The notes under the pieces are model-generated. The model ran no database searches, was not told the origin of the DNA, and saw nothing but the letters and a program-made list of their open reading frames with translations. From positions 1 to 64,000 of the forward strand of contig CACJWG010000001.1 of the NCBI GenBank assembly GCA_902597055.1: a stretch of 64,000 nucleotides of DNA, read 5' to 3'. Each line of letters opens with the position of its first letter. Positions within the stretch are counted from its first letter, which is position 1. Below, one piece after another: positions 1-64,000 of this stretch. The position numbers were made by a program, and so were the translations under genes. Origin of the DNA: an uncultured Pelagibacteraceae bacterium. Its GTDB lineage: Bacteria > Pseudomonadota > Alphaproteobacteria > Pelagibacterales > Pelagibacteraceae.

Positions 1-839
1 ACTACAGGAACTTTTCCACCAACCACAACTCCTGCTGCGCACGCTCCCATAAAATAAATCATCATTTTAACCAAAGCATTCCCAGTTTCTACACTTGGCA
101 CTAATAAAACATCTGCTTCCCCTGCAACAATATTTTTAATTCCCTTTATGTTAGCTGACTTTTTAGAAATACAATTATCAAAGGCCAAAGGACCAAAAAC
201 ATCAGCATCTAATTTTTCTTTTTTTGATAATTCAGTAATTTCTTTTGCTTCCATTGAACTTTGTATACTATCTAAAACTTCTTCTGTAGCTGATAAAACC
301 GCAACTTTAGGTCTATTGTTTCCAATTCTTTTTGAAAAGCCAATTACATTTTTTAAAATATGCATCTTAGTTTTAACATTTGGCATAACATTTAAGGCAC
401 CATCAGTTATAATTAGAGGTTTGTCTTCTTTGTCTAATGTCATATGCCATATATGACTTAGTCTTGTTTTTCCTAAAAGCTGATATTTTCTTTTTAAAAC
501 TTCTTTCATTAATATGTCTGTATGAATATGACCTTTAACAATAATTTTAATCTTTCCTGCTTTTGCTAATTTAGCGGCCATGATTGCAGTATTATTTTCT
601 ACTGGTTCATGAATAATTTCATACTGGGAAATATCAAATTTAATTTCTTCAGCACATTTTTGAATTTCTTTTTTGTCTCCAATAAAAATTGGTTTAATCA
701 AATTTTCTTTAACAGCGTCCATTACTGAAAGCATAGGCAAGGGCTTTCCAGCGTTTACAATCGCTGCACTCACACCCTTCTTTTTGCTAGCTGCATCCAA
801 AAGATTGTTAGGACACACTATTTGCTTATCTGAAATCAT
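1..839 (-). CDS. pta: Phosphate acetyl/butyryltransferase family protein (partial, C-terminus outside window)
   Basis: Reverse-strand reading frame open to the window edge; my translation begins MISDKQIVCPNNLLDAASKKKGVSAAIVNAGKPLPML and includes VAGEADVLLVPSVETGNALVKMMIYFMGACAAGVVVGGKVPVV, typical of the PTA_PTB family. Not in the ORF track because it has no stop in the window. Confidence 0.85.
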   Translation of the reverse strand, partial: MISDKQIVCPNNLLDAASKKKGVSAAIVNAGKPLPMLSVMDAVKENLIKPIFIGDKKEIQKCAEEIKFDISQYEIIHEPVENNTAIMAAKLAKAGKIKIIVKGHIHTDILMKEVLKRKYQLLGKTRLSHIWHMTLDKEDKPLIITDGALNVMPNVKTKMHILKNVIGFSKRIGNNRPKVAVLSATEEVLDSIQSSMEAKEITELSKKEKLDADVFGPLAFDNCISKKSANIKGIKNIVAGEADVLLVPSVETGNALVKMMIYFMGACAAGVVVGGKVPV

Positions 840-907
840 CAAAAATCTTATATTTGTTTTTATAGTGAGTATAAAGGAATTTGAGCATATTTGTGGTAAT
901 ATAAACT

Positions 908-1762
908 ATGGAAATTGTAACAAAAATAACACCGATAATCCTTGCATTAATAATGCTTGGTTTAGGATTAGGTTTAAAACTTGAAGATTTTACAAGAGTA
1001 TTAAAAACACCTAAAGATTTTATTGTTGGTTTTGTTTCACAATTAATAATTCTTCCACTTGTTGCTTATTTATTAATTATAATTTTAAAAACACCTCCAG
1101 AAATTGCAATTGGAGTAATGATTATTGCTGCTGCACCAGGAGGAGTTACTTCAAATATTATGACTAAATTTGCTGACGGGGATGTAGCACTATCAATTTC
1201 CTTAACAGCGATAATAAGTTTATTAAGTATTATCACAGTCCCTTTTATAATTTTTACATCTGCTGATTTATTTGGAATTACTAATATTTCAGAAAATATA
1301 TCAATGATCGGTATCGCATTTAAGATGTTTTTAGTTGTTACTGTGCCAGTTATATTAGGAATGATCATAAGAAAATTTGCAGAAAATTTTGTAGCGTCAA
1401 AAGTAGAAATATTTAATAAACTTAATATTGTCTTGTTTGCAGTTTTTTTCTTTGCGGCGTTTTATGAAGAAAGAGAAAACTTAATAAATTTACTCAAGCA
1501 AGCAGGTCTTATCGCCTTAATATTGAATGTTACCATGATGATCATTGCATATTATCTTGGTAAAATTTTTGCATCTGGGGTTAAGCAACTTAAATGTATT
1601 GCTTTAGAATGTGGTCTGCAAAATGGAACTTTAGCACTATTTGTTTCTACGCAAATATTTGGATCTGATATATTATATGCAATACCAACTGGTGCTTATG
1701 CACTTATAATGTATATAACTGGATTTACTTTTGTATTTTTATTAAAAAGAAGTAGCAATTAA
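908..1762 (+). CDS. Bile acid:sodium symporter (BASS) family transporter
   Basis: 284 aa, multi-TM, motifs LGLGLKLEDF and AAAPGGVTSNIMTKFADGDVALS typical of the BASS/SBF family. Confidence 0.85.
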   Translation: MEIVTKITPIILALIMLGLGLGLKLEDFTRVLKTPKDFIVGFVSQLIILPLVAYLLIIILKTPPEIAIGVMIIAAAPGGVTSNIMTKFADGDVALSISLTAIISLLSIITVPFIIFTSADLFGITNISENISMIGIAFKMFLVVTVPVILGMIIRKFAENFVASKVEIFNKLNIVLFAVFFFAAFYEERENLINLLKQAGLIALILNVTMMIIAYYLGKIFASGVKQLKCIALECGLQNGTLALFVSTQIFGSDILYAIPTGAYALIMYITGFTFVFLLKRSSN

Positions 1763-2761
1763 TTTTTCTAAATCTTTTTCTATTTCTCTCGGTAAATTAA
1801 TTTTCTTTTTAGAGTATTTCGAAAATCTTTTTGCTTTATTTTCTCCTGGATAAGAAATTGATGCAAAACCTTTAGCTCGTGGAAGTTTTTTTATAATTCT
1901 TATATTTTCTTTTATTCTTTTGATATAATTTTTTCCAATGAAGATATTTGGTTTAATAGCTAAAAATAAATGTCCAACATTTTGTGGTCCTCTAAAATCA
2001 TCAAATGGGTCTCTAACCTTTCCGCCGTGAGCAGCTCCTGTAATTACTCCACTTAAGATATCAACCATCCATGCAAGACCCGATCCTCTAAAGCCTGCGA
2101 TTGGAAGCTGAACTCCTTTTAAAGCTTTTTTAGCATCAGTGGTAGGGTTTCCATTTTTATCTAAGGCGACACCAGCAGGAATTTTTTTACCAAGTCTAGC
2201 AGCAACTCTTATAATACCTCTGTTAATCATTGAAACCGATGAGTCTAAAATAAATGGAACCTTTCCTCCTGAAGGAGTTCCAAAACAAATTGGATTAGTC
2301 CCAAACAAAGTTTTTTTTGCTCCATAAGGTGCTATTGCAGGTGGTGCATTAGTAAAACACCAAACCATTAAATTTTTCTTAACAGCTTGTTCGACGTAAT
2401 AACCTGACAAACCATAATGTCCCGAATTTTTTACACCGACTAATCCTATACCTGTCTTTATTGTATTTTTAATTAAAGTCTTAATAGCTGTATCTGCTGC
2501 AACAAATCCAATTGAATTGTCAGCATCAATAAAAGATATTGAGTTAGATATTTTTTTAATTTTAATTTTTGGTTTTGGATTGATAACTTTTTTCTTAATT
2601 CTTTCACAATACATCTTAAGTCTTGATATACCATGACCATATGCACCTACATATTCAGCATTTATTAAGGCATCAGCACTTATTGATGCATGAGGGAGAC
2701 TTAGTCCTTTTTTTTTTAAAATTTTGATAACAATTTTTTTTAGTTTTTTTCCATCAACCAT
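1742..2761 (-). CDS. Ldh family oxidoreductase (malate/L-lactate dehydrogenase, Ldh2-like)
   Basis: 339 aa; AEYVGAYGHGISRLKMYCERI, GVKNSGHYGLSGYYVEQA, GTNPICFGTPSG are Ldh_2 family motifs. Confidence 0.9.
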   Translation of the reverse strand: MVDGKKLKKIVIKILKKKGLSLPHASISADALINAEYVGAYGHGISRLKMYCERIKKKVINPKPKIKIKKISNSISFIDADNSIGFVAADTAIKTLIKNTIKTGIGLVGVKNSGHYGLSGYYVEQAVKKNLMVWCFTNAPPAIAPYGAKKTLFGTNPICFGTPSGGKVPFILDSSVSMINRGIIRVAARLGKKIPAGVALDKNGNPTTDAKKALKGVQLPIAGFRGSGLAWMVDILSGVITGAAHGGKVRDPFDDFRGPQNVGHLFLAIKPNIFIGKNYIKRIKENIRIIKKLPRAKGFASISYPGENKAKRFSKYSKKKINLPREIEKDLEKLIATSF

Positions 2762-3801
2762 AGACCATCCTGACCAAGAAAATAAATCTTTCCATTGACG
2801 GGATGAACCTGAATATCTCTAATTCTTCCAATTTGATTTTGAAATATAATTTCTTCTCGCACATTTTTAGTGTCAGAAAAATCAAGCTTTCTTAAAGACA
2901 TATCTTTTAAAGATGTTACTAATGCTTGACCATTCCATTCTTTAAATTCATTACCTTTATAAATTGTTATTGCACTTGTTGCAATTGAAGGAACCCAATA
3001 TTTAATAGCTTTTGTGTAACCAGGCATCCATTTTGGTCCTATCTTAGTTCCACTATAATTTGTTCCACCCCAACCTAATATTTTCCATCCATAATTTTCA
3101 CTCTTCTTAATTTCTCCAAACCAATCACCGCCTTTAGCTCCGTGATTGCTTGCATAAACTTTTTTATCAAAAGGAGATACCGTTAAACCCTGTGGGTTTC
3201 TTACACCAATTTGAAATATTTCGGGCAACCAATCTTTTTTATCTATAAATTTAGGATTATCTCTTGGAATACTTCCATCCAATTTTATTCTTATTATGCT
3301 GCCGGGATGTTGAGTTGGATCTTGTGCTATCATTCCCTGTCCTCTTTCACCCACAGATGCAAAAAGAAATTCATCTTTAACTGCTAGTCTAGAACCAAAA
3401 TGATAACCAGATCTAATAGGGGGTTGAGCAACAAATATATTGTCAAATTTTAATTCTCCTCTATCTAAATTTGCTCTTGCAATAGAAGTAGTAGATTTAA
3501 ATTTTCCGTGATCCTCTGAGTAGCTTACAAAAACAACATTATCTTTATATAAAATATCTAATAAGCCTCCTTGGCCATCCTCTAATATTTTAAGATTATG
3601 AGTTACTTCTGAAACATTTCCGGCGCTCAGTTCTATTAATTTAATTTTTCCTGACTTCTCAGTAATCAATAATTCTTTATCAGATATGAAAGTTGAGCCC
3701 CAAGGAGCATCTAAATCTGTAATTTTATTTATTTTAAATTCTGAAGCTTCAGCTGATACTGAAAATATAAATAAAAATAGAATTAACCTTTTCCACGCCA
3801 T
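2740..3801 (-). CDS. PQQ-dependent sugar dehydrogenase family protein (soluble aldose dehydrogenase type), secreted
   Basis: 353 aa with signal peptide; LDAPWGSTFI, LLDILYKDN, GVRNPQGLTVSPFDKKVYASNHGAKGGDWFGEI typical of the GSDH family. Confidence 0.85.
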   Translation of the reverse strand: MAWKRLILFLFIFSVSAEASEFKINKITDLDAPWGSTFISDKELLITEKSGKIKLIELSAGNVSEVTHNLKILEDGQGGLLDILYKDNVVFVSYSEDHGKFKSTTSIARANLDRGELKFDNIFVAQPPIRSGYHFGSRLAVKDEFLFASVGERGQGMIAQDPTQHPGSIIRIKLDGSIPRDNPKFIDKKDWLPEIFQIGVRNPQGLTVSPFDKKVYASNHGAKGGDWFGEIKKSENYGWKILGWGGTNYSGTKIGPKWMPGYTKAIKYWVPSIATSAITIYKGNEFKEWNGQALVTSLKDMSLRKLDFSDTKNVREEIIFQNQIGRIRDIQVHPVNGKIYFLGQDGLWLMEKN

Positions 3802-5708
3802 GGGATAGTTTTATCTATTATTTTTCTTAATGTAACGTCGAATAATAGTCCCAGCATACCCATAATGAAAATAGTTATCCAAATAACTTCATATTGGAAA
3901 TATTTTTTTGCGACATTTTCAACAAATCCAATTCCTGTAGTACCTGCTAAAAATTCCGCTGCAACAAGTGTTCCCCAACACATTCCAACCGCCACTCTAA
4001 TTCCTGTAAGAATTTCAGGCAAAGAATTAGGAAAGATTACGTATCTTAAAATTTGTTTTTTGGATGCACCGAGTGAATGAGCTGCATGAATTTTTGATAG
4101 TTGAGTTCCAGATGCACCAGCTCTTGCAGAAATAATCATGATTGATAATGAGACCATAAACAGTAAAAATACTTTTCCAGTGTTATCGATACCTAAAACT
4201 GAAATGATTAAAGGAGCCCATGCTAATGGTGGTACAGGTCTGTAAAGTTCAATTAAAGGATCAAAGAAACCTTTAGCAAATCTATTTAAACCCATAAACA
4301 GTCCGAGTGGAACTCCAATTAAAATTCCAAAGATAAGTCCTAAAAATACTCTTAGAAATGAATCCCAAATGTGTCCGTAAGGAACAGGAATTTTAAATAA
4401 TTTAAAATCGCCTGTAACAACTTTAAGAACTCTACCTTTAAAGTTTTGTTCAACTACACCATCTTTAGTATGAATAGGGTATTCACCTGGAAGAACGTCA
4501 GCAATCCAATCTGGTAAAATAAATCCAATTATTTTACTTACATCCATCATATCAATCCAAAGTAATGGTATATTTTTGTAACCAACGCTTGGTTTTGACA
4601 TTAAGATAAATTTATTAAGAGTATCTGATGGTTTAGGCAACCATCTTCCAGAACCTTGTTCAGAACAACTTGTTCCACTTGATACAATTGTTCCCGCAGG
4701 AAATAAGAACATGTCTACAAATCTTAATCCACCTTGTTCAGATTTTTGAACATTGTCGAATTCAATAATTGCATTTTGCATTTCATTGAGTGCATTTGGC
4801 GGATAAATACTCGCAAACTCTATTCTTCTTGCAACCTTAACAATATTTTTTGCATAAGTAGATGCCACTTCTTCTGTATCATCTAGGTTACCTCTATATT
4901 CTTTAATTTTATCTTTTAAAGCTTTAATCGAATTTTTGAATTGTGGATTGTGATTTCTTAATTTAAAGAATTTATCATTTATAATCTCAAGCTCTTTTGC
5001 AGCAGCATCAAATTTTAGACCTTTATTAGTAGCTGGAACTAAAGGGACCTCAATTGTATTTTCAATTGAACCTGTGCCAGATTGAACTTTTGTGATACCC
5101 CAGCCACCTTCTTCAGATACTGCTTTTAATCTTTCACTTCTTTGTTCATCAGTTTCAAATGGATAATCATTTTTTTTAAAGTTTGACGTTAAAAGTCTTA
5201 ATTCTTCGGTCATTTCTTTAATCTGAATTTTTGTATCTGTTTCCATTAAATTTTCGTTTGTAAGTAATGGAATTAATTGTCTCGTCTCGTTGATAAATCC
5301 AACTAAAGCTGTTTTCTGCGGACTACTTAAGTCTGGAGAACTTTGTATTTCATTAGTGATTATTTGAAGGTTTTTATTTTCAATTTTTATTATTGAAGTA
5401 CTTTTAAATTCTCTTTCTTCTATTGGAAATTGATACTTTAAACCTAAAAGAGATTCATTTACTTTAGCTACCTGACATAATTCATTAGCAGATTTAGGAT
5501 AAAAACCTTTGGCTATATCCCAAGAATAATATAACCAAATTAAAAGTATCGCACTACTTCCAACAATAATCCAATGTGTTCCACCTTTAGCTCTCTCGGG
5601 GTTACCAAATACAGCATCAACTTTTTCTGTTCGAATTAATCTTCTTCCGTAAAGAATACATCCAACAATCGATACTAGTATTAATATTGTGATAAACTGG
5701 GTGAACAT
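3783..5708 (-). CDS. tauC: ABC transporter permease, TauC/SsuC-like, with a large N-terminal extension
   Basis: 641 aa; the C-terminal ~250 aa is a BPD_transp_1 permease (SFLRVFLGLIFGILIGVPLGLFMGLN, EILTGIRVAVGMCWGTLVAAEFLAGTTGIGF); the first ~380 aa is two TM segments plus a long soluble region. Confidence 0.85.
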   Translation of the reverse strand: MFTQFITILILVSIVGCILYGRRLIRTEKVDAVFGNPERAKGGTHWIIVGSSAILLIWLYYSWDIAKGFYPKSANELCQVAKVNESLLGLKYQFPIEEREFKSTSIIKIENKNLQIITNEIQSSPDLSSPQKTALVGFINETRQLIPLLTNENLMETDTKIQIKEMTEELRLLTSNFKKNDYPFETDEQRSERLKAVSEEGGWGITKVQSGTGSIENTIEVPLVPATNKGLKFDAAAKELEIINDKFFKLRNHNPQFKNSIKALKDKIKEYRGNLDDTEEVASTYAKNIVKVARRIEFASIYPPNALNEMQNAIIEFDNVQKSEQGGLRFVDMFLFPAGTIVSSGTSCSEQGSGRWLPKPSDTLNKFILMSKPSVGYKNIPLLWIDMMDVSKIIGFILPDWIADVLPGEYPIHTKDGVVEQNFKGRVLKVVTGDFKLFKIPVPYGHIWDSFLRVFLGLIFGILIGVPLGLFMGLNRFAKGFFDPLIELYRPVPPLAWAPLIISVLGIDNTGKVFLLFMVSLSIMIISARAGASGTQLSKIHAAHSLGASKKQILRYVIFPNSLPEILTGIRVAVGMCWGTLVAAEFLAGTTGIGFVENVAKKYFQYEVIWITIFIMGMLGLLFDVTLRKIIDKTIPWRGKG

Positions 5709-6506
5709 TTAATTATCTTTCCCCATTATTTCTTCTTCCATGTTCCATATCATAGATAGTATTTCTTCTCGTTTTGATGAAAATTCTTTATTTTTTTTAA
5801 TTTCTCTTAAGTCTTCTTTTAAACCCATCTCTGCAAACGGAAGTTTATATTCTTTATGAATTCTACCTGGCCTTGGTGCCATCACATATAATCTTTCACC
5901 TAATAACAAAGCCTCCTCAACTGAGTGAGTAATTAAGATAATTGTTTTTCCAGTTTCTTTCCAAATTTTTAAAACAAGTGATTGCATTTTTTCTCTAGTT
6001 AAAGCATCTAATGCACCTAAAGGTTCGTCCATTAAAATTAAATCAGGGTCGTTAATTAAACATCTTGCAAGCGCTACTCTTTGCTGCATACCACCAGATA
6101 ATTGATAAGTAGGAGTATTTCCAAAACCTTTTAGACCAACTATTTCTAACCACTCATCAACTTTTTTTTGGGTTTCTCCCGGATCTTTTTTCTTCATTCT
6201 TAATCCAAAGTTGACATTTTCAGAAACAGTTAACCATTCAAACAAAGCACCTTGTTGAAATACCATCCCTCTATCAACTCCAGGACCATTAATTTCATTT
6301 GATCCTAAAGTAATTGTTCCTGATGTAGGTCTAATAAAACCAGCTGCAATATTTAGTAAAGTTGTTTTTCCACATCCTGACGGACCAAGAACTGTTAATA
6401 GTTCTCCTTTTTTGATTGTGAAATTTAAATCTTTTAATGCATGAACAGTTTCTCCTTTTGGAGATTTAAAGATCATATTTAGATTTTGAGAAACTAAATC
6501 ACTCAT
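5709..6506 (-). CDS. tauB: ABC transporter ATP-binding protein, TauB/SsuB-like
   Basis: Walker A GPSGCGKTTLL, signature LSGGMQQRVALARCL, Walker B DLILMDEPLGALD. Confidence 0.93.
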   Translation of the reverse strand: MSDLVSQNLNMIFKSPKGETVHALKDLNFTIKKGELLTVLGPSGCGKTTLLNIAAGFIRPTSGTITLGSNEINGPGVDRGMVFQQGALFEWLTVSENVNFGLRMKKKDPGETQKKVDEWLEIVGLKGFGNTPTYQLSGGMQQRVALARCLINDPDLILMDEPLGALDALTREKMQSLVLKIWKETGKTIILITHSVEEALLLGERLYVMAPRPGRIHKEYKLPFAEMGLKEDLREIKKNKEFSSKREEILSMIWNMEEEIMGKDN

Positions 6507-6532
6507 AACAAGACCTTACATTAAAATTGGTA

Positions 6533-6572
6533 TAAAAAAAATAGGCACCAATTAAAAAAATTGGCGCCTATT
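6533..6572 (-). terminator. Rho-independent terminator-like hairpin between the binding-protein gene and the ATPase gene
   Basis: On the minus strand AATAGGCGCCAATT / AATTGGTGCCTATT (14 bp, one G-U) around a 5-nt loop, followed by a run of T. Confidence 0.8.
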
Positions 6573-6591
6573 TAAATATTTAACCTTATGA

Positions 6592-7533
6592 TTATAAAGG
6601 TAAGAAACTAGTGTCTACGTTTCCTCTAGGTGTTCCCATTCCTTTTAAGAATGCATCTAGATTTCCTTTAGTCATAGATTGCTTAGTCTCTGCTGGTGTT
6701 AAAAATTTGAAACCACTTAAAGTTTCTTTCATATCACCAACTTTCATTTCAGAAGCTTTAGACATTGCGTTCATGTCGCTTTTGCCAGCTCTGTATCTGT
6801 CATTAGCTTCATGAGTTACTTCAATAAAAGTTCTTAGCATTTCAGGATTTTCCTTCATGAACTTAGTAGTTACTGAAGTAATATCAATTCCTAAGATACC
6901 AGCGTCTCTTGCTTCTTGAACTGTAAGTAATCTTGTTCCAACAGCTGTTGCAGCTTTAATTGAATTACCACCAAATAAACATGCCATTACAACATCGCCG
7001 CTTACTAATGCAGCAGCACCTTCTTCAGGGTCCATTTGAATGATATCCATTTTTTTTCTATCTGCGCCAACAACTTTCATACTTTCATCAAAAACGTATT
7101 CAGCCATTGTTCCTAGTGGTACAGCAACTTTTTTACCTTCAAGTTCAGTAGCATTAGCTTTTGTAATACCTGAAGCATTTGAAGTTACACAAGTTGTTCC
7201 TCCCATTCCATATTCCATAGCTATATCTACAAGCTTGATAGGTGCTTTAGATTTAACTGCGTTTATGAAAGGTACTAAACCTTGTGAGTAAGAAATATCG
7301 ATATCTCCCGCTAACATAGCGTCAGTCATTGCTCCACCGTTTGTGAAGTTAGTCCACTTAACTGGTACACCTAAAGCTTTAGCAAAATTTTTCTTTTGCA
7401 TGTCCTCTAGGTTTGGACTAGGCCATTCTAAGAAGTAAGCAACTCTTACTTCTTTTGCAGCTGAATTAGCAACTGAAATAGTTAAGTTAAGAGCTAAGAT
7501 ACTTCCAAGAATAAAACTTAGTATTTTTCTCAT
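6592..7533 (-). CDS. tauA: ABC transporter substrate-binding protein, TauA/SsuA-like (candidate taurine binder)
   Basis: 313 aa with signal peptide; VRVAYFLEWPSPNLE, DAMLAGDIDISYSQGLVPFI, followed by tauB/tauC-like genes. Confidence 0.88.
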   Translation of the reverse strand: MRKILSFILGSILALNLTISVANSAAKEVRVAYFLEWPSPNLEDMQKKNFAKALGVPVKWTNFTNGGAMTDAMLAGDIDISYSQGLVPFINAVKSKAPIKLVDIAMEYGMGGTTCVTSNASGITKANATELEGKKVAVPLGTMAEYVFDESMKVVGADRKKMDIIQMDPEEGAAALVSGDVVMACLFGGNSIKAATAVGTRLLTVQEARDAGILGIDITSVTTKFMKENPEMLRTFIEVTHEANDRYRAGKSDMNAMSKASEMKVGDMKETLSGFKFLTPAETKQSMTKGNLDAFLKGMGTPRGNVDTSFLPL

Positions 7534-7621
7534 TTATTCCTCTCCTTATTTAAATTTATAAGCGGTATTTAAGTTGAAAATAGAACCAATGTAAATGAAG
7601 TTGTTAACAGGAATGGGTGTC

Positions 7622-7659
7622 AAAATTGACTATTCAATTTTTGGTTGTGCTGCTATAAT
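7622..7659 (+). promoter_or_regulatory. Candidate promoter with overlapping operator for the aminotransferase gene
   Basis: Inverted repeat AAAATTGA-CTAT-TCAATTTT (7622-7641) directly upstream of an extended -10 TGCTATAAT (7651-7659) in the divergent intergenic region. Confidence 0.45.
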
Positions 7660-7712
7660 AGATTTTTATAGTTAATTAATATTAATTAGTCTAAAGATTA
7701 GGAATAAAAAAA

Positions 7713-9053
7713 ATGAGTCAAAAACCTTCTATACCAAATTCGCTTAATGAACATTGGATGCCATTTACATCCAATAAAGACTTTAAAGAAAGACCAAGAT
7801 TAATTACAGAAGCTAAAGGGGTTTATTTAAAAAATCATGAAGGTAATACTCAAATAGATGCAAGCTCAGGATTATTCTGTAATCCTCTTGGTCATGGAAG
7901 ACAAGAAATTATAGATGCAATATCAAATCAATTAAAAACTTTAGACTATGCTCAACCGTTCCAACAAGGTTTTGGTGGATCGTTTGAATTAGCAACAAGA
8001 ATTTCAAAACATACACCAGGAAATTTAAATAGAATTTTTTATACAATATGTGGATCGACTGCAGTTGAAACAGCAATCAAAATTGCAATCGCTTATCATA
8101 AAGCAAGAGGCGAAGGACATAGATTTAGATTTGTTGGAAGAGAAAGAGCTTACCACGGAATGAATATTGGTGCCACTTCAGTTGGTGGAATGATTAACAA
8201 CGTAAAAACTTTTGCAAGTGTATTGATGCCAGGCGTAGTACATATGAGACATACTCATTTACCAGAACACAAATTTGTTTCTGGACAACCAGATACTGGT
8301 GCAAATAGAGCAGAGGATTTAGAAAGAATTTGTACAAACTTTGGTGCAGAAAATATTGCAGCTTGTATTGTTGAACCAATTGCTGGTTCAACTGGAACAT
8401 TAGTGCCTCCAAAAGGATATTTACAAAAACTTAGAGAGATTTGTGACAAACACGGAATACTTTTAATATTTGATGAAGTTATAACTGGATGGGGAAGAAC
8501 TGGTTCTGCTTTTGGTGCACAAGAGTTTGGTGTTACTCCAGATATAATGACAATGGCAAAAGCTACAACAAATGGAATTGTTCCAATGGGTGTTGTTGCA
8601 AGTAAAGAAGAAATTTATGACACGATAATGGATGCATCTCCAAAAGGAACAATTGAATTATTTCATGGTTATACTTATTCAGGTATTCCAATTTCAGTTG
8701 CAGCTGCATTAGCAGTACAAGATATTTTTGAAAAAGAAGATATTTTTAAAAGAGTAAAAGAATTAGCACCGTACTTCCAAGAAGGTTTGATGTCTTTAAA
8801 AGATTTAGAGGCAGTAGAAAATATAAGAGGTTACGGAATGATGGGTGGAATTGATATGAAGATGGATCAAAAACCTGGAAGGGCAGGTTTAACAACCTTC
8901 AAACATTGTTATGATGCTGGTGTAAATTTTAAAGCTACAGGCGACTGTTTAATTATTGCACCAATGTTTATATCTGAAAAAAAACATATTGATGAAATAA
9001 TTGAAAAATTAAGAACTGGTATTAGCAATTATTCTAAAAGTAAGAAAAATTAA
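7713..9053 (+). CDS. Class III aminotransferase, omega-amino acid/taurine:pyruvate type
   Basis: 446 aa; NEHWMPFTSNKDFKERPRLI, ASSGLFCNPLGHGR, LLIFDEVITGWGRTGSAFGAQ; gene is divergent from the taurine-type transporter. Confidence 0.87.
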   Translation: MSQKPSIPNSLNEHWMPFTSNKDFKERPRLITEAKGVYLKNHEGNTQIDASSGLFCNPLGHGRQEIIDAISNQLKTLDYAQPFQQGFGGSFELATRISKHTPGNLNRIFYTICGSTAVETAIKIAIAYHKARGEGHRFRFVGRERAYHGMNIGATSVGGMINNVKTFASVLMPGVVHMRHTHLPEHKFVSGQPDTGANRAEDLERICTNFGAENIAACIVEPIAGSTGTLVPPKGYLQKLREICDKHGILLIFDEVITGWGRTGSAFGAQEFGVTPDIMTMAKATTNGIVPMGVVASKEEIYDTIMDASPKGTIELFHGYTYSGIPISVAAALAVQDIFEKEDIFKRVKELAPYFQEGLMSLKDLEAVENIRGYGMMGGIDMKMDQKPGRAGLTTFKHCYDAGVNFKATGDCLIIAPMFISEKKHIDEIIEKLRTGISNYSKSKKN

Positions 9054-9061
9054 TTTTCTAA

Positions 9062-10180
9062 ATGAAAATTGGCGTTCCTAAAGAAATAAAACCACAAGAA
9101 AATAGAATTGGATTAACCCCTGAAAGTGTAAAAACTTTAGTAGGTGAAGGTCATGAAGTTTTAGTTGAGAACAATGGTGGATTTGAAGCTGGTTTTGATA
9201 ACGATCAATATACGAAAGCAGGTGCAAAAATTGTAAAAACAGCTGGTGATATTTTTAATGATGCAGACATAATTGTAAAAGTTAAAGAGCCTCAGAAAGT
9301 TGAGGTAGATATGTTAAGAGAAAATCAAATTCTTTATACTTATCTTCATTTAGCAGCTGCAAAAGAACTTACAGCAGGATTGATTAAATCTAAAAGTATT
9401 AATATCGCTTATGAAACAGTTACAGATGATAATGGTAGACTTCCATTACTTGCACCAATGAGTGCGGTCGCTGGACGTATGTCAGTACAGGCTGGAGCAC
9501 ATTGTTTAGAAAAAAATCAAAAGGGTAGAGGTATTTTATTAGGAGGAGCACCAGGTGGTGAGCCAGCAAATGTATTAATTCTTGGTGGTGGAGTAGTAGG
9601 AGAAAATGCTGCAATTATTGCAACAGGTATGAGAGCTAAAGTTCATATAGTTGATAAGTCTGAGGAAAGATTAAAACAATTAGTAAAAATGTTTGGAGAT
9701 AAAATTATTCCTGAACAAAGTGATAAAGTTGATTTAAACAAATTAGTTTCTGAAGCTGATTTATTAGTTGGCGGTGTTTTAATTCCTGGTGCAGAAGCTC
9801 CAAAATTAGTTACCAAAGATATGCTAAAATTGATGAAAAGAGGCTCTGTAATAGTCGATGTTGCAATTGATCAAGGTGGATGCGTTGAAACAAGCAAACC
9901 AACCACTCATGGAGATCCAACATATATAGTAAATGATGTTGTTCATTATTGCGTCGCTAATATGCCAGGTGGAGTTCCTAGAACTTCTACATTTGCACTT
10001 AATAAAGCAACTCTTCCATACTTAGTAAAATTAGCAAATAAAGGTTATCAAAAAGCCTTAGGTGAAGACAAAAACTTTTTAGCAGGATTGAATGTTCATA
10101 AGGGAAATGTCACTTATAAAGCTGTTGCAGATGTTTTTGGTCATGAGTATATTAGTGCAGAAGAAGCAATTAAAAATTAA
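9062..10180 (+). CDS. ald: Alanine dehydrogenase
   Basis: 372 aa; MKIGVPKEIKPQENRIGLTPESV, VLILGGGVVGENAAIIATGM, PGGVPRTSTFALNKATLPY. Confidence 0.97.
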   Translation: MKIGVPKEIKPQENRIGLTPESVKTLVGEGHEVLVENNGGFEAGFDNDQYTKAGAKIVKTAGDIFNDADIIVKVKEPQKVEVDMLRENQILYTYLHLAAAKELTAGLIKSKSINIAYETVTDDNGRLPLLAPMSAVAGRMSVQAGAHCLEKNQKGRGILLGGAPGGEPANVLILGGGVVGENAAIIATGMRAKVHIVDKSEERLKQLVKMFGDKIIPEQSDKVDLNKLVSEADLLVGGVLIPGAEAPKLVTKDMLKLMKRGSVIVDVAIDQGGCVETSKPTTHGDPTYIVNDVVHYCVANMPGGVPRTSTFALNKATLPYLVKLANKGYQKALGEDKNFLAGLNVHKGNVTYKAVADVFGHEYISAEEAIKN

Positions 10181-10193
10181 TTAAAAAGTATTT

Positions 10194-10472
10194 ATGAAAA
10201 AAATTGTGGGAACATTTTTTTATATTCTTGCAGGTATCACAGGTTTAGGCGCAGGTCTTTATGGTACGTATTTAAGTTTTCAAATAGTTTTTTCAATTTT
10301 TCCTGACTGGTTTGCTTATTTATCATTTTTTCTATTTCCTTTCGTTTATGCAATTGCGCCTTTTTATGCAGCCTTCGCTTTGGGAGATTGGACATTATTT
10401 ATTGTGAGTTATCTTGCAATGGTTCCCGTAGTAATTTTAGCATGGCTGGGGTCTGTTATAAGCGGTGAGTAA
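10194..10472 (+). CDS. Small integral membrane protein of unknown function
   Basis: 92 aa, hydrophobic, tightly packed with the next gene. Confidence 0.6.
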   Translation: MKKIVGTFFYILAGITGLGAGLYGTYLSFQIVFSIFPDWFAYLSFFLFPFVYAIAPFYAAFALGDWTLFIVSYLAMVPVVILAWLGSVISGE

Positions 10473-10887
10473 AAAAGCACCAATCAAACAGTATTTAATC
10501 ACTATTCTTGTATCTTTATTATTTGCTCCGATTGTTTTTTTAGCTCAAATATTTGGAAATATAATTGGTGAATTATATGTGTGGTTTAATAATTTTATAT
10601 CATTTATTAAATTCCCATTTTTTTTAGGAAGAATAATTTCTTCTATAATCGCAGGTACTTTGGCGGGGTATATATCTGCTTTATTAATATTTAAAATTTA
10701 TAAAGAATTAAGTTTTCAACTTGCGCTGATATTTCCTTTGTTACTAATCGTTGTTGCTATCGCAGGAGACATCTATTACGCAAATAAAAATGGTTATGAC
10801 TTATTTTTTTTGGGGCATATAATTAGAAATCCTTTAACTTTTATCTTCTACTTTATATTCCTTAAGGAGTTTAAATTTAAAAATTGA
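10465..10887 (+). CDS. Membrane protein of unknown function (GTG start)
   Basis: 140 aa, about 4 hydrophobic segments; overlaps the previous ORF by 8 bp. Confidence 0.6.
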   Translation: MSKKAPIKQYLITILVSLLFAPIVFLAQIFGNIIGELYVWFNNFISFIKFPFFLGRIISSIIAGTLAGYISALLIFKIYKELSFQLALIFPLLLIVVAIAGDIYYANKNGYDLFFLGHIIRNPLTFIFYFIFLKEFKFKN

Positions 10888-10890
10888 TTT

Positions 10891-13332
10891 ATGAAAAAAA
10901 TTCCTAGTTCAGCTAAAGTTGTTGTTATTGGTGGTGGGGTTGTTGGATGTTCATGCGCTTATCATTTAGCAAAATTTGGATGGAAAGATGTTATCCTTTT
11001 AGAAAGAGATAAACTAACTTCTGGCACCACTTGGCACGCAGCAGGATTAGTCAGTCAATTAGGACCATCAGCAACAATTACAAAAATAAGAAAATACTCT
11101 TTAGATTTATATAAAGAACTCGAAAAGAAAGTAGATCATTCTGCTGGACTTCGTTTAAATGGCGCAATGTCTATTGCTCAAGAAGAGGGTAGATGGCAAG
11201 AATTAAAAAGACAAGCAACTACTGCTCAACTTTTTGATGTTGATGTACAAATTTTAAATAAAGATCAAATTAAAGAAAAAGTTCCATTGATTAAAAATGA
11301 TGATTTGTTAGGTGGTATTTTAATGCCAGGAGATGGTTCAGGAGATCCTTCAGGAATAACTCAATTACTTGCTAAAGCCGCAAGAGCAGAAGGAGCCAAA
11401 ATTTTTGAAGACTCACCTGTTGAAGATATTTTAGTTAAAAACAAAAGAATAGAAGGTGTTGTTGTTAACGGAGAAAAAATTGAATGTGAGTATATTGTTT
11501 TAGCAACAGGAATGTGGTCAAGACAAATTGGAGAAAAATTAGGAGTAAGTATTCCATTATATCCAGCTGAACATTTTTATGTAATTACTGAACCAATAAA
11601 AGAGATACCAAAAGATTTACCGGTAATTAGAGATTTTGATAGCAGAACTTATTTCAAAGAAGATGCTGGGAAATTACTTTTAGGAATATTTGAAGGAAAA
11701 TCTATTCCTGCATTTGATAAAACTAATAAAGTTCCAGATGATTTTTCTTTTGGTGAGTTTCCTGAAAATCTTGAACATTTTGAACCATATCTAAATGCAT
11801 GCATGAAAAGATTTCCTATTCTTGAAAAAACAGGAATTAGAAAGTTTTTTGCTGGACCAGAGTCATTTACACCTGATACAAATACTTTGTTAGGTGAAGT
11901 TCCTGAAGTTAAAAACTTTTTTGTTTGTTGTGGTTTAAATAGTATTGGAATAGCAAGTGCAGGAGGCGTTGGTAAAGTTACAGCTGAATGGATGATGAAT
12001 GGTCATATTAATGAAGATATATTTAGTTATGACATTAAAAGATTTCAAAAATTTCACTCAGGCATAAATTTTATTAAAGAAAGAGTAACAGAAACACTTG
12101 GTGATTTATATGGAATGCATTGGCCGTACAAACAACATAAAACTTCAAGAAACGTAATTACTCTTCCTTATCATGATAGATTAAAAGATCATGGTGCATG
12201 TTTTGGTGTCTCTGGTGGCTATGAAAGACCAATGTGGTTTTCAAAAGATGAAAAAAATAAAGATTATAAATATAGTTACAATTACCAAAACTGGTATCCA
12301 AGTGCTGAATTTGAAACAAAAAATGCAAGATCAAATGTAGGTTTGTTTGAATTATCTCCCTTTTCAAAATTTGATTTAAAAGGGGATAAAGTGCATGAGG
12401 AATTACAAATTTTGTGTACAGCTAATATTCCAAATGAACCTGGTAAAATTAAATACACTCAAATGTTAAATGCAGATGGTGGAATTGAAACTGATTTAAC
12501 TGTTATTTGTATTGAAAAGAATTATTTTAGAATTGTTTCTTCTGCTGCTAATAGAGAACATGATAAATTTCATATTTTAAAGCATATTTCTAAAGATGTT
12601 AAATTAACTGATGTAACAGAGGATTATTGTTGTTTAGGTTTATTTGGACCAAAAAGCAGAGAAATGATTTCCTCAATTAGTTCTGACGATTTCTCCAATA
12701 AAAACTTTAAATTTGGTACAGCTAAATTAGTTAAAATTAATGATATAGAATTATGGGCTCAAAGAATTTCATATGTGGGAGAATTAGGCTTTGAACTTTA
12801 TGTAAAAAAAGAAAAAGCTTTAAAACTTTTTGATATTTTAATGGATAAAGGTAAATCTTTTAAACTTTCTCTATGTGGAATGCATGCAATGGATATTATG
12901 AGGATGGAAAGTGGTTATTTACATTGGGGCCACGACATTTCACCTGAAGAAAACCAATTTGAGGCAGGTTTAAACTTTGCGGTCAGTTTTAAAAAGAATA
13001 TAAATTTCATTGGAAGAACTGCATTAGAAAAAAAACGTGACAAAAAGGACCATAAGAAATTTAAAATGCTCATTTTGAACCATTCTAAAGAAGGAGCACC
13101 TCTTCTGCTTCACGACGAGCCGATCTATTTAAAAGATAAGATTGTGGGTCGTACAACTTCTGGCTGTTACTCTTTCAATTACAACAAAAATTTAGCATTT
13201 GGCTACATTAATTCAGGCTTAACTAGTGATCAGATTGACAAAGAAGCCTTTGAGATAGAGGTTGAAAAGAAAAAATACCCGGCATCTGTCATTACCAGAC
13301 CTCTAAATGATAAAAAGCTTAGTTCCCTTTAG
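10891..13332 (+). CDS. FAD-dependent oxidoreductase with C-terminal GcvT-like domain (dimethylglycine/sarcosine dehydrogenase-like)
   Basis: 813 aa; N-terminal VVVIGGGVVGCSCAYHLAKFGWKDVILLERDKLTSGTTWHAAGLV; C-terminal aminomethyltransferase-like SRNVGLFELSPFSKFDLKG...GELGFELYVKKEKALKLFDIL. Confidence 0.9.
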   Translation: MKKIPSSAKVVVIGGGVVGCSCAYHLAKFGWKDVILLERDKLTSGTTWHAAGLVSQLGPSATITKIRKYSLDLYKELEKKVDHSAGLRLNGAMSIAQEEGRWQELKRQATTAQLFDVDVQILNKDQIKEKVPLIKNDDLLGGILMPGDGSGDPSGITQLLAKAARAEGAKIFEDSPVEDILVKNKRIEGVVVNGEKIECEYIVLATGMWSRQIGEKLGVSIPLYPAEHFYVITEPIKEIPKDLPVIRDFDSRTYFKEDAGKLLLGIFEGKSIPAFDKTNKVPDDFSFGEFPENLEHFEPYLNACMKRFPILEKTGIRKFFAGPESFTPDTNTLLGEVPEVKNFFVCCGLNSIGIASAGGVGKVTAEWMMNGHINEDIFSYDIKRFQKFHSGINFIKERVTETLGDLYGMHWPYKQHKTSRNVITLPYHDRLKDHGACFGVSGGYERPMWFSKDEKNKDYKYSYNYQNWYPSAEFETKNARSNVGLFELSPFSKFDLKGDKVHEELQILCTANIPNEPGKIKYTQMLNADGGIETDLTVICIEKNYFRIVSSAANREHDKFHILKHISKDVKLTDVTEDYCCLGLFGPKSREMISSISSDDFSNKNFKFGTAKLVKINDIELWAQRISYVGELGFELYVKKEKALKLFDILMDKGKSFKLSLCGMHAMDIMRMESGYLHWGHDISPEENQFEAGLNFAVSFKKNINFIGRTALEKKRDKKDHKKFKMLILNHSKEGAPLLLHDEPIYLKDKIVGRTTSGCYSFNYNKNLAFGYINSGLTSDQIDKEAFEIEVEKKKYPASVITRPLNDKKLSSL

Positions 13333-13335
13333 CAC

Positions 13336-13378
13336 CATTTTGAACAAAGCTCAAAAATTTGCAACTCATTTTGAACAA
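13336..13378 (+). repeat. Direct repeat CATTTTGAACAA x2, 31 bp apart, upstream of 13423
   Basis: 13336-13347 and 13367-13378 are identical 12-mers. Confidence 0.75.
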
Positions 13379-13396
13379 GGATTTTCTTGAAAATCC
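13379..13396. promoter_or_regulatory. Perfect dyad GGATTTTC-TT-GAAAATCC
   Basis: 8-bp perfect inverted repeat with 2-nt centre; the 2-nt loop makes a DNA operator more likely than an RNA hairpin. Confidence 0.5.
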
Positions 13397-13422
13397 GAAT
13401 CGGTTGGTGTTAAATACAAACC

Positions 13423-13611
13423 ATGAGTGGGGAAACATCAAGTTACGATCAACAAGTAGAGCTTAAAAAAACGCCAAATATCAAAGTTGATATCAACGAT
13501 TTACTATCAAGAGTAAGAGACGAGAAGAAAAAAGAAAGAAAAGAAAATCTTTTATTTCTAGGTTTAATTGGATCAGTGATAGTGATAACTGGTATTATTG
13601 CGTCTCTTTAA
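13423..13611 (+). CDS. Small C-terminally anchored membrane protein of unknown function
   Basis: 62 aa, charged N-terminal part then one C-terminal TM segment LLFLGLIGSVIVITGIIASL. Confidence 0.65.
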   Translation: MSGETSSYDQQVELKKTPNIKVDINDLLSRVRDEKKKERKENLLFLGLIGSVIVITGIIASL

Positions 13612-14630
13612 TTAAATACGATAGTATTCAATATTTTCGTTAACATTCTAATAAATCTTTCTTCATTAATTTTATTAATATCACGAACTGTTTTTAAAGT
13701 AACATCTTTTTCAATAGTATTTGTATCTAATTTTGGTAACCCAAATAAAAGATAAAGATTATTTTTATCTTTTTTAAGCAATTTTCTTTTAATCAAATTA
13801 TTTAATTTTCTAAGAGCTGTAGGTCTTGGTATTCCTGATAACTCAGATATGGTCATTGCATTTAAACCTTGGTTTCCCCAATTGTTAATTTTTTCAATAA
13901 AATTATCTGCTGTTAATTCTGGACTTACACTTTCTTTAAAACCTTTATTCATTACAAGATTTTGATTATAAGCACATTGAGCCCAGATGGCCCAAGTCTC
14001 TATATCTCCAAAAAATTTTTTCCAACCTATAATAGTTGGTATTTGAAATTCAAAAAAGATAGTCCAAATTTGTGTAAAACTATCTCTTATTCTTTTATCT
14101 AAAACAGAGTTTTCAACTTTTTTGTCTAAATAACCTGCTTGACTTAGAAATTCAGTAAATCTTGAAAGTAACCTAGACATGTTTCGTATGGAGTCTCTTG
14201 GTTTTTGGTACTCTTGCCCTTTACGATTTATCATTATTTTTTTTTTATCTTTTTTAATAGCTCCATCTCTTTCCATTTCTAAAATTTTTCTTCTAGTTGT
14301 TTCCTTTGAAATAAGTAATTCTCTTGATAAATCAATTACATTTATTTTTGGTATCTCATAAGTTTCTTTTGCATAAAACTCATCAAATGAATTTTTAATT
14401 TGATAATCTCCATATGCTCTAAAAGTTTTGTGCACTAAATGAATTAAGATTAAATACTTATCAAAGTCTTTAAATCTATTATAAGCAGCATGTAGCCATT
14501 GCTGTTGGAAATAAAATCTCTCAGTAACTATATAATTAAAATTTTTGTGATAGACGGATTTAACTTGTTCTTCTTGAATTTGATCTGAAAATTTTAACTC
14601 TCTTAAAGACATTTTATATAGTTTACGCAA
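13608..14630 (-). CDS. Putative transcriptional regulator with two winged-helix-like segments
   Basis: 340 aa; two HTH-like stretches: IDLSRELLISKETTRRKILEMERDGAIKK and MTISELSGIPRPTALRKLNNLIKRKLLKK. Confidence 0.65.
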   Translation of the reverse strand: MRKLYKMSLRELKFSDQIQEEQVKSVYHKNFNYIVTERFYFQQQWLHAAYNRFKDFDKYLILIHLVHKTFRAYGDYQIKNSFDEFYAKETYEIPKINVIDLSRELLISKETTRRKILEMERDGAIKKDKKKIMINRKGQEYQKPRDSIRNMSRLLSRFTEFLSQAGYLDKKVENSVLDKRIRDSFTQIWTIFFEFQIPTIIGWKKFFGDIETWAIWAQCAYNQNLVMNKGFKESVSPELTADNFIEKINNWGNQGLNAMTISELSGIPRPTALRKLNNLIKRKLLKKDKNNLYLLFGLPKLDTNTIEKDVTLKTVRDINKINEERFIRMLTKILNTIVFN

Positions 14631-14722
14631 ATAATCTTAAATTTTATGATTTAGCAACCCCAAAATGAACAAAAATGCCTTGAATTTTATTTTTTTTCGT
14701 TCATAAAGCGAGTGAGGGAATT

Positions 14723-15577
14723 GTGGAATTTGTAAAAACCGTCGGACCACTTGGCATGATTTTTATCATGTTTTCTTTGGGTCTTAATCTATCTTATAAA
14801 GATTTCTTTGAGGTATTAAAAAAACCAAGAAATCTAATTGTTGCTTTAATATGTCAAATGATAATGCTTCCTTTAATTGGAATTATCATTATTTCATTTT
14901 TTCCAATGCAGGCCGAGTTTCAACTTGGGGTATTTTTATTATTAATCCTACCTTCCGCAGTAATGTCAAATTATGCAACTAAACTTGTAAAAGGAAATGT
15001 AGCATTATCGATAACTATCACTTCAATTTGTGGATTAATATCATTTATAACAATTCCAATGTTTTTAAAGATCTATGCAGCCTTCTTCTCATCAGTTGAA
15101 TTTGATCTTAATCTCCTAAAATTTTCAGTAAGGATGTTTTTATTTATTGCTTTACCTACATTTGTTGGAATTCTTGTGAGGGGTAATTTTAAAAGATTTT
15201 CTGAACAGAATAATTTAAAATTTGATAGAGCGGCACTAGCTTTGTTTATTATCATCTTGTTAGTAGCAATATTTACAGAGCAAGGAAATTTAGGTGGTTA
15301 TTTTGCAGATGCAGGTGCAATTGCTTTTGTTGTAATAATTTCAGTACTCACTTCTGTTTATATAATTACAAGTTATACCTTAAGAGATGTTAAAGTAAAA
15401 AGAACTATTATGATAGAAGCTATGTTACAAAATGGAGCAATGGGTTTTATCGTTGGAGCCCAATTATTTCATGAGATTGAATATATTACTCCGATAGCAA
15501 TTTATGCATTGATACAATACGTTGCTTTAATGTTTTATATTGGTAATATAAATATTAACAAAATCACTACAAAATAG
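14723..15577 (+). CDS. BASS-family transporter, second copy (GTG start)
   Basis: 284 aa; GPLGMIFIMFSLGLNLSYKDFFEVLKKPRNLIVALICQMIMLPL; same length and layout as 908..1762. Confidence 0.85.
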   Translation: MEFVKTVGPLGMIFIMFSLGLNLSYKDFFEVLKKPRNLIVALICQMIMLPLIGIIIISFFPMQAEFQLGVFLLLILPSAVMSNYATKLVKGNVALSITITSICGLISFITIPMFLKIYAAFFSSVEFDLNLLKFSVRMFLFIALPTFVGILVRGNFKRFSEQNNLKFDRAALALFIIILLVAIFTEQGNLGGYFADAGAIAFVVIISVLTSVYIITSYTLRDVKVKRTIMIEAMLQNGAMGFIVGAQLFHEIEYITPIAIYALIQYVALMFYIGNININKITTK

Positions 15578-15595
15578 TTTTTTTAACACTTAATA

Positions 15596-16789
15596 ATGGC
15601 ACTCAAAAGGAATATATTTCTTAGTTTTTTATTCTTTTTGTTTATATTCGGACTTGTCTTTTTTAGAGGACCTTGTTTTTTAACAGAGGGAATTTTTGAA
15701 ATAAACGCTTTTACTTTTTATAGTTATGCAAAGGCAAATGGATTTATAGATGGTATTTTTTATGTTCACGATGGTGCTTTTTATTTTAAATTTTGGACAA
15801 ACTTTGCAAACTCAATTGGATCACTATTTTCTATAGAAGTTGCGAAACTTGTTACAACTTATTTAACTATATTGATTTATTTTGTTATTTTTGCTTTCAT
15901 AATATATTCTAAATCTTTGTTATTCCTAAAACTTAAACATAAAATTTTTGCAGTTTTTGTTATCTTGTTATCCCCACCGATGACACCAGAAATTTGGATG
16001 GGTAGTGCACATGTTAGAGAATATTTTGGAATATTTGCTTTCATTTTACTTTTTTATAACTTTGAGAATTCCACCTTTACAAAAAAATTTACAGTAAATT
16101 TTTTTGTAATTTTATCCTTTTTAAGTAGCGTTTGGGCTGCAGCCTTGTTACCAGCATATTTTGCTCGATTTTTTTTTAAAAAATCAAAAGAAACTTTTGT
16201 ATTGTTTATATCGGCTTTAGCTTCTTTTCTTGTACAATTTTCAATTATATTCAATATATACTTTCTTGAAAAAGTGGAGACAGAGAGATTTCAAGTTGAA
16301 ATTTCAAAGATATTTAACTTTATTTACAATGTTCCAGTTAGAAGTTTCTTTGGAAGCACTATTCCAAAGTTTTTATTTTTAGAAAGCAATTTATATTATC
16401 TAAAATTTTTTGAAATAATTATATATTTTATTTCTGTTGTTTTTTTACTTTTTTTGATTATGTATGTTTATAAAAAAAAAGACTTTGAACTAAATCTTAT
16501 ATCATTTGCATTTATCTTAACATCCATTTTTGCAATTATAGGTTCTCTTAATGCTGATTTTGTTGGAGGCAGGTATTCTGTTATATCAGGAGTAATATTG
16601 ATATTTTTCGTTCTTCGTATTTATATTATTGAAAACAAGCTAATTATTAAGTACTTATCAAGTTTTTTATTACTTTTATCTTTAATTATTGGCTTTGTAG
16701 AATATAAATACTTGTCACCTTTACCCATGGTTTTAAATTGTGAATATTACGATGTATCTAAATATGACAATATATGGAAAAATTATTAA
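15596..16789 (+). CDS. Polytopic membrane protein, probably polysaccharide/glycan related
   Basis: 397 aa, about 10 TM segments; 3' end overlaps the following glycosyltransferase gene. Confidence 0.6.
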   Translation: MALKRNIFLSFLFFLFIFGLVFFRGPCFLTEGIFEINAFTFYSYAKANGFIDGIFYVHDGAFYFKFWTNFANSIGSLFSIEVAKLVTTYLTILIYFVIFAFIIYSKSLLFLKLKHKIFAVFVILLSPPMTPEIWMGSAHVREYFGIFAFILLFYNFENSTFTKKFTVNFFVILSFLSSVWAAALLPAYFARFFFKKSKETFVLFISALASFLVQFSIIFNIYFLEKVETERFQVEISKIFNFIYNVPVRSFFGSTIPKFLFLESNLYYLKFFEIIIYFISVVFLLFLIMYVYKKKDFELNLISFAFILTSIFAIIGSLNADFVGGRYSVISGVILIFFVLRIYIIENKLIIKYLSSFLLLLSLIIGFVEYKYLSPLPMVLNCEYYDVSKYDNIWKNY

Positions 16790-18252
16790 TTTACGTTGTT
16801 ACATTTAATCATGAGAAATTCATTGAGAAAACTGTAAAAAGAATAGATCAAAAAGTTTTTGAAAATTTTGATACAGAAATTCTTGTAAATGATGACTCGT
16901 CAACTGATAGCACTTTTGAAATTTTAAAAAAATTAAAATCTGAATTATCAAGTAAGGTAAAGTTTAATATTTTATCAAATCCTAAAAATTTAGGTTATGG
17001 AGGAAATCAAAAAATCGGTTATCACTATTCAATAATAAATAATTTTGATTATGTTGCTTTATTGCATGGAGACGGTCAATATGCCCCAGAGATTTTATCA
17101 GATTTACTATCTTCATTTGACGCTAAAGACACTAAAGCTGTATTTGGCTCAAGAATGTTGAATAGATTTGACGCGATTAAAGGCGGAATGCCGTTATATA
17201 AATTTTTTGGGAATAAAATTCTTACTTATTTACAAAACAAAATCCTTAAATCTAATATGTCGGAATTCCACTCAGGTTATAGAATTTATAAAGTCAGCGC
17301 TTTAAATGAAATACCTTTTCATTTAAATTCTAATGATTATACATTTGATACTGAAATTATAATTCAATTTTTAATTTCTAATTTTAAAATAAAAGAAATT
17401 TCAATACCTACTTTTTATGGAGGGGAGATATCATATGTTAATGGAATTTATTATGCATATAGAATAATTAGCGAAAGTCTAAAGGCTAAAATACAATCTT
17501 TAGGGATATTTTACGATAAAAAATATGACTTAGTTAAAGATCAAAATAATTATAAGTTTAAAAAAAAATTTACTAGCACTCACTCTCTTACTTTTCAAAT
17601 GATAAAAGAAAATTCATACGTTCTTGATTTAGGTTGTAATGATGGCGAAATGATAAGATTTTTAGAAAATGAAAAAAAATGCAAAACAGTTGGTGTAGAT
17701 GAAAATGTTTCAAAACCAAAAAAAATTCTAGGTGAATATTATTCGTGCAATTTAGATACAGATTTGCCGAACATATCGTTCGATGAATTTGATTATATTA
17801 TTTTTTTAGATGTTATAGAGCACTTAAAGAATCCAGAAATTTTTATGTCAAAACTTTACACAAAACTATCTAATAATGAAAAAGTTCAAATAATAATATC
17901 TACACCAAATATTTCTTTCATAATAATGAGAATTATGCTTCTTTTTGGTTTTTTTAATTATGGAAAAAGAGGAATTCTAGACAGAACACACACAAGATTA
18001 TTTACATTTTCTTCATTTAAGAAACTAATTGAAAATTCAAATTTTTCAATAGTTGAGACCAGAGGTGTACCTGCACCTTTTCCACTGGCAATTGGAGAAA
18101 ATTTTATTGGAAAATTTTTAGTTTATTTAAATAATTTTTTCATTCGTATTTGGAAATCACTATTTGCGTATCAAATTATTTGTAAAATAAAGCCAAATAA
18201 ATCATTAGATATGCTACTCTCTAAAGCTAAAAATAAAATTAAAACAAATTAA
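16774..18252 (+). CDS. Fusion of family 2 glycosyltransferase and class I SAM methyltransferase
   Basis: N-terminal GT2 (VTFNHEKFIEKTVKRI, ILVNDDSSTDST, LLHGDGQYAPE); C-terminal MTase (VLDLGCNDGEMIRFLENEKKCKTVGVDEN, FDYIIFLDVIEHLKNPEIFMSKL). Confidence 0.88.
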   Translation: MEKLLIYVVTFNHEKFIEKTVKRIDQKVFENFDTEILVNDDSSTDSTFEILKKLKSELSSKVKFNILSNPKNLGYGGNQKIGYHYSIINNFDYVALLHGDGQYAPEILSDLLSSFDAKDTKAVFGSRMLNRFDAIKGGMPLYKFFGNKILTYLQNKILKSNMSEFHSGYRIYKVSALNEIPFHLNSNDYTFDTEIIIQFLISNFKIKEISIPTFYGGEISYVNGIYYAYRIISESLKAKIQSLGIFYDKKYDLVKDQNNYKFKKKFTSTHSLTFQMIKENSYVLDLGCNDGEMIRFLENEKKCKTVGVDENVSKPKKILGEYYSCNLDTDLPNISFDEFDYIIFLDVIEHLKNPEIFMSKLYTKLSNNEKVQIIISTPNISFIIMRIMLLFGFFNYGKRGILDRTHTRLFTFSSFKKLIENSNFSIVETRGVPAPFPLAIGENFIGKFLVYLNNFFIRIWKSLFAYQIICKIKPNKSLDMLLSKAKNKIKTN

Positions 18253-18320
18253 GTAATGTGTATTATCGAAACTTGTTTGCAACAAAAAATAAAAGTAGTA
18301 TATATCAACAACAATTTATT

Positions 18321-18397
18321 GGCGGGGTAGCTCAGTTGGTTAGAGCGCGGGACTCATAAGCCCGAGGTCAGTGGTTCGATCCCACTTCCCGCTACCA
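18321..18397 (+). tRNA. tRNA-Met (CAT anticodon, elongator type), CCA encoded
   Basis: GGCGGGGTAGCTCAGTTGGTTAGAGCGCGGGACTCATAAGCCCGAGGTCAGTGGTTCGATCCCACTTCCCGCTACCA folds as a cloverleaf with CAT anticodon. Confidence 0.93.
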
Positions 18398-18403
18398 TTT
18401 AAT

Positions 18404-19159
18404 ATGATTTTTAGAAAATTATTTAAAATTAAAAACATTTTTTTTAGAAGATTATTGTCCAAAATCGAAATTGGAAAATTTAATAATCATAATTATACAA
18501 TTTTTTATGATAAACAAAAAAATAATGAGCTATCAGAGTTAGCCAATATTCATAAAACAAATAAAGGTTATCTCTCAAATCAATCAAGTAGCACAAACCT
18601 GGATAAAAAAGGTTGCCACAACTATAGTGATTTTTATTCAGATATATTCTACTTTGGAAAAAATCACGTAAAAAAAGTTTTTGAATTAGGTATTGGTAGC
18701 ACTAATAACAGTCAGAAATTTAATATGAATCATCAAGGTGAGAATTATAAAACTGGCGGATCTCTGAGAATGTGGAGAGACTATTTTAAAAATGCGAAAA
18801 TTTTTGGTGCAGATGTTGATAAGGATTGTCTCTTTAATGAAGATAGAATTAAAACTTTTTATGTTGATCAAAGTGACAAAGATTCAGTAATAAATATGTG
18901 GAAACAAATCGATGAAAATGAATTTGATATTTTGATAGATGATGGATGTCATAGATTTGAAGAAACTATAATTTTTTTTGAAAACTCAATTAATAAATTA
19001 AGAAAAGGTGGCATTTATATAATAGAGGATATTCTTTTATCTCAGAGAAAAAAATTTTTAGAATATTTCAAGTCTAATAATCTTAATTTTAAATTTATAG
19101 ATTTTTATAGACCTGATGCAAAACTTCAAAATAATTCACTTATATTAATTATAAGATAG
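18404..19159 (+). CDS. Class I SAM-dependent methyltransferase-like protein
   Basis: VFELGIGSTNNSQ, GADVDKDCLFNEDRI, FDILIDDGCHRFEETIIFFENSINKLRKGGIYIIEDI. The ORF-track start at 18371 lies inside the tRNA; the in-frame ATG at 18404 is the plausible start. Confidence 0.75.
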   Translation: MIFRKLFKIKNIFFRRLLSKIEIGKFNNHNYTIFYDKQKNNELSELANIHKTNKGYLSNQSSSTNLDKKGCHNYSDFYSDIFYFGKNHVKKVFELGIGSTNNSQKFNMNHQGENYKTGGSLRMWRDYFKNAKIFGADVDKDCLFNEDRIKTFYVDQSDKDSVINMWKQIDENEFDILIDDGCHRFEETIIFFENSINKLRKGGIYIIEDILLSQRKKFLEYFKSNNLNFKFIDFYRPDAKLQNNSLILIIR

Positions 19160-19188
19160 GAAATATTAATTATTTCTTATCCAAAAAT

Positions 19189-19893
19189 TTAAGTAATTTT
19201 ATTGAATTTTTTGATTATCATAGTTGAATTGAGTGGAAGACTATTTTTTTTTACTTTAAAAAATTTTTTTTTAATTTTTTTATTTACTTTTTTTGCAAAA
19301 TCATAAACAGATTGAGCTGGACCGCCAGCGTTTATTATTCCTTTTTTGTTAATAAGTTTAAAAAAAACTTTTGCAAGATCCTCATGAAACATAAAATTCG
19401 TTTTTAAATTGGTATAGGCGTATTCATGTAGAAAAGGTTTTTTCGTCATACAAATTCTTAAAATAAGTGAGTTTTTTAGCATTTGAACTGCACATTCTCC
19501 TCCTAGTTTAGACCAACCATAATTGTTAAATGGAAGTAAGGGATGATCCTCTTTGTAACTTCCTTTTTTTGAAGGATAAACGTAATTTGTTGAAAAATAA
19601 ATAAGTTTTATTTTATATTTCTTGCAAAGATTAACTATGTTTGATGTACCTATAATATTGGTACTTATACTTTTTTCAATTTTATTTTCGTGTATTTGCA
19701 TTGGTCGAGAAATTGCTGCAGTATGAATAATTATTTTTGGTTTTATTTTCTTAATGTATCTTTCCATCTTTTTAAAATTTGTGATATCAAAAATATTTGA
19801 TGATGGATAATAAATATTTTTTTTATCTGAATTAAATTTTTTAAATACTTTTCCAAAATTTCCACTGCCACCAGTAAATATTATTTTTTTCAT
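19189..19893 (-). CDS. rmlD: RmlD-like dTDP-4-dehydrorhamnose reductase / SDR family sugar reductase
   Basis: IIFTGGSGNFGKVF, STNYVYP, YGWSKLGGE; next to rmlC/rmlA. Confidence 0.7.
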   Translation of the reverse strand: MKKIIFTGGSGNFGKVFKKFNSDKKNIYYPSSNIFDITNFKKMERYIKKIKPKIIIHTAAISRPMQIHENKIEKSISTNIIGTSNIVNLCKKYKIKLIYFSTNYVYPSKKGSYKEDHPLLPFNNYGWSKLGGECAVQMLKNSLILRICMTKKPFLHEYAYTNLKTNFMFHEDLAKVFFKLINKKGIINAGGPAQSVYDFAKKVNKKIKKKFFKVKKNSLPLNSTMIIKKFNKIT

Positions 19894-20417
19894 CTTTTGT
19901 AATTTTCAAAATCTTTCAATGAAAGAGCTAATCTATCTTTCTTGGAAACAATAGGTTTTTTTACACCCCATCTTATTTTTAAATCAGAATCATTCCATTT
20001 AATTGAAACTTCGCTTTTGGGGTCCCTATAATTTGAGCAAGCATAGTGAAGAATATTTTCTTTATCTAGTCCTAAAATTCCATGCGCGAAACCTCTTGGA
20101 ACAAATAAATGTTTTCCATTTTTTTCACTTAAAATAATTTTGAAATGTTTTCCATATGTTTTAGAATTCTTTCGTAAATCGACAGCAATATCGAGTACTT
20201 TTCCCTTGAGAACAGATAAAAATTTGTCTTGAGGATTTTTTACTTGCATGTGAAGACCCCGTAAAACATTTTTTTTTGAGCTAGAAACTAAAGTAAAAAC
20301 GAGGTTTTTATTTATAAAATTTTTTTTGAATTCCTCTTTTAACCATCCTCTTTTATCTCTAAAAACTTTAGTATTTACAACAAACAGATCCTTAAATTTT
20401 GTTTTAATCTTTTTCAT
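19890..20417 (-). CDS. rmlC: dTDP-4-dehydrorhamnose 3,5-epimerase
   Basis: VFRDKRGWLKEEF, VLRGLHMQ, GKVLDIAVDLRKNSKTYGKH, VPRGFAHGIL. Confidence 0.92.
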   Translation of the reverse strand: MKKIKTKFKDLFVVNTKVFRDKRGWLKEEFKKNFINKNLVFTLVSSSKKNVLRGLHMQVKNPQDKFLSVLKGKVLDIAVDLRKNSKTYGKHFKIILSEKNGKHLFVPRGFAHGILGLDKENILHYACSNYRDPKSEVSIKWNDSDLKIRWGVKKPIVSKKDRLALSLKDFENYKR

Positions 20418-21287
20418 TTAAGTAATCATTTTTTTTAAGTAATTGGAATAATCACATTTTCCATAAAATTGAACTGCATCTAGAACTTCTTTTTTACCAA
20501 TCCATCTGTTATTGAAAGCGATCTCCTCAAGACAAGCGATTTTAAATCCTTGTCTATTTTCTATAGCTGAAACAAAAGCACTTGTTTTATAAAAATCTTC
20601 TATAGACCCCGTATCTAACCACGCACCACCTCTACCCAAAATGTCCGATGTTAATTTTTTTTTATTTAAATATATCTTAAGTAAGTCAGTAATTTCCAAC
20701 TCATTTCTTGATGAAGGTTTAAGTTTTTTTGCATATTCAACAACTTTTTTATCAAAAAAATATAAACCAGTGATTGCTAAATCAGAAAAATATTTTTTTG
20801 GCTTTTCTTTAATTGTTGTAATTTTCCCTGTCTTCGAAGTTTTTGCAACTCCAAATAATTCTGGTTTAATTACTTTGTGCAAAATAACCTTTGCGCCACT
20901 TTTCAACTTTGTACAATTAATAAGTTTTGAAGTTAAATTTTGTCCATAGAAAAAATTGTCTCCAAGTATCAATGCAACATTTTTATTATTTATAAATTTT
21001 TCTCCTAAAAGAAATGCATCAGGTAAACCTTTCGGATAATTTTGCTCTTTATAAGTTATATTGATCCCGAGACGTTTTCCGTCGGGTAAAATTTTTTTGT
21101 ATTGGTTTAATTGACCTTTATTAACTATGATCAAAATATCTTTTATCTTTGCTAGCATTAAAATCGAAAGAGGATAAAAAATCAAAGGCTTATCATAAAT
21201 TGGCAATAGTTGTTTATTTACTGCTTTGGTTAGAGGGCTCATTCTAGTACCCATGCCACCAGCTAAAATAATTGCTTTATTTATCAT
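20418..21287 (-). CDS. rmlA: Glucose-1-phosphate thymidylyltransferase
   Basis: IILAGGMGTRMSPLTKAVNKQLLPIYDKPLIFYPLS, LILGDNFFYGQ, WLDTGSIEDFYKTSAFV. Confidence 0.96.
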   Translation of the reverse strand: MINKAIILAGGMGTRMSPLTKAVNKQLLPIYDKPLIFYPLSILMLAKIKDILIIVNKGQLNQYKKILPDGKRLGINITYKEQNYPKGLPDAFLLGEKFINNKNVALILGDNFFYGQNLTSKLINCTKLKSGAKVILHKVIKPELFGVAKTSKTGKITTIKEKPKKYFSDLAITGLYFFDKKVVEYAKKLKPSSRNELEITDLLKIYLNKKKLTSDILGRGGAWLDTGSIEDFYKTSAFVSAIENRQGFKIACLEEIAFNNRWIGKKEVLDAVQFYGKCDYSNYLKKMIT

Positions 21288-22178
21288 TTAATTATTCCTA
21301 GTCTCTTTGTGATATCCTTTTTTTTTAAAGTTGTATAGTATTTCATATTTTCGAAATACCAATTGAAGGTATTTTCTAAACCTTTTTTAAGATTTATTTT
21401 AGACTTCCATTTAAGTTTTTTTAAAATTTTTTTACTATCTAATGCGTATCTAAAATCATGTCCAGGTCTGTCTTTTACAAATTTTATCTTAACTTTTTTA
21501 CTTAATTTTATTTTTTTTTTAGCAATACTGATCAAAAGTTTAGCAATATCCAAATTGCTACTGTTGATATTAGATCCAATATTATAAAAATCTCCCTTTA
21601 CTCCACTTTTAAATACTTTAAACAAGGCATCACAATGATCATCTACAAATATCCATTCTCTAGAATTTTTTCCCTTTCCATACAAAGGAAGAGGTTTGTT
21701 ATTAATTATATTGTAAATTAGTTTTGGAATTAGTTTTTCAGGATGTTGGTGAGGTCCATAGTTATTTGAACAATTAGTTATCATTGCATTAATTTTAAAG
21801 GTCCTAACATAAGAATATACAAGATGATCTGATGATGCTTTTGATGCAGCGTAGGGCGAGCTTGGTTTATAAGAGTCATTTTCTTTACTTCTACCTTTTA
21901 ATACATCGCCATAAACTTCATCGGTCGAAATATGAATTAGTTTAGCTTTTTTGTTTTTTTTTGAAAATTCTCTAAATTCTTCCAATAAATTGAACACCCC
22001 AACTATATTACTTTTTATAAACTCAGCAGGTCCATCAATTGATCTATCAACATGAGTTTCTGCAGCTAAATTAAATATTGCAATAGGTTTGTATAATTTT
22101 AAAATTTTTCTTAATTAATAATTTTATAAGATTACTACCAATAAATCCCAAACCGCCAGTCACAATTATTTTTTTCAT
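21284..22178 (-). pseudogene. rmlB: dTDP-glucose 4,6-dehydratase, disrupted by an internal deletion plus frameshift
   Basis: ATG at 22178 gives MKKIIVTGGLGFIGSNLIKLLIKKNFKIIQTYCNI then TAA (22071-22073); the rest (KPIAIFNLAAETHVDRSIDGPAEFIKSNIVGVFNLLEEF...) continues in another frame to 21284; about 40 residues of the Rossmann region are missing. Confidence 0.8.
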
Positions 22179-22228
22179 TTTTTTTTTTTTTTACAACAAT
22201 AGTTATTTTAAGTATACTTCATTATCAC

Positions 22229-23095
22229 ATGGAATTTACAAGCAATAATCTAACTTTTGTAATAGTCACGTTTAATAGCAGAAAAGTAATCTACGACTGC
22301 TTAAATTCTCTACCAAAAGATTTTCACAAATTAATAATTGAAAATTCATTTGATGAAGAATTAAAAAAAGAATTAGAGCAGAATTATGATAAAACTGAGG
22401 TAATTTTATCTAAGAATATAGGGATGGGAGCTGGAAATAATCTTGGTATCATTAAATCAAATACACAATATGTTTATGTATTAAATCCAGATGTAGTATT
22501 AAAACATGACACTATATTAAATATTAATAATTCAATTTCAGAATTAGATAATTTTGCGATTTTATCACCTGTATCAGATAATCCAGATTATCCAAATTAT
22601 AAAATAAATTTAAGTAAAACAAAAAATAATCACAACAGTTCAATTAAAGATGTTGAAGAGATCGATGGTTACTCCATGATAATTAACAAAAATTTTTTTA
22701 TTAATAATTTTTTTTTTGATGAGAAATTCTTTATGTACTTAGAAAATGTTGATTTATGTTTAAGAGCAAAAAAAGATAGTGGAAAACTACTAATTATAAT
22801 GAACTCAAAAATTCATCATTTAGGAGCTCAAGCTGTCGATGATAAATATATTGAAGAGGTTGAGCTTTCAAGAAACTGGCATTGGATGTGGTCAAAATTT
22901 TATTTTAATAAAAAACATCGAGGATTTTTTGTTTCAACATCATTAGGACTTATTAGTTTATTAGGAAACTTTTTAAAATATTTTATTTATATGATTACCT
23001 TTAACAAAAAAAGAAATATTTATAGAATGAGAATGTCAGGTTTCATTAACTCTTTATTAGGAAGACAATCTTGGTATAGACCAGAAATAAATTAA
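22229..23095 (+). CDS. Family 2 glycosyltransferase (rhamnosyltransferase-like)
   Basis: LTFVIVTFNSRKVIYDCLNSLP, GMGAGNNLGI, YVLNPDVVL, FDEKFFMYLENVDLCLRAKK. Confidence 0.88.
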   Translation: MEFTSNNLTFVIVTFNSRKVIYDCLNSLPKDFHKLIIENSFDEELKKELEQNYDKTEVILSKNIGMGAGNNLGIIKSNTQYVYVLNPDVVLKHDTILNINNSISELDNFAILSPVSDNPDYPNYKINLSKTKNNHNSSIKDVEEIDGYSMIINKNFFINNFFFDEKFFMYLENVDLCLRAKKDSGKLLIIMNSKIHHLGAQAVDDKYIEEVELSRNWHWMWSKFYFNKKHRGFFVSTSLGLISLLGNFLKYFIYMITFNKKRNIYRMRMSGFINSLLGRQSWYRPEIN

Positions 23096-23619
23096 TGTCC
23101 TGGGAATTCAATTAAATTTTCAACTTTAAAACCTTTTTCTATTAACTTGTCAGACCCACCAAGGTCAAATAAGTTTATAACAAAAATGAATGCTCCAACT
23201 TTTCCTTTTGAGATTTCAATTAGCCTTGAAGCTGCTTCGGCAGTTCCGCCAGTAGCAATTAAATCATCAATTATCAATACAGTATCCTTTTCATTTATCG
23301 AGTCCTTATGTACTTCAATTGTTGCGGTTCCATACTCTAATTCGAAATCTGTAGAATGAGTTTCAGCAGGTAATTTATTTTTTTTTCTTAACATTATAAA
23401 AGGCTTCTTTAAAATATATGAAACAGCAGATGCAAATACGAAACCTCTCGACTCAATTGCTGCAATTTTGTTAAATTTAAATTTTTTTGATCTTTCAACT
23501 ATTTGATTTATAGTCTCTTCAAAAGCTTTTTCATCTTTTATTAGAGTTGTAATGTCCCTAAATAAAATACCCTTCTTTGGATAGTCTGGGATTGATCTAA
23601 TAAACTTTTTTAAATCCAT
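23092..23619 (-). CDS. apt: Adenine phosphoribosyltransferase
   Basis: IRSIPDYPKKGILFRDITTLIKD, IAAIESRGFVFASAVSYILKKPF, VLIIDDLIATGGTAEAA. Confidence 0.97.
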   Translation of the reverse strand: MDLKKFIRSIPDYPKKGILFRDITTLIKDEKAFEETINQIVERSKKFKFNKIAAIESRGFVFASAVSYILKKPFIMLRKKNKLPAETHSTDFELEYGTATIEVHKDSINEKDTVLIIDDLIATGGTAEAASRLIEISKGKVGAFIFVINLFDLGGSDKLIEKGFKVENLIEFPGH

Positions 23620-23694
23620 TTAAATTTGCGTTATATTATTAAATAAACTATCTTTTTAATATGGTAAACAATAAATTTTAATTAGAACTTAAAA

Positions 23695-24453
23695 ATGATC
23701 AACGATCAGCACTATAAAATTGCAGATAAAGAAATCTCTTTATTAAGCTTAAATTTTAAAGAAGGAGAAAAAATTAAGGATGAGTCAATCGTTGAAATTT
23801 TAGCGCAATCCAGAAAAATCATAAAAAAATATTTCACAAATAAGTTATTTTTAAAAACAGACCAGATACCAAGAGGTGGTAAAGAATATTTAAATTGTGA
23901 TCGTGCTTTTGATATTTTTGCAAATCATAAGGTGATGCCAGAGTATTGTTTTAGTTGTTACAAAGTTCAAATAAATCCAAAAAATGTTATAGACTTAATA
24001 AAGTTATTTTTTTTGTTCGATATAATGAATTTTGAAAATGAAAACTTAAGGAAAAGTTTTATTGATTTTAGAGAAGATGAAAAAAACTATAAAGGAATTA
24101 TTTATTGCACTACCTTAGAAGAGGCTAAGAAAATTAATTATAATGTTAGTAAATATTTAAAAGTTAACCTTGATGAGGGTATACAATCCCATGTGAAAAG
24201 AGGATGCAAAGAATTTGCAGAAAAACACCCTGAGTTTTTAAATTTAGAAAAAGATGTCATGAGATATAAAAAAGAATGGAAAAAAATTGAGAATGAATTT
24301 GATGCAAATAGTCAAAAAATTTACAAATCTGGTGAGAGAAAATTAGTTTACGGTCTTAGTTTAAAGGATGTATTAATATTTCAAAATTGGATTGATTTTG
24401 CAAAAATAGAAGGCGATGAGAGTTACAAAGTTTTAACTGAATTCTATGAGTAA
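23695..24453 (+). CDS. Hypothetical protein linked to MTA salvage genes
   Basis: 252 aa ORF overlapping mtnP by 8 bp; contains EYCFSCYKVQI; I do not recognise a family. Confidence 0.6.
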   Translation: MINDQHYKIADKEISLLSLNFKEGEKIKDESIVEILAQSRKIIKKYFTNKLFLKTDQIPRGGKEYLNCDRAFDIFANHKVMPEYCFSCYKVQINPKNVIDLIKLFFLFDIMNFENENLRKSFIDFREDEKNYKGIIYCTTLEEAKKINYNVSKYLKVNLDEGIQSHVKRGCKEFAEKHPEFLNLEKDVMRYKKEWKKIENEFDANSQKIYKSGERKLVYGLSLKDVLIFQNWIDFAKIEGDESYKVLTEFYE

Positions 24454-25315
24454 CAAATTAGCTATAATTGGAGGAAGTGGGCTATATGATGTTGAGGAAT
24501 TTAAGGATAGAGAGCTAATTGATTTAAATACACCATGGGGGAAACCTTCAGATAAAATTTTAAAGACTAATTTTCTTAAAAAAGAAGTCTTTTTCCTTCC
24601 TCGACATGGAAGAGGTCATTATATCAATCCATCAAATATAAATTTTAGAGCTAACATTGATGCGTTAAAGCAATTAGGTGTTTCCGACATAGTTTCTGTA
24701 TCAGCTGTCGGATCTTTAAAAGAAGACTTGCCACCAGGTAAATTTGTGATCGTTGATCAATTCATAGATAGAACTTTTGCAAGAAACAAAACTTTTTTTG
24801 ATGAGGAAATTGTTGCCCATGTTTCTATGGCTCATCCAACATCAAATGGTTTAATGAATGCGTGTGAAGAAGCTATTAAGAAAGAAAAAATAGAATATCA
24901 GAGAGGTGGAACTTATGTAGTAATGGAAGGGCCACAATTTTCAACTTTAGCTGAATCCAATCTTTATAGATCGTGGAAAGCTGATGTGATTGGTATGACA
25001 AATATGCCAGAAGCTAAATTGGCGAGAGAAGCAGAAATTAGGTATGCATCTGTTTCAATGGTAACAGATTATGATTGTTGGCATCCAGATCATGAAAATG
25101 TAGATGTGCAACAAGTAATAAAAGTTCTTTTAGGAAATGCTGCAAAGGCAAAGAGCATGATCAAAAATCTTATAGAAAATTTTGAAAAACATCTTGACCC
25201 TAAGGATCCAACTAATAATTGTTTAGATGTGGCTATAATTACAGCACCAGAAAAAAGAACCCAAAAAACAAAAGATAAACTAAAAACAGTTGCAGGTAGA
25301 GTTTTAGGTAAATGA
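24446..25315 (+). CDS. mtnP: S-methyl-5'-thioadenosine phosphorylase
   Basis: LAIIGGSGLYDVEEF, LPRHGRGHYINPSNINFRANIDALKQLGV, YVVMEGPQFSTLAESNLYRSW. Confidence 0.96.
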   Translation: MSNKLAIIGGSGLYDVEEFKDRELIDLNTPWGKPSDKILKTNFLKKEVFFLPRHGRGHYINPSNINFRANIDALKQLGVSDIVSVSAVGSLKEDLPPGKFVIVDQFIDRTFARNKTFFDEEIVAHVSMAHPTSNGLMNACEEAIKKEKIEYQRGGTYVVMEGPQFSTLAESNLYRSWKADVIGMTNMPEAKLAREAEIRYASVSMVTDYDCWHPDHENVDVQQVIKVLLGNAAKAKSMIKNLIENFEKHLDPKDPTNNCLDVAIITAPEKRTQKTKDKLKTVAGRVLGK

Positions 25316-26382
25316 AAATTGGAGGCAAAGAATACCGAACTATTTGGTTTGAGAATGAAGTTGTAAAAATAATTGATCAAACAAAACTTCCGCATCAATT
25401 TGTGATTAAGGAACTAAAAACAGTCAAAGAAGCAATTAATGCAATAAAAAAAATGGAAGTAAGAGGCGCCCCTTTAATAGGTGCAACAGCCGCATACGGA
25501 TTAGTATTAGCAATATTGGAAAATAATGACCAATCTTTTTTAAAAAAATCGGCTGAGGATTTAGTAAAATCAAGACCTACTGCAATTAATTTAAAATGGG
25601 CAGTAGATAGAATGATGGTCAAACTTTCAGGGATAAATTCTGAAAAAATTTTAGATGTTGCATTAGACGAAGCAAAAGAAATTTGTGAAGAAGATATTAA
25701 GTTTTGTGAAAGTATTGGTTTAAATGGACTTAAGATTATTGAGGAAATCTATAATAAAAAAAAAGATACAGTAAATATTTTAACTCATTGCAATGCTGGT
25801 TGGCTTGCAACAATTAATTGGGGCACTGCCACATCGCCAATTTATCACGCACATAAAAAAGGTATTCCCGTTCATGTTTGGGCAGATGAAACTAGGCCCA
25901 GAAACCAAGGTGCAAATTTAACTTCATATGAATTAAATGAGGAAGGTATCAAAAATACAATTATTACTGATAACACCGGTGGAATTTTAATGCAAAGAAA
26001 ACAAGTTGATATGTGTATTGTTGGAACTGATCGTACGTTATCTAATGGCGATGTATGCAATAAAGTAGGGACTTATTTAAAAGCTTTAGCTGCAAAAGAC
26101 AACAATGTACCTTTTTATGTGGCATTACCGAGCTCAACTATTGATTGGAATATTAAGAATTCCAAAGATATTCCAATTGAGGAAAGAAGTTCAGAAGAGT
26201 TGTCAAAAATTGAAGGTATCGACGAAGACGGTAAAGTAAAAAAAGTTCAGATATATCCAAATAATAGTAAGGCTATGAATTTAGCATTTGATGTTACTCC
26301 AGCAAAATATATAACTGGTTTGATAACAGAAAAAGGTATTTGCGAAGCGTCAGAAAAAGGATTAAAAAATTTATTTAAATGA
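25312..26382 (+). CDS. mtnA: S-methyl-5-thioribose-1-phosphate isomerase
   Basis: VRGAPLIGATAAYG, ILTHCNAGWLATINWGTA, VWADETRPRNQGANLTSYEL, VGTDRTLSNGDVCNKVGTY. Confidence 0.97.
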   Translation: MKIGGKEYRTIWFENEVVKIIDQTKLPHQFVIKELKTVKEAINAIKKMEVRGAPLIGATAAYGLVLAILENNDQSFLKKSAEDLVKSRPTAINLKWAVDRMMVKLSGINSEKILDVALDEAKEICEEDIKFCESIGLNGLKIIEEIYNKKKDTVNILTHCNAGWLATINWGTATSPIYHAHKKGIPVHVWADETRPRNQGANLTSYELNEEGIKNTIITDNTGGILMQRKQVDMCIVGTDRTLSNGDVCNKVGTYLKALAAKDNNVPFYVALPSSTIDWNIKNSKDIPIEERSSEELSKIEGIDEDGKVKKVQIYPNNSKAMNLAFDVTPAKYITGLITEKGICEASEKGLKNLFK

Positions 26383-26702
26383 ACCCACTTATTTTATCAC
26401 TTGTTTGTCTTTTATTAGTTGGAGTTTCGGCTAATTGGCTAAGTATTGTTAAGAATAATAAGACATTAATTTATCTTTCTTTAGCACCATGTATTTATAT
26501 AGCAATTTATGGAATTTATTTAGTTATTGGACCTGTTGATTTGTATGAAGACGGTTCAAAAAACTTTTTTATGCAGAACCCTTATGAAAGTGAGCTTCCA
26601 CCACAGTTTTTATTACTAAAGCTTTATCAGTATATTCTAATAGGCGTAGGTCTAATTTTTGGGTATTTATTTTTAAAATATTTAAAAAATTATGGACGTT
26701 AA
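26379..26702 (+). CDS. Small membrane protein of unknown function
   Basis: 107 aa with about 3 TM segments; overlaps mtnA by 4 bp and the aldolase by 11 bp. Confidence 0.6.
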   Translation: MNPLILSLVCLLLVGVSANWLSIVKNNKTLIYLSLAPCIYIAIYGIYLVIGPVDLYEDGSKNFFMQNPYESELPPQFLLLKLYQYILIGVGLIFGYLFLKYLKNYGR

Positions 26703-27339
26703 GAGTAGAGAAGAAATAATAAAATTTGCTCAGAAACTAAATAGCACAAATTTATCTCCGTTAAGATCAGGAAATATTTCACTTAAAGCTCAGAATAATA
26801 ATGAAAAGGGGTTTTTAATTACTCCATCAGGCAAGAAATACGACAGTTTAAAAGCTGACGATATCGTATTTGTATCTTTAGAAGGGAAATATGATGAAAA
26901 AGGTTTGCAACCCTCATCTGAGTGGAGATTTCATAAAGATATTTACTTAAACAAAACTGACGCGAAAGCCGTTGTTCATGCTCATTCACCACACGCAACA
27001 GCTGTATCTGCACACAATAAAGACATTCCAGCTTTTCATTACATGATAGCGTTAGCTGGAGGAGACAATATAAAGTGTGCAAAGTATGCAACTTTTGGAA
27101 CACAAGAATTATCTGACAATATTATTGAAGCATTAGAAAATAGAAAAGCATGCTTGATGTCTAATCACGGTCAAGTTGCTTATGGGGATAACTTGAACTC
27201 AGCTTTCGAACTTGCAGAAGAAGTTGAAAATATTTGCCATCAATACATAAATGCAATAAAGTTAGGAGAGCCTAAGATTCTTTCATCAAGTGAGATGGAT
27301 GTAATATTAGAAAAAGTTAAAAACTATAAAAAAGGATAA
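26692..27339 (+). CDS. Class II aldolase/adducin family protein (candidate methylthioribulose-1-phosphate aldolase or dehydratase)
   Basis: RSGNISLKAQ, GFLITPSGKKYDSL, PSSEWRFHKDIYL, AVVHAHSPHATAVSA. Confidence 0.85.
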   Translation: MDVKSREEIIKFAQKLNSTNLSPLRSGNISLKAQNNNEKGFLITPSGKKYDSLKADDIVFVSLEGKYDEKGLQPSSEWRFHKDIYLNKTDAKAVVHAHSPHATAVSAHNKDIPAFHYMIALAGGDNIKCAKYATFGTQELSDNIIEALENRKACLMSNHGQVAYGDNLNSAFELAEEVENICHQYINAIKLGEPKILSSSEMDVILEKVKNYKKG

Positions 27340-27345
27340 CTTTTT

Positions 27346-28386
27346 ATGACGAAGGTTGGGGAGCACGTCACTTTAGATATCATAGGTACTGAAAAAGAGT
27401 ACGAACCAAAATTCTTTGAAAAACTAGTCTACAAGATATCAAAGAAGGCAAAGGTAACTGTTCTAGAGATTTCAAAGTATAAATTTGAGCCACAAGGCTT
27501 CACTCTTGTAGCTTTATTAGCAGAAAGTCATATCAGCTTTCATACTTTCCCAGAAAGAGGAATTATAAGTTTTGATTTTTTTACGTGCGGAAAAGTAAAT
27601 CCCAATGTTGCCTACGATATTTTAAAAAAAGAGATTAAGCATAAAAGAATTGTAAAAAAAGAATTCAATAGAGATACAATAAGTTATTATGATGATATTT
27701 ATAGCTCACCAGGTTTAAAAAAATATTATATGGTAAAAGATGTTTTAGAAAACTTCACTTCAAAAGTAGGTCAAAACATTGAAATTTTAGATTTAGAACA
27801 GTTTGGTAAATCTCTTTTTATAGACGGTGAACTTCAAGTAGCGGAAAACGATGAACATTTGTATAGCTCTACATTTGTAAACTCTGGTTTAAAACTTAAT
27901 CCATCAAATGATAAAACTGCAATTATTGGTGGAGGGGACGGAGGGGTTGCAAGAGAATGTATCTCTAAAGGTTTTAAATTAATTGATTGGTATGAGTTAG
28001 ATCCTGAAGTTGTGACAATGTGTGAAAAATATTTATCTAAGGTAGGCAAGAAAGCGACCACAAAAAATCATGTGCAATGTGTATGGGGAGATGCATTTGA
28101 AAGTATTAAATCAGTTGAAGATAATAAGTATGATAAAATTTATGTGGACTTAAACGATGATCAGTATTGTATTGATTTGGCCGCAAAAAATATCAAATCT
28201 TTAAAAAGAATTCTTAAGCCAAATGGAACAATAACTGCACAGGTTGGAAGCCAAGATAAAAAACCTAAACAAGTTGATAAATGGTTAAATCTTTTTGAAA
28301 AAAGTTTTGGCAATACTTCATTAGATAGAGTTTATATCCCAAGCTTTGATTGTTCTTGGAATTTTGCATCTTCTCTAAATAAATAA
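27346..28386 (+). CDS. Bifunctional S-adenosylmethionine decarboxylase - aminopropyltransferase fusion
   Basis: N-terminal class 1 AdoMetDC with processing site AESHISFHTFPERGIISFDFFTCG; C-terminal aminopropyltransferase with AIIGGGDGGVARE, WYELDPEVV. Confidence 0.92.
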   Translation: MTKVGEHVTLDIIGTEKEYEPKFFEKLVYKISKKAKVTVLEISKYKFEPQGFTLVALLAESHISFHTFPERGIISFDFFTCGKVNPNVAYDILKKEIKHKRIVKKEFNRDTISYYDDIYSSPGLKKYYMVKDVLENFTSKVGQNIEILDLEQFGKSLFIDGELQVAENDEHLYSSTFVNSGLKLNPSNDKTAIIGGGDGGVARECISKGFKLIDWYELDPEVVTMCEKYLSKVGKKATTKNHVQCVWGDAFESIKSVEDNKYDKIYVDLNDDQYCIDLAAKNIKSLKRILKPNGTITAQVGSQDKKPKQVDKWLNLFEKSFGNTSLDRVYIPSFDCSWNFASSLNK

Positions 28387-28776
28387 TTAATATTTAGTAT
28401 ACTCTTTAATCTCTTTGATTTTAGATCCAGTGTGATTATTTATTTCTAACTTAATACTTGCTCGTTTGTCGTTTAAGAAGTGGATCTCTCTTGATAATAA
28501 AATGAAATGATCATCGAATTTTGAATCTTTTTCGCATTGTCTTTTATTATCTTCAATATCCCACAGTTTAGCATTTATTTCTTTTAATTTAGAGAAAAGA
28601 CTCTTAATCTTTTCATCAACTTTCACATTTTTATCATATTGTTCCTTTAAAGAATCATATTCTAAATTTATGAATTTTAATTTTTCTGAGTCTTTGATTT
28701 TGTCTTTTTTGATTTCAAGGATAGTTAATTTATCTAATAACTCACCAACAGATACTTCAACTAATATTTTATTCAT
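28387..28776 (-). CDS. Small coiled-coil protein, DUF6165-like
   Basis: 129 aa; ILVEVSVGELLDKLTILEIKKDKI, resembles DUF6165 from memory. Confidence 0.6.
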   Translation of the reverse strand: MNKILVEVSVGELLDKLTILEIKKDKIKDSEKLKFINLEYDSLKEQYDKNVKVDEKIKSLFSKLKEINAKLWDIEDNKRQCEKDSKFDDHFILLSREIHFLNDKRASIKLEINNHTGSKIKEIKEYTKY

Positions 28777-28808
28777 AAAATTTTATAGTGTGATAAATTG
28801 TTAAAAAT

Positions 28809-29738
28809 ATGTCTAATATATTAATCATAAAGCACGGATCACTAGGAGATATAGCTCAAGCGAGTGGGGCAATTCAAGATATTTATGACAACCATAAAGA
28901 TGATTTTATTTATTTGTTAACATCTCACGTATATTCAGATCTTTTCAAAAAAAATCCCAATATAAAAGAAGTAATTGTCGATAAAAGATTGTCCAGGTTT
29001 AATTTGATCTATCTTTTTTCTTTAATGAAAAAAATTAAACAACATAAGTTTACAAAGGTCTATGATCTACAGAATTCCTCAAGGACTTCATTTTATAAAA
29101 GAATTTTATTTCCTAATTTAGGATCTTATAAATGGTCTTCTTCTGAAACTACTCTTCCAGCAAATGAAACTAAAAAAGAATTTGATAAAAAACCAGTATT
29201 AGAAAGATTTGATCACCAATTAAAGATATCTGGTTTAAAAACATTTCACACTTTAAAGCCAGATTTTTCTTGGGGTTGTTCTAATATCGATAAACTTATT
29301 TCTAAATATAATTTATCTGATTATATATTGTTATTTCCTTTCTGCTCTGAACACTTAGAGCAAAAGAAATGGCCATATTACGATCAATTAATAAAACTGA
29401 TAAAACAAAATTATCCTAATCTAAAAATAGTGATAGCACCTGGTCCCGGTGAAATAGAAAAAGCAAAAGAATTAGATGCTGTTTCTATTTTAAGTGAAGA
29501 TAAAGCAATTTCAATTTCAGAACTAGCAGGTTTAATAAAGAGAAGTAAATTTGTCGTTGCCAATGATACAGGTCCTGCGCATATGGCAGCACACTTGAAT
29601 GTTAAAGGTTTATCGTTGTTTGGAAGTCACACAACAGCTCACAAAGTAAGTATTGAAAGAGAAAACTTTAAAGCAATACAAGTGAGTGATTTAAAAAACT
29701 TAAGTGCAGAGAAAGTTTTTGAAAGATTAGTTCTTTAA
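28809..29738 (+). CDS. Family 9 glycosyltransferase (heptosyltransferase-like)
   Basis: ILIIKHGSLGDIAQASGAIQDI, VYDLQNSSRTSFYKRILFP, FVVANDTGPAHMAAHL. Confidence 0.9.
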   Translation: MSNILIIKHGSLGDIAQASGAIQDIYDNHKDDFIYLLTSHVYSDLFKKNPNIKEVIVDKRLSRFNLIYLFSLMKKIKQHKFTKVYDLQNSSRTSFYKRILFPNLGSYKWSSSETTLPANETKKEFDKKPVLERFDHQLKISGLKTFHTLKPDFSWGCSNIDKLISKYNLSDYILLFPFCSEHLEQKKWPYYDQLIKLIKQNYPNLKIVIAPGPGEIEKAKELDAVSILSEDKAISISELAGLIKRSKFVVANDTGPAHMAAHLNVKGLSLFGSHTTAHKVSIERENFKAIQVSDLKNLSAEKVFERLVL

Positions 29739-30815
29739 AATTTCTAAATATTTTTTTAAGATTTCTGGCCAAAGAAATTTTTTTGCATTTTCTTGTGCAT
29801 TTTTTCCCAAAACCTTAAATTTATTATTCTGTAATATATCAACTAAACTTTGATAGATTTCATCTAAATTGTTCCCATCGCAAAGTAGGCCAGTTTCATT
29901 ATTGACAATTGCGTCAGACGCACCACCAACTTTTCCACCAATAGACGGAACTCCATATTGAGCAGCCTCAATATAAACAATTCCAAATCCCTCTACAGAT
30001 TTTTTATAAGAAGTTGATGGCATAACAAAAACATTTGAATTTTTTAAATAAGAATTTTTTTCATCTTTAGATAAATCTTTCAAAAACAAAACATTACTCT
30101 CAAGTCTTAATTCTTTAATAAGTTTTTTTTGAGATTCCAAAGTATCGCCTTGACCTATACAAATATAAATTATGTTTGGATAAATTTCTTTCAAATTTCT
30201 TAAAGACATAATAATTTTTTCATGATTTTTTCTTTTATCAAATCTAGCAACAGTAATTAGTCTTGGCTCTTTTCCTTCAAGTTTCTTTAATATTTTTTCA
30301 TCTATTTTTGGATTTACTTCCTCTCTTGGAAATACACCTGGATTTATAACTTTGATTTTTTCTTCATTAACACCTATTTCAATACCTAGGTTTTTTGTGA
30401 AGTTTGAATTTGCAATGATATGATCGCAGTTGTTTAACACTCTAACAACTCGTTTATTAAGAAAAGAATCTTTTTTATGATTTATCTCTTTAGAGTGAAT
30501 AAGACATGTTTTTCTTATTTTGGTATTGATGTTTTCTAAACTTTTCCAATGATCAGAGATGATATTTTTTACTTTAGTATTTTTTTGTAAGTAATTATTA
30601 ATTAATGAAGCTTTTCTAAATTTTCTAAAGATTTTTGGACCTCCAACTCTTTCAATTGAAAATGATAAATCTTCATCAAATTTTTCTTGCTGATAATGCT
30701 CATCAGCAAATACTTTAACCATCATATGCTCTGACAATGATTTTGTAAGGCCAAACATAAGATTTTGCATGCCCCCAACATCAGGTGGAAAATTTCTTGT
30801 GATAATTAAATTCAT
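29727..30815 (-). CDS. Family 4 glycosyltransferase
   Basis: RNFPPDVGGMQNLMFGL, LITVARFDKRKNHEKII, EGFGIVYIEAAQYGVPSIGGKVGGASDAIVNNETGLL. Confidence 0.93.
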   Translation of the reverse strand: MNLIITRNFPPDVGGMQNLMFGLTKSLSEHMMVKVFADEHYQQEKFDEDLSFSIERVGGPKIFRKFRKASLINNYLQKNTKVKNIISDHWKSLENINTKIRKTCLIHSKEINHKKDSFLNKRVVRVLNNCDHIIANSNFTKNLGIEIGVNEEKIKVINPGVFPREEVNPKIDEKILKKLEGKEPRLITVARFDKRKNHEKIIMSLRNLKEIYPNIIYICIGQGDTLESQKKLIKELRLESNVLFLKDLSKDEKNSYLKNSNVFVMPSTSYKKSVEGFGIVYIEAAQYGVPSIGGKVGGASDAIVNNETGLLCDGNNLDEIYQSLVDILQNNKFKVLGKNAQENAKKFLWPEILKKYLEILKN

Positions 30816-31369
30816 TATTTAAACCATTTAATACTGCATCCCATACTAGGATATTGTTCTTTCGGACCTTGTTGAGTTTTAGCAATTAGTTTCATTGATT
30901 TAAGCAACTCACTGTCACCCGAACCAATAGGCTTTAAATCATTTAATTCTCTTATTCTTCCTCTATAATTGAGCTCAAGGTTTTTGTTGTATCCAAAAAA
31001 GTCTGGAGTGCAAACTGCATCATATTTTTTTGCAACTTCTTGAGTTTCATCAATTAAATATGGAAATGAAAATTTATATCTATCAGAAAACTTTTTCATG
31101 TTTTCAAAAGAGTCTTCTGGATAGTTTTTGGTATCATTTGACATTATCGCAACTGAGTTAATGCCATATTCTTTAAGTTTTGCACAATCATCTGCTAGTT
31201 CTCTTATTATAGCTTTAACATAAGGACAATGATTGCAAATAAACATTATCAAAGTTCCATTATCACCTTTGACATCATTCAATGTTAATAACTCCCCATT
31301 AATTGATTTAAGCTTAAAATCTATTGCATTCAGACCGAAATCACATATTGGAGTTTTTAAAAGTGCCAT
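30815..31369 (-). CDS. Thioredoxin-like / AhpC-TSA redoxin family protein
   Basis: LIMFICNHCPYVKAIIRELADDC, VCTPDFFGYNKNLEL. Confidence 0.88.
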   Translation of the reverse strand: MALLKTPICDFGLNAIDFKLKSINGELLTLNDVKGDNGTLIMFICNHCPYVKAIIRELADDCAKLKEYGINSVAIMSNDTKNYPEDSFENMKKFSDRYKFSFPYLIDETQEVAKKYDAVCTPDFFGYNKNLELNYRGRIRELNDLKPIGSGDSELLKSMKLIAKTQQGPKEQYPSMGCSIKWFK

Positions 31370-31386
31370 GTTAGAATATATAAATT

Positions 31387-31899
31387 ATGTTTTACGATTT
31401 GGAAAATAAAAAACCAAAAAACTCTGGCGAAAATTGGGTAGCTCCTAATGCTGTTATTATTGGAGATGTAACGTTAGATAAGAATACAAGTGTTTGGTTT
31501 AATGCAACCTTAAGAGGTGACATTGAAAATATTTATATAGGTGAGGGCTCAAACGTTCAGGATGGTTGTGTGTTACATACTGATCCAGGTTGTCCTTTGA
31601 AAGTCGGAAAAAATGTAACCATTGGACATTTAGTAATGCTTCATGGATGCACAATCGGTGACAATAGTTTAATCGGAATTGGTGCCGTAATCTTGAACAA
31701 AGCAAAGATAGGAAAAAATTGCATTATAGGAGCCAAGGCTCTGATCACAGAAAATAAAGAGATACCCGATAATTCTTTAGTTGTAGGATCTCCAGGAAAA
31801 ATTGTTAGACAAGTGACTGAAGAAGAAAAAAAAGCAGTGTTTGAAAACACAAAACACTATCAAGATAACTGGAAAAAATATTCTAAATCAATTTTTTAA
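31387..31899 (+). CDS. Gamma-class carbonic anhydrase-like (left-handed beta-helix) protein
   Basis: VAPNAVIIGDVTLDKNTSVWFNATLRGDIENIYIGEGSNVQDGCVLHTD, VTIGHLVMLHGCTIGDNSLIGIGA. Confidence 0.92.
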   Translation: MFYDLENKKPKNSGENWVAPNAVIIGDVTLDKNTSVWFNATLRGDIENIYIGEGSNVQDGCVLHTDPGCPLKVGKNVTIGHLVMLHGCTIGDNSLIGIGAVILNKAKIGKNCIIGAKALITENKEIPDNSLVVGSPGKIVRQVTEEEKKAVFENTKHYQDNWKKYSKSIF

Positions 31900-31911
31900 T
31901 TAAAAGATTTT

Positions 31912-33726
31912 ATGTGTCAAATTTTAAAAAATTTTATCCTAATTTTTTTTTCATGTTTTTTAATAATAAGGCCAGCTTACTCGGTGAACATAACAGGAGC
32001 TAATACAATTAATAGCGACTCAACAACTCAACAAGTTTATAATGCAGATGATACATCATTAACAATTACAAATTCTTCGACACTGTCAAGAACTGGGCAA
32101 GCAACAGTTAATATTAACGAGCAAGGAGATGCAACACTAACTATTAACTCTGGTTCTTCTATTACTGCTACTTCTCATAATACAGTTCAAGGAAAAGACC
32201 AGGATGGGTTAACTGTGACTAACTCAGGAACAATTAGTTCTGGTGGATCGAAAGCAATTAATTTATTAAACGCTCAGAACTCCACTGTAACAAATAATGC
32301 TGGAGGAATAATAAAAAGTAATACTAACACCATTACTCTTACAGAAAATTCAGGAACGGGAAACAATGTAACAATTACTAACTCAGGACAAATCTTTGCC
32401 GAAGCTGTTAGCTCTGGAGAAACTAATAATAATGCTATCAAGTCTGAAGACGATACAAACAACATGACCCTTATAAATAATATTGGGGGACATATTTATA
32501 ATAACAATTCCTCTGCAACCGCTCTACAACAAGCAACAGTTTTTATTGCTGCTGAAGATACTGCAACTTTAACTAATAGCGGAAAAATAGAAAATAAAGC
32601 AGGGCCAGAAAATTACGCAATTAGAATAGCTGGAAGTGGAGTGACTGTTACTTTAAAAGACTCAGGAAAAGTAATCGGTAAAATTAATGTGGCTGATTCA
32701 GGTCATACTATAAGATTACAACACGGTGCAGGACAAGGTTATTACTATGACATAGATGGAAATGGCACTTATACTTTACAGGATCTAGATGGCAATCCAG
32801 TTGTCAAAGGTTCAGCAGGATCTGTCGGTCAAGGTGGAAACGAGATGGTAGATGAGGAACTAGGATATAAATCATTAAGTATGAGAAGTTCTCTTGTAAG
32901 ATATCAACAAAGCGATGAATACTCTGAAAGAGAAAAGGGATGGGGTGAAATAACAACTTCTCTCTTAAAAAGAGATGGAGATAAAAATACTTTAGCACTC
33001 GATAATGAAAAAATAGGTATAGGTGCAAATATTTTTGAACCAATTTCAAATAACAAAACTTTAATTTTTTCTTTTGAAACAAGTATACAGAATATTTCAA
33101 AAAATCATGATATCGATAAATTTAGTTTTTTAACAGGTATAAACTTTGACACAATTAAAATTAGTGATGGAATAAATTCAGAAATATACCTTTTAGGTGG
33201 AGCTAGCTTTAATAAAAGTGAAAGAAACATTTTAACAAATACTACATCGACTGGATTGTTGGATATATCTGATGAATATATGAGTTATGAAATCTTAATT
33301 GGAAATAAGTTAAACTTTAACAACTTATTACCTGATTTAAGTTTTAATTTTGGTTACTCACATACGCCAACTCATGAAGAAAGCAAATATTACAAATGGG
33401 AAGAGAGAGATGTTTATAATGGATCGGTAGCCTTAAGTAACGAACATCAAATTTTAAAAGATAAAAAAAAGAATTTAAATGTTTCTTGGATAGCTGATGC
33501 TAGAACTGTAATTGATGATAACGTTCAAGTTTTTTATGTAAACGGAACAAAAGGATCTTATTCTCAGAACAATGATTTAAAGACTGAACTTAGTTTATCC
33601 GCTGGACTAAATTATGACTATAATTTTAATGATAATAACAAGTTCTCGATTGCTCTCGAAGGTCTACAAACAAGTCAAGATACAAGCGGAATTCAAGCAA
33701 ATTTAAAATACACAAATAAATTTTAA
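31912..33726 (+). CDS. Autotransporter-type outer membrane protein (beta-helix passenger, beta-barrel ending in F)
   Basis: Signal peptide; repeated LTITNSS/TVTNSGTI-type N/T/S/G-rich strands; C-terminal half alternating amphipathic strands ending IQANLKYTNKF. Confidence 0.8.
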   Translation: MCQILKNFILIFFSCFLIIRPAYSVNITGANTINSDSTTQQVYNADDTSLTITNSSTLSRTGQATVNINEQGDATLTINSGSSITATSHNTVQGKDQDGLTVTNSGTISSGGSKAINLLNAQNSTVTNNAGGIIKSNTNTITLTENSGTGNNVTITNSGQIFAEAVSSGETNNNAIKSEDDTNNMTLINNIGGHIYNNNSSATALQQATVFIAAEDTATLTNSGKIENKAGPENYAIRIAGSGVTVTLKDSGKVIGKINVADSGHTIRLQHGAGQGYYYDIDGNGTYTLQDLDGNPVVKGSAGSVGQGGNEMVDEELGYKSLSMRSSLVRYQQSDEYSEREKGWGEITTSLLKRDGDKNTLALDNEKIGIGANIFEPISNNKTLIFSFETSIQNISKNHDIDKFSFLTGINFDTIKISDGINSEIYLLGGASFNKSERNILTNTTSTGLLDISDEYMSYEILIGNKLNFNNLLPDLSFNFGYSHTPTHEESKYYKWEERDVYNGSVALSNEHQILKDKKKNLNVSWIADARTVIDDNVQVFYVNGTKGSYSQNNDLKTELSLSAGLNYDYNFNDNNKFSIALEGLQTSQDTSGIQANLKYTNKF

Positions 33727-33736
33727 GTTACTTTTC

Positions 33737-34336
33737 TTAAGGAACGAGCCAAGCATTCTTATTAGTTTCAAAATCAAATTTAGCTCTTCGATGTCCTTTG
33801 GCTGCAAGATACAGCCATTCAATTGATTTAATTTTACATTTAATAACAGTAAAATTTTTATAACCTTCTTCACTTTGCTCCATTGTGTAATCAAAATCTT
33901 CTAATTTAGATATCATTCCAGAAGTTGGATTTTCTGATGCAGTTCCTGGTGGGCTATCGGTTAAGTAACAACGTCTACTTATATGTTGAGTTTTTTTCCA
34001 TGACTCTTCAGTTGTCGAATTTTGATTATTTACTTCACACTCAACTTTTACTCTTAACTGTATCTTTTCTTCTTTATCATAGAAAACTAGAGAGGCATTC
34101 TTATTTTTTTTAAGAATATCCACCTTTGGAGATCTTAGATCAGTATGAAATTGCAATAGATTGTTTGCTCTATCTGATTTACGTAAAACAACAATTCTAC
34201 CATCTACATCATTTTGGTGAGCACAGATAAATACAGGAATTCTAAATTGAGAACTTCTATTCGTCACTGCATCATCAAGCATTGACCAGATTTTCTTTTT
34301 AATCTCCGTGAAGTCTTCATAGTACGCAGGCTGCAT
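33737..34336 (-). CDS. Pyridoxamine 5'-phosphate oxidase family protein
   Basis: VVLRKSDRANNLLQFHTDLRSPKVDILKKNKNASLVFYDKEEKIQLRVK, IEWLYLAAKGHRRAKFDF. Confidence 0.85.
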   Translation of the reverse strand: MQPAYYEDFTEIKKKIWSMLDDAVTNRSSQFRIPVFICAHQNDVDGRIVVLRKSDRANNLLQFHTDLRSPKVDILKKNKNASLVFYDKEEKIQLRVKVECEVNNQNSTTEESWKKTQHISRRCYLTDSPPGTASENPTSGMISKLEDFDYTMEQSEEGYKNFTVIKCKIKSIEWLYLAAKGHRRAKFDFETNKNAWLVP

Positions 34337-34340
34337 ACTT

Positions 34341-35210
34341 TTACTTTCTAAATCTTTTTATTAAGCTTGAAGTATCCCATCTTTTACCACCCATGTCTTG
34401 AACTTCAGCGTAATACTTATCAATTATTTCTGTGATCGGTAATAATGATCCATTATTCTTTGCTTCTTCCATTGCAATTTTAAGATCTTTTCTCATCCAA
34501 TCTACAGCAAAGCCAAAATCAAATTTATCTTCTAACATTGTTTTATAACGGTTCTCCATTTGCCAAGACTGTGCAGCACCTTTTGAAATAACTTCAATCA
34601 CATCTTCCATGTTTAATCCTGCTTTTTGACCAAAGTTAATTGCTTCAGATAATCCTTGTACTAATCCCGCAATACAAATTTGATTGACCATCTTTGCTAA
34701 TTGACCTGAACCAGATTTACCTAGCAACTTTACTTTTTTACTATAGCAATCAATTTTATCTAATGCTTTATCAAAATCCTCTTGATCTCCACCAACCATT
34801 ACAGTTAATGCTCCATTCTCAGCACCTGCTTGACCACCAGATACGGGTGCATCTAAAAAACCAAAACCATTTTTTTTTGCGTGTGAATAAATTTCTCTTG
34901 CTATTGTTGCTGAAGCAGTTGTGTTATCAATATAAACTGCGCCTTTATTAATTGACTTAAATATTCCATTTTCTCCAAATGTAACTTCTCTTAGATCGTT
35001 GTCGTTCCCTACACATGTAAAAACATAATCAGCATCTTTCGCAGCATCTTTAGGGGTGTCAGCTTTCTTTCCTTTGAAATCTTTTAGCCATTTATCAGCT
35101 TTCGCTCCTGTTCTATTATAAACAGTTACATTGTGCCCGCCTTTTGATATATAACCAGCCATGGGGTATCCCATTACACCAAGACCAATGAAAGCAACGT
35201 TACAAGACAT
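34341..35210 (-). CDS. NAD(P)-dependent beta-hydroxyacid dehydrogenase (3-hydroxyisobutyrate dehydrogenase-like)
   Basis: VAFIGLGVMGYPMAGYISKGGHNVTVYNRT, FLDAPVSGGQAGAENGALTVMVGG. Confidence 0.93.
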   Translation of the reverse strand: MSCNVAFIGLGVMGYPMAGYISKGGHNVTVYNRTGAKADKWLKDFKGKKADTPKDAAKDADYVFTCVGNDNDLREVTFGENGIFKSINKGAVYIDNTTASATIAREIYSHAKKNGFGFLDAPVSGGQAGAENGALTVMVGGDQEDFDKALDKIDCYSKKVKLLGKSGSGQLAKMVNQICIAGLVQGLSEAINFGQKAGLNMEDVIEVISKGAAQSWQMENRYKTMLEDKFDFGFAVDWMRKDLKIAMEEAKNNGSLLPITEIIDKYYAEVQDMGGKRWDTSSLIKRFRK

Positions 35211-35216
35211 AATTTA

Positions 35217-36419
35217 ATGTTAAAAAATTTAAGTATTAAAGTAATTATTTTTGGATTTATATTTACATTTTTTTCAAGCTTTGGACAGAGTTTTTTTCTA
35301 GGATTGTTCAACGAAAGCATAAGAAATGAATTAAATATTACTCATGGACAATTTGGCTCAATCTATGCATCAGCAACTTTATTAAGTAGTATAATTTTAA
35401 TTTGGGTTGGAAAAAAAATAGATGACTTTGATGTCTTAAAATTTTCTTTCTTTGTTATATCTTTGCTTGCAATTTCAACATTTACTTTCTCAAAGATTAA
35501 TTCAGTAATATTTCTTTTTGTTGCAATATTGCTAATGAGATTTTCTGGTCAAGGAATGATGTCTCACACTGCTTCTACTACAATATCCAGATATTTCACT
35601 AACACAAGGGGAAAGGCTCTTAGTACTGGATGGTTTGGTTTATCTACTGCAGAATTTTTAATGCCAGTTACAATAATTTATGCTCTTACAATAATGGATT
35701 GGAGAAATATATGGATCATTATCTCAGTTGCTATAATTTTATTTCTCCCTTTGGTATCTTACTCTTTAGTTAAAGAGGTTAAACTTTCATCGAGAGAGAA
35801 TGGCAATGAAGTTATTAAAGAAAATATAAAACAATGGAAAAGATCTGAGGTTATTAAAGATTATAGATTTATTATTATAGCATTGAATATGCTAGCAATG
35901 CCCTGGATAGCCACAGGAATATTTGTTTATCAATCATTTATTTTATCTGCAAAAAACTGGGGCGAATATACTATTGCTCAATCATTTATGGTTTATTCAA
36001 TAGCATCAGTTTTAACTTTATTTCTTGCAGGGTATTTAATTGATAAATTTACAAGTAGAAAACTACTTATATATATGAATATCCCTTTTTTGATTTCTTT
36101 ATTAATTTTAATTTACTTTCAATCACCAGTTTCCTCATTCTTCTTTCTTGGATTAATAGGGGTATCAAATGGTTTTGCTAACGTTTTAGGATCATCAACG
36201 TGGGCTGAATTATATGGAGTTAAATTTATAGGATCAATTAAAGCTCTAACAACTGCATTAATGGTATTTTCAACAGCATTTGGAACAGCTCTTTTTGGAT
36301 TAATGATAGACTTTGACTTTTCTATAGAGCAGATAGCAATGATTTCTGGTGGTTATATTTTGATTTCCTTAACTTTACTGTTTTTAATTAAAAACAAACT
36401 CAATCCTACTATTTTATAA
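35217..36419 (+). CDS. MFS transporter
   Basis: 400 aa, about 12 TM; FGQSFFLGLFNESIRNELNITHGQFGSIYASATLLSS, GYLIDKFTSRKLL. Confidence 0.9.
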   Translation: MLKNLSIKVIIFGFIFTFFSSFGQSFFLGLFNESIRNELNITHGQFGSIYASATLLSSIILIWVGKKIDDFDVLKFSFFVISLLAISTFTFSKINSVIFLFVAILLMRFSGQGMMSHTASTTISRYFTNTRGKALSTGWFGLSTAEFLMPVTIIYALTIMDWRNIWIIISVAIILFLPLVSYSLVKEVKLSSRENGNEVIKENIKQWKRSEVIKDYRFIIIALNMLAMPWIATGIFVYQSFILSAKNWGEYTIAQSFMVYSIASVLTLFLAGYLIDKFTSRKLLIYMNIPFLISLLILIYFQSPVSSFFFLGLIGVSNGFANVLGSSTWAELYGVKFIGSIKALTTALMVFSTAFGTALFGLMIDFDFSIEQIAMISGGYILISLTLLFLIKNKLNPTIL

Positions 36420-36461
36420 AAACACCTTGATTTTATAGACCTCAGAGTATAAATACTCCGC

Positions 36462-36989
36462 ATGGCTAGAGTAACTGTAGAAGATTGTATCGATAAAGTA
36501 GACAGCCCTTACGAATTAGTTTTAGTTGCAAAGGAAAGAGCTACTCAATTAAATTCTGGAATTGAACCGAGTGTTGAAAGAGATAACGATAAAAATACTG
36601 TTATCGCACTTAGAGAAATTGCGAATGAAAATGTCAAAACAAGTGAGTTAACAGATAGCGCTGTTTATAAACTAAGAAAACATATCGAACAAGTTGATGA
36701 TTTAAGTGAAGAAGATGAAGATATCGGAGATGATTTTGAGAACCTATACAAAGGTGAAATCTCTAAAAGTGGAACACCAATTTTACCATCTAAAAGAGCA
36801 AGAAAAGTTCCTGAAAAAATTCAAGTTTCAAAAGAAGATTTAGCTGAACTACAAAATGCTGATGCTCCTCAATCAAATGATGCTCCAGCTGAAGAGGGTG
36901 GAGTAGAAGAAAGTAACGAAGTTTCTCTTGATGAAATAGCTGAAAACGATCAGCAAGAAGCTGATAACTCAGAAAATTCAGAACAATAA
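36462..36989 (+). CDS. rpoZ: DNA-directed RNA polymerase omega subunit with long acidic tail
   Basis: [33 protein letters not shown]...[14 protein letters not shown]-terminal region rich in D/E/N/S. Confidence 0.93.
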
Positions 36990-37036
36990 TATTTCAATCA
37001 TAATCAAAATAAGTTATTTAATTAAACATAGTTTTA

Positions 37037-37678
37037 ATGAATAAGTCTTTAAGAATTGCGTGTGATGGGGAAGCTGCTAGCGGTAAAAGCACAGGTGCAA
37101 AATTAATTTCAAAAAAATATAAACTTTTTCTTATAAATTCTGGATTATTATACAGATATGCGAGCAAAATTATAATTAAGCATAAGCCTAAAAAAATAGT
37201 TCCCTTTTTAAAGAAGAAATTTAAAAACATCTCTTATAATAAAATAAAAAAACAATCTCTTCACACACAGGAAATTAGTAATCATGTTGGTTATTTAGCT
37301 AAGAATAAAGACGTAAGAGAAATAATGAAAAAATTCCAAAAAAAGATTATTCAAAAAAATAAGAGAATATGTGTTGAGGGTAGAGATATAGCTAGCACTA
37401 TCCTTAAAAAAAATCCTCGTTATGACTTAGCTTTTTATTTTTCTTGTAATCTTAATTTAGCATCTATTAGAAGATGGAAAGATTTAAAAAAGAAAGTTCC
37501 TCTCAAAGAGGTAAAAAAAAGCTTAAGTATAAGAACTAGACTTGATAAAAAAAGAAAACATTCACCACTAAAAAAAATGAGAGATGCTATTTTAATTAGA
37601 ACAGATAAACTAAATAAAAAAAAAGTATTACTTAAAATGTCTCAGGAGATAGAAAAAATTAATTACAAAACTCTTTAA
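37037..37678 (+). CDS. cmk: Cytidylate kinase
   Basis: RIACDGEAASGKSTGAKLISKKYKLFLINSGLLYR, ICVEGRDIASTILKK. Confidence 0.92.
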   Translation: MNKSLRIACDGEAASGKSTGAKLISKKYKLFLINSGLLYRYASKIIIKHKPKKIVPFLKKKFKNISYNKIKKQSLHTQEISNHVGYLAKNKDVREIMKKFQKKIIQKNKRICVEGRDIASTILKKNPRYDLAFYFSCNLNLASIRRWKDLKKKVPLKEVKKSLSIRTRLDKKRKHSPLKKMRDAILIRTDKLNKKKVLLKMSQEIEKINYKTL

Positions 37679-38816
37679 TAATTTTTTCTCTATGTTCATC
37701 TAAATCTGGTATATCTCCTCTTTTTTCCTCATCTTTATAATTTGACATCTTAATTGGGTTACCAGCAGTTTTAAACTCACCAATTTTTTTATGATATGAA
37801 TTTACAATCATATTTCTTGCCTTGATTTGAGGATTTTCAACAGCTTGTTTGATATTAAAGATTGGACCACAAGGAATTTTTTCTTTTTCCATTAATGAGA
37901 CCCAGTCATTTGTATTCTTACTTGAAAGCTCATTTTCTAAGATTTTTTTTAGTTCATCCATATTTTGAGCTCTAGATGAATTTGTTTTAAATTTTTCATC
38001 TTTTAAAATATTATTGATATTTAAAACTTGGCAAAGTTTTTCAAAAAGCTTGTCGTTACCCGCCGCTATTATAATGTGACTATCTTTTGTTTTAAAGGCT
38101 TCAAAGGGAGCTATTGATGGATGACGTGATCCCATTGGTTTAGGTATTTCATTCTTTGCCAAGTATCTTGCAATTGCATTTTCTAAAATTGCAATTTGGC
38201 AATCAAGCATTGAAACATCTATGTAAGTTCCTTTACCTGTTTTTTTTCTGTCATATAGTGCTGCATTAACACCTATCGCTGTAAACAAACCAGCAGTAAT
38301 ATCACCAATTGATGTTCCAACTCTTGTAGGTTCAGAATTTGGTTGACCAGTTACACTCATCAATCCACCCATTCCTTGAACAACCATATCATATGCCGGT
38401 AATTCTCTTAATGGACCTGTTTGACCAAAACCTGATGCAGAAGCATAAATTAATTTTGGATATTTTTTACATAAATCTTTCCAACCAAATCCCCATTTCT
38501 CTAATGTACCAGGTTTAAAATTTTCAACTAACACATCTGCTTTTTTAAGTATTTGTTCAAAAATTTTTTTGTCTCCTGAATTTTTTAAATTTAGAGCTAT
38601 ACTTTCTTTTCCTCTATTAAGGGACATAAAGTATGCAGACTGATCATCAATAAAAGGTCCAAATTTTCTAGAGTCATCTCCAATTTCAGGTGCTTCAACT
38701 TTTATCACTCTAGCCCCAAGATCTGATAAAATCATAGTGCAATAAGGACCAACCAGCACTCGAGTTAGGTCTAAAACTAATATATCTTTTAACGGTCCAT
38801 TCATAATTAGCGTCAA
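37659..38816 (-). CDS. CaiB/BaiF family (class III) CoA-transferase
   Basis: LKDILVLDLTRVLVGPYCTMILSDLGARVIKVEAPEIGDDSRKFGPF, SMLDCQIAILENAIARYL. Confidence 0.95.
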   Translation of the reverse strand: MTLIMNGPLKDILVLDLTRVLVGPYCTMILSDLGARVIKVEAPEIGDDSRKFGPFIDDQSAYFMSLNRGKESIALNLKNSGDKKIFEQILKKADVLVENFKPGTLEKWGFGWKDLCKKYPKLIYASASGFGQTGPLRELPAYDMVVQGMGGLMSVTGQPNSEPTRVGTSIGDITAGLFTAIGVNAALYDRKKTGKGTYIDVSMLDCQIAILENAIARYLAKNEIPKPMGSRHPSIAPFEAFKTKDSHIIIAAGNDKLFEKLCQVLNINNILKDEKFKTNSSRAQNMDELKKILENELSSKNTNDWVSLMEKEKIPCGPIFNIKQAVENPQIKARNMIVNSYHKKIGEFKTAGNPIKMSNYKDEEKRGDIPDLDEHREKIIKEFCN

Positions 38817-38895
38817 TTGTATTTTAAAGCATATTGACTCTTATCAAGAAGTTACATTTAATACATCAATAAAATAATAATAGAGAGGAATAATA

Positions 38896-39906
38896 ATGTT
38901 TAAAAAAATATCTTTATATTTTCTTTCATTAGTTTTCGTAACTACAACTATTGGATCAGCTTTTGCAGTAACTTTAAAAGCTAGTCACCAATGGCCAGGT
39001 ACGCCAAGAGCCGACGGGTCTTTCGACGTGAGACACGAAATGGTTCAAATTATTGCTGATGAAATGAAAAAAGCTAATGTAGGAGTAGATATAAGAATTT
39101 ACCCTGCAAAATCACTTTACAAACCAAAAGAGCAATGGAAACCGATGACAACAGGTCAGCTGGATATTTCAGCTTTTCCATTAGCATATGCTGCTAAGTT
39201 CCATCCAGAGTTTGACATTACTTTAATGCCTGGAATGGTTAAAAACCATAAACATGCATTAAGAGTTAATGCGTCTCCGATGATGACAGAAATAAAAAAA
39301 ATCATCAATGATGCTGGAGTAGTTGTTTTGTCTGATGCTTGGCTTGCAGGCGGATTTGTTTCAAAGAAAAATTGTATTTCAAGTCCAGAGTCTGTGAAAG
39401 GCCAAACGTTTAGAGCTGCAGGTAAAGCATTTAACCAAATGTTAGAAGCAGCAGGAGCAGGTATTCAATCAATGCCATCTTCTGAAATCTATAATGGTTT
39501 GCAAACAGGTGTTTTAGATGGTGCTAATACTAGTTCAGGAAGTTTTGTTTCATACAGAATTTATGAGCAAGTAAAATGTGCAACACCTCCAGGAAAATTT
39601 GGTCTATGGTTTATGTATGAGCCAATTTTAATGTCAAAAAAATCTTTTGATGCCCTAGATAGCAAACAACAGAAAGCTTTAATGAAAGCTGGAAAAAAAG
39701 CAGAGAAGTATATGACTAAAGAAGCTGCTGGTTTAGATACGACAATGGAAAAAGCTTATAAAAAAGCTGGAGTAGAATTGTCTTATATGACTAAAGCGGA
39801 CTTTGAAGCTTGGTTAGCTATTGCTAAAAAATCATCATACAAAAACTTTGCAGAAAAAGTGCCAAACGGTCAAAAATTGATTGATATGGCTCTTGCTGTA
39901 AAATAA
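38896..39906 (+). CDS. dctP: TRAP transporter substrate-binding protein
   Basis: Signal peptide; LKASHQWPG, GVDIRIYPAKSLYKPKEQWKPMTTGQLDI, PSSEIYNGLQTGVLDGANTSSGSF. Confidence 0.93.
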   Translation: MFKKISLYFLSLVFVTTTIGSAFAVTLKASHQWPGTPRADGSFDVRHEMVQIIADEMKKANVGVDIRIYPAKSLYKPKEQWKPMTTGQLDISAFPLAYAAKFHPEFDITLMPGMVKNHKHALRVNASPMMTEIKKIINDAGVVVLSDAWLAGGFVSKKNCISSPESVKGQTFRAAGKAFNQMLEAAGAGIQSMPSSEIYNGLQTGVLDGANTSSGSFVSYRIYEQVKCATPPGKFGLWFMYEPILMSKKSFDALDSKQQKALMKAGKKAEKYMTKEAAGLDTTMEKAYKKAGVELSYMTKADFEAWLAIAKKSSYKNFAEKVPNGQKLIDMALAVK

Positions 39907-39919
39907 TTAAATTAAAATT

Positions 39920-39950
39920 ATACCCCTGCTTTTTCGGCAGGGGTATTTTT
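39920..39950 (+). terminator. Rho-independent terminator-like hairpin between dctP and dctQ
   Basis: ATACCCCTGC (39920-39929), loop TTTTTCG, GCAGGGGTAT (39937-39946), then T run to 39950; perfect 10-bp stem. Confidence 0.88.
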
Positions 39951-39951
39951 C

Positions 39952-40449
39952 ATGACTGATAAATTTATTAAATTGACAAACTGGCTGGCTAAAGCTTGCG
40001 GAATATTTGCAGCCGGCTGTCTTTTTCTTTCTATCGTTATTATTACAGAATTAGTCTTCGAGAGATATTTATTTAAGAACGCTATTACATGGCAAACAGA
40101 GCTTGTTACAATGTTATTAGTTGCCTCTACATTTATAGGCGCTGCATATGTTTTAAGTGAAAAAGGTCACGTTAATATGGAGTATCTATATACTTTTTTA
40201 AGTGAAAAGAATGTCACTAAACTTAAAATTTTTACTGACAGTCTTTGTTTAATTTTTTTTCTTATTTTATTTTACGTAAGTTATGAAATTACTTACGAAG
40301 CATTTATAAAGAATTACAATACGGGAACAGTATGGGGTCCTCCACTCTGGATACCCTATTCATCAATGCTAATCGGCGCAATTCTTATGACAATGTCATA
40401 TATATCTGAATTAATTTTACATGTAAGAAAATTAAAGGAGTTTGAGTAA
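39952..40449 (+). CDS. dctQ: TRAP transporter small permease
   Basis: 165 aa, about 4 TM; TWQTELVTMLLVASTFIGAAYVLSEKGHVNMEYLY. Confidence 0.9.
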   Translation: MTDKFIKLTNWLAKACGIFAAGCLFLSIVIITELVFERYLFKNAITWQTELVTMLLVASTFIGAAYVLSEKGHVNMEYLYTFLSEKNVTKLKIFTDSLCLIFFLILFYVSYEITYEAFIKNYNTGTVWGPPLWIPYSSMLIGAILMTMSYISELILHVRKLKEFE

Positions 40450-41780
40450 TGGATCCTTTGTTATTAGGTTTGGTAGTCGGGATAGCAACTGTTGTAATGT
40501 TATTTTCGGGAATACCAATAGCTTTTGGTTTATGTTTTATTTCGGTAATCTTTTTAGTTATCGCTGAAGGTTTCTCAATTTTAAATGTTTTTGCTGAAAC
40601 GTTTTATGCAGGTTTAAATTCATTTGTCTTGTTGTCTATACCAATGTTTATTTTAATGGGTATGGCTGTTGCAAACTCACCAGCAGGAAAAGATTTATAT
40701 ACAGGTTTAGACAGGTGGCTATGGAGATTGCCTGGCGGTCTTGTTGTCTCAAATATTGGAGCTTGTTCTATCTTCGCAGCCTTAAGTGGATCAAGTCCTG
40801 CAACATGTGCAGCAATAGGAACAATGGGAATTCCAGAAATGAGAAAAAGAGGATATTCAGCGAGGTTAGCAACTGGATGTATAGCAGCAGGGGGAACTTT
40901 AGGTGTTTTAATACCGCCTAGCATTGTTTTAATTGTTTATGGATTAGCAACTGGTACTTCGATTGGAAGATTATTTTTATGTGGTGTCATACCTGGTTTA
41001 CTTTTAGCTGGATTATTTATGTTATGGGCTTACATCTATTCTTACTTTATTGACAAACAATCTGCAGAAATTTTAAGAAATAGAACACCCCCAACACTCA
41101 AAGAAAAATTAGAAGTCATCCCAAGAGTACTTCCATTTTTATTAATAGTAGTTGGAGTTTTATATGTTTTATACGGTGGGGTAGCAACTCCTTCAGAAGC
41201 ATCCGGGGTAGGTGCATTTCTTGTATTTGTCATGATTGCAATTGTTTACAAAATTTACCAACCAAAAAAAATATGGGACATCGTAAAAGTTTCTATGAAA
41301 GAAAGCGTAATGATTATGTTTATCATTGCTGGTTCTTATATATTCGCTTTTAGCTTATCTACGCTTTATGTAACACAATCAATTGCTCAAACAATTGTAG
41401 AGATGGGATTGAATAAATGGGTCTTATTTTTCTACATTAATATATTTTTGTTGATTGCTGGTTTCTTTTTACCACCTGTTGCAGTTATAGTAATGACATC
41501 TGCAATATTACTGCCAATTATTACTCAGTTCGGCTTTGATCCTTATTGGTTTGCAATAGTTTTTACTATCAATATGGAGATAGGATTGATCACACCACCT
41601 GTTGGATTAAACTTATATATTATAAAAGGAATTACACCCGACGTAAGTCTTTCTGAAATATTAAAGGGATCTATTCCTTTTATGGTAATGATGGTCATTT
41701 GTATTATAATATTGTGTATTTTCCCAGAAATAGTAACTTGGTTACCTGACAAATTAATGGGTAAACCAATTGGATTTTAA
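40449..41780 (+). CDS. dctM: TRAP transporter large permease
   Basis: LLSIPMFILMGMAVANS, GSSPATCAAIGTMGIPEMRKRGYSARLATGCIAAGGTLGVLIPPSI, TPPVGLNLYIIKGI. Confidence 0.96.
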   Translation: MDPLLLGLVVGIATVVMLFSGIPIAFGLCFISVIFLVIAEGFSILNVFAETFYAGLNSFVLLSIPMFILMGMAVANSPAGKDLYTGLDRWLWRLPGGLVVSNIGACSIFAALSGSSPATCAAIGTMGIPEMRKRGYSARLATGCIAAGGTLGVLIPPSIVLIVYGLATGTSIGRLFLCGVIPGLLLAGLFMLWAYIYSYFIDKQSAEILRNRTPPTLKEKLEVIPRVLPFLLIVVGVLYVLYGGVATPSEASGVGAFLVFVMIAIVYKIYQPKKIWDIVKVSMKESVMIMFIIAGSYIFAFSLSTLYVTQSIAQTIVEMGLNKWVLFFYINIFLLIAGFFLPPVAVIVMTSAILLPIITQFGFDPYWFAIVFTINMEIGLITPPVGLNLYIIKGITPDVSLSEILKGSIPFMVMMVICIIILCIFPEIVTWLPDKLMGKPIGF

Positions 41781-42777
41781 AAACAAAAAAATCAATAGAA
41801 AAATATCGGTTGCACCAATGATGGATTGCACTGATAGGCATGATAGATATTTCTTAAGACTTATAAGCAAAAATGTAATGTTGTACTCTGAGATGGTTGC
41901 AACGAAATCAGCAATTCATGGTGATAGAAAAAGAATACTTGGTTTTAGAGAAGAAGAGAAGCCAGTTGCTCTTCAAGTAGGAGGCTCAGACAAAAATGAA
42001 CTAGCAGAAGTTGCAAAACTAGCAGAACAATTTGGTTATGATGAAATTAATATTAATTTAGGTTGTCCAAGTAAAAAAGTGCAAAAAAATTCTTTTGGAG
42101 CGTGTTTAATGAAAGAACCTGATTTAGTTGCAGAATGTATTAATAACATGGTCAATTCATGCAAAATTCCAGTTACGGCTAAAACTAGGATAGGAGTTGA
42201 TGAAATTGAGGACTTCGAATATTTAAATAATTTTATTAACAAAATAAAACAATCTGGATGTAAAACAGTTATACTTCATGCAAGAAAGGCTTTATTAAAA
42301 GGTCTTACTCCTAAGCAAAATTTAAATATACCAAAACTAAATTACAAAATGGTTTACGAAATTAAGAAAGCAAACCCAGAGCTTGAGATAATAATTAATG
42401 GAGGAGTCTCACGGACTGAAGAAATTAGAAAACATTTAGAACACTGCGATGGCGTGATGATTGGAAGAGCAATTTATCAAAATCCTTACTTTTTAACCGA
42501 TATTGAGAAAGAAATATTTAATACAAATGAAGTACCCTCAAGAGAACAAATAGCAAAACAGATTATTAGTTATTTAGAAGAAGAGGTTAAACTTGGCACA
42601 AAAGTAAATCATGTTATGAGACACACAGTTGGTCTTTATCATGGTCAACCTGGCTCTAAAGATTGGAAAAGATATTTAAGTGACAATATGATGGCTAGAG
42701 ACTCAGATTTTCAAAAAGCAAAACACATAATGACAATTGTGCAAAACAATGAGAAAGCAAATCAATTAAATTCCTAA
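41770..42777 (+). CDS. dusA: tRNA-dihydrouridine synthase (DusA type)
   Basis: KISVAPMMDCTDRHDRYFLRLISKNVMLYSEMV, DEININLGCPSKKVQKNSFGACLM, HARKALLKGLTPKQNLNIP. Confidence 0.95.
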   Translation: MDFKNKKINRKISVAPMMDCTDRHDRYFLRLISKNVMLYSEMVATKSAIHGDRKRILGFREEEKPVALQVGGSDKNELAEVAKLAEQFGYDEININLGCPSKKVQKNSFGACLMKEPDLVAECINNMVNSCKIPVTAKTRIGVDEIEDFEYLNNFINKIKQSGCKTVILHARKALLKGLTPKQNLNIPKLNYKMVYEIKKANPELEIIINGGVSRTEEIRKHLEHCDGVMIGRAIYQNPYFLTDIEKEIFNTNEVPSREQIAKQIISYLEEEVKLGTKVNHVMRHTVGLYHGQPGSKDWKRYLSDNMMARDSDFQKAKHIMTIVQNNEKANQLNS

Positions 42778-43613
42778 TGGAAAATTTAAATATCAATGAA
42801 ATTTTTTATCTTTTAACCGTTTTAGCTATTGCTGCGGCAGTTGCAGGATTTATGGCTGGTTTACTCGGAGTAGGTGGGGGCATAATCATGGTTCCCGCTC
42901 TTTATTACGCATTTACAGTTTTAGATTTTGACATTGTAACAAGGATGCATTTAGCTGTTGGTACATCTTTAGCAATAATAATTCCAACCTCAATTATATC
43001 TACTTTAACACATAGAGAACATGATGCAGTAGATTTTAATATGGTAAAATCATTTGGAATTTTTATTTTAATTGGAGTTTTTTTTGGAACTTTCTTGGCA
43101 GTTAATTTGAAAACACCTGCACTTGTATTATTTTTTTCTATATTTGCTTTTATGGTTGGACTTTTTTTTATTTTTTTGAGAGAAAAACTAGTCGATAACC
43201 CAAAACAAATATCAAATTTAGTTAAAAATATTTCTGGTATATTAATTGGATTTATTTCTATTCCTTTAGGAATTGGAGGTGGATCATTAATGGTTCCTTT
43301 CATGAGAACATTTGGTTACGATATTAGAAAATCAATTGGAACAGCTGCAGCAGTAGGTTTCCTTATTGCTGTTACTGGAACAATTACAATGATCACTGGT
43401 GGAAAAATTATTGATAATGTCAATACACCGTTCAGTTTGGGATATATAAATTTACTCGGCTTCATAGTATTTGTCCCAGTTACTATGATAATGGCTAGGT
43501 TAGGTGCAAAAGCAGTCTATAAAATCGATAAAAAAATACTTAGCAAAATATTTGGAACTTTTTTAATTTTGGTATCAATTAGATCATTTTTAGAATATCT
43601 AAGTATCAATTAA
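42777..43613 (+). CDS. TSUP (TauE/SafE) family permease, copy 1
   Basis: GFMAGLLGVGGGIIMVPALYYAF, AVGTSLAIIIPTSIISTLTHREHDAVDF, IPLGIGGGSLMVPFM. Confidence 0.92.
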   Translation: MENLNINEIFYLLTVLAIAAAVAGFMAGLLGVGGGIIMVPALYYAFTVLDFDIVTRMHLAVGTSLAIIIPTSIISTLTHREHDAVDFNMVKSFGIFILIGVFFGTFLAVNLKTPALVLFFSIFAFMVGLFFIFLREKLVDNPKQISNLVKNISGILIGFISIPLGIGGGSLMVPFMRTFGYDIRKSIGTAAAVGFLIAVTGTITMITGGKIIDNVNTPFSLGYINLLGFIVFVPVTMIMARLGAKAVYKIDKKILSKIFGTFLILVSIRSFLEYLSIN

Positions 43614-43622
43614 ATTAAAATT

Positions 43623-44453
43623 GTGGACCAAATTTTTTTCAACCAATATATATTTTTCATTTTATTGATGATAGCTGCAGCTATCCCTGTTGGTTTTTTT
43701 GCAGGATTATTTGGTATTGGTGGTGGATTAATTTCTGTACCATTTCTTTTCTTTATTTTCGAAACTTTTGGAATAGATAAAGATTATCTAATGCATCTTA
43801 CAGTTGGGACTGCATTTACAATAACAATATTAACATCATTTTCATCAGTTCTGGCTCACAGAAAACATGGTGCTGTTGATTTAAGTATAATAAAAACTTT
43901 TGGAATATTTGTTATTTTTGGCGTGGTAACAGGAACTATTATTGCTTCTATGATGAATACTAAGTCATTAGTTCTTTTCTTTTCAATCATGGTCTATTTT
44001 TTAGGCGCTTATCTACTCCTAGCAAAAAATAAAAGTAAAAAAGTTTATCCTTCATTTAATTTGCTGCCTCGTCTTTCATTTGGGTTTGTCTCTGGCTTAA
44101 TTTCAGCTCCAATGGGGATTACTGGAGCAATGATAAATGTCCCTGTATTAAGATATTTTGGCTACTCAATAAATAGAGCAATAGGGAGCGCTGCAGCAAT
44201 TGGATTTATAATTTCATTGTTTGGTGCAATTGGTTTTTTTTTATCAGGATTATACAAAAATGTTGATATTCCCCTCAGCTTTGGCTTTGTAAATATTCCA
44301 GCCTTTCTAATATTCGTCCCTATCACAACATTTATGGCTAGAATTGGGGCTAATACGGTGCATAAGCTTGAGAGAGCGAAAGTCCAAGTACTTTTTGGAA
44401 TTTTTTTATATGTAGTTGCTACAATATTTCTCTACCGATACTTTAATATTTAA
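43623..44453 (+). CDS. TSUP (TauE/SafE) family permease, copy 2 (GTG start)
   Basis: GFFAGLFGIGGGLISVPFLFFIF, TVGTAFTITILTSFSSVLAHRKHGAVDL, APMGITGAMINVPVL. Confidence 0.92.
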   Translation: MDQIFFNQYIFFILLMIAAAIPVGFFAGLFGIGGGLISVPFLFFIFETFGIDKDYLMHLTVGTAFTITILTSFSSVLAHRKHGAVDLSIIKTFGIFVIFGVVTGTIIASMMNTKSLVLFFSIMVYFLGAYLLLAKNKSKKVYPSFNLLPRLSFGFVSGLISAPMGITGAMINVPVLRYFGYSINRAIGSAAAIGFIISLFGAIGFFLSGLYKNVDIPLSFGFVNIPAFLIFVPITTFMARIGANTVHKLERAKVQVLFGIFLYVVATIFLYRYFNI

Positions 44454-44509
44454 TGGTGATAATTCAAAAACTTATCTTGAACTTAAGTATAATTTATTTA
44501 AAGTTTTAA

Positions 44510-44914
44510 TTGATGATTGCCAAATTAAAAAGCTTTCTACTAAACTTTGAAGCTCTTGCCTCTCTTTTGTTAAGATTTGGTATCGGAATAGCTTTTATCA
44601 TTCACGGTTATGCTAAATTCCCTTTGCCACCAGCAGGTCTAGTTGAGTATTTTGGTTTATCCCCAGCACTTGCATCATTTGTTGCATTAAGTGAACTTTT
44701 GTCTGGAGTTATTTTAATTATAAGTGGTTTTTTAAAAAATCCTATAGGTGATACGCTTACAAGATTTGCCGGACTTGTAATTGTAATACTTATGACAAAT
44801 ATATTTATAATTGCTCACCCAGATTGGTTTATCACCCAAAAATTGTTTACTAGTGAGCAAATTTTTCTTTTTATTGGTGGCTTTTATTTTTTGGTTAAAG
44901 GAAATAAAGTTTAA
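44510..44914 (+). CDS. DoxX family membrane protein
   Basis: LLLRFGIGIAFIIHGYAKFPLPPAGLVEYFGLSPALASFVALSELLSGVILI. Confidence 0.88.
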   Translation: MMIAKLKSFLLNFEALASLLLRFGIGIAFIIHGYAKFPLPPAGLVEYFGLSPALASFVALSELLSGVILIISGFLKNPIGDTLTRFAGLVIVILMTNIFIIAHPDWFITQKLFTSEQIFLFIGGFYFLVKGNKV

Positions 44915-44916
44915 AA

Positions 44917-46362
44917 CTATATCTTTTGATCGTATTCACCTATCTTTCCAGTTTTTTGAAGTAGATCATCAATAAATCTAAAAATATCGGTCTTTATTTT
45001 ATCTGATACCGGACTTTCTGTAACAACAACAAGCGATGGTTTGTTTGAAGATGCTCTTACAAGACCCCAAGATCCATCAGCGAGAGTAAATCTCACACCA
45101 TTGACTGTAAGTATGTCAGTTATTTCCTGATTACATATTTTTCGTTTATCAGTCTGAAGTTTTTTAATATTCAAAATAATTTCATCTATAACTTTATATT
45201 TTTCTTCATCTTTACAAAATGGTCCCATAGTTGGGCTTTGAAAAGTTTTTGGCAAATCACTTATTAAAACATCCAATTTTTTATTTTGATTATCAATTAA
45301 ATGACAAATTTGAATTGCAGAATTAATTCCATCGTCAAAGCCAAATCCCAAGGGTTTATTAAAAAAAAAGTGGCCACTTTTTTCAAATCCAGCAATTGCA
45401 TTATCTTCTTTTACTTTTCTCTTAATATATGAATGTCCTGTTTTCCAATACAGAGTTTTACAATTATTTTTTTTTAAAATTTTATCTTTACTAAATAATC
45501 CTGTAGATTTTACATCTACAATAAATTTATTATTAGGATGCATTTCCGAAATATTCCTTGCAATTAACAAACCGATTTTGTCTGCAAATATTTCGTTTCC
45601 TTTATTATCTATAACTCCAACTCTATCTCCATCTCCATCAAATCCAAAACCAACATCTGCATTGTTTTCTTTTACACATTTTGAAATTTCATGTAACATT
45701 TTCATATCCTCTGGGTTCGGATTATATCTTGGAAAATTATAGTCTAGTTTACAGTCAAGCTCTATTACTTCACATCCAATATTTCTAAGGATTTCAGGTG
45801 CAAATATTCCAGCAGTTCCATTACCGCATGCAGCTACAACTTTTAATTTTTTCTTAATTTTATTTTTTGATAACTCATCAATATATACTTTATTAAAATT
45901 TTCTACTTTTTCATATTTACCCGAACCTTGTTTAAATGTTTCATTCATCACTATCGATTTAAGTTCTGACATTTCTTCTTTGCAATGTGTTAGACCTTTT
46001 TCAATTCCCATCTTTATTCCTGTCCAGCCGTTTTCATTGTGGCTTGCTGTTATCATTGCAACAGCATTTGATTTTATTTTAAATTGAGAAAAATATACTG
46101 TTGGTGATAAACACAAGCCTATATCTTTTACATTGCAGCCAGTTGATAAAAGTCCTTTTATAAAATTATTTTTAACTTCTTCGCTATAAGACCTGTAGTC
46201 ATTTCCTACAATCACGATAGGATTCTTTTCTGAACTAATTACCTGAGTTCCGAATCCTTTTCCTACTGCCTCGATTCCCCTAGAGTTGATGCTTTTTGGG
46301 TATAGCCACCTAGCGTCATATTCTCTAAATCCTAATGGGTCGATTTTTTTTTCCACTTCCAT
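44917..46362 (-). CDS. Phosphomannomutase/phosphoglucomutase
   Basis: FREYDARWLYPKSINSRGIEAVGKG, AMITASHNENGWTGIKMG, VGFGFDGDGDRVGVID. ORF track starts at 46476; the in-frame ATG at 46362 (MEVEKKIDPLGFREYD) is more plausible. Confidence 0.93.
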   Translation of the reverse strand: MEVEKKIDPLGFREYDARWLYPKSINSRGIEAVGKGFGTQVISSEKNPIVIVGNDYRSYSEEVKNNFIKGLLSTGCNVKDIGLCLSPTVYFSQFKIKSNAVAMITASHNENGWTGIKMGIEKGLTHCKEEMSELKSIVMNETFKQGSGKYEKVENFNKVYIDELSKNKIKKKLKVVAACGNGTAGIFAPEILRNIGCEVIELDCKLDYNFPRYNPNPEDMKMLHEISKCVKENNADVGFGFDGDGDRVGVIDNKGNEIFADKIGLLIARNISEMHPNNKFIVDVKSTGLFSKDKILKKNNCKTLYWKTGHSYIKRKVKEDNAIAGFEKSGHFFFNKPLGFGFDDGINSAIQICHLIDNQNKKLDVLISDLPKTFQSPTMGPFCKDEEKYKVIDEIILNIKKLQTDKRKICNQEITDILTVNGVRFTLADGSWGLVRASSNKPSLVVVTESPVSDKIKTDIFRFIDDLLQKTGKIGEYDQKI

Positions 46363-46436
46363 GTTGATATATGTACATTTTTTTGATTTTTTTATTGAAC
46401 TATTTTTTTTATGTTCTATAAATGTTCTGTTGATTT

Positions 46437-46483
46437 TTAATTTATATAGTGTATTTAAGAAATCTGCACACAACATATAGTTG
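46437..46483 (+). promoter_or_regulatory. Two NrdR-box-like elements upstream of nrdA
   Basis: TTAATTTATATAGTGT (46437-46452) and ACACAACATATAGTTG (46468-46483), each sharing 12 of 16 positions with ACACTATATATAGTGT, with a 15-bp gap. Confidence 0.5.
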
Positions 46484-46517
46484 TTTTACTAATAAATAGT
46501 ATTAAAAAGGGAGTATA

Positions 46518-48455
46518 ATGAACAAAGTCTTGTCTCAGGCAATAAAGAAAGCTGTCTCTGAATTTAAACCTCAGGTTGATCAGAAGAATAAGACTAAAGG
46601 TCCAGACTTATTCTCATTAAACAACAACACAGAGCTCTTTCAAAATTCCAGAGGTATTACAATAAAGATTGATAGAAGTAGAGATGAAAATCTAACAGAT
46701 TTCGGAAAAGCAACACTTAGCGATAGATATTTAGGAGAGAATGAATCTTTCCAAGACTTGTTTGCAAGAGTAGCAAGTCATTATGCCGATGATAATTTAC
46801 ACGCACAAAGATTATATAATTATATTAGTAATCTTTGGTTCATGCCTGCAACACCAGTTCTGTCTAATGGGGGAACTACAAGAGGTTTACCAATATCATG
46901 TTTCTTAAATGAAGCGAGTGATAGTTTAAATGGTATCTTAGGTCTTTGGAGTGAGAATGTTTGGTTAGCTGCAAGAGGTGGTGGTATTGGAAGCTACTGG
47001 GGTAATCTAAGATCTATTGGTGAAAAAATTGGAAGAGTTGGAAAAACTTCTGGAATAATTCCTTTCATAAAAGTTATGGATTCTTTAACGATGGCAATCA
47101 GTCAAGGCTCATTAAGAAGAGGATCTGCTGCTTGTTATTTACCAATTGACCATCCAGAGATTGAAGAATTTATTGAGATGAGAAGACCTACAGGTGGAGA
47201 CCCAAATAGAAAAGCTCTTAACCTACATCACGGTGTTCTTGTTTCAGATGCTTTTATGAGAGCTGTTGAACTTGATGAACAGTGGGCACTTAAGAGCCCG
47301 AAAAACGGATCTGTGCAATCAACTGTTTCAGCTAGAAATTTATGGATCAGATTATTAACTGCAAGAGTTGAAACTGGCGAGCCTTATATAATTTTTATTG
47401 ATACGGTTAATAGACAAATACCTCAGCATCATAAGTTAGCTGGTTTAACAGTAAAGACTTCTAATTTGTGTAGCGAGATTACTCTTCCAACAGGCATTGA
47501 TAAAGAGGGTAGAGATAGAACGGCTGTTTGTTGTTTGTCCTCACTAAACATTGAAAAATATGATGAGTGGAAAGATGATGAAAACTTTGTCGATGATGTA
47601 ATGAGATTTCTGGATAATGTCTTAACTGACTTCATTAATAACGCTCCAGAAGAATTTAGTGATGCAACATATTCAGCGGCAAAAGAAAGAAGTGTTGGCT
47701 TAGGAGTTATGGGGCTTCACTCATATTATCAAAAAAAAATGATACCTCTCGAGTCAGTAATGAGCAAAGTTTGGAATAAAAAGATTTTTGAAAATATCCA
47801 AAAGAAAGTTGATAAATCCTCAAAAGATTTAGCTGAAGAAAGAGGAGCATGTCCTGATGCAGCTGAATACGGTTTTAAAGAAAGATTTTCAAATAAAACC
47901 GCGATTGCTCCAACTGCTTCCATTTCAATTATTTGTGGCGGAACTTCTCCCGGAGTTGAGCCAATTGCAGCTAACAGTTATACTCATAAAACTCTTTCAG
48001 GATCTTTCAATGTTAAAAATAAATATTTAAGAAAATTATTAGATAAACATGGAAAGGATACAGATGAAACTTGGTCAACAATTACGACTAACCAAGGTTC
48101 TGTATCACATTTAGATTTTTTAACTCAAGAAGAAAAAGATGTTTTTAAAACAGCTTTTGAATTAGACCAAAGATGGCTTGTTGATTTAAGTGCAGACAGA
48201 ACTCCACATATTTCGCAAGCACAATCTATTAACTTATTTTTACCTGCGGATGTTCATAAAAGAGATCTTCATCAAATCCATTTCCAAGCTTGGAAAAAAG
48301 GATTGAAGAGCCTTTACTATTGCAGGTCTAAATCAATACAAAGAGCAGAAAATGTTAATGATGCAAAATCAACTGACATTACTGCGAATGTTTATAAATC
48401 AAAACAACAAGAAAGTGACGAAAACAAATACGAGGAGTGTCTATCATGTCAGTAG
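46518..48455 (+). CDS. nrdA: Class I ribonucleoside-diphosphate reductase alpha subunit
   Basis: LWFMPATPVLSNGGTTRGLPISCFLNEASDSL, GGGIGSYWGNLRSIG, KTSNLCSEITLPT, C-terminal YEECLSCQ. Confidence 0.96.
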   Translation: MNKVLSQAIKKAVSEFKPQVDQKNKTKGPDLFSLNNNTELFQNSRGITIKIDRSRDENLTDFGKATLSDRYLGENESFQDLFARVASHYADDNLHAQRLYNYISNLWFMPATPVLSNGGTTRGLPISCFLNEASDSLNGILGLWSENVWLAARGGGIGSYWGNLRSIGEKIGRVGKTSGIIPFIKVMDSLTMAISQGSLRRGSAACYLPIDHPEIEEFIEMRRPTGGDPNRKALNLHHGVLVSDAFMRAVELDEQWALKSPKNGSVQSTVSARNLWIRLLTARVETGEPYIIFIDTVNRQIPQHHKLAGLTVKTSNLCSEITLPTGIDKEGRDRTAVCCLSSLNIEKYDEWKDDENFVDDVMRFLDNVLTDFINNAPEEFSDATYSAAKERSVGLGVMGLHSYYQKKMIPLESVMSKVWNKKIFENIQKKVDKSSKDLAEERGACPDAAEYGFKERFSNKTAIAPTASISIICGGTSPGVEPIAANSYTHKTLSGSFNVKNKYLRKLLDKHGKDTDETWSTITTNQGSVSHLDFLTQEEKDVFKTAFELDQRWLVDLSADRTPHISQAQSINLFLPADVHKRDLHQIHFQAWKKGLKSLYYCRSKSIQRAENVNDAKSTDITANVYKSKQQESDENKYEECLSCQ

Positions 48456-49456
48456 TAAAAAAAGAGGAAAAAGGAAAAATCATTCAACCAAAAAAAATGG
48501 GACTATTAGTAGAAAACCCTGTCTATAAACCATTCAGATATCCGTGGTGTTATGATGCTTGGTTAACTCAGCAAAGAATACACTGGTTACCAGAAGAGGT
48601 GCCATTAGGAGATGATGTTAGAGATTGGCAGAAAAATTTATCAGAGCCAGAGAAAAATTTAGTAACACAAATATTTAGATTTTTTACTCAGGCAGATGTT
48701 GAAGTTAACAATTGTTATTTAAGACACTACACAACAGTATTTAAACCAACAGAAGTTTTAATGATGATGACGGCTTTTGCTGCAATGGAAACAGTTCATG
48801 TGGCTGCTTATTCACATCTATTAGATACAATAGGTATGCCTGAATCTGAGTATTCAGCTTTCATGAAGTATAAAGAGATGAAAGATAAGTACGATTATAT
48901 GCAAGGTTTTAACGTAAATTCAAAAGAAGATATTGCAAAAACAGTTGCTGTGTTTAGTGCTTTTACGGAAGGACTACAATTATTTGCAAGTTTTGCAATT
49001 TTATTAAACTTTCCAAGACACAATAAACTTAAGGGTATGGGACAGATAGTTACTTGGTCAGTAAGAGATGAAACTCTTCACTGCAATTCAATGATCAGAA
49101 TTTTCAAAGAGTTTATAAAAGAAAATCCTGAAATCTGGACACCGAAACTTAAAAAAGAAATCTATGATGCATGCAGAACAATTGTAGAGCATGAAGATGC
49201 ATTTATAGATTTAGCTTTTGAAATGGGACCAATGAAAGGTCTTACAGCTCAGGAGGTTAAGGATTACATTAGATTTATTGGAAACAGAAGATTGGTTCAG
49301 TTAGGTCTTGAGCCGATTTATGATGTAGAAAAAAATCCACTTACTTGGCTTGATACTATGTTGAATGCTGTTGAGCATATGAACTTCTTTGAAGGAAGGG
49401 CTACAGAATATTCAAAAGCATCAACACAAGGTAACTGGACTGAAGCTTTTTCATAA
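48437..49456 (+). CDS. nrdB: Class I ribonucleoside-diphosphate reductase beta subunit
   Basis: AAMETVHVAAYSHLLD (E, H ligands and radical Tyr), FTEGLQLFASFAILLNF, VRDETLHCNSMIRIF. Confidence 0.96.
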   Translation: MSIMSVVKKEEKGKIIQPKKMGLLVENPVYKPFRYPWCYDAWLTQQRIHWLPEEVPLGDDVRDWQKNLSEPEKNLVTQIFRFFTQADVEVNNCYLRHYTTVFKPTEVLMMMTAFAAMETVHVAAYSHLLDTIGMPESEYSAFMKYKEMKDKYDYMQGFNVNSKEDIAKTVAVFSAFTEGLQLFASFAILLNFPRHNKLKGMGQIVTWSVRDETLHCNSMIRIFKEFIKENPEIWTPKLKKEIYDACRTIVEHEDAFIDLAFEMGPMKGLTAQEVKDYIRFIGNRRLVQLGLEPIYDVEKNPLTWLDTMLNAVEHMNFFEGRATEYSKASTQGNWTEAFS

Positions 49457-49458
49457 AA

Positions 49459-50085
49459 TTGAAATATAAAAAATATTTTAGAAAAACAAGCCTTAAACAG
49501 AAAAATATTGGGGATCTCTTCTTAGAAGAGATCCAAAAATATAATCCAAAAACTTTTTTGGAAATTGGAATATTTCATGGTGTTACCGCCAGGAATGTTT
49601 GCGAATTAATGTACAATAATCACGGAGAAAGTTTTAGTTATATAGGTATAGATATTTTTGATGAAGGAGATAAATACAAAAACGAGGTTACTCCAGAAAA
49701 AACTTTTAATAATCCTCTTAAAAACTTTTTTTTTAAATATATAAAAAGACAAAACCCTTATAGTTTGGAAGCTGTGGAAGATTTATTATCTAAATTTAAA
49801 AAAAACATAACTTTACTTAAAGGAAACTCAAATGAAATACTAAAAAACATTGAACTAGAAAAAGTTGATTTTATATTTATTGACGGTGGTCATGAATATA
49901 ACACTGTTAAAAATGATTTATTCCATAGTCATAGGTTATTGAGAAATAAAGGAACTATACTTTGTGACGATTTAAACTTGAGTCAGGCTTTAGGAGTTAG
50001 ACAAGCAATAAATGAATTTTCTAAAGAAAATAAAATAAAATATGAAATCGTTCATGAGCGATTTGCAAAATTTGACTTTAATTAG
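49459..50085 (+). CDS. Class I SAM-dependent methyltransferase (Methyltransf_24-like), TTG start
   Basis: TFLEIGIFHGVTARNVCELM, DFIFIDGGHEYNTVKNDLFHSHRLLRNKGTILCDD. Confidence 0.8.
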   Translation: MKYKKYFRKTSLKQKNIGDLFLEEIQKYNPKTFLEIGIFHGVTARNVCELMYNNHGESFSYIGIDIFDEGDKYKNEVTPEKTFNNPLKNFFFKYIKRQNPYSLEAVEDLLSKFKKNITLLKGNSNEILKNIELEKVDFIFIDGGHEYNTVKNDLFHSHRLLRNKGTILCDDLNLSQALGVRQAINEFSKENKIKYEIVHERFAKFDFN

Positions 50086-51210
50086 TTATCTTTGATTTAT
50101 AGGGACAACTTTACGATAGCTGCTTCCTTTATAGCTAGCAAGTGGTCTTATTAATTTATTTGCAGCATGTTGTTCAAGAATATGTGCAGACCATCCAGTT
50201 ATCCTAGAAATTACAAAGATTGGTGTAAAGAAATCAGTATCAAATCCCATTAAATGATAAGTCGGTCCAGTAGGATAATCTACATTTGGATGAATATTTT
50301 TTCTTTCAATCATCACTTTTTCAACAATGTCATAAATTTTTTCAAACTTCTTATCTTTTTTAACTTTTGCAACTTTTGAAAAATATTCTCTCATTGTTGG
50401 TACTCTAGAGTCACCACTTTTATAAACTCTATGACCGAAACCCATAACAACAGCTTTTTGATCTAGTGCATTATTTATCCAATTTAATGCATTTTCAGGT
50501 TTTTTAATTTTATTCATCATATGCATCACTTCCTCATTAGCACCACCGTGCAATGGTCCCTTTAAACTTGCAATAGCACCAGTAATTGCACCATGAATAT
50601 CTGACAAGCTGCTAGTGATTGTTCTTGCGGTAAATGTAGAAACATTAAAACTATGTTCAGCATATAATATTAAAGATACATCAAATGCTTTTACAATTTC
50701 TTTTTCTGGAACTTTACCAAAACACATATAAAAAAAGTTTTCAGAGAAAGATAAATTACTCTTTGGTTTTATAATTTTTTTTCCTTTTCTAATTCTATAG
50801 AAGGCTGCTAAAGCAACAGGTGTTTTTGCAAAAATTCTCATTACCTTTCTTAAGTTTGCTTCAGGAGAATTATCTTTAGTTTCTTTATCTTCTAGCCCCA
50901 TTATACTTACTGCTGTTCTAGCTACATCCATAGGATGAGATTTTTTTGGAAAATTTTTAATACTTTCCAATAATGTCTTTGACAGGTTTCGCTCTTTTCT
51001 CTCAACTTTTTCAAAATTTTTTAACTGTTTTTCAGAGGGTAACTCTCCATTGAGAATAAGATATGCGACTTCTTCAAACTTACATTTTGCACAAAGGTCT
51101 TGTGCAGCATATCCTCTGTAAGTCAGAGAATTTATTTCCGGCATTACCTTTGAAACTTCAGTTTCATCAACTACAATCCCAAGTAAACCTTTTTTAATAT
51201 CTTCAGTCAT
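50086..51210 (-). CDS. prpC: 2-methylcitrate synthase / citrate synthase family
   Basis: LTYRGYAAQDLCAKCKFEEVAYLILNGELP, GPLHGGANEEVMHMM, GFGHRVYKSGDSRVPTMREY; operon with prpB and prpD. Confidence 0.92.
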   Translation of the reverse strand: MTEDIKKGLLGIVVDETEVSKVMPEINSLTYRGYAAQDLCAKCKFEEVAYLILNGELPSEKQLKNFEKVERKERNLSKTLLESIKNFPKKSHPMDVARTAVSIMGLEDKETKDNSPEANLRKVMRIFAKTPVALAAFYRIRKGKKIIKPKSNLSFSENFFYMCFGKVPEKEIVKAFDVSLILYAEHSFNVSTFTARTITSSLSDIHGAITGAIASLKGPLHGGANEEVMHMMNKIKKPENALNWINNALDQKAVVMGFGHRVYKSGDSRVPTMREYFSKVAKVKKDKKFEKIYDIVEKVMIERKNIHPNVDYPTGPTYHLMGFDTDFFTPIFVISRITGWSAHILEQHAANKLIRPLASYKGSSYRKVVPINQR

Positions 51211-52106
51211 TAATCATGTCCATCTGTACTAAAATTATATATTTTTTTATCGAGAGCATTGTATTTTTCATAATCTACCAAGTCATACAATCTACTTCTA
51301 GTTTGCATTTTATCAATAAGGTTTTTTTGATGTCCTTCTTCAAAAATTTTCTTCAAACCTTCCTCCACACTTTTCATTGCCAATCTTTGAGTTGTTACGG
51401 GATAAATAACGATATTATAACCCAAATTTTCCAACTCTTTATAATCTAAAAGATCTGATTTTCCAAATTCTGTCATGTTTGCAAGTAAATAGGAACTTAG
51501 GCTTTTTCTAACTTTTTCAAATTCAGCTTTATCTTTTAAAGCTTCAGGAAAAACTATTTCAGCTCCTGCGTCGATATATGCTTTACATCTATCAATCATT
51601 TTATCTATTCCCTCTACACTTTTTGCGTCTGATCTAGCAATTATCTTAAAATTTTTATCTTTCCTTGCTTTGACACACTCTTCAATTTTTTTTACCATTT
51701 TTTTAACAGAAATAAGTTCTTTGTTATCAAGATGACCACACCTTTTTCTCTCAACTTGATCTTCTATATGTACTGCTGTCACACCAAATTTTTCAAAAGT
51801 TTTAATAGTTTTTTTACAAGACTTAAAACCCGTATCAATATCAACAATTGTAGGTAGGTTTGTTACCCTTGCTATTTGTTTTGATCTATTACTCACATCT
51901 TCAAGTGTTGTAAGACCTATATCTGGATAACCAAGGTCATTAGACATAACACCACCCGAAACATAAACAGCATCATAGCCAATTTCTTCAATTACTTTAG
52001 CAGTTAATGGATTGTATGCACCAGGAACTCTTAAAATTTTTCCACTTTTTAATTTATCAACAAAATCTTTCCTTTTTTCTTTTGTTTTTTTTTTTATAAA
52101 GTGCAT
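51210..52106 (-). CDS. prpB: Methylisocitrate lyase
   Basis: LRVPGAYNPLTAKVIEEIGYDAVYVSGGVMSNDLGYPDIGLTTL, VDIDTGF, VHIEDQVERKRCGHLDNKEL. Confidence 0.95.
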   Translation of the reverse strand: MHFIKKKTKEKRKDFVDKLKSGKILRVPGAYNPLTAKVIEEIGYDAVYVSGGVMSNDLGYPDIGLTTLEDVSNRSKQIARVTNLPTIVDIDTGFKSCKKTIKTFEKFGVTAVHIEDQVERKRCGHLDNKELISVKKMVKKIEECVKARKDKNFKIIARSDAKSVEGIDKMIDRCKAYIDAGAEIVFPEALKDKAEFEKVRKSLSSYLLANMTEFGKSDLLDYKELENLGYNIVIYPVTTQRLAMKSVEEGLKKIFEEGHQKNLIDKMQTRSRLYDLVDYEKYNALDKKIYNFSTDGHD

Positions 52107-53608
52107 TAAAAAATACCAATTTTTTTATTTTTTTTAATGCTTCTACTATTAATTTCAATATTTAATTTATGTAACTGATTTGACTTTAACTTTCTTAAGT
52201 TTTGAATGTCTTTCAGAAATCTATCTGACTCCTTTTTGGGTATAATGTCTTTTGAAAGTGTTAAAAACTTCTTAATATAATTAGCTCTTCTAAATGGCCT
52301 TAAGCCATAAGGATGAGCGTCTGCTACACCTTGTTCTTCAACAATTTTTTTATTATTTTTTAATGTGACTATAACTTTAGCTCCAAAAGCTTTATTTTTT
52401 GGGTTTGGATCATGATAACGTTTAGTCCATTTTTTATCCTCATGAGTTTTAATAGATCTCCATATCTTAATGGTGCTTTTCTTTTTTGCTCTTGATTTGC
52501 TATATGATTTCACGTGGTGCCAATCAGCATCCTCTAAAGCAACAGCAAAAATGTACATTATTGAGTGATCTAAAGTTTCTCTACTTGCATTAGGATCCAT
52601 TTTTTGTGGATCGTTTGCTCCTGTTCCAATTACATAATGAGTATGATGACTTGTATATATATCTATTTTTTTAATTTCGTTTAAATTGTCAATTTTTCTA
52701 TTTAATTTTTTTGCAAGGTCTATAAGTGCTTGCGCTTGATATTCTGCTGAATATTCTTTTGTATAAGTTTCAAGAATAGCTTTTTTTTCCTGATTTTTTT
52801 TTGGAAGTGGAACTTTATATAATGCTTTTTTTCCATCGAGTATTCTTGCAATCACACTATCTTCTCCTTCATAAATCGGACTTGGTGCTCCTTCACCTCT
52901 CATTGCTCTATCGACAGCCTCTATACCAAGTTTTCCAGCATGCGCAGGAGCAAAAGCTTTCCAACTAGAAATTTCTCCTTTTCTAGATTGTCTTGTAGAT
53001 ACAGTAACATGTAGTGCTTGTTGAACAGCTTGATAGATAGTTTCTGTTTTTAGATTAAGCATTGTTCCTATACCTGCTGCAACACTTGGACCTAAATGAG
53101 CTATATGATCTACTTTATGTTTATGAAGACAGATACCTTTTACAAGATTTACTTGCACCTCATATGCAGTAATAATTCCTTTAATAAGATTTAAACCAGA
53201 AATTTTTTTTTGTTGTGCAACAGCCATTAATGCAGGAATATTATCTCCCGGATGACTATAGTCTGCTGCTAAAAAGGTATCGTGAAAATCTAATTCTCTT
53301 ACAGCAGTTCCATTGGACCAGGCAGCCCATTCACAATCAAATTTCTTTTTTGAATTAATTCCAAATAAAGTGGCACCATTAGATCTTGGATGTTTCATTG
53401 CCATTTCCCTTGAAGTAACTACAGCTTTTCTATTTAATGAAGCGATAGCTACAGATGCATTATCAATCATCCTATTAATCACCATATCAACCGAATCTTT
53501 ATTTAGTTTAGCACTGTCACTTGCAATTTCTGCAATTTTCCAGGCAAGTTGATTTTTTTTACTTAATTTATCTTTTGATGCGAAAACTTTTACTTTATGT
53601 ATTTTCAA
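52106..53608 (-). CDS. prpD: MmgE/PrpD family 2-methylcitrate dehydratase
   Basis: WAAWSNGTAVRELDFHDTFLAADYSHPGDNIPALMAVAQ, SSWKAFAPAHAGKLGIEAVDRAMRGEGAPSPIYEGEDSVIARILDG. Confidence 0.95.
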   Translation of the reverse strand: MKIHKVKVFASKDKLSKKNQLAWKIAEIASDSAKLNKDSVDMVINRMIDNASVAIASLNRKAVVTSREMAMKHPRSNGATLFGINSKKKFDCEWAAWSNGTAVRELDFHDTFLAADYSHPGDNIPALMAVAQQKKISGLNLIKGIITAYEVQVNLVKGICLHKHKVDHIAHLGPSVAAGIGTMLNLKTETIYQAVQQALHVTVSTRQSRKGEISSWKAFAPAHAGKLGIEAVDRAMRGEGAPSPIYEGEDSVIARILDGKKALYKVPLPKKNQEKKAILETYTKEYSAEYQAQALIDLAKKLNRKIDNLNEIKKIDIYTSHHTHYVIGTGANDPQKMDPNASRETLDHSIMYIFAVALEDADWHHVKSYSKSRAKKKSTIKIWRSIKTHEDKKWTKRYHDPNPKNKAFGAKVIVTLKNNKKIVEEQGVADAHPYGLRPFRRANYIKKFLTLSKDIIPKKESDRFLKDIQNLRKLKSNQLHKLNIEINSRSIKKNKKIGIF

Positions 53609-53642
53609 TTTATTCCTTTTTGAGTTTAGTACTTCATTTATG

Positions 53643-54332
53643 TTAAGTATTCAAATATTTTGAAACTATTTTCTCAATACCCTGAAAGTTGGTTATCAAG
53701 TGATCATGAGGTATTTCATTTACTTTTTTATCAGTATATCCGTCCTCGAGCAATATAAATGGTAAGTTTGCAGAATTAGCTGCCGCTGAATCTGTTTCAC
53801 TATCACCAATCATTAAAGATTTTTTTATATCTCCTTGAAGAATTTCAATCACAGAAGTTAAATGTCTAGGATCAGGTTTGCAATAATCAAAAGTATTACT
53901 ACCAGCAACATATTCAAAATAATCGAAAATTTTTATTTTTTTTAACAAATCAATTGCTAAATGTTCTTGTTTGTTAGTGCAAACTGCTAGTGAAATATCA
54001 TTTTGTTTTGACCATTTTAAAAATTCAATTACACCATCAATAATCTTACTTTCATTAACAATATTCTTTCCATAATAATCTATAAAATCCTTTACCATTT
54101 CATCTTTAATTTTTTTATCTGAAATTTTTCCAAATTCTTTTTTGGCTGTTCCCCAAATAGATCTTCCAATCAAAGCACCAGCACCTTTACCAACAAGGTT
54201 TCTAATTTCCTCTGTTGTCTTTGTTTCGTACCCAAACTTTCTCATTACATAATTATGAGCATTCATTAGATCTGGAGCTGTATCTACTATGGTTCCATCT
54301 AAATCTACCAAAACTGTGAATTTTTGACTCAT
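53643..54332 (-). CDS. HAD family hydrolase (phosphoglycolate phosphatase-like)
   Basis: VLVDLDGTIVDTAPDLMNAHNYVMRKFG, VCTNKQEHLAIDLLKKI, SLMIGDSETDSAAANSANLPFILLEDGY. Confidence 0.92.
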   Translation of the reverse strand: MSQKFTVLVDLDGTIVDTAPDLMNAHNYVMRKFGYETKTTEEIRNLVGKGAGALIGRSIWGTAKKEFGKISDKKIKDEMVKDFIDYYGKNIVNESKIIDGVIEFLKWSKQNDISLAVCTNKQEHLAIDLLKKIKIFDYFEYVAGSNTFDYCKPDPRHLTSVIEILQGDIKKSLMIGDSETDSAAANSANLPFILLEDGYTDKKVNEIPHDHLITNFQGIEKIVSKYLNT

Positions 54333-54403
54333 TTTTAAAAAGTATTATTAAGAAATATTTTGTGAATTCTTTATCATAAATACTTATCTATAAGAAAAAA
54401 TCA

Positions 54404-55015
54404 ATGAAACAAACTGATATTCAAAATAAATTTAGAAAAAAATTTTTAAATCAGGGTGTAAAAATGACTGCGCCTGAGACTGTTTTTTTTTCAAATGATA
54501 CTAAAATCGGAAAAAATGTAACAATCGAACCATACGTTGTTTTTGGATCAAAGGTAAAAATCAAAAACAATGTTAAGATATTAGCCTTTTCACACCTTGA
54601 AGGTGTAAGTGTTGATAATAATGTTTCAATTGGCCCATACGCACGTTTAAGACCAGGAACTGTCTTAGAAGAAGGTTCAAAAGTCGGAAACTTTGTTGAA
54701 ATTAAGAAATCTCGATTAAAAAAGAATTCAAAAGCAAACCACCTTACTTATATTGGAGATGCAACAGTAGGTAAAAAATCTAATATTGGTGCAGGTACAA
54801 TCACTTGTAATTATGATGGAGTTAAAAAAAGCAAAACAATAATTGAAGATGGTGCTTTTATAGGATCAAACACATCATTAGTTGCCCCTGTGAAAATTGG
54901 AAAAAAAGCGATTGTTGGTGCTAGTTCTATAATAACTCAAAATGTAAAAAGTGGTTCTTTAGCGTTAACAAGAGCAAAACAAACTGAAGTAAAAAACTAT
55001 AAAAGAAAAAAATAA
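54404..55015 (+). CDS. Stand-alone GlmU C-terminal acetyltransferase domain (left-handed beta-helix)
   Basis: [100 protein letters not shown]; no uridylyltransferase domain upstream. Confidence 0.9.
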
Positions 55016-55018
55016 ATT

Positions 55019-56839
55019 ATGTGTGGAATTATTGGAATAACAAGTAACAAATTAGTTTCGTCTCCAATTATTAATTCATTAAAAAAATTGGAATACAGAG
55101 GTTACGACTCTGCAGGAATAGCAACGATTGACTCTGGCTTCATTAAAGAAGTAAAATGTGAGGGTAGAGTTGAAAGTTTAGAGGAAGCCGTTTCAAAATC
55201 AAAGTTAACAGGAAATGTTGGTATTGGACATGTACGATGGGCAACCCACGGTATTCCAAACACAATTAACGCTCATCCACATTCATCAGAAAATGTATCT
55301 GTAGTTCATAATGGAATAATTGAAAATTCAACATTGCTAAAAAAGTTTTTAATAAATAAAGGACATAAGTTTAAGTCCCAAACAGATACTGAAGTTATTG
55401 TTCACCTTATTACTGAATATTTAAAAAAAGATAATCTCAAAGATGCAATTATTAAAGTTTTAAAAAAACTTCATGGAAGTTTTGCTTTAGGTATAATTTT
55501 TAAAGACAATCCTAATTTAATAATTGGCGCTAGAAGGGGCTCACCTTTAGCTGTTGGTTATGGTCCTGGTGAAAATTATTTAGGATCAGATTCTTATGCT
55601 TTAAAATCAATGACAAATAAAATTTCATATCTTAACGATGGAGAATTTTGTATAATTAAAAAAGATAACGTTGAGTTTTTTAATCAGAGCGGAAAAAAAA
55701 TAAATAAAAAAGTATTACATTTATCATCAAATGAACAAAATTATGAAAAGGGTGACTACAAACATTTTATGGCTAAAGAAATTGACGAACAGCCAAATAC
55801 TATCAAAAATTGTGTTAATGAATATATAGACAAAATCAATAATGATATAAATATTTTTAATTTTCCATTTAAAGAAAAAGAAATAAACTCTATAACACTG
55901 ATAGGATGTGGCACAGCCTATCACTCTTGTCTTATTGCAAAATATTGGTTTGAACAATTAACATCATTCGATGTTAGTATCGATATTGCTTCAGAGTTTC
56001 GTTATAGAAAAAATAAATTTAAGAAAGATTGTCTTTATATTTTTGTTTCTCAGTCAGGTGAAACTGCTGATACTTATGCAGCTTTAGATCTTTGCAACAA
56101 AAATAAAATGAAAACATGCTCAGTTGTAAATGTTATTGAAAGCTCAATAGCAAGAGATTCCAAATTTGTTTTACCTATTCATTGTGGTCCAGAAATCGGT
56201 GTTGCATCTACTAAAGCTTTCTTAGGACAAATGCTTGTTTTATATATACTTTGCTTAAAATTGGCTCAAAAAAGGAAAGATATAAGTAAAAAAGATTATT
56301 TAAAGAAGATCAAAAATTTATTTAATCTCGCAAAATTAGTTAAACATTCCTTAGAAACTGAAAACAAAATTCAATCAATATGCAGTTCATTTGTTGATGC
56401 AAAAGGTTCAATGTTTTTAGGTAGAGGATATTCATTTCCAATAGCATTAGAAGGAGCTTTAAAATTGAAAGAATTAGCTTATGTACATGCAGAGGGTTAT
56501 CCCGCAGGTGAAATGAAACATGGACCATTAGCTCTTATAGAAGATGGAATGCCAGTAGTAGTGATTGCCCCAAGGGACCAACACTATAAAAAAACTATTT
56601 CAAACATGCAAGAAGTCATAGCGCGAGGTGCGAAAGTTTTGCTTATTACAAATAAAAGCAAAAATGAAGTTTATTCTGAAAATATCTGGGAGACTATTGA
56701 AGTTGAAAATACTGAAGATGATTTGTTTCCATTTTTAGTAACAATTCCATTGCAAAAGCTTGCGTATTATTCTGCACTTAAAAAAGGTTATGACATTGAT
56801 AAACCAAGAAATTTAGCTAAATCAGTAACAGTAGAATAA
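55019..56839 (+). CDS. glmS: Glutamine--fructose-6-phosphate aminotransferase
   Basis: MCGIIGITSNKLVSSPIINSLKKLEYRGYDSAGIA, HVRWATHGIPNTINAHPH, VSQSGETADTYAALDLC; C-terminal DKPRNLAKSVTVE. Confidence 0.98.
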   Translation: MCGIIGITSNKLVSSPIINSLKKLEYRGYDSAGIATIDSGFIKEVKCEGRVESLEEAVSKSKLTGNVGIGHVRWATHGIPNTINAHPHSSENVSVVHNGIIENSTLLKKFLINKGHKFKSQTDTEVIVHLITEYLKKDNLKDAIIKVLKKLHGSFALGIIFKDNPNLIIGARRGSPLAVGYGPGENYLGSDSYALKSMTNKISYLNDGEFCIIKKDNVEFFNQSGKKINKKVLHLSSNEQNYEKGDYKHFMAKEIDEQPNTIKNCVNEYIDKINNDINIFNFPFKEKEINSITLIGCGTAYHSCLIAKYWFEQLTSFDVSIDIASEFRYRKNKFKKDCLYIFVSQSGETADTYAALDLCNKNKMKTCSVVNVIESSIARDSKFVLPIHCGPEIGVASTKAFLGQMLVLYILCLKLAQKRKDISKKDYLKKIKNLFNLAKLVKHSLETENKIQSICSSFVDAKGSMFLGRGYSFPIALEGALKLKELAYVHAEGYPAGEMKHGPLALIEDGMPVVVIAPRDQHYKKTISNMQEVIARGAKVLLITNKSKNEVYSENIWETIEVENTEDDLFPFLVTIPLQKLAYYSALKKGYDIDKPRNLAKSVTVE

Positions 56840-56898
56840 TTAAAATAACTATTCTCTTTTGTCATAATTTCGTTATATATTCATCTTAAGGTTGAACT

Positions 56899-58278
56899 AT
56901 GAAAAATTGGAAACCAAACAGTTGGAGAAAATATCCTGTCAAACATGTTCCTTCTTATGAAAGTGAAAAGGAACTTAATCAGGTATTAAATAAGATTAAA
57001 TCTTTTCCTCCACTAGTATTCGCTGGCGAGACAAGACATCTTAAAGATCAACTTTCACAAGTTGTTGATGGAAAAGCTTTTCTTTTACAGGGAGGAGACT
57101 GTGCGGAAAGTTTTGCTGAGTTTAATCCTGACAATATAAGAGATACATTTAAAGTTATTCTTCAAATGTCATTGGTTCTTACATACTCAGCTTCGCTTCC
57201 AATTATAAAACTTGGAAGGATAGCTGGACAGTTTGCAAAACCCAGAAGTGCACCAACTGAAAAACAAGGTGATAAAGAATTACCAAGTTACTTAGGTGAC
57301 AACGTAAACGGAATAGATTTTACTGAAAAAGCTAGAAGACATGACCCAAAAAGATTATTTAAGGCATACTCTCAGTCTGCTTCAACATTAAATCTTTTAA
57401 GAGCATTTTCAAATGGAGGTTTTGCCGATTTAAAAAACGTACACTTGTGGAATTTAGGTTACATTAAAAAAAGTCCTCAAGCTAAAAAATTTAAAGAGGT
57501 TGAAGATAAAATTGCAGATGCACTAGCATTTATGGATGCTTGTGGAATAAATTCAGATTTCAATAGAAGATTAAAAACAGTAAATTTCTGGACATCTCAT
57601 GAGGCTTTACACTTACCATTTGAAGAAAGTATGGCTAGAGTTGACTCAACTACAGGGGAATACCATGCAACGTCAGCACACTTTGTCTGGATTGGTGATA
57701 GAACAAGACAATTAGATGGAGGACATGTTGAATTTTGTAAAGGTATTGAAAACCCAATTGGTATAAAATGTGGACCGACATCTAAACCAGAAGAGATTGC
57801 AAAAATTTGTGAAGTAATTAACCCAAAAAATGATAAAGGTAAAATTACTTTAATATCTAGGTTTGGTCACGATCAAGTTGAAAAATTCTTACCTAAATTG
57901 ATAAGAAGAATTAAAAAAGAAGGTTTAAATGTAATTTGGTCATGTGATCCAATGCATGGAAATACAATCAAATCAACAACAGGTTTTAAAACAAGACCGT
58001 TTAATAAAGTATTAAATGAAGTTAAGAATGTTTTTGCAGTACATCAAAGTGAAAGCTCTTATGCTGGTGGATTGCATATTGAAATGACTGGTCAGAATGT
58101 GACAGAATGTACAGGTGGTGCAAAAAATATATCTGAACAAGATTTATCAAGTAGATACCACACTCATTGTGACCCTAGATTGAATGCAGATCAAGCTTTA
58201 GAATTGGCTTTCTTAATCTCAGATGAGATCAAAAAGAATTCCAACTATGCAAGAAATGCAATTAAAGCGGCATCTTAG
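56899..58278 (+). CDS. 3-deoxy-7-phosphoheptulonate synthase, class II
   Basis: WKPNSWRKYPVKHVPSYESEKELNQVL, FLLQGGDCAESFAEF, GRIAGQFAKPRS, WSCDPMHGNTI. Confidence 0.97.
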   Translation: MKNWKPNSWRKYPVKHVPSYESEKELNQVLNKIKSFPPLVFAGETRHLKDQLSQVVDGKAFLLQGGDCAESFAEFNPDNIRDTFKVILQMSLVLTYSASLPIIKLGRIAGQFAKPRSAPTEKQGDKELPSYLGDNVNGIDFTEKARRHDPKRLFKAYSQSASTLNLLRAFSNGGFADLKNVHLWNLGYIKKSPQAKKFKEVEDKIADALAFMDACGINSDFNRRLKTVNFWTSHEALHLPFEESMARVDSTTGEYHATSAHFVWIGDRTRQLDGGHVEFCKGIENPIGIKCGPTSKPEEIAKICEVINPKNDKGKITLISRFGHDQVEKFLPKLIRRIKKEGLNVIWSCDPMHGNTIKSTTGFKTRPFNKVLNEVKNVFAVHQSESSYAGGLHIEMTGQNVTECTGGAKNISEQDLSSRYHTHCDPRLNADQALELAFLISDEIKKNSNYARNAIKAAS

Positions 58279-58315
58279 ACATTTAAAAATTTAAATTTTG
58301 TCTTATATTTGAATC

Positions 58316-59053
58316 ATGGAACCTTCTAAAAAAGTAATATTTATTAAAGATTGGATTTTAAATTACGTAAATTCAATGCCAGTAAAGGCTAAATCATTAG
58401 TTATTGGTATATCAGGAGGAATTGATTCTTCAGTTTCAAGTACACTCAGTGCCATGACTGGATTAAGAACAATCGTATTATCGATGCCAATAAAACAAAA
58501 TGGTTCCCAACACGATTTAAGCTTAAGGCATCAAGAATGGTTAAAGAAAAATTTTAAAAATGTTGAAGGGCATACAGTTGAACTAGACAGTTTATTTAAA
58601 ACATTCGAAAGTACGCTAAAAGATTTTACTAGCGAACATGGTATGGCTAATTCAAGAGCAAGATTAAGAATGTCAACACTTTATCAAGTTGCTGCCGCTA
58701 ACAACGGAATAGTTGTTGGAACGGGAAACAAAGTTGAAGATTTTGGAGTTGGTTTTTATACAAAATATGGTGATGGTGGTGTTGATATATCTCCTATAGC
58801 TGATTGTAATAAAACTGAAGTTTGGGAACTTGGAAGAGAACTAAAAATACTTGATGATATTATTAAAGCAGCTCCAACAGATGGTCTTTGGGATGATGGT
58901 CGAACTGACGAGGGTCAACTAGGGTTATCATACAAAGAAATAGAAGAAGCTATGGATAACGAGAATTCAAAAAATCGAGATAAATATATTCAAATCAGAA
59001 AAGCAAATTTGCATAAAATGGAGCCAATTCCAATATGCAAGATTCCCAATTAA
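58316..59053 (+). CDS. nadE: NH3-dependent NAD+ synthetase
   Basis: LVIGISGGIDSSVSSTL, NSRARLRMSTLYQVAAANNGIVVGTGNKVEDFGVGFYTKYGDGGVDISPIADCNKTEV. Confidence 0.95.
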   Translation: MEPSKKVIFIKDWILNYVNSMPVKAKSLVIGISGGIDSSVSSTLSAMTGLRTIVLSMPIKQNGSQHDLSLRHQEWLKKNFKNVEGHTVELDSLFKTFESTLKDFTSEHGMANSRARLRMSTLYQVAAANNGIVVGTGNKVEDFGVGFYTKYGDGGVDISPIADCNKTEVWELGRELKILDDIIKAAPTDGLWDDGRTDEGQLGLSYKEIEEAMDNENSKNRDKYIQIRKANLHKMEPIPICKIPN

Positions 59054-59098
59054 TCAAATAGATTCACAAATCTAAATTAAAGGTATATTCCTAATATA

Positions 59099-60460
59099 AT
59101 GAAGAAAGATATATATTTAACTAATAGTCTTGGCGGTAAAAAAGAAATATTTAAACCGATAGATCCAAAGAAGGTGAGAATGTATGTATGTGGACCAACT
59201 GTATATGATGATCCACATATTGGTAACGCAAGACCTTTAGTGGTTTTCGATATTCTTTTTAAGGTTCTCAAATGTAAATATGGAAACTCTTCAGTTTTAT
59301 ATGCAAGAAATATTACTGATGTTGATGATAAAATTATAGATGGTGCAAAAAATAAAAATATAACAATAAATAAACTTACTGAAGACACTACAAAACGCTT
59401 TAATGAGGATTGTAATTATTTAAAGTGTGAAAAACCTTCTTTTGAACCAAAAGCAACTGAGAACATTCCTTTAATGATCGACATGATAAATATTCTCATA
59501 AAAAAGAATAATGCATATGAAAATAAATCACATGTTTATTTTAACGTGTCGAGTTTTAAAGACTATGGAAAACTATCAAATAAAAATGTTGATGAACTTT
59601 TTGCAGGGGCCCGAGTTGAGGTATCAGAAAATAAAAAAAGACCTGAAGATTTTGTTTTATGGAAACCATCTACAAAAGATGAACCCGGATGGGACTCTCC
59701 TTGGGGAAGAGGTAGACCAGGTTGGCATATAGAATGTTCAGCAATGTCAAAAAAATTTCTTGGAGATACATTTGATATACACGGAGGTGGACGTGATTTA
59801 TTATTTCCGCACCACGAAAATGAAATAGCTCAGTCAAGATGTGCAAATGAAAATAAATCATTATCAAATTATTGGATACACAATGGCTTTATTACGGTTT
59901 CAAACGAGAAAATGGCAAAGTCTCAAGGAAATGTTTTTAAAATAAAAGATTTTTATGAAAGGTATAATGGTCAAGTATTAAGATTAGCATTAATGTCAAC
60001 TCATTATAGGCAAGCAATGGATTGGAATGAAAATCTATTAACACAGTCAAAAAAAACTTTGGATAAATGGTATGAGTGCCAAAAAAAACCAGAAGGTAAA
60101 GTATTGATACCAGATGATGATTTAGTTCCTCTTTACGATGATTTAAATACACCTGGGTATATAAGTAATATTCATAAATTATATGACAAAGCTGCCAAAG
60201 GATCTGACAAAGATAAAGAAATTTTTACAACAGCATGTAATTTTATTGGTCTGTTAACTGAGCCAAAATCAAAATGGCAAGAGTTTAAAAAGAATATTTT
60301 AGAAATTTCAGAGGAAGAGATTTTGCAAAAGATAAAAGATAGAAACACAGCTAGAGACAACAAAAATTACCAATTAGCCGATGAAATCAGAAATGAACTT
60401 TTAGATAAAGGTATTTTAATTGAAGATAAAGATGATAAAACAACTTGGAAAATAAAATGA
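59099..60460 (+). CDS. cysS: Cysteinyl-tRNA synthetase
   Basis: VRMYVCGPTVYDDPHIGNARPLVVFDIL, PGWHIECSAMSKKFLGDTFDIHGGGRDLLFPHHENEIAQS, KMAKSQGN. Confidence 0.98.
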   Translation: MKKDIYLTNSLGGKKEIFKPIDPKKVRMYVCGPTVYDDPHIGNARPLVVFDILFKVLKCKYGNSSVLYARNITDVDDKIIDGAKNKNITINKLTEDTTKRFNEDCNYLKCEKPSFEPKATENIPLMIDMINILIKKNNAYENKSHVYFNVSSFKDYGKLSNKNVDELFAGARVEVSENKKRPEDFVLWKPSTKDEPGWDSPWGRGRPGWHIECSAMSKKFLGDTFDIHGGGRDLLFPHHENEIAQSRCANENKSLSNYWIHNGFITVSNEKMAKSQGNVFKIKDFYERYNGQVLRLALMSTHYRQAMDWNENLLTQSKKTLDKWYECQKKPEGKVLIPDDDLVPLYDDLNTPGYISNIHKLYDKAAKGSDKDKEIFTTACNFIGLLTEPKSKWQEFKKNILEISEEEILQKIKDRNTARDNKNYQLADEIRNELLDKGILIEDKDDKTTWKIK

Positions 60461-62058
60461 GTAAAGAACGATTATACATATTTGATACAACATTGAGAGA
60501 TGGGGCCCAAACCCAAGGTGTGCATTTTTCAATTGATGAAAAAACAAAAATTGCGCATGCTTTAGATGATCTTGGTGTAGATTATATAGAAGGAGGTTGG
60601 CCAGGTGCTAATCCATCTGATACAGAATTTTTTCAGAAAGGTTTAGATTTAAAAAACTCCACCTTCACTGCTTTTGGAATGACAAAGAAAGCTGGACGAA
60701 GTGCTGAAAATGATCCAGGTTTGTCAGCGATTTTAAATTCAAATACTAAATCTGTTTGTTTAGTAGGAAAATCATGGGATTTTCATGTTGATGTTGCATT
60801 AGGAATCACTAATGAGGAAAATTTAGAAAATATTAAAGAGACAACAAAACATTTTGTAAAAAACAACAAAGAGTTCATGTTTGATGCAGAACACTTTTTT
60901 GATGGTTACAAAGCAAATCCAAAATATGCTTTAGCTTGCATTAAAGCTGCTTATGATAATGGTGCTAAATGGATAGTTCTTTGTGATACTAATGGCGGAA
61001 CACTTCCTCACGAAGTTACAAAAATAGTTAAAGAAGTTTCAGAACACATACCTGGTGAAAATTTAGGTATTCATGCACACAATGATACTGGTAATGCTGT
61101 TGCAAATTCAATTGCAGCTGTTTTATCAGGAGCAAGACAAATACAAGGTACTATAAATGGCTTGGGTGAAAGATGTGGTAATGCTAATCTAATGTCAATT
61201 ATTCCTACATTTCATCTTAAAAAAGAATTATCAGATAAGTTTGAAATAAGTATTAAAGAAAAAAATATTAAACACATTACACAATGTTCAAGATTACTTG
61301 ACGAGATACTAAATAGAAAACCTAATAAACATTTACCATATGTGGGTGCTGCAGCATTTTCACATAAAGGTGGGTTACATGTGTCTGCTGTTCAAAAAGA
61401 TCCTAAAACTTATGAGCATATAAATCCAGAAGATGTTGGTAATAACAGAAATATAGTTGTTTCTGATCAGTCTGGTAAATCAAATATTTTATCCAGACTT
61501 AAAACAATTGGAATAGAAATTGAAGAAAACGATCCAAAAGTTAAAAAACTTTTGGAAGAGGTAAAAGACAGAGAATTTATTGGTTACAGTTACGATGGAG
61601 CTGATGCTTCTTTTGAATTACTAGCTAGAAGAGTAATGGGAGAAATTCCAAGATATATCTCGATTAAAGAATATGATGTTTCAGTTTCAAAAAACAGTGA
61701 GGATAAAATAATTTCTAGAGCGAAAGCAAAATTAGAGGTTGACGGTGAACAAATAGTCTGTGAGGGTGAAGGTAATGGACCTGTTCACGCTCTAGACAAC
61801 GCTATAAGAAAAAATGTTACTAAGTTAGAAAAATATTCTGAATATTTAAAAGATTTGAAACTAGTTGACTATAAGGTTAGAATTTTAAATACGGGAACTG
61901 AAGCTACTACAAGAGTATCGATTGAAAGTACAGACTCTCAAGGAAAAAATTGGTTTACAATTGGGGTATCACCAAACATAATTGATGCATCATTTAAAGC
62001 TCTTATCGATAGTTTAGATTTTAAATTGTTTAAGGATAAAGCTCCTGCAAGTAAATAA
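60457..62058 (+). CDS. cimA: Citramalate synthase (CimA / 2-isopropylmalate synthase-like)
   Basis: LYIFDTTLRDGAQTQGVHFSIDEKTKIAHALDDLGVDYIEGGWPGANPSD, HAHNDTGNAVANSIAAVLSGARQIQGTINGLGERCGNANL. ORF track starts at 60445; ATG at 60457 is equally possible. Confidence 0.94.
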   Translation: MSKERLYIFDTTLRDGAQTQGVHFSIDEKTKIAHALDDLGVDYIEGGWPGANPSDTEFFQKGLDLKNSTFTAFGMTKKAGRSAENDPGLSAILNSNTKSVCLVGKSWDFHVDVALGITNEENLENIKETTKHFVKNNKEFMFDAEHFFDGYKANPKYALACIKAAYDNGAKWIVLCDTNGGTLPHEVTKIVKEVSEHIPGENLGIHAHNDTGNAVANSIAAVLSGARQIQGTINGLGERCGNANLMSIIPTFHLKKELSDKFEISIKEKNIKHITQCSRLLDEILNRKPNKHLPYVGAAAFSHKGGLHVSAVQKDPKTYEHINPEDVGNNRNIVVSDQSGKSNILSRLKTIGIEIEENDPKVKKLLEEVKDREFIGYSYDGADASFELLARRVMGEIPRYISIKEYDVSVSKNSEDKIISRAKAKLEVDGEQIVCEGEGNGPVHALDNAIRKNVTKLEKYSEYLKDLKLVDYKVRILNTGTEATTRVSIESTDSQGKNWFTIGVSPNIIDASFKALIDSLDFKLFKDKAPASK

Positions 62059-62919
62059 ATGAAAATCAAGAAGTTCTCTAAGAAACCTACTGATTTTGAA
62101 AGCAGGGTAGGAGCAGATCCTGTTGTTTGTTACCCAAATGAAAGCATAAATAATAATCTTGAAATATTACATCAAGCTAGAAAACACATAAAACTAATCG
62201 ATGAAATCATTATCCCCCCAAGAGATGCTAAAACTTTTAATGTTAAATCAGGTAATTTTTTTAGAATAGAAAGTGTTGAAGGTCCACAAGTTGGAGATTT
62301 AAATTTATTTCAAGCTAATAATCTAGAGGAAAAGTTTTATTCTGGAAAAACTAGAGCTCTCTACGGAACACATATTTCAGTTGGAGATAAAATGTTTAGT
62401 AGTTTTCCATATTTAAGATCATTAGCTACCATTACTTGGGATACATTAGATTGGTATGGTTATGACAAAGATGGGGGCTCGGTCCATGATGTTATTGGTA
62501 CCAGATGTGATCCTTACACGTATAAACTGACATCAAACAACGATTATCATTATTGTTGTCATTCAAACTTAACTAGAGCTTTGGTTAAAGAGAAAAATGT
62601 CAAATTAGATGATGCAGAAAAAATTGTGCACGATGTATTAAATGTATTTATGCTTACTGGTTTTACTAATGACACTAAACAATACTTTATGAAATCAAGT
62701 CCTGTAAGACCTGGCGATTATTTAGAATTTTTTGCAGAAACAGATCTATTAGGGGTTTTATCTGCTTGCCCAGGTGGAGACTGCGGATCAGAACATTCTT
62801 CTGATGTTGCAAAGTGCTATCCATTAAAGGTTTCCATATGGGATGTTGATCAAAAATTCCTTACAGGAATAAAACCTTCAATATTATCTAACTATAATAG
62901 AAATCACGGCATCAAATAA
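62059..62919 (+). CDS. DUF1989 / urea carboxylase-associated family protein
   Basis: GPQVGDLNLFQANNLEEKFYSGKTRALYGTHISVGDKMFSSFPYLRSLATI, DVIGTRCDPYTYKL, LGVLSACPGGDC. Confidence 0.85.
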   Translation: MKIKKFSKKPTDFESRVGADPVVCYPNESINNNLEILHQARKHIKLIDEIIIPPRDAKTFNVKSGNFFRIESVEGPQVGDLNLFQANNLEEKFYSGKTRALYGTHISVGDKMFSSFPYLRSLATITWDTLDWYGYDKDGGSVHDVIGTRCDPYTYKLTSNNDYHYCCHSNLTRALVKEKNVKLDDAEKIVHDVLNVFMLTGFTNDTKQYFMKSSPVRPGDYLEFFAETDLLGVLSACPGGDCGSEHSSDVAKCYPLKVSIWDVDQKFLTGIKPSILSNYNRNHGIK

Positions 62920-63633
62920 ATGAACAAAAGTAAAGTTACATTTATTTTACACAAACCTCAGTTATCAGAGAACATTGGTGCATGTGCAAGAGCAATAAAG
63001 AATTTTAATTTCCAAAAACTCTATTTGATTGATCCAAAACCTATTTTTCCTAACGATAAGATATTAGCAACATCTGTTGGAGCGAAAGACATTATAAAAA
63101 AAAGTAAAGTATTTAATAATTTAGAAAGTTCCTTAGGAGATATTGATATATTAATCGCTACATCTGCAAGATTTAGAAACAAAAATGTAAAACATATTAA
63201 TCTTGAGGGTTTAAAAAAAATAGATTTTAGAAAAAAAATTGGGTTTTTATTTGGTTCAGAAGCATCAGGTTTGTCAAATAAAGAAGTTAGTTATGCAAAT
63301 TACACTTTACAAATACCTACAAACATAAATTTTAAATCTTTAAATCTATCCCATAGCCTTATAATTATTGCGCAATTCATCTCAAGTTTATTAAATTCCA
63401 AATATAGTCAATTTAAAAAGTCAAAAAAGGTAAAGAAAGCATCTAAAAAGGAAATTCAAGCGATGATAAATTTATGCCTAAATAACCTAAATGAAATTAA
63501 TTTTTTTAAACACAAAGAAAAAAAACCTATAATGCTTGAAAATTTAAGAAACATTTTTTATAGAATGGAACTTTCAGATAAAGAAACACGTATTTTATCA
63601 AGTGTATTTGCAAGTTTAGGAAAAAAACGTTGA
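62920..63633 (+). CDS. TrmH/SpoU family RNA methyltransferase (TrmJ-like)
   Basis: FILHKPQLSENIGACARAIKNF, IGFLFGSEASGLSNKEVSYANYTLQIPTNINFKSLNLSHSLIIIAQ. Confidence 0.92.
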   Translation: MNKSKVTFILHKPQLSENIGACARAIKNFNFQKLYLIDPKPIFPNDKILATSVGAKDIIKKSKVFNNLESSLGDIDILIATSARFRNKNVKHINLEGLKKIDFRKKIGFLFGSEASGLSNKEVSYANYTLQIPTNINFKSLNLSHSLIIIAQFISSLLNSKYSQFKKSKKVKKASKKEIQAMINLCLNNLNEINFFKHKEKKPIMLENLRNIFYRMELSDKETRILSSVFASLGKKR

Positions 63634-63661
63634 TTGACAAATAAGATGTTAAGTTTATAAC
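63634..63661 (+). promoter_or_regulatory. Sigma70-type promoter for rpsD
   Basis: TTGACA (63634-63639), 16-bp spacer, TATAAC (63656-63661). Confidence 0.6.
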
Positions 63662-63673
63662 CCATTTCACTAA

Positions 63674-64000
63674 ATGACAAAAAGATTAAATTCTAAACAT
63701 AAAATTGATAGAAGACTAAAGGTTAACCTTTGGGGAAGACCAAAAAGCCCTTTCAATAAAAGAGCATACCCTCCAGGACAACACGGACAATCTAAAAATG
63801 CAAAACTATCAGACTACGGAACTCAACTTCAAGCTAAGCAAAAATTAAAATCATATTATGGAAACATAAATGAGCGACAATTCAGAAATGTTTACAGAAA
63901 AGCCATTATGAAAAAAGGGGATACAGCAGAAAATTTAATAGGATTATTAGAAAGAAGATTAGACTCAGTTATCTATAGAGCAAAATTTTCTAGTACAATA
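63674..64000 (+). CDS. rpsD: 30S ribosomal protein S4 (partial, C-terminus outside window)
   Basis: [77 protein letters not shown]. Confidence 0.97.

Follow-up and report, generated by a model that had tools for sequence, protein, structure and literature searches.

Here, we analyzed a window of 64,000 nucleotides from an uncultured Pelagibacteraceae (SAR11) genome. Five genes are arranged head to tail between positions 24446 and 28386, in the order mtnP, mtnA, a small hydrophobic protein, a class II aldolase and a fused speD-speE gene (Table 1). The spacings from mtnP to the fusion are -3, -3, -10 and +6 bp, and we infer that the cluster is transcribed as an operon. The aldolase gene is located directly upstream of the fusion in 71 of the 79 SAR11 loci with enough upstream sequence, while the counts for mtnA and mtnP in Table 1 are based on the 68 loci with 5.4 kb upstream. 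The cluster is also kept in another genus, where the identity of the fusion is 61%. A 252-aa ORF at 23695-24453, without a Pfam or NCBIfam match, overlaps the start of mtnP; it is variably present, and its identity is 72-97% between SAR11 genomes that otherwise resemble each other closely. In the riboswitch search the only Rfam match in the window was a tRNA, and the promoter and terminator scan was uninformative, giving fewer matches than in shuffled sequence.

Table 1. Genes of the cluster and domains of the fusion protein in the window
Feature	Position	Strand	Evidence and remarks
mtnP, methylthioadenosine phosphorylase	24446..25315	+	PRK08931 and TIGR01694 over cut-off; upstream of the fusion in 64/68 loci
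mtnA, methylthioribose-1-phosphate isomerase	25312..26382	+	TIGR00512 and PRK05720 over cut-off; upstream of the fusion in 67/68 loci
Small hydrophobic protein, 107 aa	26379..26702	+	No family match; overlaps its cluster neighbours; missing from some SAR11 loci
Class II (FucA-like) aldolase, probable methylthioribulose-1-phosphate aldolase (Ald2-like)	26692..27339	+	6 bp upstream of the fusion
Bifunctional AdoMet decarboxylase-aminopropyltransferase (speD-speE fusion), 346 aa	27346..28386	+	ORF, Pfam, family models
Class 1b AdoMet decarboxylase domain, about residues 1-112	27346..27681	+	PF02675, TIGR03330; S61, H66 and C81 invariant
Aminopropyltransferase domain, residues 119-346	27700..28383	+	PF17284 and PF01564; GGGDGG 195-200, E217, D268-x-x-D271

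The earlier note had read the last gene as one 346-aa ORF joining a class 1 AdoMet decarboxylase (AdoMetDC) to an aminopropyltransferase, and the ORF, the Pfam layout and TIGR03330 all agree with this reading. The Pfam domains are AdoMet_dc at residues 7-109 (8e-27), Spermine_synt_N, the tetramerisation domain, at 119-167, and Spermine_synth at 170-338. The N-terminal half scored over the curated cut-off of TIGR03330, the model of the B. subtilis-type (class 1b) AdoMetDC. The C-terminal half matched polyamine aminopropyltransferase models, all well under their cut-offs, indicating that the transferase half is divergent. The catalytic Ser, His and Cys of class 1b enzymes are all present in the window protein, and S61, H66 and C81 are invariant among the 81 SAR11 proteins as well as in a wider alignment of fusions. 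Class 1b AdoMetDC is cleaved between Glu and Ser, which by homology would be E60 and S61 here, with S61 as the pyruvoyl serine. Self-cleavage of the window proenzyme should occur between these two residues, as predicted from the sequence; the site proposed in the earlier note, between AESH and ISFHTFPE, is placed two residues off.

In the transferase half, the Gly-rich AdoMet site GGGDGG and the D-x-x-D motif are both present. The DSSDP-type motif was previously considered lost, but it corresponds to D268-L-N-D271-D, and both Asp residues are kept and invariant among the 81 SAR11 proteins. In the alignment, D-L-x-D is also found in thermospermine synthase (DLADP) and in the Pyrobaculum enzyme (DLTDP), while human spermine synthase (SMS) reads DLTA and has no second Asp. 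The stretch NIEILDLEQFG, which had been taken as SMS-like, falls in a region common to all aligned aminopropyltransferases and is not specific to SMS. Bacterial spermine synthases are described as having an Asp in motif 2, a Gly two residues on and a Glu in motif 3 (PMC11107197); the window protein has D198, G200 and E217 at these positions of the alignment, and all three are invariant in the SAR11 set.

The fusion was found in all 80 SAR11 loci retrieved, with both domains in one ORF and 76-100% identity to the window protein, indicating that it is not a chance joining. The best named matches, 99-100% identical over the full length, came from Pelagibacteraceae single-cell genomes and Ca. Pelagibacter ubique SCGC AAA795-M22. 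Among the 147 genomes of the order searched, 84 Pelagibacteraceae genomes had an AdoMet_dc match, each exactly one. Nearly all of these frames are 346-384 aa long; the few shorter ones (121, 181, 221 and 308 aa) are most likely cut by contig ends. Within Pelagibacteraceae the fusion is thus a nearly universal core gene whose catalytic residues are invariant, and it is ordinary for the lineage. In a sister family of the same order the AdoMetDC homolog is distant and unfused (about 130 aa), and the two loci read have no adjoining aminopropyltransferase; this protein may be a repurposed decarboxylase. Other AdoMetDC-aminopropyltransferase fusions are scattered across unrelated proteobacterial families and are mostly longer (371-477 aa), and one of them is broken by in-frame stops. 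A viral origin of the fusion was considered and rejected: phage matches were only to the AdoMetDC or the transferase half, separate and weak, and no relative of the fusion appeared in the viral contigs searched. The plasmid search gave only distant homologs, separate or fused.

Two fused genes of this lineage, from Ca. Pelagibacter ubique HTCC1062 (WP_011282223) and Ca. Pelagibacter sp. HTCC7211 (WP_008544956), have been expressed previously (PMC11107197). Both proteins decarboxylate AdoMet and brought spermidine back in E. coli lacking speD; in speE and speG deletion strains both yielded comparable amounts of spermine and thermospermine, as measured by LC-MS/MS, and norspermidine was also made from diaminopropane (PMC11107197). 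The window protein shares with them the lineage, the single-copy gene, the domain order and the combination of a class 1b AdoMetDC with an aminopropyltransferase. Its single copy and its lineage make it their putative ortholog, and by analogy it would make the same products, which in E. coli may differ from those inside SAR11 cells. The product range beyond spermidine that the earlier note suggested is therefore already published for SAR11 relatives, and bacterial fusions of this kind are likewise in print, as it had said (PMC11107197, PMC12803844).

We consider it very probable that the window gene is the known SAR11 SpeD-SpeE, which makes spermidine and then spermine and thermospermine, with its methylthioadenosine probably recycled by the upstream cluster. 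The proenzyme would cleave itself to form the pyruvoyl cofactor, at which the N-terminal half would decarboxylate AdoMet. The C-terminal half would then take the aminopropyl group of decarboxylated AdoMet and add it to putrescine, giving spermidine, and would aminopropylate spermidine in turn to spermine and thermospermine, each transfer releasing methylthioadenosine. Putrescine could be supplied by an Orn/Arg-family PLP-dependent decarboxylase and two arginase/agmatinase-family proteins encoded in the genome, judging by their families. MtnP would split methylthioadenosine into adenine and methylthioribose-1-phosphate, MtnA would convert the latter to the ribulose-1-phosphate form, and the class II aldolase would cleave methylthioribulose-1-phosphate to DHAP and methylthioacetaldehyde. 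The cluster from mtnP to the fusion, read in this way from its gene families, is probably a DHAP-shunt-type route for methylthioadenosine. The MtnP/MtnA/Ald2 form of the DHAP shunt is known from Rhodospirillum rubrum and Rhodopseudomonas palustris (PMC10986504, PMC6302742). Like it, the SAR11 cluster holds mtnP, mtnA and a class II aldolase gene; it differs in its linkage to a polyamine gene, in an aldolase whose identity is deduced from family models, and in the aldolase-dehydrogenase that some SAR11 have instead of the aldolase.

The latter is a 677-aa bifunctional class II aldolase/short-chain dehydrogenase, over the cut-off for NF006192, which is present in all eight loci lacking the FucA-like aldolase. 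There it lies at the aldolase's site on the opposite strand (about 5865-7927 of these loci, minus strand), and it was absent from the window and from the other SAR11 loci compared. Full-length copies were found in 7 of the 61 genomes of the genus. It looks like one aldolase was replaced by another at the same site.

Two of these functional assignments have competitors. The transferase could be an ordinary spermidine synthase joined to AdoMetDC, with spermidine as its sole product in the cell. It retains the D-x-x-D pair found in spermidine synthases, and SAR11 SpeE has been discussed mainly with spermidine and norspermidine (PMC8437039). However, the spermine and thermospermine made by two SAR11 fusions and the spermine synthase motif residues of the window protein speak against this reading, which we regard as quite unlikely. 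PMC8437039, which credits Green et al. (2011) with a previous description of the SAR11 fusion, also proposes a reverse reaction of the enzyme in HTCC7211; the net reaction in the cell may go either way. For the neighbouring gene, a divergent MtnB dehydratase would turn the cluster into the start of an oxygen-dependent methionine salvage pathway. MtnB and the aldolase fall in one superfamily, and the MtnB model TIGR03328 matched the aldolase at 2e-21, but with 76 bits against a cut-off of 137, far under the 207 bits of the L-fuculose-phosphate aldolase models, which ranked highest. The best PDB match was FucA (1e-51). As the FucA-model scores were also all under cut-off, the substrate of the aldolase is a deduction. 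Acireductone dioxygenase (MtnD), in turn, was over cut-off in none of 60 family genomes, with two sub-threshold matches, and the eight loci lacking the aldolase have a bifunctional aldolase/dehydrogenase at the same place. These results make the MtnB reading unlikely and favor the DHAP-shunt-type route.

The third alternative concerns ancestry, namely that the SAR11 fusion is the bacterial source lineage of animal SMS or its sister. Animal SMS is known to derive from a bacterial AdoMetDC-spermine synthase fusion (PMC12803844), and human SMS has an AdoMetDC-like fold before its aminopropyltransferase, as does the window protein. When a structure model of the window protein, of moderate confidence (mean pLDDT 67, pTM 0.53), was searched against the PDB, the top fold match was human SMS (3c6k), over both halves, with an E-value of 2e-21 and a TM-score of about 0.44, against 1e-15 for the first spermidine synthase. 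This supports, at the level of a model, an architecture common to the fusion and human SMS; the top rank is nevertheless expected, because both have the two-domain layout. The sequences gave a different picture. With human SMS as the query (its sequence matches PDB 3c6k over 364 residues), about 20 aminopropyltransferases of the panel outscored every SAR11 protein and 30 outscored the window protein. No match between the SMS N-domain and AdoMetDC was obtained by phmmer, and profile comparison by hhalign aligned 33 columns at 19% probability, which is no usable similarity, so that no N-domain sequence tree with SMS could be built. The window protein keeps the AdoMetDC residues S61, H66 and C81, in contrast to the inactive N-domain of the animal SMS lineage, and the sequences showed no kinship of the two proteins beyond the superfamily level.

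A 60-row maximum likelihood tree of the transferase domain, which holds one animal sequence and some partial PDB rows taken from printed alignments, grouped the SAR11 proteins as a single starred clade, whose branch measures 5.5 changes per site, apart from SMS with its branch of 4.9. Constraining SAR11 and SMS to one clade was not rejected (AU p 0.44), with long branches and a single animal sequence behind this value. A clade joining SAR11 to thermospermine synthase and the Pyrobaculum enzyme was not supported either, and its constraint was also not rejected (p 0.25). In addition, a search starting from the animal side chose a deltaproteobacterial (MBW2649524) and a Krumholzibacteria (MCK4773364) fusion, both of which were tested (PMC12803844). 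These are bifunctional like the SAR11 fusions, with an active AdoMetDC and a tetraamine synthase, but by the published descriptions they are strongly spermine-selective, whereas the SAR11 fusions tested made spermine and thermospermine about equally. Given these results, we find it highly improbable that the SAR11 fusion is the source or sister of animal SMS. The suggestion that it may be a bacterial relative of the animal architecture holds for such fusions as a group, as published; a special closeness of the SAR11 protein to SMS is not supported. A single origin of all AdoMetDC-aminopropyltransferase fusions was also rejected by the constrained tree (AU p 5e-5), showing that such fusions arose, or were rearranged, more than once.

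Overall, the proposal from which this analysis started is essentially published, since the fusion, its products and the origin of animal SMS from a bacterial fusion are known; its evolutionary part is sound in outline, but is in print and is not specific to SAR11. What the sequence adds is the core-gene status of the fusion, the repeated origin of such fusions and the company of methylthioadenosine-recycling genes. The less-noted part is the conserved cluster with probable recycling enzymes for a sulfur-containing by-product. We see an even chance that the SAR11 polyamine enzyme shares an operon with an oxygen-independent pathway of the DHAP-shunt type for disposing of methylthioadenosine, in which DHAP is returned, methylthio-aldehyde is released with volatile sulfur as a possible consequence, and some SAR11 use a swapped-in aldolase-dehydrogenase. 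A limited literature search found no publication on such a coupling in SAR11. If it exists, polyamine synthesis would feed carbon back as DHAP and release methylthio-aldehyde, a possible extra source of oceanic volatile organic sulfur, and the aldolase-dehydrogenase of some SAR11 could catalyze the following redox step as well. A step in carbon and sulfur routing would then be tied to polyamine synthesis in a marine lineage of very high abundance.

Among the closest relatives, the fusion protein shows 99-100% identity, as against about 88-99% for mtnP and mtnA upstream, which points to either tighter constraint on the fusion or its recent exchange.
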